Part shown: in pieces, positions 1-35,350 of the stretch | How positions within the stretch are numbered: the first letter of the stretch is position 1 | Layout: each line of letters begins with the position of its first letter | Assembly: GCA_017882185.1 (NCBI GenBank) | Contig: JADGQA010000008.1 | Coordinates: forward strand, 1 to 35,350 | Direction of reading: 5' to 3' | Source of the DNA: Bacteroidota bacterium | GTDB lineage: Bacteria; Bacteroidota; Ignavibacteria; UBA10030 | Length of the DNA: 35,350 nt | Notes under the pieces: generated by a model | What the model was told of the DNA's origin: nothing | Databases searched by the model: none | The model's input: the letters and a program-made list of their open reading frames with translations, nothing else | Program-made: the position numbers and the translations under genes

Positions 1-296
1 CGGGGTGGTTTCTCGCTACGCGCAAGAAAATGAATTATTCCTAGCCTGCGCGCCGCAGATCAATGCAGGTGGCGGCCAACGGCGAAATGAGAGCAGCGTC
101 GTTATAGTAACACGCTGACGCGTGTTTCATTTATACGCCGCCTTAATGCGAAACCGTAGTTCGGGAAGTACGTTGGGAAAGGTGGTCACGCCGCAGCTCC
201 CGCCAGACAGAGACGGGATTCTCAATTCGACGAACAATTTAGCTGAGAGCCGCTAAATTGTGTCGAATTGGAATTAGCTTCGGTCCGTTAGGCGGC
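1..296 (+). repeat. attC-like long imperfect repeat, copy 1 (left end cut by window)
   Basis: This stretch has no convincing gene. It shares three ordered blocks with 2601-2820: a block around 20-55 (gcaagaaaatgaattatt ... gcgccgc), a block around 150-205 (gaaaccg..ttcggga.agtacgt ... gccgcagct ... cccgcc), and the terminal block at 277-296 (agcttcggtccgttaggcgg). The last block ends in GTTAGGC (287-293), which fits the integron core site GTTRRRY. Copy 1 carries extra sequence between its second and third blocks, including a strong hairpin. The left end, where the matching RYYYAAC would lie, is outside the window. A short ORF with a Shine-Dalgarno sequence starts 35 bases after the core, the usual cassette layout. 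An unrelated intergenic repeat family is the alternative, and no integrase gene is visible. Confidence 0.5.
224..269. other. Long hairpin inside attC-like copy 1
   Basis: The arms 224-231 (AATTCGAC) and 262-269 (GTCGAATT) pair, and so do 234-243 (ACAATTTAGC) and 252-261 (GCTAAATTGT). A two-base bulge separates the two stems and the loop is 8 bases. That gives 18 paired bases with no mismatch. No T-run follows, so it does not look like a terminator. It lies just before the GTTAGGC core and is absent from copy 2, so it may be a local insertion or the folded arm of this particular attC-like site. Confidence 0.6.
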
Positions 297-327
297 ATTG
301 GGTGCCAAACAATCCAAGGAAACGATC

Positions 328-438
328 ATGAAAAGCATCCGACGTATCCTTACGACCTTCACACGTTCTTCCGAAAATTGGAAATGCGTCCAAGATATGA
401 GTGTCTGGATGCTTGCTATCAAGCGGGCTTTTGCATAA
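328..438 (+). CDS. Short ORF after attC-like core, probably the truncated start of a lost gene
   Basis: This is a 36-codon ORF with an ATG at 328 and AAGGAA at 316-321, six bases upstream. It starts 35 bases after the GTTAGGC core at 287-293. The 202-residue gene at 2855 sits at nearly the same distance (39 bases) from the second core. The peptide begins MKSIRRIL and has no recognisable domain. It stops before any mature protein could form, so it is either a small cassette peptide or the 5' end of a gene whose remainder decayed. The T9SS remnant from 519 could be the other end of the same gene, but nothing between them proves it. Confidence 0.25.
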   Translation: MKSIRRILTTFTRSSENWKCVQDMSVWMLAIKRAFA

Positions 439-518
439 TTTTTCCTACGGGCGAGCAAGTGTAGCCGGGGAATGTGAGAGGCGTCCTCACTTGACGCATT
501 CGTCGACCTTCAGCAGCG

Positions 519-795
519 ATGGGGAAGCCAACCTGGCAATGTAATGATCCGAATATTGACCCGGATCCTCTTAATCCGACAACGACAATTTCGATTGTCC
601 TTCGAATGAGGTCATTTGTCGCGCTGAGAGTATTTGACAAGCTCGGGAAAAAGGTGGTTGTTTTGATTTCGGAAAAATGCCAGCGGGTATGCATCTTAGG
701 CAATGAGATGCGGCAATCTTGCTTGCGGCATCTATTTCTGTTAATTGCATGCAGGCCGATTTCATCAAACGAAGAGACCGGTCTTGCTCAAATAG
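519..795 (+). pseudogene. Decayed T9SS type A C-terminal sorting domain
   Basis: Three reading frames in succession spell out a T9SS sorting domain. The first frame (about 552-676) gives DPLNPTTTISIVL then RSFVALRVFDKLGKKVVVLI, matching the family's YPNPFNPTTTI..SLP and V.L.VFD.LG..V..L. The second frame, from about 674, gives KMPAGMHLRQ followed by TGA where the family has Trp. The third frame (727-795) gives GIYFC-stop-LHAGRFHQ then TKRPVLLK and a TAG stop. That matches the usual GVYFYRLQAG.F..TK.LVLLK ending exactly at a stop codon. At least two frameshifts and two in-frame stops make this a dead gene end. The parent protein cannot be identified. The intact fucosidase gene begins 56 bases later. 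Confidence 0.75.
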
Positions 796-851
796 CCATG
801 CATGAGATAGAAGCGATGCGGAATTCATCGCCTTATAATCAGGGGACCTAG

Positions 852-2285
852 ATGAAGAAGCGTGTGTTTTGTCTACTCACTTCTCTTGTTTTCATTTCTT
901 GCAGCAAAAAGGTATCAAGTATCGAACCCGCAACCGACGAAATAACTTCTGAGTCTCCGCCCATCGAGCGAACATATCCTTCGCCTTCTGCTCCTCAGTT
1001 GGAATGGCAAAATGGGAAGTTGGAGATGTTTGTTCACTTCGGAATGAACACCTTCACCGACAAGGAATGGGGCGATGGAACGGAAGATCCGCGGTTGTTC
1101 AATCCGACCGCATTCGACGCAAACCAATGGGTCACTGTCGCCAAAAATGCAGGATTCAAGTATCTAATACTCACGGCGAAGCACCATGACGGCTTTTGTC
1201 TTTGGCCTAGCAGGTACACAGAGCATTCAGTGAAGAATAGTCCCTACAAGGATGGCAAGGGCGACATCGTTCGCGAAGTCTCTGATGCTTGCAGGGATGG
1301 GGGGATCAAATTCGGAATTTATCTCTCGCCGTGGGATCGGCATGATTCGACGTATGGTACGGCAGCATATGACACGTATTACAGCAACCAACTCGCGGAG
1401 TTGCTAACAGACTATGGTGAAATCAGCGAAGTCTGGCTTGACGATGCTTATGGGGTAGGATTGGGTGGCCAGAAGCCTGACTATAATTGGCCTCTTTACT
1501 ATTCGACTATACGGCACTGTCAGCCCAACGCCTTGATTGCCAGTTTGGGTCCGGACATTCGTTGGATCGGAAACGAAGACGGGCTCGGGAGTGAAACCGA
1601 ATGGAGTGTCCGTCAGTCACAATACCCGGAGTACAGCGTAAACGGTTTGGATGTCTGGTGGCCATCACAGTGCGATGTTTCTATTCGACCGGGCTGGTTC
1701 TATCACGCCTCACAAGATGCCGAAGTAAAGACAACGGATCAGTTGCTAGACATCTATTTCAAATCTGTTGGAAGGAATAGTAATTTGCTGCTCAACGTTC
1801 CTCCCAATACCCAGGGGTTGCTTTCCGAGATCGATGTCCAACGATTGCAGGAGTGGCACGAATGGCTTGACAACACCTTCGCCCACGACCTGTTCTCTCA
1901 GAGTATTATACAAGCATCCAACACAAGGCACGATGTTGCTGATTATCCCCCCGAGAACTGCATTGATCACAATCCAATGACGTTTTGGACGACGGACAAA
2001 ACCGTGACGACCGCTGATATTGTCATCGACATGGGACAACCAAAGAGCATCAATCTCATTCAACTCGAAGAAGCCATCGAATATGGACAACGAATATCCA
2101 CCTTCGTTGTCTATGCGAATCAGAACGATGGATGGGTTAAGATTGCAGAAGGAACGACCGTCGGAAGGAGCCGCTTCCTGCAGTTCGCACCTGTCAGCAC
2201 TTCAAAAATCATGGTATCAATAACAGGTTCTCTCGCAGCTCCGGCTCTGAGCACCATTGCAGGATACAGCATGACCCAGCGATAA
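852..2285 (+). CDS. Alpha-L-fucosidase, GH29, lipoprotein with C-terminal F5/8-type C-like domain
   Basis: The product should release terminal alpha-L-fucose from glycans at the cell envelope. The first 17 residues form a lipoprotein signal (VFISC, acylated Cys17). The GH29 barrel covers about 45-340, with FVHFGMNTF near 60, KHHDGFCLW at 110-118 and IYLSPWDRH near 156. The likely nucleophile is D197 or D198 in EVWLDDAYG. E242 in RWIGNEDG is the likely acid/base by analogy with the GH29-B subfamily. Residues about 345-477 resemble a discoidin/F5/8 C (CBM32-like) domain (ENCIDHNPMTFWTT). The 477-residue length is normal for a GH29 plus such a domain. AGGGGA at 841-846 precedes the ATG by five bases. 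The gene stands alone between decayed fragments and attC-like repeats, which suggests acquired cargo. Family assignment is firm; glycan preference is unknown. Confidence 0.9.
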   Translation: MKKRVFCLLTSLVFISCSKKVSSIEPATDEITSESPPIERTYPSPSAPQLEWQNGKLEMFVHFGMNTFTDKEWGDGTEDPRLFNPTAFDANQWVTVAKNAGFKYLILTAKHHDGFCLWPSRYTEHSVKNSPYKDGKGDIVREVSDACRDGGIKFGIYLSPWDRHDSTYGTAAYDTYYSNQLAELLTDYGEISEVWLDDAYGVGLGGQKPDYNWPLYYSTIRHCQPNALIASLGPDIRWIGNEDGLGSETEWSVRQSQYPEYSVNGLDVWWPSQCDVSIRPGWFYHASQDAEVKTTDQLLDIYFKSVGRNSNLLLNVPPNTQGLLSEIDVQRLQEWHEWLDNTFAHDLFSQSIIQASNTRHDVADYPPENCIDHNPMTFWTTDKTVTTADIVIDMGQPKSINLIQLEEAIEYGQRISTFVVYANQNDGWVKIAEGTTVGRSRFLQFAPVSTSKIMVSITGSLAAPALSTIAGYSMTQR

Positions 2286-2339
2286 ATCCGGTTCAGTGAT
2301 CATGATGGTACTTCTGGCGAAGGTCTAATGACCAAATAA

Positions 2340-2594
2340 CGGAATTACGGATTGAACGCGCGATATTACTATCCGGTCGGAACCCAAGCAGTCTTTACGG
2401 GCGCCGGTTTTGTCTATTTTGTTAGTCTAGATGATTACGTCGGACGGTCCTTCACCCGAGAAATTGGAATGGATTTCTTTATTTCAAATCCCGTCGCCAT
2501 TGAGCCATCGATCCAGTACATCAATTCGCCCGCTCAGAATTCAAGCGACAATGCATTGATGATTGCAATCGGTTTTCGATATTTCATTCTTTGA
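2340..2594 (+). pseudogene. C-terminal fragment of an outer-membrane beta-barrel protein
   Basis: The frame is open only from 2340, after a TAA at 2337, and could start at a TTG at 2352. The encoded 80-odd residues look like the last strands of a small outer-membrane porin-like barrel: LNARYYYPVG, GAGFVYF, alternating aromatic segments, and an end in GFRYFIL with aromatic residues near the C-terminus. There is no signal peptide and no upstream coding in this frame, so the N-terminal part of the barrel is missing. It ends 9 bases before the attC-like repeat begins. It is probably a gene remnant; a short functional protein is unlikely because a barrel cannot form from this much sequence. Confidence 0.55.
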
Positions 2595-2600
2595 TAAATG

Positions 2601-2820
2601 GCCGCCTAACCAGTCGCTCCCCGAAGGGGTCCCTTCGGGACAAGCTGACGGCTGAAGCTGGGGCACGAACTCGCAACGCACAAGAAATGAATCATTAATA
2701 GCTAACGCGCCGCGAATGGAAAACGGATTTCGGATAGTACGTAAGGAGAGTTTTCAGCGCCGCAGCTTTTTACCCGCCGTGATGCACCTTTTGGCGGGAG
2801 CTCGGGTCCGTTAGGCAGCG
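2601..2820 (+). repeat. attC-like long imperfect palindrome, copy 2 (complete)
   Basis: The element opens with GCCGCCTAAC (2601-2610, R''-like GCCTAAC at 2604-2610) and closes with GTTAGGCAGC (R'-like GTTAGGC at 2810-2816). Inside these ends, GCTCCC (2616-2621) pairs with GGGAGC (2796-2801) at 5- and 8-base spacers, as the L boxes of attC sites do. A 9-bp inverted repeat, CCCGAAGGG/CCCTTCGGG (2620-2628/2631-2639), lies next to the left end. Three ordered blocks are shared with copy 1 at 1-296. The 213 bases between outer core ends is longer than a classical 60-130 base attC. The next gene starts 39 bases after the core. An ordinary intergenic repeat remains possible. Confidence 0.55.
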
Positions 2821-2854
2821 GCTAATAGTTCCAATTCAAAGAAGGAATCCAACC

Positions 2855-3463
2855 ATGACTATCACCAAATCAAGAGTAGGGCGATTCATTCTCCAAACCA
2901 TTCTACCAATCTTCTGTTCGGTTCTTGTAGGATTTGTCTTCTACCAAGGTCAGGTGTTCGACCGACATTACGGCGCATTTCAATTTCTTTGGAGTGCGGG
3001 TGTTGCGTCAGTCTTCTACTACTTTCTGGTGTATATTCGATCGCGAGATGCATTTGTGGCACTTATCCTTTTGTTCTTTCTGACGCTTCTAACAACTGAG
3101 TCTACTCGACCTGCATTCATTCTCCGAGACATTTTCTATGTCGGAGCGATCGGGATAACCATCTTTACGTACTTCAAGTATTTCAGGGAACATGCGCTTC
3201 TCAACTATGCTTATCCTCCGTTCGTGCTGGCTGGCATTTATGCTGTAGTCTCTATGAGCGCTTCCGAGATTCACTTGGCAATTATCCGAATCCTTGCAAT
3301 GGAGGACACTGGAGGAGATCTTTTGAGTCTTGCGACAACGACCGCATTCTTTGGGGTCTTAATTGGATTCGGAGTCGGCACAGGAATAACAATTAACGAG
3401 AAATTGGCTGGGATCAAGAAAGCCAAAGATACCATCGCCGCTGCCGATGGCAACACTTCGTGA
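2855..3463 (+). CDS. Small integral membrane protein of unknown function
   Basis: I do not recognise this 202-residue protein. It has about six hydrophobic segments: roughly 12-30, 44-62, 66-84, 94-108, 120-140 and 160-182. The loops are short and the C-terminal tail is mixed-charge (KLAGIKKAKDTIAAADGNTS), so it should sit in the inner membrane. No catalytic motif is visible. AAGAAGGAA lies 6-14 bases before the ATG. The gene follows an attC-like core by 39 bases and stands alone, as a promoterless integron cassette gene would. The 235 bases after it contain a short hairpin (CCCGA/TCGGG around 3489-3504) but no second attC-like element. Confidence 0.7.
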   Translation: MTITKSRVGRFILQTILPIFCSVLVGFVFYQGQVFDRHYGAFQFLWSAGVASVFYYFLVYIRSRDAFVALILLFFLTLLTTESTRPAFILRDIFYVGAIGITIFTYFKYFREHALLNYAYPPFVLAGIYAVVSMSASEIHLAIIRILAMEDTGGDLLSLATTTAFFGVLIGFGVGTGITINEKLAGIKKAKDTIAAADGNTS

Positions 3464-3698
3464 GAAGGAGTGCTTCGGACAAACGTACCCCGACTTCGTT
3501 CGGGCAAGCAAGCGATCGATTGAAGCGTGCCCGGCCTCGAGGCAAAACGGATTTCACGTGTTTGGTGGCTCTCATTGACAAGTCCACCACCTCTCGCAAC
3601 GCTCGAGATAATTTCTTATCATTGCATACACACCTGGAGTGACATTCGAGTTTCAAAGCACCCTGCTTCACTCTTCATACCCATAGTCAGGAGATACT

Positions 3699-5285
3699 AT
3701 GAGATTATTTCCTCGAATCCGACTTCTGCTGCTGTCGTTTCTCTTCTTTAGTATCAGCTCATGGTGCACTTGTCAGGTCTTCAATATTTTGGACTACGGC
3801 GCTCACAACGACGGCTCAGCGCTGGCAACGGAGGCGATCCGAGCTGCCATTCAGGCAGCCAAAGCAGCCGGTGGTGGAACAGTGTACATCCCGGCAGGCA
3901 AGTACGTTTCTGGCCCCTTCGAGCTCGTCAGCAATATGGTGCTTCACATTGAAGCCGGGGCAACATTACAGTTCCCTGCGGAACGACTTCCGTTTACGAA
4001 AGGAAGACACCAGAGCATTGAATGCATCACACCCGTGCCTCTCATAGGAGGACACAATCTCGAGAATGTCACCATTATGGGTCGCGGGGTCATTACCACG
4101 AACAACGCTGACTGGATAAAGATCATGGGCCGGAGTCCTGGATCTGCCGCCGGACCCAACTGGGCGCACCTCCTGGAATCGCTCGAACGGAAGACACCCG
4201 CGTCCGATGAAGAATACCAGAAGGCCGCACCCGAGCTGCGCCCTCCGTTGATCCAAATGATGAATTGCCGGAATGTCCTCATCGAAGGTATACACATCGT
4301 AGGCTCGGCAATGTGGCCGATCCATCTTTTGTATACTGAGAATGCGGTCGTCGATCACGTCGTCGTCGAAACCTATCCGGGAGTGCACACAGGAGGCATC
4401 TACATTGATTCAAGCCGTGACATACGCATCTCAGATTGCTACATTGATACCGGAGACGATGGCATCGTGCTCAAAGCGGGAAAGGATGCCGACGGATTGC
4501 GGGTCAACCGGCCCACGGAGAATGTATCCATTATAAACTGCACGGTTCACAGGGCACACGGTGCGGTGGTGTTGGGAAGTGAGACGGCCGGAGGAATCCG
4601 CAACGTGGTGGCAAGCAACATCACGTGCGACGGCACGCAGATCGGTATTCGTATCAAGAGTCGTCGGGGCCGCGGCGGAATGGTCGAAGATGTCCGCTTC
4701 AGCAATTGGACGATGGACCACGTCGGTCAGGCCATCAGTGTCACGAATTATTACACGATGGAAGGAGAACAAAGGACGAGCGAAGAGCCCGTAACGGTTC
4801 GCACTCCGATCTTTCGCAACATTGTCATCAGCGAAATAACAATCAACCACGCCCGTGTTGCGGTCAATATCGACGGACTGCCTGAGATGCCGATCGAAGG
4901 TCTGCATCTTAACAACGTGATCGCTTCGGCGACAATTGGATTGAAGGCATCCCATACGTTGGCGTTAGAGCTCCACAATGTACAGGTGAACGCAGACGCT
5001 GGACCAGCCTTCCTCATCCGGAATTCGAAGGAGCTTGATGTGGACAATGTTTCAACACGCAAACCGTCGACAGACTCTCCCGTGATCCGGCTGGACGACT
5101 GTTCGGGCGCCATCGTGAGAAACTGCCGGGCATTCGATGGAACGGGCATTTTTCTATCCGCCGCTCCGGGAAACCTGAAGGACATTGTGCTTCTTGGAAA
5201 TGTTCTGGGGTCGGCAAAGAGGCAGACTGATGAAGTCGGGGGACAATTCTGGCAGTCAATCGAACCCGCAACAGAAGATCGCTGA
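3699..5285 (+). CDS. GH28 family polygalacturonase-like glycoside hydrolase, secreted
   Basis: The family hydrolyses galacturonan or rhamnogalacturonan with a right-handed beta-helix fold. A signal peptide spans about 1-25 (RLLLLSFLFFSISSWCTCQ). The pectate-lyase-like N-terminal strand follows (FNILDYGAHNDG, AGGGTVYIPAGKYVSGPF). The GH28 signature is partly kept: DTGDDGIVLK with the paired D253/D254, RAHGAVVLGSE with H287, and RIKSRRGRGG with R318/K320. The first signature element, usually NTDGIDID, reads HTGGIYID (230-237), so the usual first Asp is Gly232. The enzyme may act on an unusual substrate or be weakened. 528 residues is within the family range. AGGAG at 3689-3693 supports the ATG. 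The PPC-domain gene follows 54 bases later, probably in the same transcript. Confidence 0.85.
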   Translation: MRLFPRIRLLLLSFLFFSISSWCTCQVFNILDYGAHNDGSALATEAIRAAIQAAKAAGGGTVYIPAGKYVSGPFELVSNMVLHIEAGATLQFPAERLPFTKGRHQSIECITPVPLIGGHNLENVTIMGRGVITTNNADWIKIMGRSPGSAAGPNWAHLLESLERKTPASDEEYQKAAPELRPPLIQMMNCRNVLIEGIHIVGSAMWPIHLLYTENAVVDHVVVETYPGVHTGGIYIDSSRDIRISDCYIDTGDDGIVLKAGKDADGLRVNRPTENVSIINCTVHRAHGAVVLGSETAGGIRNVVASNITCDGTQIGIRIKSRRGRGGMVEDVRFSNWTMDHVGQAISVTNYYTMEGEQRTSEEPVTVRTPIFRNIVISEITINHARVAVNIDGLPEMPIEGLHLNNVIASATIGLKASHTLALELHNVQVNADAGPAFLIRNSKELDVDNVSTRKPSTDSPVIRLDDCSGAIVRNCRAFDGTGIFLSAAPGNLKDIVLLGNVLGSAKRQTDEVGGQFWQSIEPATEDR

Positions 5286-5339
5286 CGCAGGTCGCTTTGT
5301 CAACATCCATCATCGAAACCATACATAGGAGAGACTGAA

Positions 5340-5888
5340 ATGCACAAAATGGTTCTCATCCTTGCACTATCGACACTGGCCATCGGACTGAGAGCACAAC
5401 AGAACCGTACAGAGGTCACAAACGCCACGACAACTGTCGAAGATTCCAAAGCAATCAGTGATACGGTGCCCAATGGGTATGCAATAACGGGACAATTCGA
5501 GCGCATCCTGGTATTGCGTTTCAAATATGAGACTGATCTCCTGGTCGGTTTGGAAGCCATGGTGAAGCAGGAAAAGATTCGGAACGCCGTCATACTTTCC
5601 GGGATCGGCTCCGTACGGAATTATCGGTATCACGTCGTTAGCAGTCGGACATTTCCGTCCAAGGATATGTTCGTGACCGACCCAACTGGTCCAGCCGATA
5701 TTGCCGGCATGAACGGGTACGTCATCGATGGCCGCGTTCATGCACACATCACATTGGCGGACAGCGTCAAGTCATTCGGAGGTCACCTTGAAAGAGGCAC
5801 GAACGTATTCACCTTCGCAATTGTGACAATAGGCGTTTTGAATGACAACTTGGATCTCAAACGAGTGGATGACAAGACCTACCGTTGA
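5340..5888 (+). CDS. PPC/DUF296 domain protein with an export signal
   Basis: The PPC (plants and prokaryotes conserved, DUF296) domain covers about 47-175 of 182 residues, with its three metal-ligand-type histidines present: H134 and H136 in GRVHAHITLAD and H149 in FGGHLERG. Cytoplasmic relatives are often annotated as DNA-binding. Here the N-terminus is a clear signal peptide (MHKMVLILALSTLAIGLRAQ), so the mature protein should be periplasmic or surface-exposed and is unlikely to bind DNA. It follows the GH28 gene by 54 bases, with GGAG about 10 bases before the ATG. A role in the same pectin-related process is possible, but its activity is unknown. Confidence 0.8.
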   Translation: MHKMVLILALSTLAIGLRAQQNRTEVTNATTTVEDSKAISDTVPNGYAITGQFERILVLRFKYETDLLVGLEAMVKQEKIRNAVILSGIGSVRNYRYHVVSSRTFPSKDMFVTDPTGPADIAGMNGYVIDGRVHAHITLADSVKSFGGHLERGTNVFTFAIVTIGVLNDNLDLKRVDDKTYR

Positions 5889-5897
5889 AAAAAATAC

Positions 5898-5926
5898 TTG
5901 ACAGAAAGGCGCAGGAATCTTATTGT
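5898..5926 (+). promoter_or_regulatory. Sigma70-like promoter for the lipoprotein gene at 6011
   Basis: A perfect TTGACA (5898-5903) and TATTGT (5921-5926) are separated by exactly 17 bases, just after the stop codon of the preceding gene. Transcription would start near 5933, leaving a leader of about 78 bases before the ATG at 6011. This argues against the longer reading frame, which would begin with TTG at 5885 upstream of the promoter. Confidence 0.6.
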
Positions 5927-6010
5927 AGAATGCGCAATGTTTCAGCCAATCTGCTCTGGAGCATGGGTCAGGAAATGAAACCGGATTCGACGAACAAAGG
6001 GTCCCCGCTG

Positions 6011-6865
6011 ATGAAGCAAATGAGTACGTGCCTTGCGATCTGCGCAGCGCTGGGATTGGAATCGTGCGCGAATTCAGTCCAGATTATCGCCGACCAGACG
6101 ACCATGGTTCGGGATGCTGGTGTGGTCGGGAGTGGAACTGCATATGTGAGTGTCGATTTGTCCGGACTCAACGGAATCAGTCGTCAGGAGTCAGCTGAGA
6201 TGAGCAATACGCTCAGCACGTCGATTGCACAGGCACTGGGTTCATCGTTCAAACAAACCCGCACCACGTCCGATCTTGCCAGAGTGGAGCCTGATTCTGC
6301 GGATCTTTTGGTATTGTTGCGAGCGCAAAATCCAAGATACCCAAGGCCCTGGAGCGACATATCCCGCGGTTGGGTGCGAGTGTTGTTGGTAGGTGTGTTG
6401 GCGGAGGTCTATAACATTGTTGCACTCGATTTGCCTGCCCGCCGGAATGATGTTGTGCTGCCACTTTCAGCATTGGTCCTATCGCTCTACAATTTCTACT
6501 ATTGTTACCGATTCGAAAGCATGAAGGGCAACTATTCGCTTGATTATCAACTCTCGATCTTGAAGCCAGATGGTACATTGCTGAATCGGCGTCAGTTTAC
6601 GGATTCGGCAACAGTTATGGTCCAGGCCGACGCAAAGTCAGCGGATTTGCGGTTGAAAGATCTGATCACCGCAACGCAGGTCGATGTGTCGGGTTCGGTG
6701 CAGAACTACGTCATCGCGGACAGCACGACAATCAGGAATCTTGGCGAGGAAATGAAACGATCATACCCGGCCGATTGCGATCGTATACTCACATTCAAGA
6801 GAAATGTCTATCGTGTTCTGGACGAGAGCTCGTCGCACATCACATCGGGCAGTGGCAAGAACTGA
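6011..6865 (+). CDS. Lipoprotein of unknown function with hydrophobic central segment
   Basis: No family is recognised. The ATG at 6011 gives 284 residues starting with a lipoprotein-like signal ending LGLESC (Cys19). The promoter at 5898-5926 rules against the TTG at 5885, and the in-frame ATG at 5974 would bury the signal. AAAGGG lies about ten bases upstream. Residues 40-100 are Ser/Thr-rich (AEMSNTLSTSIAQALG) and look like the oligomer-assembly style of small envelope lipoproteins. Residues about 120-165 are hydrophobic with two possible helices (VRVLLVGVLAEVYNIVAL and LPLSALVLSLYNFYYCY). The rest looks beta-rich (DYQLSILKPDGTLL). An envelope location is likely; the role is unknown. Confidence 0.65.
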   Translation: MKQMSTCLAICAALGLESCANSVQIIADQTTMVRDAGVVGSGTAYVSVDLSGLNGISRQESAEMSNTLSTSIAQALGSSFKQTRTTSDLARVEPDSADLLVLLRAQNPRYPRPWSDISRGWVRVLLVGVLAEVYNIVALDLPARRNDVVLPLSALVLSLYNFYYCYRFESMKGNYSLDYQLSILKPDGTLLNRRQFTDSATVMVQADAKSADLRLKDLITATQVDVSGSVQNYVIADSTTIRNLGEEMKRSYPADCDRILTFKRNVYRVLDESSSHITSGSGKN

Positions 6866-6916
6866 CACAGCCCCTTTCCTGCTTCTGATCTTCAACACGA
6901 ACAACGCGAGAGAATT

Positions 6917-8503
6917 GTGATCGATAAATCCACCGTCCGCCAGCTCGCGAGCCTCGGCATAACGACAGCAATCGTTTATCTCTTCTTCAGCTACGGGGGC
7001 ATTCGATCCCCGGATAGCGAAGTGATGTTTCGCACAGCGGAGGCGCTGGCGACCAATGGATCCTTCGGGCTGACATCGCAACCAACGGAACTGAAAAACT
7101 TCGGCCCGACACCAGACCCCACAGCAATGCAGAACTTCGGCCTTCCTGCGGGAAAGGACGGACGCTTTTATTCCATCTTTGGGCCAGGGCAATCTTTGGC
7201 ATGCGTTCCAATTGTCGAACTCGCGCTCTTGATCAACAAGAGTGGTTGGTACAAGAGCATTCCTGATTTTGTGCCGATCAGTCACTTCGTGGGGATTGGC
7301 GTCATTGAGTTCGTCAATGGGACAACTCCCGCAGATCTCAAACCGCACGCCCTGCGATTCCTGGTTTGTTTCTCCAACGTAATCGTCGGATCTCTGTGCG
7401 TGTGTTTCTTCTTCCTGTTGGTTAAGCTCTTGACCAAGTCCGATTTCGCGGCGCGATGGGCCGCAATCCTCTTTGCGTTTGGCTCACTGATGATGCCGTA
7501 CTCCGGCACCTTTTTCAGTGAACCGCTTGCGACTCTCTTTGTCATTCTATCGCTGTATTGCCTCGTATGGAACGACCTCACCGACGGGATTTCGGTCAAT
7601 CAGAAGTACTTCTCCCTCCTTTCGGCCGGACTCTTCCTCGGAATGGCAACAACTGTGCATATCTCCGCCATTCTATACTCCCCGTTCTTCTTTGCGTACG
7701 GACTCTACCCGTTTCTAAGAAAACGTTGGTCAGTGAAGGAATTCATGGTCGTCGGAGCGATGTTTTCTGCGGGACTTGGATTGTTCGTGGGTTTGCTGGG
7801 GTATTACAATTATGTCCGTTTCGGAAATGTCCTGGAAACCGGACGCACTGCGGCCCATCAACTGGCATACGCTGTCTACGTTGCCCCGTGGAGGGGACTA
7901 TTCGGACTGGTGTTTGGTAGTGGCAAAGGAATTGTTTGGTATTGTCCCTCAGCGGTCATCAGCCTGTTCCTCTGGCGACCATTCCACAAACGTTTTCCCG
8001 TCCTTTCTTACACCATACTTGGTTCGGTGTTGTCAAGGATCGTCTTCGTCGCAAGCAGGAGTGATTGGCACGGCGGCTTTTCTCTTGGCCCTCGGTACCT
8101 GGTGCTGGCTGTTCCATTATTGATGTTGCCGCTCGGAGAAGTCATTGCGGACTGGACCCGAAAGGAAACCATGCGGACACTCTGGCTATTTTTCCTCGTT
8201 ACCCTGGCGTGCATCTTTGAGCAGATCTATTTCTCCCTCGGAGAGATTTTTTCATTCCTCCACATGGTGAAATGGGAGTTGCTGAGCCATGGCATCAATG
8301 TGCTCGCGAACGACGCGCTCTACCTTGATTGGGCCTACTCGCCGCTGCTGTATCTCCTGGACGCGAAACGAGGGCCTTTCCTCATGAAGTACATCCACTT
8401 GAACAACGGCACGCTCTTTTGGTTGTGCGCAGTCTTGGCGGGCATGATCCTGTTTCTCGAATATGTGCGAATGTTCGGGAAATATCTTGGCCGACGACGT
8501 TGA
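6917..8503 (+). CDS. Polytopic membrane protein, GT-C-like (ArnT/PMT type) glycosyltransferase
   Basis: This is a 528-residue protein with about 11-12 hydrophobic segments. TM1 is at 10-27 and is followed by an extracytoplasmic loop containing RSPDSEVMFRTAEALA (30-45). An acidic residue in this first loop (here D33 or E35) is the catalytic hallmark of lipid-phosphate-sugar-dependent GT-C enzymes. A long loop with GKDGRFYSIFGPGQSLA, typical of Bacteroidota and Ignavibacteria members of this group, precedes TM2. The start is GTG at 6917, behind GAGAGAA. It follows the lipoprotein by 51 bases and could share its promoter. The donor is probably a polyprenyl-phosphate sugar; the acceptor is unknown. 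It could also be an unrelated membrane protein, since the call rests on topology and the first loop. Confidence 0.6.
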   Translation: MIDKSTVRQLASLGITTAIVYLFFSYGGIRSPDSEVMFRTAEALATNGSFGLTSQPTELKNFGPTPDPTAMQNFGLPAGKDGRFYSIFGPGQSLACVPIVELALLINKSGWYKSIPDFVPISHFVGIGVIEFVNGTTPADLKPHALRFLVCFSNVIVGSLCVCFFFLLVKLLTKSDFAARWAAILFAFGSLMMPYSGTFFSEPLATLFVILSLYCLVWNDLTDGISVNQKYFSLLSAGLFLGMATTVHISAILYSPFFFAYGLYPFLRKRWSVKEFMVVGAMFSAGLGLFVGLLGYYNYVRFGNVLETGRTAAHQLAYAVYVAPWRGLFGLVFGSGKGIVWYCPSAVISLFLWRPFHKRFPVLSYTILGSVLSRIVFVASRSDWHGGFSLGPRYLVLAVPLLMLPLGEVIADWTRKETMRTLWLFFLVTLACIFEQIYFSLGEIFSFLHMVKWELLSHGINVLANDALYLDWAYSPLLYLLDAKRGPFLMKYIHLNNGTLFWLCAVLAGMILFLEYVRMFGKYLGRRR

Positions 8504-9071
8504 TCATCGTTGCGAGTCTCCGCACAGTTCGGAGCAGGCATTCAGGAGGGTGTGTCCGTACTGACGATCACATATCAGGATGGAAGAATTCCCGGAATTT
8601 GTGACAAATGATCCAAGATTGAGGAAACTTTGCTACCCGACATGATTCCTCCCGGAGGTTTTTCTTCCCAACACTGGCAATTCAACCCCCGATTCCGTAT
8701 AATGATTACGATGAAGTCTTAATTCCCCGACTATTGCAGCCGGAAACGACTATCGGTCGTGCTTCCAGTCGTTCGCTGGCAACAATCCTTTGGGTCTAAA
8801 GACCCTCAATTTGCTCCTCGCCATCTTCGTGCCCGCGCTGTAAGACCGCGGAAGAGGCATAGTGGGTTGGCTGTTTTCACGTCCCGTTGGTACTTCGCAT
8901 CTCCTCACAGGAAGCATCAGCAAAGGAGATTTCGTTGTCTGTACGGGAGAAACGAAAGACCGTTCGTTCCTTGGGTGTTCGAGGTCCGACGTTCGAAGCT
9001 ACCGCGACAAGGAAGTTCTCTGGGAGATGACTGTTATTCACAAATTGCATAACGATTGATCGGGAAGATTC
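8504..9071. other. 568-base intergenic region without a convincing gene
   Basis: Short open frames exist on the plus strand but none has family resemblance, a good ribosome site or consistent codon use. The region holds a candidate promoter (8675-8703) and a small perfect hairpin, GGGTC-TAAA-GACCC, at 8792-8805. If the promoter is real, the gene at 9072 has a leader of about 360 bases. Confidence 0.5.
8675..8703 (+). promoter_or_regulatory. Candidate promoter upstream of the 612-residue gene
   Basis: A perfect TATAAT lies at 8698-8703. Seventeen bases upstream the -35 position reads TGGCAA, only three of six matches to TTGACA. The -10 is the only good one in this gap, but the weak -35 keeps confidence low. 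Confidence 0.3.
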
Positions 9072-10910
9072 ATGAATTCATATCAACACAAGTTCCACAT
9101 CCCCGTGATGGGAACCGGTCACTCAATTGATACCCCAATTCGCGTTGCCCATTTCGGCATTTCTTCCGTCATGTCAATTATTGACGACATGCTGATAGAA
9201 AAAATTCGAAAATACTATTGTCAAAAATTTGATTTTCCGTACCATACCATCCCCCGCTTTGCACAAGAAGCGCGGTCAAAAAGGATCACGGCCTATCTCG
9301 AAGTCGTACAGGAAATTGTTCGACTCAAGATGGAAGCAATCAAAAAACTCCCCTTCTTCGCACCGAACGATAAACAGAAATATTTTGAACTTCTCCCCGA
9401 AGAGAGCTCGCTGAAAAGGGACTACCAGGCCATGGTGGAAATGGAACCGGGACAGGAACGTGATGTCGTCGCAAACGATCTTACGGATCGGATGAGTCCA
9501 GGTTCGATTGACGTCAACATTATGGTAAAAATCGACGGCCACCACCTCGCCCAGTACGGAACAGCGATGAGTGATGAGTTGAGCGACGCGAAAGCCGCCT
9601 TGAAAGGCTTTGCCGAAAGCAGCCTGAAGTCCAGTCTTGTATTTTCGGCCGGGCTCAACCAGAATCTGTTTACCTACTTGACGCAATTCCGGGATTTCTA
9701 CCGAAACGCGACGGGTGATGTGAAGAAGAAGATTATCCTCAAGGTCAGCGACTTTCGCTCGGCGTGGATCCAGGGAAGACTCCTCGCAAAAAAAGGACTT
9801 GAGGTGTTCGAATTCAGGATCGAATCGGGATTGAATTGCGGCGGACACGCATTTGCGTCAAACGGAATTCTACTTCCGAAGCTGCTGCAGGAATTCAAAG
9901 AAAAACGGGATGAGCTTGTGGCGGAATTTCGGCCGATGATCCGGAAATTCTACGGAGAGATGGGATGGGAATATCCTGCGGCGGCTGACAATAGTCGTCC
10001 GCTCGTTACTGTGCAGGGTGGCATAGGCACCCATGGCGAAACCAGAAGGTTACGTGAGCAATTTGGGATGGATATGACAGGTTGGGCAAGCCCCTTCCTC
10101 CTCGTGCCGGAAGCAACGTGTGTGGACAATCCGACTCGGGAACTCTTGCGGCAATCAAAGGAAGAAGACCTTTACTTGAGCGACGTGTCGCCGCTCGGGG
10201 TTGTCTTCAACAACGTGCGCAATTCCGGCTCTGAAGTCTATACACGAGAGAGTGCAGCACACGGTAATCCGGGGTCGCCTTGCCCAAAGGGATATCTTGT
10301 ATCAAACACCGAGTTCACGAATACACCGATCTGCCTTGCATCAACGGAGTATCAAACAAAGAAGCTCTCACAAATTGACACTCTTGATCTGGCTGAAAGA
10401 GAGAAAGAATCGCGGAGGAAATGGGTCCTGGACAAAACCTGCCTTTGTGAGCATTTGGGGAACGGAGCGCTCATTGCACTCGGCGTCGTCCCAGAGAGCA
10501 AGCATCCTCAAGCCATTTGTCCCGGGCCAAACATCGCCTGGTTCAACCGGATCTACTCACTGAAGGAAATGGTTGATCACATTTATGGAAGAGGCCCATC
10601 GCTGGTACCTCCCGAGCGCCCACATATGTTCGCAAAAGAAATCGCGATGTACGTCGACTACTTCGAAATGCTCGTGAACCGTTGCAGTTATTCCGTCCGC
10701 GAAACGAAAACAATCAATGAATTCTACCAGAATCTCGATTCGAGCATGGATTTCTGTCTAATGGTTGCATCTGAACAACCCTACGATAACGAAAACCTTG
10801 CCTCAATTTCCCCGTGCGTAGACAGGGAAAGAGAACGCTTGCGGGATCTCTACACCAAGTTCGAAGAAAATGCCCTGCCTGTCCTGAATCTGACCGAAAA
10901 AGCCCAATAA
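9072..10910 (+). CDS. Uncharacterised 612-residue cysteine-rich protein, possible TIM-barrel oxidoreductase
   Basis: I know no function for this protein. The N-terminus (IPVMGTGHSIDTPIRVAHFG, then ISSVMSIIDDMLIEK) resembles the first strand and helix of nitronate-monooxygenase/IMPDH-type FMN barrels. LKVSDFRSAWIQGRLLAKKG (224-243), FEFRIESGLNCGGHAF (246-261) and LVTVQGGIGTHGE (311-323) look like later barrel strands ending in Gly-rich phosphate-binding turns. Eleven cysteines occur at 50, 256, 350, 404, 421, 457, 459, 483, 538, 562 and 582. Those at 404 (SPCPKGYL), 421, 457/459 (KTCLCEHLGNG) and 483 (AICPGPN) form a conserved-looking group that could bind an Fe-S cluster. There is no signal or membrane segment, so it is cytoplasmic. 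It is a single gene with GGGAAG before the ATG. The barrel and cluster are inference. Confidence 0.65.
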   Translation: MNSYQHKFHIPVMGTGHSIDTPIRVAHFGISSVMSIIDDMLIEKIRKYYCQKFDFPYHTIPRFAQEARSKRITAYLEVVQEIVRLKMEAIKKLPFFAPNDKQKYFELLPEESSLKRDYQAMVEMEPGQERDVVANDLTDRMSPGSIDVNIMVKIDGHHLAQYGTAMSDELSDAKAALKGFAESSLKSSLVFSAGLNQNLFTYLTQFRDFYRNATGDVKKKIILKVSDFRSAWIQGRLLAKKGLEVFEFRIESGLNCGGHAFASNGILLPKLLQEFKEKRDELVAEFRPMIRKFYGEMGWEYPAAADNSRPLVTVQGGIGTHGETRRLREQFGMDMTGWASPFLLVPEATCVDNPTRELLRQSKEEDLYLSDVSPLGVVFNNVRNSGSEVYTRESAAHGNPGSPCPKGYLVSNTEFTNTPICLASTEYQTKKLSQIDTLDLAEREKESRRKWVLDKTCLCEHLGNGALIALGVVPESKHPQAICPGPNIAWFNRIYSLKEMVDHIYGRGPSLVPPERPHMFAKEIAMYVDYFEMLVNRCSYSVRETKTINEFYQNLDSSMDFCLMVASEQPYDNENLASISPCVDRERERLRDLYTKFEENALPVLNLTEKAQ

Positions 10911-11179
10911 ATCCTACCGAGATTCTCAAAAACAAGAGATATCCTTTGGCACCCGTAGTCGTCCCTGAGTGACGCAGTCCTCCAAAGACTTATTGATTTC
11001 CACCTGCCAGATAGCTGGTTTCGACGCAACCTTTCTGATTCACTTCGAGTCTAAGAGGAAAGGTGGATTGTGCCCGTTGTTGTCTGTCCGAACGATGCCC
11101 ACCAAGCACTGGCTGTAACTTCACCGAGTAATTTCCCGTAAGTCTTTCTAGTTCCCGCCAACTCTGAGGAGTCCAAACC

Positions 11180-11989
11180 ATGAAATGCAAGGTTTTCTTT
11201 TTTTTGGTTACTGCCGTAACCTCGATCATTGCCTCGTTCGCATTCGCGCAGGATTCGCGCGAAATTTCCAAAACTCTGCCCCTCAAGGTAGATGGTGAAG
11301 TTGCTATCGACACATACAAGGGAAGCATTACAATCACGACGTGGGACAAACCTCAAGTGGAAATCCGCGCCAGGATTGAGGCAGACGATGAATTCGACAC
11401 GAAGTACTCTGCGGAGAAAGTCCGCGACACAGACGTCCGCATTGATGCCACGGATAGCCGTGTCAGAATCAAAACGGATTATGACAACATCAACGAACAT
11501 CACCACGGCTTCTGGTCCTGGTTCGAGGATGGAAGCGGATCGCTTCCCCTGGTTCACTATACGATTAGCATGCCTGCTACGGCAACTCTCAATATCAAGG
11601 ACTACAAATCGACCAGTACAGTGAAAAATCTCCGTGCGAACATGGATTTCAACACGTACAAGGGAGAGGTTGAGATTACAGATTTGGAAGGGTCGCTCAA
11701 ACTCGAGACGTACAAAGGAGAGGTGCGAGTCAACTTCAACAAGATGAAGGACCGATCACGGTTTGAGACATACAAAGGGAAGATCACCATAGAGTTGCCC
11801 AAGAAATCGGGTTTTGATCTCGACGCGGACCTCGGATATCGTTCAGATTTCTCAGCAGATTTCGATGTCGATCTTCAATCGCACGGACGGCATCATAGTG
11901 ATTCGGAGTTTCACGGACCAGTGAACGGGGGCGGCGCGACGCTCATCCTTCGAAGCACGAAAGGAAGCTTTCGTCTCCGCCAGCGCTAA
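11180..11989 (+). CDS. DUF4097-type secreted beta-solenoid protein
   Basis: A signal peptide spans 1-24 (FFFLVTAVTSIIASFAFAQ) and is followed by a DUF4097/putative adhesin-like beta-helix. The motif TYKG recurs at residues 45-48, 159-162, 177-180 and 197-200, with a variant DYKS at 141-144. The last three TYKG copies are 18 and 20 residues apart, as expected for successive rungs of a solenoid (TYKGEVEITDLEGSLKLE). A His/Asp-rich stretch (NEHHHGFWSWFEDGSGSL, about 105-122) interrupts the first and second parts, and another (SHGRHHSDSEFHG) lies near the end. TGAGGAG ends about 10 bases before the ATG. It precedes the MacA/MacB-like genes by 85 bases, on the same strand, so an envelope role linked to that system is possible. 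Function is otherwise unknown. Confidence 0.75.
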   Translation: MKCKVFFFLVTAVTSIIASFAFAQDSREISKTLPLKVDGEVAIDTYKGSITITTWDKPQVEIRARIEADDEFDTKYSAEKVRDTDVRIDATDSRVRIKTDYDNINEHHHGFWSWFEDGSGSLPLVHYTISMPATATLNIKDYKSTSTVKNLRANMDFNTYKGEVEITDLEGSLKLETYKGEVRVNFNKMKDRSRFETYKGKITIELPKKSGFDLDADLGYRSDFSADFDVDLQSHGRHHSDSEFHGPVNGGGATLILRSTKGSFRLRQR

Positions 11990-12073
11990 GCACGAGCGCC
12001 TTCTTGAAGACGCAAGACCGCGCCATAATGTTCGGACCACATATGTCAATCCTTATATCCTGAGGATACGTTC

Positions 12074-13162
12074 ATGAAAAAGAGAATCATCATTTCCTCC
12101 GTCGCTGTATTTGCAGTCGCAGGCGCCGCTGTCGTCTTTTTTGGCAGCGCAAAATCCACCAAGGAGAATGACCTCCCCAAGGTGAAGGTCGAACGAGGAA
12201 CTATCATTGACAAGGCGCTTGCCGTGGGAACGATCGAGCCGGAATTTGAGATTTCTGTGAAATCGAAAGTCTCCGGCGTTGTCAAGAAGATTTTTGCCGA
12301 CGCCGGAACATATGTGCGGGCGGGGAATCCTCTGCTCGAGGTAAAACCTGACCCTGCCCCAATTGAGCTTGCTGATGCAGAACGGCAGGTACAGCTTGCC
12401 GATGTCGAGATGGAGAATCTGTCGAAAGAAAAAGTCCGTGAGGAATCGCTTATGCAGAAGGGGCTGATTTCGCAGAAGGAGTATGAAAGTTTCCAAAGCT
12501 CGTACGAAAATGCCGACCTGCGGCGCAAGATAACAAAAGAGAAACTTGAGCTTCTGCGGAGTGGTAAAGTGAGAATTGAAGGAAAGGATATCGAATCTGT
12601 GATCCTTGCGCCGATCGACGGATATGTTTTGAAGAAAATGGTGGAGGTGGGCGATCCTGTTGTCCCCATTGCATCATTTTCTGAGGGAACGGTATTGATG
12701 AAGATGGCAAACATGGAGCAGCTCATTTTCAAAGGAACGGTGGATGAGATCGATGTCGGAAAGCTCAAGGAAGGCATGGAAGCAGAGTTGAAGGTCGGGG
12801 CTTTGCCAAACGATACCGTTCACGGAACGCTGCGACAAATATGGCTCAAAGCGGAGAAAAAAGAAAATGCCACCGTCTTCCCCATCGAGATTTTGATTCC
12901 ACGGACGGGTTCAGTGACATTGCGGGCAGGCTACTCTGCCAACGCCAGCATCATCATTCAGAAGAAGACTGACGTACTTACCATCCCGGAACGGGTTGTA
13001 ACATTCAAGCAGGATTCCACTTCAGTCATGGTTGCCTTGGCATTGAGGGATGAAATGCGGCTAATCAAAACCGGGTTGAGTGACGCAATCAATGTCGAAG
13101 TATTGTCAGGTTTAAGAGAAGGCGAGGAAGTAAGAGAGAAACCGGTCAAAAAGATTGACTAG
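12074..13162 (+). CDS. MacA-like periplasmic adaptor (HlyD/MFP family)
   Basis: This 362-residue adaptor of an ABC-type efflux or lipoprotein-handling system has an N-terminal membrane anchor at 5-25. A barrel-sandwich strand follows (KVERGTIIDKALAVGTIEPE, then VKSKVSGVVKKIFADAGTYV). A helical hairpin covers about 100-162 (DAERQVQLADVEMENLSKEK) and the returning lipoyl half contains ILAPIDGYVLKKMVEVGDPV. The beta-barrel and membrane-proximal domains run to the end (TIPERVVTFKQDSTSVMV). The length is typical of MacA relatives. TGAGGATA is at 12060-12067, six bases before the ATG. The two permease genes follow at 80 and 36 bases, so an operon is likely. Substrate is unknown. Confidence 0.85.
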   Translation: MKKRIIISSVAVFAVAGAAVVFFGSAKSTKENDLPKVKVERGTIIDKALAVGTIEPEFEISVKSKVSGVVKKIFADAGTYVRAGNPLLEVKPDPAPIELADAERQVQLADVEMENLSKEKVREESLMQKGLISQKEYESFQSSYENADLRRKITKEKLELLRSGKVRIEGKDIESVILAPIDGYVLKKMVEVGDPVVPIASFSEGTVLMKMANMEQLIFKGTVDEIDVGKLKEGMEAELKVGALPNDTVHGTLRQIWLKAEKKENATVFPIEILIPRTGSVTLRAGYSANASIIIQKKTDVLTIPERVVTFKQDSTSVMVALALRDEMRLIKTGLSDAINVEVLSGLREGEEVREKPVKKID

Positions 13163-13242
13163 TGGATGACGGTACAGGCCCTGTCACTCCGGAGGGTCTT
13201 GCCTCGCTGTTCATTTGATATTCGTAAGTCATAATTTCTGTC

Positions 13243-14478
13243 ATGGACTATTTTCGAACCATACTATCCGAATTCATCGTCGACTTGAAAGCTCAGAAGC
13301 TACGCGCGTTTCTGACGACGTTTGGAATCATCTGGGGAACCGTTGCCATCATCGTGCTTATCGGATTTGGAATCGGATTCAAGAAACAGACCGCGGCCAA
13401 TATGCACGGACTTGGCGAAAGTATTTCGATCGTGTGGCCCGGCAAGACGACCAAACCCTACCAGGGATTTAACAGCGGCCGTTCTCTCTCGTTTCTCGAG
13501 GATGATATCGATCTCCTCCGGAGTCGGCTACCCGAGATCGCGGTCATCAGTGCAGAGTACACCAGAGGAAATACTCCTGTCCGCCTCGGCGACAATATTC
13601 TCAATCCTGGAATCACAGGGATCTATCCACAGTATGGCAACATCAGGAACATCAATCCGGCCGCCGGCGGCAGGTTCATTGACGATTTGGACATCCAGAG
13701 TCGCAAAAGGGTTGCCGTTCTCGGAGACGAGGTCAAGACTTTTCTCTTTAAGGATCGGCCAGCTGTGGGTGAAGTTGTGTACGTGGGTGATGTCCCCTTT
13801 ACCGTTATCGGCGTCATGAACGCCAAAACGCAACCCTCCTCGTACAACACCAGGGACAAGGATCGAATCTTCATCCCGGCGACCACGTTTTCAGCGGTCT
13901 TCGGAACAATCCATCCCACGAACTTTGTGTTCAAGCCTGTCGATCCGACCAGATCGGAAGAGGTGGGCAAAAGGGTGCGGGAAGTCTTGAGCACACGTTA
14001 TAAATTCGATCCGAAGGACGAAGATGCGATATGGATTTGGGACACAGCCGAGTTCGACAAGTTCAGTTTCTATCTTTTTCTCGCCATTAATATTTTCCTG
14101 GGCCTCATTGGAAGCTTCACCCTTGGTGTTGCCGGACTGGGCGTTGCGAACATTATGTTTATTGTCGTCCAGGAACGGATCAAGGAAATAGGCGTCAAAA
14201 GGGCAGTCGGCGCCAAAAAGCTTAATATCATGATCCAATTCTTCACTGAAACTTTTTTCATCATTCTCCTTGGCTCGTCAGTTGGATTCCTGATTGCTTT
14301 TGGGATAATCCAAGTCGTACAACTTCTGCCGATCAAGGAATATGTTGGGACACCACAGATGTCGTGGGAGGTTCTTGCTGTGACCGTGAGCGTTCTCGCC
14401 ATCGTGGGTCTCTCGGCCGGACTTATGCCAGCCCGTCGCGCGGCGAACCTCGATGTCGTCGATTGCTTGCGTACCTAA
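13243..14478 (+). CDS. MacB-like ABC permease, first copy (no ATPase domain)
   Basis: This is a 411-residue FtsX/MacB-type permease. TM1 lies at about 22-48 (GIIWGTVAIIVLIGFGIGFK). A long periplasmic MacB_PCD domain follows (about 50-270) with NPGITGIYPQYGNI and KRVAVLGDEV. Three C-terminal helices complete it, with the coupling segment FIVVQERIKEIGVKRAVGAK between TM2 and TM3 and the usual PARRAANLDVVDCLRT ending. E. coli MacB carries its ATPase at the N-terminus; here it must be supplied separately. It lies 80 bases after the adaptor gene. No strong ribosome site precedes the ATG, so translation may depend on a weak site. Confidence 0.88.
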   Translation: MDYFRTILSEFIVDLKAQKLRAFLTTFGIIWGTVAIIVLIGFGIGFKKQTAANMHGLGESISIVWPGKTTKPYQGFNSGRSLSFLEDDIDLLRSRLPEIAVISAEYTRGNTPVRLGDNILNPGITGIYPQYGNIRNINPAAGGRFIDDLDIQSRKRVAVLGDEVKTFLFKDRPAVGEVVYVGDVPFTVIGVMNAKTQPSSYNTRDKDRIFIPATTFSAVFGTIHPTNFVFKPVDPTRSEEVGKRVREVLSTRYKFDPKDEDAIWIWDTAEFDKFSFYLFLAINIFLGLIGSFTLGVAGLGVANIMFIVVQERIKEIGVKRAVGAKKLNIMIQFFTETFFIILLGSSVGFLIAFGIIQVVQLLPIKEYVGTPQMSWEVLAVTVSVLAIVGLSAGLMPARRAANLDVVDCLRT

Positions 14479-14514
14479 ATCACTCGTTCGGAAATTGCCG
14501 ATCGGAAATCTCCT

Positions 14515-15756
14515 GTGTGGTTTGAACTCTTAAAAGACTTCTATCGTGACCTCAAGACCAATCGCTTGCGGGCAATACTGACCCTCGTTGCGTTGACTTG
14601 GGGAACTATCTCAGTCGTTCTGCTCCTCGCATTCGGAGAGGGTCTGGGCCACCAAATGTCGGCGGGAATGATGAACGCGGGAGATCGAATCATGATCGTA
14701 TACGGCTATCAAACTGGGCTGACGTATGAGGGCCTTCCCAAGGGACGCCGGATACGGCTTGTGGAGGAAGACGTCGATTTATTGGAGCGGGCAATCTCTC
14801 AAATCGATATGGCGAGTCCCCAATATCGGAACAATGTGACGCTGACGTACGGAAGCTATTCCACCACAACGGAGTGCGAAGGTGTAAATGCATCATTCGA
14901 GGACATGCGGCGAATGTATCCGGTTGGTGGAGGGCGATTTTTGAATGATGCTGATGTATCGGAAAGTCGTCGCACCATTTTTCTTGGAGTCAAGATTGCG
15001 GAAGACATCTTTAGTTCGGCAAACCCAATCGGCAAGGTACTCACCGTGGACGGAATTCCGTTCACCGTCGTGGGGATCATGCAAAAGAAGGTCCAGACCG
15101 CGATGAACAACGGACCGGATGCCAATCGCGCAATTATTCCCTACACAACATTTCGAACGATGTACGGAAATCAGTATGTGAACACAATCGTCGTCCGACC
15201 TCGCGACCCCAGCAATCAACCTCTCGTAAAAAGCGAAATCTACAGGGTACTCGGAAGAAAGTATCACTTTAATCCAGACGACGACAGGGCACTTCGTATG
15301 TGGGATTTTATTGAAGCCCAGAAGATCGGAGAAAAAGTGTTCCTTGGTATCCAGATTTTCCTTGGATCGATTGGCTTCCTCACCCTTCTGATAGCCGGTG
15401 TTGGAGTAGCCAATGTCATGTATGTGGTTGTCAAGGAACGCACAAAAGAGATTGGCATCAAACTCGCGATTGGTGCCAGGAAACGCTATATCCTCTCCCA
15501 GTTTATCTTCGAAGCTCTCCTGATTTCGTTGATGGGCGGAGGAATTGGCATTCTGTTTTCTTGGGGGATTGTCAGTCTGATGCACACATTTCCGGCCGAA
15601 GAAGGGGCAATGCAGTTCCTGGGGCGTCCCATCCTGTCCACCAACATCATGATTCTAACTTCAAGCATCCTCACGGCAATCGGACTCGCCGCCGGAATAT
15701 TTCCCGCCCGGAAAGCGGCAAGCGTCGACCCCGTCGAATCACTCCGGTACGAATAG
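14515..15756 (+). CDS. MacB-like ABC permease, second copy (no ATPase domain)
   Basis: This 413-residue paralogue of the upstream permease has the same plan: TM1 around 20-42 (LTLVALTWGTISVVLLLAFG), a MacB_PCD periplasmic domain with ECEGVNASFEDMRRMYPVGG and the SRRTIFLGVKIAEDIF element, then three helices. The coupling segment is VVVKERTKEIGIKLAIGARK, and PARKAASVDPVESLRYE ends the protein. The start is GTG at 14515, 36 bases after the first permease, and no better start lies nearby. Two different permeases side by side suggest a heterodimeric transporter. No ATP-binding subunit gene lies between 10.9 and 19 kb. Confidence 0.87.
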   Translation: MWFELLKDFYRDLKTNRLRAILTLVALTWGTISVVLLLAFGEGLGHQMSAGMMNAGDRIMIVYGYQTGLTYEGLPKGRRIRLVEEDVDLLERAISQIDMASPQYRNNVTLTYGSYSTTTECEGVNASFEDMRRMYPVGGGRFLNDADVSESRRTIFLGVKIAEDIFSSANPIGKVLTVDGIPFTVVGIMQKKVQTAMNNGPDANRAIIPYTTFRTMYGNQYVNTIVVRPRDPSNQPLVKSEIYRVLGRKYHFNPDDDRALRMWDFIEAQKIGEKVFLGIQIFLGSIGFLTLLIAGVGVANVMYVVVKERTKEIGIKLAIGARKRYILSQFIFEALLISLMGGGIGILFSWGIVSLMHTFPAEEGAMQFLGRPILSTNIMILTSSILTAIGLAAGIFPARKAASVDPVESLRYE

Positions 15757-15872
15757 GCCCCCACAATCACCTTTGACAGTCGTCTAACGGCAGCGAATAC
15801 CGGTTGCTTTTTGCGTGCAGTTCCTGCAAATTGACCGCAAATATTTTCGTTCCGTCAATCAGGAGTCTATCG

Positions 15873-16040
15873 ATGTCGAAGTACGAATCCGACAAACCGC
15901 TCGTTGTTCGCTGTCCCAATTGCAAGCAAATGCGCGAGCCGGACCTTAACGAAACAACCCACCGGTATGTTTGCCCTATCTGTTCTGAACCTTTGGATAC
16001 ACAGGTTGTCGTCGAAAAGAAGAAACGTGGTTTGAAATAG
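15873..16040 (+). CDS. Small zinc-ribbon protein
   Basis: This 55-residue protein has two CXXC knuckles, C14-C17 (RCPNCKQ) and C34-C37 (VCPICSEP). They are 16 residues apart, a standard zinc-ribbon spacing, and a basic tail (KKKRGLK) follows. AGGAG at 15861-15865 fixes the start at the ATG at 15873; the frame is open further upstream but that part lacks a ribosome site. It sits 116 bases after the second permease and 239 bases before nfnA. No partner is evident. Nucleic-acid or protein binding is likely; the exact role is unknown. Confidence 0.75.
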   Translation: MSKYESDKPLVVRCPNCKQMREPDLNETTHRYVCPICSEPLDTQVVVEKKKRGLK

Positions 16041-16279
16041 CAGAGGATCTCGTTGCCTGTAAGCAAGGGAATTCTGTCAGGATCGAACCCAATTCTGTAC
16101 AAGCATTACACACCGCCATTCCTCCGTTTTCTCTCTCTTTGAAGTACCACAGTGGTTGTGAGGAATCATTCCTAATTATGGAAAGGACGTGAATCCCCTT
16201 CCTGTTTATGCAAAGTTGGAACCGCTGGCCACCTCGTTTCAAGCCAAAATCGCTTGGCACGCAAATTGGGTAGAATTCA

Positions 16280-17179
16280 ATGTCTGCATTACCTTCTGCT
16301 CATTTCAATTGGTGTAACGTGTTTCGAATCCTCGAAAAGAACGACTTAGCCGCAAAAGTATGTCGCTATGTAATTGCTGCACCCGATGTCGCAAGAAAAG
16401 CGAAGGCCGGGCAATTTATCATACTGCGACTCTACGATGACGGAGAGCGAATTCCGATAACGCTCGCCGACTGGGATGTCGAAGCGGGCACCATCACCCT
16501 GTATATTCAAGCCGTCGGCAAGACGACGATCATGTTGAGCATGATGAAAGCCGGGGACGCACTGATGGATATCGTCGGCCCTCTCGGCATTCCGAGCCAT
16601 GTGGAAAAAGGGAAGACTCTCGTAGCCCTCGGGGGCGGATTTGGCATAGCAGCGATCCATCCAGTCGTGAGAGCGCACAAGCTGATAGGAAACCGCACAA
16701 TCTCCATTATTGGGGCAAGAACGAGGAATTTGATGTTGATGGAGAAGGAAATGGGCGCCATCTCCGATGAAGTACGAATCGCGACCGATGATGGGAGCTA
16801 TGGCACGAAGGGTTTTGTCACTACGATACTCAAGAAAATGCTCGAAGAGAAGGAACAAATGGATGTCGTCCTTGCAATCGGACCGGTAGTGATGATGAAA
16901 GCTGTTGCCGACCTTACACGACCATATAGGGTTCAAACACTGGTCAGCCTCAATCCCATTATGATGGATGGTACAGGGATGTGTGGCGCATGCCGCGTCG
17001 TCGTCAACGACAAAATGCAGTTTGCGTGCGTCGACGGCCCGGAATTCGATGCCCATCATGTTGACTTCGAACTGCTCACGGCAAGACAGAAAATGTATTC
17101 GCCTCAAGAGAAACTTTCGATGGAGATATTCGAAAAAATCTGCAAAACCCAGGAACAGCGCGAGACTGCGGCGTGGTAA
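16280..17179 (+). CDS. nfnA: NfnA: FAD/NAD-binding small subunit of the NfnAB transhydrogenase
   Basis: NfnAB couples reduced ferredoxin, NADH and NADP+ by flavin-based electron bifurcation. This 299-residue subunit has the ferredoxin-reductase-like FAD domain (KAGQFIILRL, then RIPITLADW at 57-65), an NAD-binding domain (LVALGGGFGIAAIHPV) and a C-terminal [2Fe-2S] site. The cluster ligands D230, C235, C238 and C250 (DGTGMCGACR ... FACVDGP) have the same 5-3-12 spacing as in characterised NfnA. A related annotation is sulfide dehydrogenase beta subunit (SudB); the adjacent large subunit fits both. The chosen ATG gives 13 residues more than most relatives; the GTG at 16319 (VFRILEKN) is an alternative start. 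The large subunit gene follows 63 bases later. Confidence 0.85.
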   Translation: MSALPSAHFNWCNVFRILEKNDLAAKVCRYVIAAPDVARKAKAGQFIILRLYDDGERIPITLADWDVEAGTITLYIQAVGKTTIMLSMMKAGDALMDIVGPLGIPSHVEKGKTLVALGGGFGIAAIHPVVRAHKLIGNRTISIIGARTRNLMLMEKEMGAISDEVRIATDDGSYGTKGFVTTILKKMLEEKEQMDVVLAIGPVVMMKAVADLTRPYRVQTLVSLNPIMMDGTGMCGACRVVVNDKMQFACVDGPEFDAHHVDFELLTARQKMYSPQEKLSMEIFEKICKTQEQRETAAW

Positions 17180-17242
17180 CGTCGAAGCGGAACAACAGAG
17201 GAAAAACTGAATCCGAAACATCGTAAATCGAGTCAGACGATT

Positions 17243-18691
17243 ATGGGCAACGAAGTGAACATTGCAGCACCGAGGAAATTGACCAACAAAGATCGGATGA
17301 AGATTCCAAGGCATCCGATGCCCGAACAGAATCCTCTGGAGCGCGCAAAGAATTTCCTGGAAGTCCCTCTTGGGTACACGCCTGAGATGGCAATGGAGGA
17401 AGCTGAACGATGTCTCCAATGTAAAAAACCAAAATGTGTCGAAGGATGTCCGGTAAATGTGAAAATCCCGGAGTTCATCTATCACACGGCAATGGGCAAT
17501 TTCGAGCTGGCTGCTCAGACGCTCAAAGAAACCAATGCGCTTCCGGCAGTGTGTGGGCGTGTCTGTCCCCAAGAAGAGCAATGCGAAGTTGTGTGTACGA
17601 TTGGCGCAAAAGTCGAACCCGTCGCTATTGGAAGACTCGAGCGTTTTGTTGCGGACTGGGAGAGGTCTTCCGGCAAGATCAACATTCCGGAGATATCTCC
17701 TTCGACCGGTCGCAGAATCGCTGTGATTGGTGCCGGCCCCGCGGGACTAACGGTAGCAGGCGACCTTGCCAAGCTTGGTCATTCCGTTACGATATTCGAA
17801 GCCCTCCACAAGGCGGGCGGGGTTTTGGTATATGGCATTCCAGAATTCAGGTTGCCAAAGAAGATCGTGGAGGCAGAAGTAAATTACCTCGAACGTCTTG
17901 GCGTGCAAATCAGGTGCGATTTCGTCGTCGGTATGACACGGACAATTGATGAGCTTATGACACAGGAAGGATTCGATGCCGTATTCATCGGAACGGGTGC
18001 AGGATTGCCCTATTTTCTTGGTGTGCCTGGTGAGAACTTGAATGGGGTCTATTCGGCCAATGAATTCCTGACCCGCGTCAACTTGATGAAAGGGTATCAC
18101 TTTCCGAACAATGCGGATACCCCAATTCCAATGGCGAAGCACGTTGCCGTTATTGGTGGCGGAAACACTGCAATGGATGCTGCGCGGACGGCTCGTCGGT
18201 TGTCGTGGACGGAGAAAGTCTACATCGTGTACCGTCGATCTCATGTCGAAATGCCGGCACGCAAGGAGGAGATTCACCACGGAGAACAAGAAGGCATCGA
18301 GTTTCTGCTTCTGACCAACCCGACACGTTTCATAGGCAAGGATGGTTGGCTTATTGGTATGGAATGCCAACGCATGGAACTTGGCGAGCCTGATGCTTCG
18401 GGTCGCCGGAAACCGATCCCGATTGCAGGCAGTGAATTCATTCTCGACGTTGAATCGGCTATTGTTGCAACCGGCAATGGTTCAAATCCGCTGATAAACA
18501 AGACAACACCTGGACTTCAGTCGAACAAACACGGCAACATTATAGCGGACGAAGAAGGCAAGACTTCCCGTGAAGGTGTCTGGGCCGGAGGCGACATTGT
18601 CATTGGCGCCGCGACAGTCATCAAGGCGATGGGTGCGGGGAAGAAAGCAGCGAAATCGATACACGAATACGTAATGAAAAAGTCAGGATGA
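17243..18691 (+). CDS. nfnB: NfnB: GltD-like large subunit of the NfnAB transhydrogenase
   Basis: This 482-residue protein is of the family often labelled homotetrameric glutamate synthase GltA or GltB small subunit. No glutamate synthase large subunit is adjacent, and the partner is NfnA, so NfnB is the better call. The N-terminal Fe-S domain has C57-C60-C65-C69 (RCLQCKKPKCVEGCP) and C104-C108-C114-C118 (AVCGRVCPQEEQCEVVC), enough for two [4Fe-4S] clusters. The FAD motif GAGPAG is at 153-158 and the NADPH motif VIGGGNTAMDAARTARR lies near 300. The C-terminal GVWAGGDIVIGAATVIKAMG closes the FAD domain. It is cytoplasmic and bifurcates electrons through its own FAD. ATG at 17243; the ribosome site is weak. 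Confidence 0.9.
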   Translation: MGNEVNIAAPRKLTNKDRMKIPRHPMPEQNPLERAKNFLEVPLGYTPEMAMEEAERCLQCKKPKCVEGCPVNVKIPEFIYHTAMGNFELAAQTLKETNALPAVCGRVCPQEEQCEVVCTIGAKVEPVAIGRLERFVADWERSSGKINIPEISPSTGRRIAVIGAGPAGLTVAGDLAKLGHSVTIFEALHKAGGVLVYGIPEFRLPKKIVEAEVNYLERLGVQIRCDFVVGMTRTIDELMTQEGFDAVFIGTGAGLPYFLGVPGENLNGVYSANEFLTRVNLMKGYHFPNNADTPIPMAKHVAVIGGGNTAMDAARTARRLSWTEKVYIVYRRSHVEMPARKEEIHHGEQEGIEFLLLTNPTRFIGKDGWLIGMECQRMELGEPDASGRRKPIPIAGSEFILDVESAIVATGNGSNPLINKTTPGLQSNKHGNIIADEEGKTSREGVWAGGDIVIGAATVIKAMGAGKKAAKSIHEYVMKKSG

Positions 18692-19239
18692 GTGTCCCAT
18701 AGTCCTCTGTAACCCGTACGCCTCAAGATCTTGAATTCTCGGAGAAGCTTTCCCTTTCTTCGGAGTATTTGTCAACCTCCCTCCGCTTTTTATCACGAAC
18801 ACATATTTTCCAATCGGGATGAAGCCACCGAGTTCTGAAGAAGTTTTGTGATTTGTATTGTGTCATTCGATTGCCAGTATCGCGAGCTCATTCTGTTCTC
18901 CTTTTCTTCGTCATAGATGACAACTTCATCCTGTGGACGGCTACGATTTGTTCGGACTCCTCATTTCGTGTAAGAAATTTTGACAATGATTTCAGTTATG
19001 GGAATAATTTGTCGAATTTTCCCACATTAAATAAGATTATTTCATCTGAATTGAATTGCTGAATTGTTATACATTAATTTCAGGCAAAATGACCAATTAT
19101 TCATCGATCTGCCCTGAATCTAAATGCTACAAGGGGCACGACATTTGTCCGTGGCTTGATGAATAGCTATCTGATATAGGTGTTTCTGCTTTCCCTACAC
19201 AACATAGGATCATTGAAATCCATCGCAATAGGAGGGTCT
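18692..19239. other. 548-base intergenic region before the first cytochrome
   Basis: No sizeable gene is visible. The segment 18990-19080 is clearly AT-rich compared with its surroundings and carries TATACA at 19068-19073, without a good -35 box at 17 bases. A 25-codon cysteine-containing ORF lies at 19089-19166. GGAGGG at 19231-19236 is the ribosome site of the cytochrome gene. No clear terminator follows nfnB. Confidence 0.5.
19089..19166 (+). CDS. Possible 25-residue cysteine-containing leader peptide
   Basis: ATG at 19089, TAG at 19164-19166. The peptide holds three cysteines, at 8, 13 and 20, and one histidine (CPESKCYKG, HDICPWLDE). AGG lies four bases before the ATG, a weak ribosome site. 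It ends 73 bases before the nine-haem cytochrome gene and just after an AT-rich possible promoter. It could be a small protein or a translated leader. Chance is quite possible at this length. Confidence 0.2.
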   Translation: MTNYSSICPESKCYKGHDICPWLDE

Positions 19240-22179
19240 ATGAGAAGGTTTCTACAGGCTTGTTCTGTCTTGATGCTCATTTCTTTGCTACTGGCCGTAC
19301 CTGTTCTAGCACAGGTCGCGAAAATCGTCGTCAATGGTATCCCTGACAGGTACAAAAGTGCAAATTCGGGCCAAGTCACATCAGGTCTCAAAACAGTCGC
19401 CGTCGGAAGTCGTGTTGTCCTTTCCCCACTTATCTATTCCGGTCAGGGAACGAAGTACTCTGATGCCCTCGTCTCTGTGACAAGTGCGAATTGGTCCCTT
19501 ACCGTTGTTCCAATTGGTTCAACGGCAGCCATTGCGGACACTGCAGCAGGACTTAGCGGTAAAGTGGTTTATTTCGTTGCCGATTCAGCTGGCACCTATA
19601 CGATATCCATGACACCTACTCCAAGTACTTCACCGGCTACAGTGACACTGAATATCCTTGCCACAACTTATGTTGGTTCCGGAATAAACGTCGCACGCGC
19701 TTCAAGCGGCAATCCGGTCACATGCGATCCCTGTCATCGTGGAGGATTGGCTCAGAATTTCATTGATTGGCAATCAACCAATCACGCTCAAGCCGTCAAA
19801 AGAAAAGCGAATGAGGTCGGAGGTCATTTTGATAAAAAGAACTGTTTTTCCTGCCACGCCATCGGGGCCACCGGTCTCCCAACCCATAAAAACAACGGGT
19901 TCGATGATATGGCTTTACTGGAAGGTTTCCCAATCTCCATCCTGCCTGATACCATCGGAAAATATGATACACTCGCGGCAAAATATCCGAAATCGATGGC
20001 AACAACCGGAATTCAGTGTGAGAATTGCCACGGTCCTGCCGGCGCGCACGCCGCCGTAATAGCGGGTCAAGATCCGAAAAGCAAGCTTGACGAATCACTC
20101 TCCAACGCTCCATGCGATCAATGTCACTTCTCAACTGACCGTCACGGCATAGGTTACGCATGGACGGGTTCAGCTCACGCAAACGCGCCGGGCTCAGGAT
20201 CGAAAGTTCAGAATATGGATCGATTCCCTTGCGCGAAATGCCACACTGCTCAAGGATACATTTACAGCACAATGGGCGGCCAAGCGGTACCGAACAACGC
20301 GGGCAGCGTCGTGAGCTATGATAATCCAATGCCCGTCGGTTGCGTCACTTGCCACGATCCGCACAAGAACAACAATCCGACCATGGTTGAAACCGGTTTG
20401 ACCAATAAAGGTGCCTACACCTATCCTCAGTTGCGTGTCAACGATATCGGCGATGCATGCTTAGGTTGTCACCAGACGCGCATTAGCAGTAGTGGCCTTC
20501 ATGAAGCGCACCAGGGCTCGATGCTGATAGGCGCGAATGCCACTTCTTTTGGATTGGCAAACATAAAGGCTTACCGGGCGAATTCCTTGGATATGTCGAC
20601 CAACGTCGGGCTTTGGTCCGGTTGGGAATTCCCTGGTTATGTGTATTCCAATTCTTCCCACAGCAATATCAAAGAGCGCTGTGTGACATGCCACATGGCC
20701 CCATCTCCATCGAACCTCGCGGCCCAAGCAGTCAGCTATGCGATTCCTGATACGATGTTGAACAAGTTGGGTGGACACACGTTTAGAGTTGCATACACAG
20801 CTCCGGGCGATAGTGTGCCGGTGCTCAACCCAACCGGTTGCAAAGAATGTCACGGGACCGTCACGCTCGACTTCGTAGAATTGACGCAGACGAAGACGAA
20901 GTATCTCCTGACAACCCTGGCAACATTCTTACCAAAGCGCGATTCCGTAGGAACAGTGATTTCGTTCCAGGACACTGTTGCTTATCAGAACTGGAAAAAT
21001 TCTGCAACGTACGGCTATCTCAAGCGCGCATTGACCACCGCCGAACTCGCAGCCGCATACAATTATCAGTTTGTAAGCAATGACGGCAGTTTTGGAGTTC
21101 ACAACTTCAAATACACAGAGGAACTCCTGAACTCATCGATCGAACAACTGCAGCTAGGTGCGGGAACGGCCAGTATTGTGCAAATCAGGGATGTGCCGGG
21201 CGACAACGGAAAATCAGTACAGGTGGTATGGAACAAATTCCCGGCTGAAAATGCTGGCTACAATCGACTGACGAGTTACGGTGTCTGGAGGCAGGATCCT
21301 TTGCTTCCTGCAACCGGCAGTTCGGCGAGTCGATTCAACTCGTACACAGAAATGATTAAAGGAGGCACCGTCGGGAATCAGTACGTCATGGGAGCCTCCG
21401 TGTGGACGTATATTGCATCGGTTCCGGCTTCGAATCTAGCGCAGTACTCCTACATTGCTCCGACGTTGTTCGATTCGACAAAGACTGTAGGCATGAAGTA
21501 TTCAGCATTCTACATCTCTGGATATACTTCTGATCCGACGTACGTCTACAAGTCTCCGGTGGACAGCGGGTATTCGCTGAACAACCTGTTCCCATTGGCA
21601 CCGTCGAGCGTTGCAGCAAAATCGAATGCTCAGGGAATCACGTTAACGTGGGATCCTCCGACACAACGTGACATCGATGTTGTGCAGTACGTAATTTATC
21701 GCGGGACCTCAGCCAACTTGACGCCGACGTCGCCTCTGACCACCGTGAAGCTCGTAACGACATACCTCGATGCATCCACCACTTTGGGATCGACGTACTA
21801 CTACAAGATTGCAGCAATCGACAATGCCGGCAATGTTGGCGATCTTTCGAACGTAATCAGCCTGAGAGCAACCGATGTTGAAAAGATCGCCGGATTGCCG
21901 ACAGACTACAACCTGGAGCAGAATTATCCGAATCCGTTCAATCCGACCACTCAGATAGGATTCTCCCTGCCGAATGCGTCATTTGTAAAAGTTGGGATCT
22001 ACAATGTGTCTGGAGAACTCGTCCGCACACTCGCGAACGATGTGATGTCGGCTGGGATTTACCGATTTACCTGGAACGCAACGGACAATCAGGGGCGGAG
22101 CGTCAGCAGCGGCGTCTACATTTACCGTATCCAGGCTGATAAATTCGTCTCTTCAAGGAAGATGTTACTCCTGAAGTAG
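19240..22179 (+). CDS. Nine-haem c-type cytochrome with Fn3 and T9SS sorting domains
   Basis: This is a large extracytoplasmic electron carrier. From the ATG at 19240 (GGAGGG four bases upstream) it has 979 residues: a signal peptide at 1-24 ending VLAQ, an Ig-like beta domain (about 50-145), then nine CXXCH haem sites starting at residues 162, 202, 260, 292, 331, 368, 407, 481 and 534. Many other histidines could serve as distal ligands. A conserved segment (FVSNDGSFGVHN at 611-622) follows, as in NrfA-like and octahaem cytochromes. A fibronectin III domain covers about 787-876 and a type A T9SS sorting domain 892-979 (EQNYPNPFNPTTQI, SSGVYIYRIQADKF, MLLLK end). It should therefore be exported across the outer membrane and attached or released. 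The gene at 22610 encodes a paralogue; each has its own terminator. Confidence 0.92.
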   Translation: MRRFLQACSVLMLISLLLAVPVLAQVAKIVVNGIPDRYKSANSGQVTSGLKTVAVGSRVVLSPLIYSGQGTKYSDALVSVTSANWSLTVVPIGSTAAIADTAAGLSGKVVYFVADSAGTYTISMTPTPSTSPATVTLNILATTYVGSGINVARASSGNPVTCDPCHRGGLAQNFIDWQSTNHAQAVKRKANEVGGHFDKKNCFSCHAIGATGLPTHKNNGFDDMALLEGFPISILPDTIGKYDTLAAKYPKSMATTGIQCENCHGPAGAHAAVIAGQDPKSKLDESLSNAPCDQCHFSTDRHGIGYAWTGSAHANAPGSGSKVQNMDRFPCAKCHTAQGYIYSTMGGQAVPNNAGSVVSYDNPMPVGCVTCHDPHKNNNPTMVETGLTNKGAYTYPQLRVNDIGDACLGCHQTRISSSGLHEAHQGSMLIGANATSFGLANIKAYRANSLDMSTNVGLWSGWEFPGYVYSNSSHSNIKERCVTCHMAPSPSNLAAQAVSYAIPDTMLNKLGGHTFRVAYTAPGDSVPVLNPTGCKECHGTVTLDFVELTQTKTKYLLTTLATFLPKRDSVGTVISFQDTVAYQNWKNSATYGYLKRALTTAELAAAYNYQFVSNDGSFGVHNFKYTEELLNSSIEQLQLGAGTASIVQIRDVPGDNGKSVQVVWNKFPAENAGYNRLTSYGVWRQDPLLPATGSSASRFNSYTEMIKGGTVGNQYVMGASVWTYIASVPASNLAQYSYIAPTLFDSTKTVGMKYSAFYISGYTSDPTYVYKSPVDSGYSLNNLFPLAPSSVAAKSNAQGITLTWDPPTQRDIDVVQYVIYRGTSANLTPTSPLTTVKLVTTYLDASTTLGSTYYYKIAAIDNAGNVGDLSNVISLRATDVEKIAGLPTDYNLEQNYPNPFNPTTQIGFSLPNASFVKVGIYNVSGELVRTLANDVMSAGIYRFTWNATDNQGRSVSSGVYIYRIQADKFVSSRKMLLLK

Positions 22180-22231
22180 GCTGTGCACAAATCCACTTGG
22201 ATTTCCTTCAGGTGGGATCAAATGCCTAACG

Positions 22232-22265
22232 TGCCCGCGAGTGCACCGTTCTCACGGGCATTTCT
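22232..22265 (+). terminator. Rho-independent terminator of the first cytochrome gene
   Basis: TGCCCGCGAG (22232-22241) pairs with CTCACGGGCA (22251-22260), nine of ten positions, with a nine-base loop, followed by TTTCT. It lies 53 bases after the stop codon. Its sequence resembles the terminator after the second cytochrome. Confidence 0.65.
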
Positions 22266-22609
22266 ATCTGGTGCCAAATCCGAGCCTAGGTCCCGAAAGC
22301 CAAGAGTTGAAAGGCTTGCGCGGTTGAAGTTCTTGTTTCCCAACTTGAGGAATTCTAGGAATTTAAGACCTACAAATGATAATGTTGACAAATTCAGCGC
22401 ACAAGAATCTTCGAAATTGATTAGATTTTCAACGCGGCTGATTCCGCTTGACAGGCACGAGATTTGTCGCAATTTAGGCGTTCAAGCGTGATCCAAAGGG
22501 AACGGCTGAATGTCAAACAAGTAGTGTCAAGTCGTTTTCCGAATACAAACGACGAACATTGATTTTCTGCGGAGTATCAGAAGACAATTATTGAGGAAAG
22601 GAACTTGAA
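22266..22609. other. Intergenic region between the two cytochrome genes
   Basis: No gene is supported. Two TTGACA boxes occur, at 22385-22390 and 22448-22453, but neither has a convincing -10 at 16-18 bases. TGTCAA appears twice near 22511-22530. GAGGAAAGGA just before 22610 is the ribosome site of the next gene. A promoter for the second cytochrome must lie here if the upstream terminator works. Confidence 0.4.
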
Positions 22610-24736
22610 ATGAAGCGTTTAGCGACAATTTATACCTGCTTGTTTCTTGTCGGTATTGTCTGGACACAATCGCTTGCACAAATCGTAGAAATTGTACGAG
22701 ATGCACGATCCGACAGAACGAGAGACATCTCCGGTACATCTTGGCAAGTGAATAGCGGCTTGCGAGTCGTCGGAAAAGGTTCCACTGTTTATCTTTTTGC
22801 GGACACAACAGGCTCAGGTGCGGCAGCGGTAACATCATTTGCTTGGACTTTTCTTTCGCAACCAACAGGTTCGAACTCAACATTCTCAAATTCATCGGGG
22901 ATGAACACTAAGTTCATGCCCGACAGTGTCGGTCAGTATATCGTCCAAGTAACCGTAAACGGTTCAAAGACTGAACAGGATACAATATTCGCGAGCACGT
23001 ACGTTGGCGTTGCTAATAAATTCCCGTCATGCGGCTTTGTGTCCGCTTGCCACGGCGACAAATTAACAAGTTATAGTGGAACAGCCCACGCCAAAATATT
23101 CTCCCAAGGCATAACGGGTCAATTGGAAGTCAATACTGCTGGTAAGGGCACTTATTCACCGGTTTGCACCAAATGCCATACGACTTCTGGCGACCCTCTG
23201 CTGAATAACGGCAATTTCGGGTACCTAGCACATCAAACCGGCTGGGACACAACCTGGTATAAGCCCTACACAAAAAGCGGAATTTCCTATCTCATCCCCT
23301 ATCAGGACTCCACGGCATACAAGCAACTGACGACGACGCCAGCTTATTCCTCGATGGCGGGATTGGCGACAATCGGATGCGAATCCTGCCACGGACCTGG
23401 CGCAAACCACATGGGGGACGCAACAAAAATTGGAAAAACGTATGATGCTGGTGTATGCCAGACCTGCCACGACGCGCCACCTCACCACACGAAAGGAACG
23501 GAATGGACTCGCTCGGGACACGCAACGTGGGAAATTGGAAAAGTTGATGCCAATCGCATCAGTTGTTTCCCGTGCCACAGCGGAAGTGCATTCGCGAAGT
23601 GGATTGACGCCGGGAGAGTCACGAAAGTCAACAACGTTTCAATCTACGATACCTCGACAGTTCGTGGTCGCCCGTCACCCACAAGCGACATCGGGATGGC
23701 TCTTACGTGCGCAGCCTGCCACGATCCTCACAGTGCGGCCAACCTGCATCAATTACGGACGGTCGATGTCGATTCACTCAATAACGGTTATCAAGTTCCG
23801 GCGAGTTCGCAGGTCGGCGGTATGGGTCAGCTTTGCATGAATTGCCACCGTTCGCGTTATAATGTTGCAGCGAAGGTCAAATCAAACTCTGCCCCATATT
23901 ATGGATTTGCGGACCATTATGGCCCCCATGGCAATCCACAGGCTGACATGTACTTCGGTCGAAATGCCTGGCAGTATGGCGACTCCTCACTTACCGGTCT
24001 CGCCACACATCTCGGCGTCACCGATGCGTGCGTCACGTGCCATATGCCTGATGGTAATCACGAATGGTCCATGGTCGATTCGCTCGGTAATGACAAGGTC
24101 GCCGCATGTCAAACGTGTCACGGCCAAGGCATCACCAAGTTCACCGATATCATGGCTTCGTTTGACTACGACCACGACGGCAAGATTGAACCCGTCCAGA
24201 CAGAAGTTGAGGGATTGCTTGCTCAGCTCAAAGCCGGATTACCGATCGACGTAACCACGGGAGAGCCAACGCTCGCGATGAAGGACAGCCTCTTGGTGAA
24301 AGGAAACCTCAAGACAGTCGCAGATATATATGACTACACGTTCGTGAAGAATGATGGGAGCATGGGTGTGCACAACACGAAATATGCCGTATCGATTTTG
24401 CAGAAGGCACTCGGCTACTATCCGACCTATGTCAACAAGGTCGAACAGAAGCTTCCCACCACGTACGAGCTTGGTCAGAATTATCCAAATCCATTCAATC
24501 CAACGACGACCATCAGCTTCTCCGTGCCAAAACAGGAATATGTCGTTCTTGTGATCTATGATATGCTTGGCAAAGAGGTGAACAGGCTTGTCGATGGACA
24601 AATGAGTGCAGGCACCTTCAAGGCGACCTGGCGTGGAGATACTAAGAGTGGCGAAAAGGTTGCCAGCGGCGTGTATTTCTACAGACTGCAAGCAGGATCG
24701 TTTACCGCCGTCAAGAAGATGTTGATGTTGAAATAA
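22610..24736 (+). CDS. Multihaem c-type cytochrome with T9SS sorting domain and one CX5CH site
   Basis: This 708-residue paralogue of the 19240 gene has a signal peptide at 1-24 (LVGIVWTQSLAQ), an Ig/PKD-like domain at about 50-118, and eight CXXCH sites at 186, 257, 283, 319, 367, 409, 474 and 500. At 141-148 it has CGFVSACH, a CX5CH, where the paralogue has its first CXXCH. The remaining sites correspond one to one between the two proteins, and the FVKNDGSMGVHN segment is also shared. An acidic EF-hand-like loop (DYDHDGKIEPVQ, 519-530) follows the last haem; its twelfth position is Gln rather than Glu. The T9SS domain is 617-708 (GQNYPNPFNPTTTI, SGVYFYRLQAGSF, MLMLK end). The Fn3 domain of the paralogue is absent. 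AGGAAAGGA precedes the ATG. Predicted surface electron carrier. Confidence 0.92.
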   Translation: MKRLATIYTCLFLVGIVWTQSLAQIVEIVRDARSDRTRDISGTSWQVNSGLRVVGKGSTVYLFADTTGSGAAAVTSFAWTFLSQPTGSNSTFSNSSGMNTKFMPDSVGQYIVQVTVNGSKTEQDTIFASTYVGVANKFPSCGFVSACHGDKLTSYSGTAHAKIFSQGITGQLEVNTAGKGTYSPVCTKCHTTSGDPLLNNGNFGYLAHQTGWDTTWYKPYTKSGISYLIPYQDSTAYKQLTTTPAYSSMAGLATIGCESCHGPGANHMGDATKIGKTYDAGVCQTCHDAPPHHTKGTEWTRSGHATWEIGKVDANRISCFPCHSGSAFAKWIDAGRVTKVNNVSIYDTSTVRGRPSPTSDIGMALTCAACHDPHSAANLHQLRTVDVDSLNNGYQVPASSQVGGMGQLCMNCHRSRYNVAAKVKSNSAPYYGFADHYGPHGNPQADMYFGRNAWQYGDSSLTGLATHLGVTDACVTCHMPDGNHEWSMVDSLGNDKVAACQTCHGQGITKFTDIMASFDYDHDGKIEPVQTEVEGLLAQLKAGLPIDVTTGEPTLAMKDSLLVKGNLKTVADIYDYTFVKNDGSMGVHNTKYAVSILQKALGYYPTYVNKVEQKLPTTYELGQNYPNPFNPTTTISFSVPKQEYVVLVIYDMLGKEVNRLVDGQMSAGTFKATWRGDTKSGEKVASGVYFYRLQAGSFTAVKKMLMLK

Positions 24737-24792
24737 GGCATCAAATCGCAGACGCACCGTTCCCCCTTGTCGGTGCAATTCAGAATGATGCC
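24737..24792 (+). other. Nested hairpin after the second cytochrome
   Basis: GGCATC (24737-24742) pairs with GATGCC (24787-24792) as an outer stem, and GCACCG (24754-24759) pairs with CGGTGC (24771-24776) inside it. It begins directly after the stop codon and ends six bases before the main terminator. It may protect the transcript 3' end or help termination. Confidence 0.5.
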
Positions 24793-24797
24793 TACCA

Positions 24798-24837
24798 GTG
24801 CCCGCGGCGACTAACCTCACGCGGGCACTTCCTTTTT
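24798..24837 (+). terminator. Rho-independent terminator of the second cytochrome gene
   Basis: GTGCCCGCG (24798-24806) pairs perfectly with CGCGGGCAC (24820-24828), a nine-bp GC-rich stem with a 13-base loop, followed by TTCCTTTTT. The position rules out an upstream start for the following esterase gene. Confidence 0.85.
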
Positions 24838-24914
24838 CGATTCCTCTCCCTTTTCCATTTTCCGTCTTGAATTGCGGGCAATTCGTACGTAGCTTTGTTC
24901 GTTATTTGCCGGGA

Positions 24915-25679
24915 ATGCAACTCAATTATCAATCATATGGAGATGGCTTTCCTCTGATCATCTTGCACGGCTTGTTCGGTATGCTGGACAACTGGCATAC
25001 CGTCGGCAAGATGCTGGGAGAGCATTTTCAAGTTTTCCTCGTCGACCAAAGGAATCACGGGCGATCTCCGCACTCGGCGGAGTTGAACTATGGCCTCTTG
25101 GCCGACGATATCCGTGACTTTATCGTGCAACACCTGATCTCGTCCTGCTTCCTTCTCGGCCATTCTATGGGTGGCAAGGTCGCTATGACCGTGGCTTTGA
25201 AGTATCCGGAATTGGTGGCAAGACTCATTGTCGTCGACATCGCTCCGCGATCGTACCCGTCATTCCACGACTCCATACTTGGCGCATTGACATCCCTCGA
25301 CTTGAGCAGTCTCGCATCCCGTCAGGCAATCGATGATGCCCTATCCGTCAGAATCCAGGAGGCTCCTGTTCGACAGTTTCTTATGAAGAATTTGGCCAGA
25401 AATGAGGATGGGTCGTTCCGCTGGAAAATGAACCTCTCCGTGATATCTTCAAAATATCAGGAGATCTTGAAAGAAGTGGACAGCAACACCCCGTTCTCCA
25501 ATCCCACGCTGTTCGTACGAAGCAAGAAGTCGTCCTATATCGGGGAAATGGACCTATCGGATATCAAAAGACTATTTCCTCATTCCACGATCGTCGATTT
25601 CGAAACCGGTCACTGGGTTCACGCAGAAGCACCAGGGCAATTGACCAATACAGTGACTGAATTCCTTCTTCAAGAGTAA
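24915..25679 (+). CDS. Alpha/beta-hydrolase fold esterase, YbfF-like
   Basis: This 254-residue soluble hydrolase has the oxyanion-hole loop LHGLFGMLDNW (18-28), the DQRNHGRSP strand-turn (44-52) typical of the YbfF acyl esterase group, the nucleophile elbow GHSMGG with S84, and the C-terminal histidine in TGHWVHAEAP (H233). The length matches YbfF relatives. The frame is open further upstream, but that part overlaps the terminator at 24798-24837, so the ATG at 24915 (MQLNYQSYGDG) is chosen. The ribosome site is weak (CCGGG directly before). Short-chain acyl or thioester substrates are likely. It is convergent with the minus-strand flavoprotein, with 23 bases between the stops. Confidence 0.82.
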   Translation: MQLNYQSYGDGFPLIILHGLFGMLDNWHTVGKMLGEHFQVFLVDQRNHGRSPHSAELNYGLLADDIRDFIVQHLISSCFLLGHSMGGKVAMTVALKYPELVARLIVVDIAPRSYPSFHDSILGALTSLDLSSLASRQAIDDALSVRIQEAPVRQFLMKNLARNEDGSFRWKMNLSVISSKYQEILKEVDSNTPFSNPTLFVRSKKSSYIGEMDLSDIKRLFPHSTIVDFETGHWVHAEAPGQLTNTVTEFLLQE

Positions 25680-25702
25680 TTCTGAGCTCCGTTTTGGAGC
25701 TG

Positions 25703-26872
25703 TCAGACGTACTGTCCGGCGACCCATCCAGACGACCACGCCCATTGGAAGTTGTAGCCCCCAAGCCAACCTGTGACATCCACCACTTCGCCGATGAAAT
25801 AGAGACCAGGGATTCTCTTTGTCCCCATCGTCTTTGACGAAAGCTCGTCGGTATCAATTCCTCCGACCGTCACTTCCGCTTTGCTGTATCCCTCGGTGCC
25901 GAATGGGATAATTTGCCATGCACTCAGCCCTTTCGATATTTCCCGTAAATCCTTGTGAGAATAACGATTGATGGGAAGCGGTCCACCTTGTGATTCGAAC
26001 CATTTCTGAATGAATCGTTTTGGCAGAAATCGCTCCAACACGGTAGAAAGGTACGATTTGGAATCGCGGACACTCTCGAGAATCTTATAAGCATTTTGAT
26101 CGGGGAGAAGATTCAGAGTGATGACCTCTCCTTTTTTCCAGAACGAAGAGATTTGGAGTATGACGGGGCCGCTTAAACCGTGGTGCGTAAAAAGCAAATG
26201 TTCGTGGAAGTCGATCCCCTTCAGACTCGCGATGGCATCCAAAGAGACGCCACTGAGTGAAGCAAAGAACTTTTTGTCGGCGGGACGGAACGATAGAGGA
26301 ACCAGACCTGGCTTTGGGTTGACGATGTTGATCCCGAATTGCCTTGCAATTGAATAGCCGAAATCTGAAGCGCCGAGTTTGGGGATAGAGAGTCCTCCTG
26401 ATGCGACGACAAGTGAGGATGCTTCAATATTTCCGTGAGGTGTGTCTATTGAAAACGTTTCGGTCTTATCAACAGATGAAATGTGAGTATTTGTCTGGAT
26501 CACCACACCTGCAGCCCTGCATTCCTTCAGGAGCAACTCGATAATCTGTGTCGAACTCCCGTCGCAGAAAAGCTGGCCCAATTTCTTCTCGTGAAATGCT
26601 ATGCCGTGTTTCTCTAAGAGGGCGATGAAACTGGAACTGGGGTATCGAGCGAGCGCGGATTTGCAAAAGTGGGGATTCCGGGAGATGTAGTTTCGGGACT
26701 CCGCAACAAGGTTCGTGAAATTACACCGGCCTCCTCCCGAAATACGTATTTTCTCTCCTATCTTTTCGTTGTGCTCGATGAGAAGAACCGATCTGCCTCG
26801 TTTCCCCGCCTCAATTGCGCACATCAAGCCGGCAGCTCCGCCACCAACGATAACGACGTCTTTCTTATTCAT
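25703..26872 (-). CDS. HI0933-family (YhiN/BaiN-like) FAD/NAD(P)-binding oxidoreductase
   Basis: This 389-residue flavoprotein has the N-terminal dinucleotide motif VVIVGGGAAGLMCAIEAGKR, followed by the family hallmark RISGGGRCNFTN near 45-57. The middle insertion domain has SFRPADKKFFASLSGVSLDA. The C-terminal end is GLYFIGEVVDVTGWLGGYNF, then QWAWSSGWVAGQYV. The frame starts four codons earlier, but GGAG at 26879-26882 lies six bases before the ATG at 26872, which makes MNKKDVVIVG the better start. Members of the family act on varied substrates (one reduces bile-acid intermediates), so the substrate is not predictable. A terminator separates it from the OPT gene upstream, so it has its own transcript. 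Confidence 0.85.
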   Translation of the reverse strand: MNKKDVVIVGGGAAGLMCAIEAGKRGRSVLLIEHNEKIGEKIRISGGGRCNFTNLVAESRNYISRNPHFCKSALARYPSSSFIALLEKHGIAFHEKKLGQLFCDGSSTQIIELLLKECRAAGVVIQTNTHISSVDKTETFSIDTPHGNIEASSLVVASGGLSIPKLGASDFGYSIARQFGINIVNPKPGLVPLSFRPADKKFFASLSGVSLDAIASLKGIDFHEHLLFTHHGLSGPVILQISSFWKKGEVITLNLLPDQNAYKILESVRDSKSYLSTVLERFLPKRFIQKWFESQGGPLPINRYSHKDLREISKGLSAWQIIPFGTEGYSKAEVTVGGIDTDELSSKTMGTKRIPGLYFIGEVVDVTGWLGGYNFQWAWSSGWVAGQYV

Positions 26873-26890
26873 TCTCATCTCCATGTTCGC

Positions 26891-26921
26891 AAAAAAGCCG
26901 CCCGGAAATATTCGGGCGGCT
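26891..26921 (-). terminator. Rho-independent terminator of the OPT transporter gene
   Basis: On the minus strand a nine-bp perfect GC-rich stem (AGCCGCCCG/CGGGCGGCT, arms 26913-26921 and 26896-26904, eight-base loop) is followed by TTTTTT. It lies about 60 bases after the OPT stop codon and just upstream of the flavoprotein start. Confidence 0.88.
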
Positions 26922-26983
26922 GACTAGGAAACTTCAAATGATAACCAATACAATTGCTTTGTCTAACATCCAATCCTTCCCGT

Positions 26984-28960
26984 TTATTCCTCTTTCGCCC
27001 GCATTGAATCCCAGATCAAATAGGATGCCAGCAGGAGAAAGACGAAAAGTCCCAACGTCTCGGCTGCATTTGTCTCTTGCCACGTCGCATTCAGCAGATC
27101 GATTCCAGCAAACTTCAGGAACGCTCCGAAGACTCCGAACAGGGAACCCCCCGCGATGAATCCGGAGGCAATGAGCGTCCCGCGCGAGAGGCGGGCGCTA
27201 TTGAGCTTCTCGTTCTTCGTCCTCGAGGAGACAAACCATGCAACCAATCCGCCGGCGAGGAGAGGCGTGTTCAATTCCTGTGGTATATACATACCGAGTG
27301 CGAATGCGAGCGGAGGTACCTTGATCATCGTAAGAAGCAACGCAATCACTGCGCCCACGAGATACAGTAACCAAGGCGCGGCCACGTTCGACATGAGTGG
27401 TTGAATCACAGCCGCCATCGCGTTTGCCTGAGGTGCCACCAAAGCATTTGGACCTTTGAATCCATACGTATCATTGAGAATGAGTATAACCACTCCCACC
27501 GTGGCTGCCGAGACCAGGATTCCAAGGAATTTCCACGTTTCCTGTTTCTTTGGCGTCGATCCAAGCCAGTAGCCGATTTTCAGATCGGTAACAAACGAAC
27601 CAGCCACTGACAACGCCGTGCATACAATGCCCCCGATGATGAGAGCACTCAGCATCCCGGACTCGCCTGTCAACCCCATGCTGACCAGCACAACGGATGA
27701 GAGGATTAGGGTCATAAGTGTCATTCCTGAAACCGGATTTGTACCGACAATCGCAGTCGCATTTGCCGCCACCGTGGTAAAAAGAAACGATATGATGACC
27801 ACAAGAAGAAGTCCTGCCACGGCGTGCCAAAAACTCAACAGAACGCCTCCCATCAAGAACACGAAAATGAGAAGCGCCGTAAGGAGAATGAGAAGGATCA
27901 CGAACGGCATCCGGATATCCGATTGCCACCGAGTCTCTGTTATGACCTCGGATTTCTTCTTCGGCAGGATCTCCCGGTACGCAAGAGAGAATGCACCTGC
28001 TATGATTTTTGACGATCGGATAATTCCAATGATCCCTGCCATCGCGATTCCGCCGATGCCGATTTGGCGAACGTACTGTCTGAAAATCTCTTCCGCACTC
28101 ATTGCCGAGATCAATTTGGTTGCAGTTGCACCGAAGGGAACTGTGAGGTTTTGTCCGATTTCACTGACGAGCGGAATCATCACAAACCACGAGAGAAAGG
28201 AACCTGCGCAGATGATAGCGGCGTATTTGAGTCCAATGATGTAGCCGAGTCCGAAAATCATCGACAGGATGTCCACCTTGAAGACCATTTTGAATTTGTC
28301 CGCTAATGCCTCTCCCGCAGGTACAATGCGCGAACTTATGACTTCAGACCACCATCCTACTGAAGTGGTAATAAAATCGTACACGCCGCCAATGAGTCCG
28401 CTTACCACCAGAACGAGAGCCTGCTTGCCCCCCTTTTCCCCGGCCATCAGAATCTCCGTCGTCGCCGTGGCTTCGGGAAATGGCAGTTTTCCGTGCATAT
28501 CCTTGACGAAATACTTTCTGAACGGGATCAGGAAAAGAATGCCGAGAAATCCGCCGAACAATGCAGCGAGGAACATATGAAAGAAGCTTGCCGGCAAGTT
28601 CAATATATAGAGTGCCGGGATGGTAAAGATTGCTCCTGCAACGACGGATCCCGACGTGGAGCCAATCGACTGAATAATGACATTCTGTCCGAGGCCATTC
28701 TTCTTGCGGGCCAGGGTCGTGACTCCTACTGCCAGGATCGCGATTGGAATCGCTGCTTCAAACACTTGCCCGATCTTCAAACCGGAATACGCAGCCGCTG
28801 CAGAAAAAAGAAGCGCCATCACCAGTCCCCAACCAACAGACCAGACCGTAACTTCAGGATAATCCTTACCGGGCGACATGACAGGATGGTATTCTTCCCC
28901 CTTTTTGAGTTCTTTGTATGCGTTGTCAGGAAGAAGATTATTCTGCGAATTAGATTCCAT
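26984..28960 (-). CDS. OPT-family oligopeptide transporter
   Basis: This 658-residue inner-membrane transporter has about 14-16 hydrophobic segments. The first transmembrane region contains the family element YSGLKIGQVFEAAIPIAILA (about 58-77), and the next carries IIQSIGSTSGSVVAGAIF. A cytoplasmic loop has KYFVKDMHGKLPFPEATATT and later ATAIVGTNPVSGMTLMTLIL. The family imports oligopeptides, or in some clades metal chelates, with protons. The next gene, divided by 127 bases and on the same strand, is peptidase T, which supports peptide import. AAGGAAC lies 9-15 bases before the ATG. Confidence 0.88.
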   Translation of the reverse strand: MESNSQNNLLPDNAYKELKKGEEYHPVMSPGKDYPEVTVWSVGWGLVMALLFSAAAAYSGLKIGQVFEAAIPIAILAVGVTTLARKKNGLGQNVIIQSIGSTSGSVVAGAIFTIPALYILNLPASFFHMFLAALFGGFLGILFLIPFRKYFVKDMHGKLPFPEATATTEILMAGEKGGKQALVLVVSGLIGGVYDFITTSVGWWSEVISSRIVPAGEALADKFKMVFKVDILSMIFGLGYIIGLKYAAIICAGSFLSWFVMIPLVSEIGQNLTVPFGATATKLISAMSAEEIFRQYVRQIGIGGIAMAGIIGIIRSSKIIAGAFSLAYREILPKKKSEVITETRWQSDIRMPFVILLILLTALLIFVFLMGGVLLSFWHAVAGLLLVVIISFLFTTVAANATAIVGTNPVSGMTLMTLILSSVVLVSMGLTGESGMLSALIIGGIVCTALSVAGSFVTDLKIGYWLGSTPKKQETWKFLGILVSAATVGVVILILNDTYGFKGPNALVAPQANAMAAVIQPLMSNVAAPWLLYLVGAVIALLLTMIKVPPLAFALGMYIPQELNTPLLAGGLVAWFVSSRTKNEKLNSARLSRGTLIASGFIAGGSLFGVFGAFLKFAGIDLLNATWQETNAAETLGLFVFLLLASYLIWDSMRAKEE

Positions 28961-29087
28961 GGGGCCTTGTTCCTTTCCGATATGAAGAGGATTGCACTGT
29001 AAGTACGAAGGAGTCGGCGAGAGTCAGAAGAGCAAAATTATCAACAAACCGACGACTCCGGGACTTTAGTGTTTCGGTGCGGATGTT

Positions 29088-30344
29088 CTAGGATCTACTT
29101 TTTTCGACCCAGATTTGGATCAAATTTAGGACCGTTTCTACGGATTTTTCCATCCCGTAGACAGAAACCCACTCAGTCTTACTATGGTAGTTTGCGCCTC
29201 CCGTGAAAATGTTCGGCGTAGGCAAGCCATCCGCGGTAAGCCGGGAGCCGTCGGTGCCTCCGCGAATCGGAACCCACTTTGGCTTGAGACCGGACCGTGC
29301 GGCGGCATCCCAAAGATAGTCGATGACACGGGGATCCTTCTCGACCCTCTCTCTCATGTTGCGATATGATTCAACAATCTTAAGTTCAATCTTCGCTTTA
29401 GGATGCATTGTCCCGACTTCGGTGAGAATTTTCTCGAGTCTCTTCTTCAATACCTCGAGCCCTTCCGTCTTGAAATCACGGAACAGTATCTTTATTGAAG
29501 ACTTCGACACACCCCCCTCCAAAACGTACGGGTGGATGTAAGGCTCGTATCCTTCGGTTGTCTCTGGTGCCATGTCCTTCGGGAGCCGGGTTATGATGTC
29601 CGAAATTACCCGGATTGAATTGATCATGATGTTTTTCGCGCTCCCCGGGTGAATATCACGTCCGTGGACGGTAACGATCGCTGTGTTCGCACTGAAGGTT
29701 TCCTTGTTCAGTTCTCCCGGTGTGTCGCCGTCTACCGTGTAAGCGAATTTCGCTCCAAAGTCTTTCAAATTGAAAAACTTCGTGCCCGCTCCAACTTCTT
29801 CGTCGGGAGTGAAGGCTATCTTGACGTCGCCTCGGTAGATTTTGCCGTTGTTCATGAGCGTTTGGACAGCTGTCATGATTATCGCGAGCCCCGCCTTGTC
29901 GTCCGCACCCAGGAGCGTCGTACCATCCGTCGTCACAATCGTCTTGCCGACATTATTGGCAAGTTGGGGATTCTCCGATACCCGGACTACCACTGATGTG
30001 TCCCCCGAAAGAAAAATATCGCCCCCTTGGTAGTCCTTGATCACCTGCGGCTTCACGTTTGCACCGCTTACTTCGGGCGATGTATCGACGTGGGCAACGA
30101 ATCCTACGGTCGGAACCTTGCCAAATGCCTTGTCTGATTGAACAAGATTGCTCGGAATTGTGGCCGTCACGTAGCCGTATTTGTCAATCCGGACGTCCGG
30201 AAGGCCGAGTTCCTTTAGTTCCTTGACGAGGAGATTCAGAAGAGTCCATTGTTTCTCCGTGCTGGGATATGTGGAGGAGTCTTCCACAGACTGTGTATCG
30301 ATGACGACGTACCTAAGGAGTTTGTTGAGGACTGTTTCATTCAT
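29088..30344 (-). CDS. pepT: Peptidase T (tripeptidase, M20B)
   Basis: This cytoplasmic zinc tripeptidase removes N-terminal residues from tripeptides. All metal and catalytic residues of the family are visible in 418 residues: H85 and D87 in VAHVDTSPE, D148 in LLGADDKAG, E182/E183 in TPDEEVGAG, D205 in TVDGDTPGELN, H232 in RDIHPGSAKN and H387 in GGANYHSKTEW. Length and order match E. coli PepT. GAAGGG lies shortly before the ATG on the minus strand. It is upstream of the OPT transporter in the same direction, so the two may be co-transcribed: import and cleavage of small peptides. Confidence 0.93.
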   Translation of the reverse strand: MNETVLNKLLRYVVIDTQSVEDSSTYPSTEKQWTLLNLLVKELKELGLPDVRIDKYGYVTATIPSNLVQSDKAFGKVPTVGFVAHVDTSPEVSGANVKPQVIKDYQGGDIFLSGDTSVVVRVSENPQLANNVGKTIVTTDGTTLLGADDKAGLAIIMTAVQTLMNNGKIYRGDVKIAFTPDEEVGAGTKFFNLKDFGAKFAYTVDGDTPGELNKETFSANTAIVTVHGRDIHPGSAKNIMINSIRVISDIITRLPKDMAPETTEGYEPYIHPYVLEGGVSKSSIKILFRDFKTEGLEVLKKRLEKILTEVGTMHPKAKIELKIVESYRNMRERVEKDPRVIDYLWDAAARSGLKPKWVPIRGGTDGSRLTADGLPTPNIFTGGANYHSKTEWVSVYGMEKSVETVLNLIQIWVEKSRS

Positions 30345-30741
30345 AAGTCTGCCCTTCGATGAAATTGAGATTCAAATGGGATTGAGAACAAAATGGAAGC
30401 GGGTCGACAATTTTCAGAACTATCGTGCGGAAGTTGTTCCAGATAAGATAGCGAGAAGGGATAATAAATGCAGTCAAAATCAGATACGCGTTGTTAGTGT
30501 CGTGTTTCCCTTCTCACTCTTGGGAATAGAGTTATGCTTTAAGGCTGCAAGATCGCTGATACCTTGACGTTTTGGATGAATTGTGATTCGGGAAGATGGC
30601 CATTTCGCAGGACGGCTCCTTCTCATGAATCGATTTTTGGTCGTTCGGGGCTAAACATCTTGCTCCTTGACTTTGCAGCAAGAAACTGTAATTTTGACCA
30701 AGGTTTTTGACACCATTCGATCACCAAGACTGGTTCATCCT
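30345..30741. other. Divergent intergenic region between pepT and the M1 peptidase
   Basis: Nearly 400 bases between two divergent peptidase genes should hold promoters in both directions. I see TTGACT (30667-30672) and TTGACA (30707-30712) on the plus strand, but their -10 partners are at poor spacing. No gene, repeat or terminator is convincing. Confidence 0.4.
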
Positions 30742-32745
30742 ATGAAATCCCCCCTCCTTTTACTCGCTTCCTGCATTTTGTTGATTCCTGTTGATGGAAA
30801 TGCGCAACAGGTAATCTTTGCCCAGCCGTTAAGTCCGCGGATCGCAAACTACACGATATCTGTTTCACTCGATGCAGAAAAGAAGATACTGCACGGCAAA
30901 GAAACCCTTCGATGGCTGAACACCTCGAAGGATAGAATCAACGAACTCCGCTTCCATTTGTACCTGAACGCCTTCAAGAATTCGAAATCGACATTTATGA
31001 CCGAGTCCGGCGGACAGCTTCGGGGCGATAGAATGGACGCGGGAGGTTGGGGTTGGATCGATGTCACTTCGATGAAGGTGCACGGAGGCGAGGAGCTCAA
31101 ATCGAAAATGGAATTCATTCATCCGGATGATGACAATGCGGTGGACCAGACAGTAATCAGAGTCCCGCTATCGAAGCCCGTCCTACCCAATCAGACAATT
31201 ACCGTTGACATCGATTTCATCGCCAAGTTGCCGAAGGTCTTCGCCCGCACGGGATATAGCCGGGACTATTTCATGTGCGGACAGTGGTTTCCGAAAATTG
31301 GTGTTTATGAACCTGCAGGTATGCGATATGCCACGCAAGGCCGATGGAATTGCCATCAGTTTCATGCAAATTCCGAATTTTATGCAGACTACGGCGTGTA
31401 CGATGTCGATATGACTGTTCCAAACAATTACGTTCTTGGCGCAACGGGCATACTTGAGCGCGATCGGGCGAGTGGGGACAGTACGAAGACCTATTTCTAC
31501 CACGCGGAAGATGTTCACGACTTCTCCTGGACAGCCTCTCCACTGTATAAAGTCGTCGAAGGCCAGTGGAAGCACGTAAAAATCAGACTCCTCATTCAGC
31601 CCGACCGAGTTGAGGGGCAGGCACAACGGTATATTGAGTCTGCGAAGACAGCGCTTCAATACCTGGACGAGCATGTTGGGAAATACCCGTATCCAAATCT
31701 GACCATTGTCGACCCACAATGGGGAGCGGAAGGTGCATGGGGTATGGAATATCCAACACTGATTACCGGCGGAACGTACTGGGGAATTCCGCGTGGCCTC
31801 AAATGGACCGAGAACGTCACCATCCACGAATTCGGACACCAGTACTTCTACGGCCTTGTTGGGAGCAATGAATTCGAAGAGGCCTGGCTCGATGAAGGAT
31901 TCACCCAGTATTTTGAGAACCGCATCATGGATGCTGCGTATGGAACAAAGACGTCTTTTGTCGATTATTTGGGTTTTCATATGGGCGATTTCGAGAGCTC
32001 TCGCTCTGGTTATACCGGTATGACCAATCCGAAGATCGCTCCGACGTTCAGCTATGCCTGGGACTACAAAGCTGGCGGATACGGCGATATGACTTACTAC
32101 AAATCAACAACGTTCCTGACAACGCTACAACGGATGATCGGGGACGACGTCATGGACGAAGTCATGAAAACCTACTTTGAGCGATGGAAATTCAAACACC
32201 CGTGTTCGAAGGATTTTATTGCCGTCGTCAACGAGGTTGTCCACAAGCGGCTGGGTGACAAGTTCGGAAAAGACATGAATTGGTTCTTCGACCAGGTGCT
32301 TTACGACACCGATGTGTGTGACTATGAGCTTACCTATGTGCATAATCAACTCGTTTTCGGTACTCGCGGCTACGTCGACAGTGCTGGCGCGAAGATAACT
32401 CCACGCGAGCCGCAAGATCACAAGAAAGCCCTGACCTATGAATCGGAAATTCTTGTCAGTCGGCTCGGGGAGATTCGGATGCCAGTCGATGTTCTCGTCC
32501 ATTTCGATGACGGGAAAGAGATTCGTGAACATTGGGATGGTCAAGCTCGTTGGAAAAAGCTTACCTATTCGGGACCCAAGAGAGCCATTTGGGCAAAGGT
32601 AGATCCCGACAACGTGCTTGCCATCGACATCAACCTCAACAATAATAGTGAGACAAATGAGCCTGTCAGTCAGCCCATTTGGAAGTACACGGTGAAGTTC
32701 CTTTATTGGATGCAGAACATCCTCCAATATTCTTCGCTCTTTTAG
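30742..32745 (+). CDS. M1-family zinc metallopeptidase (aminopeptidase N-like), secreted
   Basis: This 667-residue exported aminopeptidase has a signal peptide at 1-22 (LLLLASCILLIPVDGNAQ). The M1 beta-domain follows (YTISVSLDAEKKILHGKETL). The zinc site is HEFGH (H362, E363, H366) with E385 after the standard 18-residue spacing (EEAWLDEG). The exopeptidase loop reads EGAWGMEYP (G334, M335, E336), a variant of GXMEN. The helical C-terminal part is short and there is no T9SS domain, so it should be periplasmic. The frame is open for 25 more codons upstream, but only the ATG at 30742 gives an N-terminal signal. No strong ribosome site is visible. It fits with PepT and the OPT transporter as a peptide-use set. 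Confidence 0.9.
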   Translation: MKSPLLLLASCILLIPVDGNAQQVIFAQPLSPRIANYTISVSLDAEKKILHGKETLRWLNTSKDRINELRFHLYLNAFKNSKSTFMTESGGQLRGDRMDAGGWGWIDVTSMKVHGGEELKSKMEFIHPDDDNAVDQTVIRVPLSKPVLPNQTITVDIDFIAKLPKVFARTGYSRDYFMCGQWFPKIGVYEPAGMRYATQGRWNCHQFHANSEFYADYGVYDVDMTVPNNYVLGATGILERDRASGDSTKTYFYHAEDVHDFSWTASPLYKVVEGQWKHVKIRLLIQPDRVEGQAQRYIESAKTALQYLDEHVGKYPYPNLTIVDPQWGAEGAWGMEYPTLITGGTYWGIPRGLKWTENVTIHEFGHQYFYGLVGSNEFEEAWLDEGFTQYFENRIMDAAYGTKTSFVDYLGFHMGDFESSRSGYTGMTNPKIAPTFSYAWDYKAGGYGDMTYYKSTTFLTTLQRMIGDDVMDEVMKTYFERWKFKHPCSKDFIAVVNEVVHKRLGDKFGKDMNWFFDQVLYDTDVCDYELTYVHNQLVFGTRGYVDSAGAKITPREPQDHKKALTYESEILVSRLGEIRMPVDVLVHFDDGKEIREHWDGQARWKKLTYSGPKRAIWAKVDPDNVLAIDINLNNNSETNEPVSQPIWKYTVKFLYWMQNILQYSSLF

Positions 32746-32798
32746 TCACTAGGGGACATTCCAGAACCAACATTGAAACTCAAACGACGAAGAGACCA

Positions 32799-33842
32799 AT
32801 GAAAATTCTAAAAGCTCTTACAGCCGGCTTTCGTTCGACGAACAATTCTTATCCCATGATCGCGCTGCTTTACGCCATCAACTTCCTCATCGCAGCCATC
32901 ATCGCATGGGGCTTCCATTCGGTCCTCGCCAGAACCATCGGCGACTCGATGAGTCTCGAACACCTCGTGAAGGACTTTGACTATACAGTCTACACTGACT
33001 TCATGTTCAAATTTGGAGGAAGAATCGGCTCCCTGCTTTCCCAGATTTCCTGGTTGATCTTCTTCTACTTGCTGTTGAACACATTGCTCGGAGGAGGTAC
33101 AATCGCCATACTCAAGAACGGAGAAGAGCACTTTTCCATGGGTTCGTTCTTCGAGAATTGTGGAGCGTATTTCTTCAGATTCCTTCGTTTGCTTCTCATC
33201 TTCGGCGTCATTCTTTTTCTTGTAGGAATCGCGTCGAGTATGGTACTCGGCTTCCTTTACAGCGCCCTGATCTCGAACGCAGTCTCCGAGGTCTGGCCGT
33301 TCACATTTGCGATCAGCCTTTTTCTTCTGTTTTTGTTTGTCGTCATGCTCATCGTGATGATGGCAGATTATGCCAAGGTAGCCACGGTGGTCAACGATGC
33401 GAGATCGATGCTAAAAACCTCCTGGCAGGCAATCAGGTTCGTATTCCGACATTTCCTTTCGACGGTCGGGCTCCAACTGAGCCTCATCCTGTTATTACTC
33501 ATTGCCGTGATTGTCTACCTTGTTCTCGAGGCCCAGATCGGCATGGCAACGCCTTTTGCCATCCTGGTAATGTTCGTCATCCAGCAAATCTCTGTCGGAT
33601 TCAAAGTCTGGACGCGGGTGATGACATTCGCAGGTGAACTCGAGCTATTTGGCAGTTTCAAAACAGAAACAGCGCCTATCCCGGCTGCACCCGAACCGAA
33701 TCGCGAGCCTGTGGTGGCTTCCGCAGAACCTGCGCCGCCGGTCGCGCATGTAAGGTCTGAAAAGAAAAAACGCTTGGCAAGACGTCCGGCCGTGAAAAAG
33801 GCACCAGTTCGACGGAAACGGACACAGAGGAAATCGAAATAG
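32799..33842 (+). CDS. Six-helix membrane protein with a basic C-terminal tail
   Basis: I do not recognise this 347-residue protein. There are six hydrophobic segments: about 18-43, 83-104, 126-153, 163-190, 216-240 and 246-262. The loops are small and the fourth helix is followed by MADYAKVATVVNDARSMLKT. Residues 290-347 form a Pro/Ala/Lys/Arg tail (KKKRLARRPAVKKAPVRRKR) that should face the cytoplasm and may touch nucleic acid or acidic lipid. The ATG at 32799 is chosen because the frame upstream overlaps the M1 gene and has no signal character. It follows the M1 stop by 53 bases and may be co-transcribed. Confidence 0.7.
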   Translation: MKILKALTAGFRSTNNSYPMIALLYAINFLIAAIIAWGFHSVLARTIGDSMSLEHLVKDFDYTVYTDFMFKFGGRIGSLLSQISWLIFFYLLLNTLLGGGTIAILKNGEEHFSMGSFFENCGAYFFRFLRLLLIFGVILFLVGIASSMVLGFLYSALISNAVSEVWPFTFAISLFLLFLFVVMLIVMMADYAKVATVVNDARSMLKTSWQAIRFVFRHFLSTVGLQLSLILLLLIAVIVYLVLEAQIGMATPFAILVMFVIQQISVGFKVWTRVMTFAGELELFGSFKTETAPIPAAPEPNREPVVASAEPAPPVAHVRSEKKKRLARRPAVKKAPVRRKRTQRKSK

Positions 33843-34005
33843 GCTGATTCTGCCGGACTAGGGATTCCGGTGAGTCAAACACGTCGTTCCGGCATACGAA
33901 TTCACTTGACCGTCTGGGACGGCAACTTTCTTTATTCTTTTTGCGGGGAGAATCCTCAAGATTCTGCCACTCTAAGATCTTCCATCTCTCATAGCAGATT
34001 TGTTC

Positions 34006-34809
34006 ATGGCTCGTTTCAGAGTCTTCCTCGAATACGAAGGAACCAGATACAGTGGGTGGCAGATTCAGAAGAATGCCCGCACCATTCAGGGCGAGATTGT
34101 GGCTGCACTGCGTGACATTCTTCAATCGATCGACTTCGAATTCTATGGATCCGGGAGGACCGACGCAGGGGTGCACGCGCTCATGCAAGTGGCGCATCTC
34201 GAAGCACAAACCGTTCTTGGTCCCGAGATTCTCAAGATGAAGCTTAACGACCTCCTGCCGGCAGACATCAATATTTTGGAAATTGAAAAGGCTCCTAAAG
34301 ATTTCCATGCTCGCCACGATGCCGTTTCCCGCAGTTATCTCTATCAAATATCACGACGGAGAACTGCATTCGGCAAACGATATGTGTGGTGGGTAAAGGA
34401 CGAATTGAATTTCGAAAAAATATCGCAGGCCGCGCAGCTCTTCGTTGGTAAGAAAGACTTCCAGTCGTTTACCGCTGATGATCCGGAAGAGAAATCCACC
34501 AAGGTCGAAATTGACCAAGTTCAATTGAGTGAAGCCGGGAGCCTGATTCTTGTGAGGATCGTGGGCTCTCACTTCATTTGGAAGATGGTCCGACAGATCA
34601 TTGGAGTGCTCGTAGAAGTTGGTCGCGGGAAATTGAACGAAACCGATATTCAACGATTCTTGGGGGAAAAGTCAGACATCCCTTCAAGGTTGACTGCACC
34701 CCCCTCTGGCTTGTTCTTGGAAGCGGTCCGGTACGAAACCGACAAACCCCTAGGGAACATTCGCCCTGTGTTGTCTGTTCTGTCTGAAGGGTGGCAAAAG
34801 AACTCATAA
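34006..34809 (+). CDS. truA: tRNA pseudouridine(38-40) synthase TruA
   Basis: This enzyme converts uridines 38-40 of the tRNA anticodon arm to pseudouridine. The 267-residue protein has the N-terminal YEGTRYSGWQIQKNARTIQG, the catalytic D53 in GSGRTDAGVHA, and the C-terminal half-domain with FHARHDAVSRSYLYQI, DFQSFTADD and GSHFIWKMVRQIIGVLVEVG, in family order. A TTG two codons upstream is in frame but the ATG at 34006 gives the usual start. The gene lies 163 bases after the membrane protein gene; a TTGACC at 33906 in this gap has a poor -10. Its length is typical. Confidence 0.95.
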   Translation: MARFRVFLEYEGTRYSGWQIQKNARTIQGEIVAALRDILQSIDFEFYGSGRTDAGVHALMQVAHLEAQTVLGPEILKMKLNDLLPADINILEIEKAPKDFHARHDAVSRSYLYQISRRRTAFGKRYVWWVKDELNFEKISQAAQLFVGKKDFQSFTADDPEEKSTKVEIDQVQLSEAGSLILVRIVGSHFIWKMVRQIIGVLVEVGRGKLNETDIQRFLGEKSDIPSRLTAPPSGLFLEAVRYETDKPLGNIRPVLSVLSEGWQKNS

Positions 34810-34827
34810 TCTCCAAAGGATTGACCC

Positions 34828-35350
34828 ATGAGACTCTTATTCGTGGGATGGGGGGTGGTTTTTTGGATTTTCTGCAACACAGCACAAAGTCAGATTTTCT
34901 CCTTCCCGTACGTCGAGCACTTCGATACTGTAACTGTTCCCTACCTCCCGCAAGACTGGACGGCGTCCGGATTTGCCAGTGATTCAGGTGCTACGAAATC
35001 CGGATCGATCTGCATCCTGACGAAGGGCAATTTCGCTACGAAGCAGATCGCCACTCCAATCTTGAGCTTCTCAAATCGATTCCCGGACAAGCTCATCTTC
35101 TTCGAACGTCGCTCCTCCACCGCGCTAGCCTACAGACTTGAAGTTCGTGCTTCAGTCGACGGTATCAACTTCGCTACCTTGCTGGCAAGCTTTGACACCG
35201 CGACTTCAGGTACCTCGTACGTCCAGAGAGTGGTGTCTCTGCGCGGCTTCGGGCTAGAAAATCAGAGTAATATGAAGATCCGCTGGCAGCTTCTCGGAGA
35301 TAGCACCAACAACACAGGGACACTTCGCATCGGCGACTCCTTGTGCCTCT
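34828..35350 (+). CDS. Secreted protein, 5' part only (runs off the window)
   Basis: The frame from the ATG at 34828 stays open to the last base (174 codons seen). AAAGGA at 34815-34820 is a good ribosome site. A signal peptide (LLFVGWGVVFWIFCNTAQSQ) is followed by FPYVEHFDTVTVPYLPQDWT, the opening typical of a jelly-roll or MAM-like carbohydrate-binding module in T9SS-secreted proteins of this phylum. Further on come SFSNRFPDKLIFFERRSS and LEVRASVDGINFATLLASFD, beta-rich stretches of the same type. A catalytic or sorting domain may lie beyond the edge. It begins 18 bases after truA. Confidence 0.75.
   Translation, partial: MRLLFVGWGVVFWIFCNTAQSQIFSFPYVEHFDTVTVPYLPQDWTASGFASDSGATKSGSICILTKGNFATKQIATPILSFSNRFPDKLIFFERRSSTALAYRLEVRASVDGINFATLLASFDTATSGTSYVQRVVSLRGFGLENQSNMKIRWQLLGDSTNNTGTLRIGDSLCL

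Follow-up and report, generated by a model that had tools for sequence, protein, structure and literature searches.

The left edge of the window (the whole stretch of DNA analysed, 35,350 nucleotides, which is the entire contig C82 of a 3.64 Mb draft genome assembled into 352 contigs and 96.5% complete) is very probably where a chromosomal integron cassette array ends, with two attC sites flanking a gene cassette. The array appears to be idle or nearly so, and would be either a CALIN-like relic or an array whose integrase gene (intI) lies in an assembly gap. The two elements are read as attC sites because in genomes of the same family their homologues, alike in sequence and in covarying structure, are attC sites of arrays with attI and intI at the head. 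The comparison set comprised 32 same-family genomes; one of them (G005) is Ignavibacteriae bacterium fen_1299, from which we infer that the genome of the window belongs near the Ignavibacteria. The features assigned under this reading are as follows.

1..293, + strand: attC 1, 3′ part only (R′ box 287-293, L′ region 276-286)
199..275, + strand: palindrome-rich insert of 77 nt in the right arm of attC 1, placed by comparison with the 13-site alignment and the module survey described below
287..2610, + strand: gene cassette of ~2.3 kb, from GTTAGGC at 287-293 to GCCTAAC at 2604-2610
328..438, + strand: 36-codon ORF, 34 bases past the core; no family match
519..851, + strand: 110-aa frame, probably a gene fragment; no family match
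852..2285, + strand: intact GH29 alpha-L-fucosidase with an F5/8 type C domain, 477 aa (PF01120, E 9e-45; PF00754, E 1e-9)
2340..2594, + strand: 84-codon frame, open but lacking a convincing start; probably a 3′ gene fragment; no meaningful family match
2604..2816, + strand: attC 2, complete (R″ 2604-2610, L″ 2613-2618, R′ 2810-2816)
2619..2640, + strand: palindromic module of 22 nt between the L″ box and CAAGCTG of attC 2
2769..2798, + strand: palindromic module of 30 nt between CAGCTT and the L′ box of attC 2
2855..3463, + strand: 202-aa ORF, 38 bases past the attC 2 core; last cassette gene or first chromosomal gene

An earlier note, made from the sequence alone, had described two attC-like elements at 1-296 and 2601-2820 that share three ordered blocks and end in GTTAGGC, the second also opening with GCCTAAC. 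The blocks measure 45, 55 and 21 nt (matching at 80%, 76% and 86%, respectively), and the local alignment of the two copies scores 43, whereas 300 dinucleotide shuffles gave 26 at most; the terminal motifs were confirmed at 287-293 and 2810-2816, and the opening motif at 2604-2610. The extents required correction: attC 2 runs from 2604 to 2816, and attC 1, ending at 293, is incomplete at its left end since the contig starts inside it. The outer boxes of attC 2 (R″ GCCTAAC and R′ GTTAGGC) fit the RYYYAAC and GTTRRRY consensus, and attC 1 shows the R′ box only. Pairing between the inner boxes of the second copy, as claimed, holds in part, at three of the six L-box positions; family-wide, 91% of L-box cells are paired, and they covary. 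The start codons said to follow each core by 35-39 bases behind a ribosome site are ATGs 34 and 38 bases past it (at 328 and 2855), preceded by purine-rich stretches, and the first of them opens a frame of only 36 codons. An Rfam scan of the window returned no matches.

When scored with R1, a covariance model built from the 13 aligned sites described below, attC 1 reached 25.4 bits (E 1.4e-4, in a smaller search) and lies outside the training set of the model, so that the check by covariance model proposed in the earlier note did recover positions 1-293. The score of attC 2 is 109.8 bits, but this site belongs to the R1 training set. Over 137 nt, attC 1 is 87% identical to an attC on contig C10 of the same genome. 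As a fold, the bottom strand of attC 2 does not stand out from its shuffles (z −1.10, with 29 of 200 doing as well), and in this site the left module is directly beside the first extrahelical base. The weak L-box pairing, the poor fold and the failure to find an integrase speak for decay of the site and not against its identity as an attC. Recombination of the window sites by IntI as folded bottom strands is putative.

The cassette holds one intact gene and gene scraps. Its termini are complementary over the core and 3 nt beyond it and, after a one-base bulge, over 3 nt more; other cassettes of the same genome match for 8 nt (C255) and 14 nt (C273) beyond the core. The frame at 519..851 has what we take, by eye, to be a resemblance to a type IX secretion tail. 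In integrons, IntI acts on the folded attC bottom strand and cuts at G^TTAGGC, and it is by this route that the fucosidase cassette would have been placed here. Past attC 2, neither model R1 nor shuffle comparison found an attC after the 202-aa ORF. A decayed third attC at 3461-3705 was considered and is unsupported: its alignment score was reached by 1 of 200 shuffles against attC 2, by 5 against the first C255 site and by 7 against the C10 site, but for each of the remaining four long attC sites between 16 and 90 of the 200 shuffles did as well. The 202-aa ORF has only distant homologues (in G025, G027, G028 and G029 and on own contig C242) and was discarded as a marker of synteny. Chromosomal genes follow at 3.7 kb of the window.

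The evidence from the family rests on an alignment, column by column, of 13 sites (ten from relatives and three from the own genome) comprising the R, L and second stems. In this alignment 96.2% of cells are paired, compared with at most 48.8% in slid controls, and four pairs have changed on both sides, compared with 1.4 in shuffles. Two extrahelical bases, C and A as read on the top strand or G and T on the bottom, are invariant in all 13 sites at a spacing of seven nucleotides. This agrees with the part of PMC2727003 on which we draw, which describes for attC an extrahelical G and, 6-8 nt away, a T on the bottom strand. Model R1 found matches in 22 of the 32 family genomes, with at least 78, 75, 49, 45, 25 and 20 matches in the six richest; these counts are lower bounds, 91 candidates having been scored per genome. 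Where arrays were read in genomes with an integrase, homologous attC sites with covarying L boxes adjoin it. In G009, intI heads an array running the opposite way, with 24 attC sites in the 28 kb read, and at their left ends the G009 attC sites are identical to a site on own contig C255 (C255b) over as many as 24 bases. Among 56 attC sites, lengths ranged from 80 to 350 nt with modes at 155-160 and 191-198 nt; 19 of the 56 exceed 200 nt, which bears out the observation that these elements are longer than classical attC sites and means that length-limited searches may miss them.

The boundaries of 50 cassettes were delimited by model hits and attI, and their ends are complementary for 8 nt past the 7-nt core, with match rates of 0.52-0.92 at positions 8-15 and background at position 16. 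Exact terminal runs of at least 4 nt occur in 38 of the 50 cassettes, compared with 4.5% of 2450 mismatched pairs, and several of the misses are boundary shifts of one or two bases. Once the cassette is circular, TTRRRY together with these 8 bp may complete a recombinase arm in its attC. End complementarity as a hallmark of the family was dropped, three of six cassettes in two class 1/3 records also showing 5-6 nt; in this small and less regular sample the other three show 0, 1 and 2 nt beyond the core.

Two observations named beforehand as fatal to an integron, an absence of integrase from every related genome and copies scattered without cassette order, were not what we found. An integron integrase over the TIGR02249 family cut-off is present in 10 of the 32 same-family genomes, and the additional copies in the own genome, wherever a contig is long enough to judge, are separated by short ORFs in the manner of cassettes. 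The own genome contains no TIGR02249 match over the cut-off; its tyrosine recombinases on C265 and C228 were rejected as intI (25-28% identical, without the ~35-residue insert of the IntI of five relatives). The attI 13-mer CTAATCATAGTTA occurs at 16 sites in five of ten genomes examined. Four of these attI-like sites are ~250-290 bp upstream of an intI start (G004 C49, G005 C29 and C56, G009 C7). At the other 12 the stretch read contains no intact intI; nine of these belong to relatives, seven of the nine with an R1 attC within 3 kb, and three are the own sites on C47, C347 and C141. Own contig C255 carries an attI-like variant. Neither intI nor a remnant of it was found in the upstream stretch read beside the own sites on C47 and C347 and the C255 variant. 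Clusters headed by attI without an intact intI are present in G004, G005, G006 and G009; on G009 C8 (L130:7678-7899) a 74-aa N-terminal intI remnant occupies the correct divergent place by the attI-like site, so at least that site is a decayed integron. The sequences upstream of the attI core in these four genomes (L114-L129) fall into two classes, each made up of repeated small palindromes ~40 bp apart. Heads of this kind number several per genome, with intI at only some of them.

Elsewhere in the own genome, related attC copies were found on C255 and C273, two on each, and on C10, C141 and C347. The genome-wide R1 scan, with E up to 5, listed six own sites (attC 2, both on C255, both on C273, and C10), and attC 1, absent from that list, was recovered in the smaller search. 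Own sites outside the training set scored 45.6, 28.2, 25.4 (attC 1) and 25.2 bits, and the L boxes of the own sites aligned are broken. One attC on C273 contains an IS110-family element (435-aa DEDD transposase; PF01548, PF02371) at the point occupied by the left module in other sites; the insertion spans ~1877-3435 of L026, with CT at both junctions. At C141:39-137 the left part is attC and the right part attI-like. Further along C141 (L111, 830-3330), about five more repeats unlike the window attC stand between short ORFs; their best pair scores 122, compared with a shuffle maximum of 41, and they are perhaps a second, more decayed attC type. The C141 cassette at 2254-2660 has, by eye, long complementary ends. 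Between the two attC sites of C255 (L028:4003-4605) is a cassette for a ClpP-like protease, whose neighbor encodes a TFIIB-type zinc-ribbon protein.

That the array is idle or nearly so is suggested by the lack of intI in the assembly, the broken L-box pairing, the palindromes in the attC arms and the attC split by IS110 elsewhere in the genome. The broken L boxes, the gene fragments and the split attC likewise favor the earlier suggestion of an integron edge with decaying cargo. With at least two attC sites and no integrase in the window or its assembly, the array corresponds to a CALIN, an outcome that a split draft could also produce; intI (TIGR02249) together with attI, which defines an integron, was found in same-family genomes and not in the own genome. 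The portions of PMC9024848 (IntegronFinder 2.0) used here define CALIN and report complete integrons in Chlorobi and Ignavibacteriae. The proposal of an unusual integron in this phylum, with an integrase to be found, is upheld by the integrases of relatives but finds none in the own draft, and the array is, on the strength of those portions, a further member in a phylum already known for integrons.

Within this reading, the window could be a small satellite array apart from a main one, left by past cassette integration at a secondary site or by loss of intI; we consider this a real possibility, to be given somewhat less than even weight. It agrees with the dispersal of G009 attC clusters over six contigs (C1, C7, C8, C9, C15 and C16), with the attI-headed clusters lacking intact intI in four relatives, one with the 74-aa remnant, and with the chromosomal genes that follow at 3.7 kb. 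Against it, the contig starts inside attC 1, which implies at least one more cassette upstream, and the empty-site comparison proved impossible, the neighboring PMT gene having homologues in only three other genomes (best 43% identical). Rather unlikely is a complete, working integron whose intI is missing because contigs of the draft break at attC repeats. Contigs C82, C141 and C347 do start inside an attC or no more than 40 bases from one, C47 ends ~190 bases after its attI-like site, the genome is in 352 contigs at 96.5% completeness, and the part of PMC9024848 consulted describes this artefact for draft genomes; but the three attI-like sites on C47, C347 and C255 have no intI or remnant in the stretch read, and the L boxes of the own sites aligned are broken. 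A dispersed intergenic repeat (MITE- or REP-like) ending in GTTAGGC by chance would account for palindrome-carrying copies on several contigs. In the relatives, however, the location of the sites in arrays adjoining intI and attI refutes it, as does, for the window, homology to those sites, and L-box covariation, canonical extrahelical bases and cassette-specific end complementarity leave it next to no probability.

The attC sites of the decaying array share with some relatives a further property, palindromic inserts at the same two points of the site. We counted as modules inserts of more than 5 nt at the point between L″ and CAAGCTG or between CAG and the L′ box; their sequences differ between genomes. 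Among sites on integrase-bearing contigs (G009, G004 and G005) none of 27 has a module, compared with 13 of 24 in satellite arrays and 5 of 7 in the own genome (Fisher 5e-6 and 8e-5), with the qualification that the sites are not independent, the same module recurring within one genome. Fifty-nine sites were measured, opposite-strand matches, one 80-nt G004 match and weak G006 matches having been excluded beforehand, and a G004 site whose right arm contains Ns was then removed from the count; some rows were scored by eye, and the ambiguous own sites C10 and C273b were counted as without a module. The left module of attC 2 recurs in the attC that opens own contig C141, its right module is related to one in C255b, and other palindromes occur in the own genome at the same or adjoining points. 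In G009, a 38-nt left module appears eight times, each time at the same attC base, and is absent from six other genomes; with all eight copies inside attC, a general genomic repeat was rejected for this module. The pattern used to search for the right module contained six attC letters and was thus biased. Derivation from the IS110 element seems unlikely, the ends being unalike by eye.

Compact, left-only, right-only and double sites are all present in the G009 C16 array. The modules may be tolerated, may silence their sites or may be a product of decay. A speculative and, on balance, improbable proposal is that palindromic modules restricted to attC enter these sites at two fixed points, by the L box and the extrahelical base, to give a multi-branched single-strand fold. 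The modules would then spread among cassettes that are still recombining, as site-specific mini-elements or as a means of quieting attC in satellite arrays. According to the part of the review PMC8946536 used here, replicative recombination falls by up to four logs in attC sites with long terminal structures, so the module-bearing sites may be slow. A literature search of partial coverage, weak evidence for novelty, gave no earlier record of hairpin modules in attC arms; module-bearing attC is possibly a new variant, and the gain of extra hairpins at fixed points may be a form of attC change without earlier record. Such natural sites, with hairpins where the integrase recognizes the folded strand, would allow tests of structure tolerance and of the silencing of arrays after loss of the integrase.

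Among known systems, chromosomal (sedentary) integrons and CALINs are closest, alike in R and L boxes, unpaired spacer, extrahelical bases and single-ORF cassettes and, in same-family genomes, in attI with divergent intI. The present arrays differ in the longer attC, the several attI-like sites per genome and the palindromic modules in the attC arms, and in this genome no intI was found. The Ignavibacteriae/Chlorobi integrons of PMC9024848 belong to the same phylum-level group, and the portions of that paper used here leave attC structure undescribed. The build of C141:39-137, attC on the left and attI on the right, resembles the Delta-attI cassettes of class 1 and 2 integrons in the part of PMC12901181 consulted, but differs in keeping most of the attC left arm. 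The results document integron arrays with dozens of attC sites and several attI-like heads per genome in an Ignavibacteria-related family.

Members of the IS1111-attC group, IS110/IS1111-family elements, target attC; the IS110-family element inside the C273 attC is alike in position, as a single insertion. Farther along the window, at 19180-24736, two large proteins match multihaem cytochromes weakly and carry type IX secretion sorting tails that score over the curated cut-off.

What the first reader, a model, noticed from the sequence alone, without database searches (positions are those of the whole stretch)
19240..24736. Pair of multihaem cytochromes addressed to the type IX secretion system
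Seen: two paralogous proteins with a signal peptide, an Ig-like domain, nine aligned haem sites and an intact T9SS sorting domain. Known: the sorting domain sends proteins across the outer membrane in Bacteroidota. Inferred: haem-loaded cytochromes would reach the cell surface without a porin-cytochrome conduit, a route for extracellular electron transfer unlike the Shewanella or Geobacter systems. Whether haem is attached in the periplasm before T9SS transport, and how electrons reach these proteins, is open.
Basis: partly seen in the sequence, partly recalled or inferred. Interest (0 to 1): 0.8.

Follow-up and report, generated by a model that had tools for sequence, protein, structure and literature searches.

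The report
T9SS-tailed surface cytochromes plus membrane conduit
Two neighbouring genes in an uncultured Ignavibacteria-type bacterium encode nine-haem electron-carrying proteins that carry a type IX secretion address, belong to a class-wide family, and most likely work as cell-surface electron outlets fed by a pore-and-cytochrome wire encoded elsewhere in the same genome.

Summary
A (19240-22179) has nine CXXCH; B (22610-24736) has eight CXXCH plus one CX5CH. Both have a Sec signal peptide, an Ig/PKD-like domain and a TIGR04183 sorting tail over cut-off. The genome encodes SprA (split across two contigs), PorU, PorV, PorX and 79 tails. The haem module is related to OcwA, the nonahaem surface reductase of Thermincola potens (PDB 6i5b, E 2.5e-21). 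Nine haem sites, nine further histidines and counterparts of OcwA's open-site histidines are conserved. Full-length relatives occur in 149 of 293 genomes of the class.

The claim 'without a porin-cytochrome conduit' fails. The genome encodes a chain on C323/C265/C327: cytochromes b561/b6, Rieske, multihaem cytochromes, barrel-like protein, 14-haem cytochrome, 5-haem lipoprotein. In relatives, A- or B-type genes sit in that same cluster, and 146 of 149 positive genomes carry the barrel-like protein.

Best reading: OcwA-like terminal reductases, haem-loaded in the periplasm, exported folded by T9SS and fed by the conduit: Shewanella's MtrC/OmcA plan with exporter and cytochrome family exchanged. 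Surface location, electron flow and substrate are inferred. No held paper joins multihaem cytochromes to T9SS. New variant of a known kind.

The parts
19240..22179 (+). Protein A, 979 aa: signal peptide (about 1-24), Ig/PKD-like domain (about 50-145), nonahaem OcwA/NrfA-like module (162-640, nine CXXCH), extra mainly beta segment (about 640-880), T9SS type A sorting tail (896-979)
19723..20853 (+). Nine CXXCH haem sites of A, first to last
21925..22167 (+). T9SS sorting tail of A (TIGR04183, 40.9 bits)
22610..24736 (+). Protein B, 708 aa: signal peptide (about 1-23), Ig/PKD-like domain (about 50-130), nonahaem OcwA/NrfA-like module (141-600), T9SS type A sorting tail (625-705)
23030..23053 (+). 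Variant first haem site of B, CGFVSACH (CX5CH), residues 141-148
23165..24121 (+). Eight CXXCH haem sites of B, first to last
24482..24721 (+). T9SS sorting tail of B (TIGR04183, 41.9 bits); Foldseek matches SprA-bound NucA, RemA and RemZ tails

Best explanation
A and B are two anciently diverged subfamilies of OcwA-like nonahaem c-type cytochromes that act as extracellular terminal reductases (electron outlets to minerals, humics, electrodes or shuttles). Shown by sequence: Sec signal, nine conserved haem sites, conserved distal histidines, T9SS tail, T9SS outer-membrane components, and a quinol-to-outer-membrane cytochrome chain in the same genome and in the same gene cluster in relatives. 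Inferred: haem is attached in the periplasm, the folded holoprotein is recognised by its tail through PorV/SprA and processed by PorU, and it then sits at the surface. Electrons run from quinol (b561/b6/Rieske) through 13-, 19-, 11- and 6-haem cytochromes and a 4-haem c554-like carrier to the barrel/14-haem/5-haem-lipoprotein conduit, and from there to A or B. It works like Shewanella's T2SS-exported MtrC/OmcA on an Mtr conduit, with both the exporter (T9SS) and the terminal cytochrome family (OcwA/NrfA type) exchanged.
For: Tails over cut-off and 79 tails in the genome; SprA; PorU; PorV next to PorU and PorX next to SprA. Profile to PDB 6i5b E 2.5e-21, 6qvm 1e-17, NrfA 1e-13, octahaem nitrite reductase 3e-12; 6i5b is the OcwA structure and its pocket pairs HH281/282 and HH380/381 align with B HH292/293 and H440. 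Nine non-motif His conserved in 30-32 of 32 sequences. Single same-strand runs: B-13h-19h-b561-6h-(Rieske)-b6-11h-4h-barrel-14h (L099, L100); A-type-13h-19h-b561-6h-Rieske-b6-11h-barrel-14h-5h (L148); B-4h-barrel-14h-6h (L145); B-barrel-14h (L146); also near each other in L147 and L149/L150. Co-occurrence 146/149 against 41/144, Fisher p 1e-40; stratified by family z 5.7. T2SS precedent for MtrC/OmcA; folded T9SS transport. Modelled tail matches SprA-bound cargo tails.
Against: No experiment: surface location, haem loading and electron flow are unproven. In this genome A/B lie on a different contig from the conduit, beside NfnAB-like genes, so any coupling here is in trans. 41 genomes have the barrel without a detected full-length relative of A/B. 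The AlphaFold models are poor in the haem core (pLDDT below 50 at B 255-487), so fold and ligand geometry were not tested. OcwA and NrfA relatives also reduce nitrite and hydroxylamine, so a soluble-substrate role is possible. GldM search uninformative. The barrel call rests on a sub-threshold Pfam hit, signal peptide and gene order.
Confidence: 0.7

Rival explanations
1. T9SS-exported cytochromes replace a porin-cytochrome conduit: they receive electrons by a route that does not cross a barrel.
For: In this window A and B stand apart from any other haem gene; three positive genomes lack a detected barrel homologue.
Against: Conduit-like cluster present in this genome and linked to A/B types in relatives; 146 of 149 positive genomes have the barrel. 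The three exceptions are draft assemblies, so absence there is not firm.
Confidence: 0.08
2. Surface or secreted nitrogen/sulfur oxyanion enzymes: relatives of NrfA, octahaem nitrite reductase and MccA that reduce nitrite, hydroxylamine or sulfite outside the cell.
For: Sequence matches to NrfA, octahaem nitrite reductase and weakly MccA; pocket histidines kept at the positions of OcwA's two open haems; OcwA itself reduces nitrite slowly and acts on hydroxylamine.
Against: No CXXCK catalytic site; closest match is a surface terminal reductase, not an enzyme; recurrent clustering with an outer-membrane electron conduit, which a periplasm-accessible soluble substrate would not need.
Confidence: 0.14
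3. Periplasmic or freely secreted electron reservoirs or carriers; the tail is used for attachment or is vestigial.
For: No direct localisation evidence; many haems suit charge storage.
Against: Tail motif present in 30 of 32 relatives checked; 79 tails with PorU/PorV present make export functional by inference.
Confidence: 0.08

Closest known systems
OcwA, Thermincola potens (PDB 6i5b, PMC6703420)
   Same: Nine haems, c554-like front half and NrfA-like back half, C-terminal helical segment, pocket histidines over haems 2 and 5 at aligned positions, surface terminal reductase
   Different: OcwA is from a Gram-positive cell and is not described with a T9SS tail; here there is an added Ig/PKD-like domain, a T9SS tail, one more conserved His, and B's haem-1 motif is CX5CH
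MtrC/OmcA of Shewanella exported with T2SS (PMC1974784)
   Same: Works alike: surface multihaem reductase, delivered across the outer membrane by a secretion system, fed by a barrel-cytochrome conduit
   Different: MtrC/OmcA are a different cytochrome family and use T2SS; A/B have no lipobox and use a T9SS tail
Porin-cytochrome clusters of Ignavibacteria (PMC7399161)
   Same: Barrel plus multihaem cytochromes in Ignavibacteria genomes
   Different: The word 'secretion' does not occur in that paper's main text; a T9SS-tailed nonahaem partner is not described there
Nonahaem relatives of OcwA from Gram-negatives (PMC7829351, Fig. 7A cluster IV.A)
   Same: Shows OcwA grouping with nonahaems from Gram-negative bacteria, so the haem module itself was seen before
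   Different: No sorting tail, exporter or conduit linkage reported in the passages read
T9SS type A cargo (NucA, RemA, PorU)
   Same: Same C-terminal sorting domain, matching SprA-bound cargo tails by Foldseek
   Different: Known cargo are enzymes and adhesins; no multihaem cytochrome cargo found in the held literature

Membership tests
T9SS type A cargo | N-terminal Sec signal peptide | tested here: met
   Sequence by inspection: LLAVPVLA|QVAK and VWTQSLA|QIVE; no prediction program run
T9SS type A cargo | C-terminal TIGR04183 domain at the very end of the protein | tested here: met
   40.9 and 41.9 bits, cut-off 23; ends at the last residues
T9SS type A cargo | Genome encodes SprA, PorU, PorV | tested here: met
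   SprA halves at contig ends C179/C244, PorU 857.8 bits, PorV 278.7 bits over its cut-off of 250
T9SS type A cargo | Genome encodes motor GldL/GldM and GldK/GldN | tested here: inconclusive
   Only GldM model TIGR03517 tried: no match, but it rang in no control genome either
T9SS type A cargo | Export abolished without T9SS | not testable with these tools
   needs mutants
OcwA-like nonahaem cytochromes | Sequence relationship to OcwA over the haem module | tested here: met
   Profile of 17 sequences to 6i5b, E 2.5e-21, best of all PDB chains
OcwA-like nonahaem cytochromes | Nine haem sites | tested here: met
   A nine CXXCH; B eight plus CX5CH, aligned at site 1
OcwA-like nonahaem cytochromes | Histidines over open haems 2 and 5 | tested here: met
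   By alignment only: B HH292/293 on OcwA HH281/282; B H440 on the HH380/381 pair; A has a single His at the first position
OcwA-like nonahaem cytochromes | OcwA/NrfA fold and haem packing | tested here: inconclusive
   Models of both proteins unreliable in the haem core
OcwA-like nonahaem cytochromes | Cell-surface location and reduction of iron oxides or electrodes | not testable with these tools
   needs protein or cells
OmcA/MtrC surface decahaem lipoproteins | Match to TIGR03507 and a lipobox | tested here: not met
   TIGR03507 not among hits of A or B; no lipobox; only the MtrC/MtrF domain II/IV model PF22113 is marginally passed
NrfA nitrite reductases | CXXCK catalytic haem of most NrfA | tested here: not met
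   All sites end in CH
Porin-cytochrome conduit (cluster on C265, not A/B) | Outer-membrane barrel with periplasmic and outer multihaem partners in one operon | tested here: inconclusive
   Gene order barrel-14h-5h lipoprotein clear; barrel nature rests on sub-threshold PF13505 and no PDB relative

The most novel reading that the evidence does not exclude
A widespread, undescribed arrangement for extracellular electron transfer in double-membraned bacteria: OcwA-type terminal reductases delivered folded and haem-loaded through the T9SS translocon, docking on or near a barrel/14-haem/lipoprotein conduit, with two ancient subfamilies (A and B) and a relaxed first haem motif (CX1CH, CX2CH, CX3CH, CX5CH) in the same family.
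Probability: 0.55. Interest if true: 0.72.

Novelty: new variant of a known kind. Interest (0 to 1): 0.62.

Why it matters
If true, the type IX secretion system is a delivery route for respiratory surface cytochromes, not only for enzymes and adhesins, and about half of the sampled genomes of this class would carry such a surface terminal reductase. It also puts the OcwA type, known from a Gram-positive, into a double-membraned cell with an identifiable electron feed, so the question of how haem proteins reach the surface in Ignavibacteria becomes testable in cultured relatives such as Melioribacter or Ignavibacterium.

Tried and rejected
Structure prediction of A and B with 13-17 row alignments: haem core below pLDDT 50, so not used for the haem fold; only the tail and Ig domain of B were used. 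GldM model: rang nowhere, uninformative. PDB search with the barrel-like protein: nothing. Literature searches joining cytochromes with T9SS found nothing relevant. The promoter and terminator scan was at chance level. First idea, that the downstream tailed protein in some relatives (L030-L036) is a haem-less paralogue, was dropped: the one in L033 weakly matches an M6 metalloprotease model and the one in L036 is a phosphodiester glycosidase/golvesin-type protein, so they share only the tail. Other tailed proteins of the genome that matched A (C119, C120, C177) have no haem sites.

Full report
Setting. The window is contig C82 of a 3.64 Mb, 352-contig, 96.5% complete assembly. Close relatives found by sequence are metagenome-assembled genomes labelled Ignavibacteria, Ignavibacteriales or 'Bacteroidetes', so I place the organism in the class Ignavibacteria, by inference.

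Observation. A has nine CXXCH sites. B has eight plus CGFVSACH, a CX5CH, at the aligned first position. Shuffled proteins give about 0.01-0.02 sites each. Signal peptides are plain Sec type by inspection. Sorting tails pass TIGR04183 (40.9 and 41.9 bits, cut-off 23). The N-terminal domain is Ig/PKD-like. A also has an extra segment of about 240 residues, modelled as mainly beta strands with low confidence, before the tail.

Secretion system. The genome carries 79 TIGR04183 tails, SprA in two halves at contig ends (C179 and C244), PorU on C25 (857.8 bits), PorV next to PorU (278.7 bits) and PorX next to SprA. The GldM model found nothing but also rang in no control genome, so the motor is unresolved. 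The modelled tail of B matches SprA-bound NucA, RemZ and RemA tails and the PorU tail.

What the haem module is. A profile of 17 relatives finds PDB 6i5b first (E 2.5e-21), then 6qvm, NrfA and octahaem nitrite reductases. 6i5b is OcwA, the nonahaem surface terminal reductase of Thermincola potens. OcwA has open haems 2 and 5 under HH281/282 and HH380/381. With the chain numbering shifted by 29, which fits both pairs, B HH292/293 fall on the first pair and B H440 on the second. In 32 sequences all nine proximal histidines are conserved, and so are nine further ones: eight in all 32 and H293 in 30. Leaving out the two pocket positions, seven remain for the other haems, which fits OcwA's six bis-His haems plus one possible replacement for the Met of its His-Met haem 9; that last step is speculation. 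AlphaFold did not give a usable haem core.

Family. Full-length relatives (E below 1e-80) were found in 149 of 293 sampled genomes of the class. Only three candidates per genome were scored, so this is a lower bound. Of 32 sequences examined 30 carry the tail motif. A simple tree separates an A-type clade, with the longer C-terminal part, from the B-type clade, with further divergent branches, so the pair is an old duplication. Adjacent A/B pairs occur elsewhere (L042), and several genomes list two full-length copies side by side.

Where the electrons come from. The genome contradicts this. Contig C265, minus strand, encodes the 3' part of a 19-haem protein, a b561, Rieske, cytochrome b6, an 11-haem, a 4-haem c554-like protein, a 425-residue barrel-like protein, a 14-haem and a 5-haem protein with a lipobox. 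C323 ends with a 13-haem/b561 fusion and the 5' part of the 19-haem, and C327 starts with a 6-haem NapC-like protein. In two relatives the B-type gene heads the same run on one contig and one strand (L099, L100), and in L148 an A-type gene does so. L145, L146, L147 and L149/L150 show tailed cytochromes beside or near the barrel/14-haem genes; with L100 and L148 these come from families f1, f3, f10, f13 and f23. Across 293 genomes 146 of 149 positive genomes have the barrel homologue, against 41 of 144 others (Fisher p 1e-40; Mantel-Haenszel by family z 5.7). Related genomes are not independent, so the family-stratified figure is the one to trust. In this genome the pair lies on another contig, beside NfnAB-like genes, so here the link is in trans.

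Mechanism. Proposed: quinol is oxidised at the b561/b6/Rieske units; electrons cross the periplasm through the multihaem carriers to the barrel/14-haem conduit and its lipoprotein; A and B, delivered by T9SS, take them at the surface. T9SS is described as moving folded cargo (PMC9251779), and CcmF-like and CcsB-like maturation proteins are encoded, below strict cut-offs, so haem attachment before export is expected. Shewanella is thought to use T2SS in the same way for MtrC/OmcA (PMC1974784). Every localisation and electron-transfer step is inferred.

Novelty. OcwA-like nonahaems in Gram-negatives were noted before (PMC7829351), and porin-cytochrome clusters in Ignavibacteria were reported (PMC7399161). 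I found no paper in the held library that joins T9SS with multihaem cytochromes; subscription literature is not covered. I file it as a new variant of a known kind.

Caveats.

Noticed in passing
window 23030-23053 and loci L118, L119, L121, L124, L126, L128, L129, L138, L140, L141: The first haem motif varies in length within one family: CX2CH in most, CX1CH (CFCH, CICH, CLCH, CVCH) in 9 of 32 sequences, CX3CH in L121, CX5CH in window B. Unusual for c-type cytochromes; haem attachment at this site may need a permissive lyase.
   Followed up: partly
window 16280-18691: Genes resembling the two subunits of NADH-dependent ferredoxin:NADP oxidoreductase (NfnAB-like) directly upstream of A.
   Followed up: partly
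L031, L033, L035 downstream of the B-type gene: A second T9SS-tailed protein of about 720-770 residues follows B; the one scanned (L033) weakly matches an M6 metalloprotease-domain model.
   Followed up: partly
L072:4983-6569 (G000:C65) and L073:3-1172 (G000:C19): Other octahaem proteins in the genome: a tetrathionate-reductase family octahaem over cut-off and a hydrazine-dehydrogenase-like octahaem below cut-off.
   Followed up: partly
L079/L080 (G000:C179, C244): SprA is cut between two contig ends, most likely an assembly break rather than a broken gene.
   Followed up: partly
window 12074-15756: HlyD-like membrane fusion protein followed by two MacB-type permeases.
   Followed up: no
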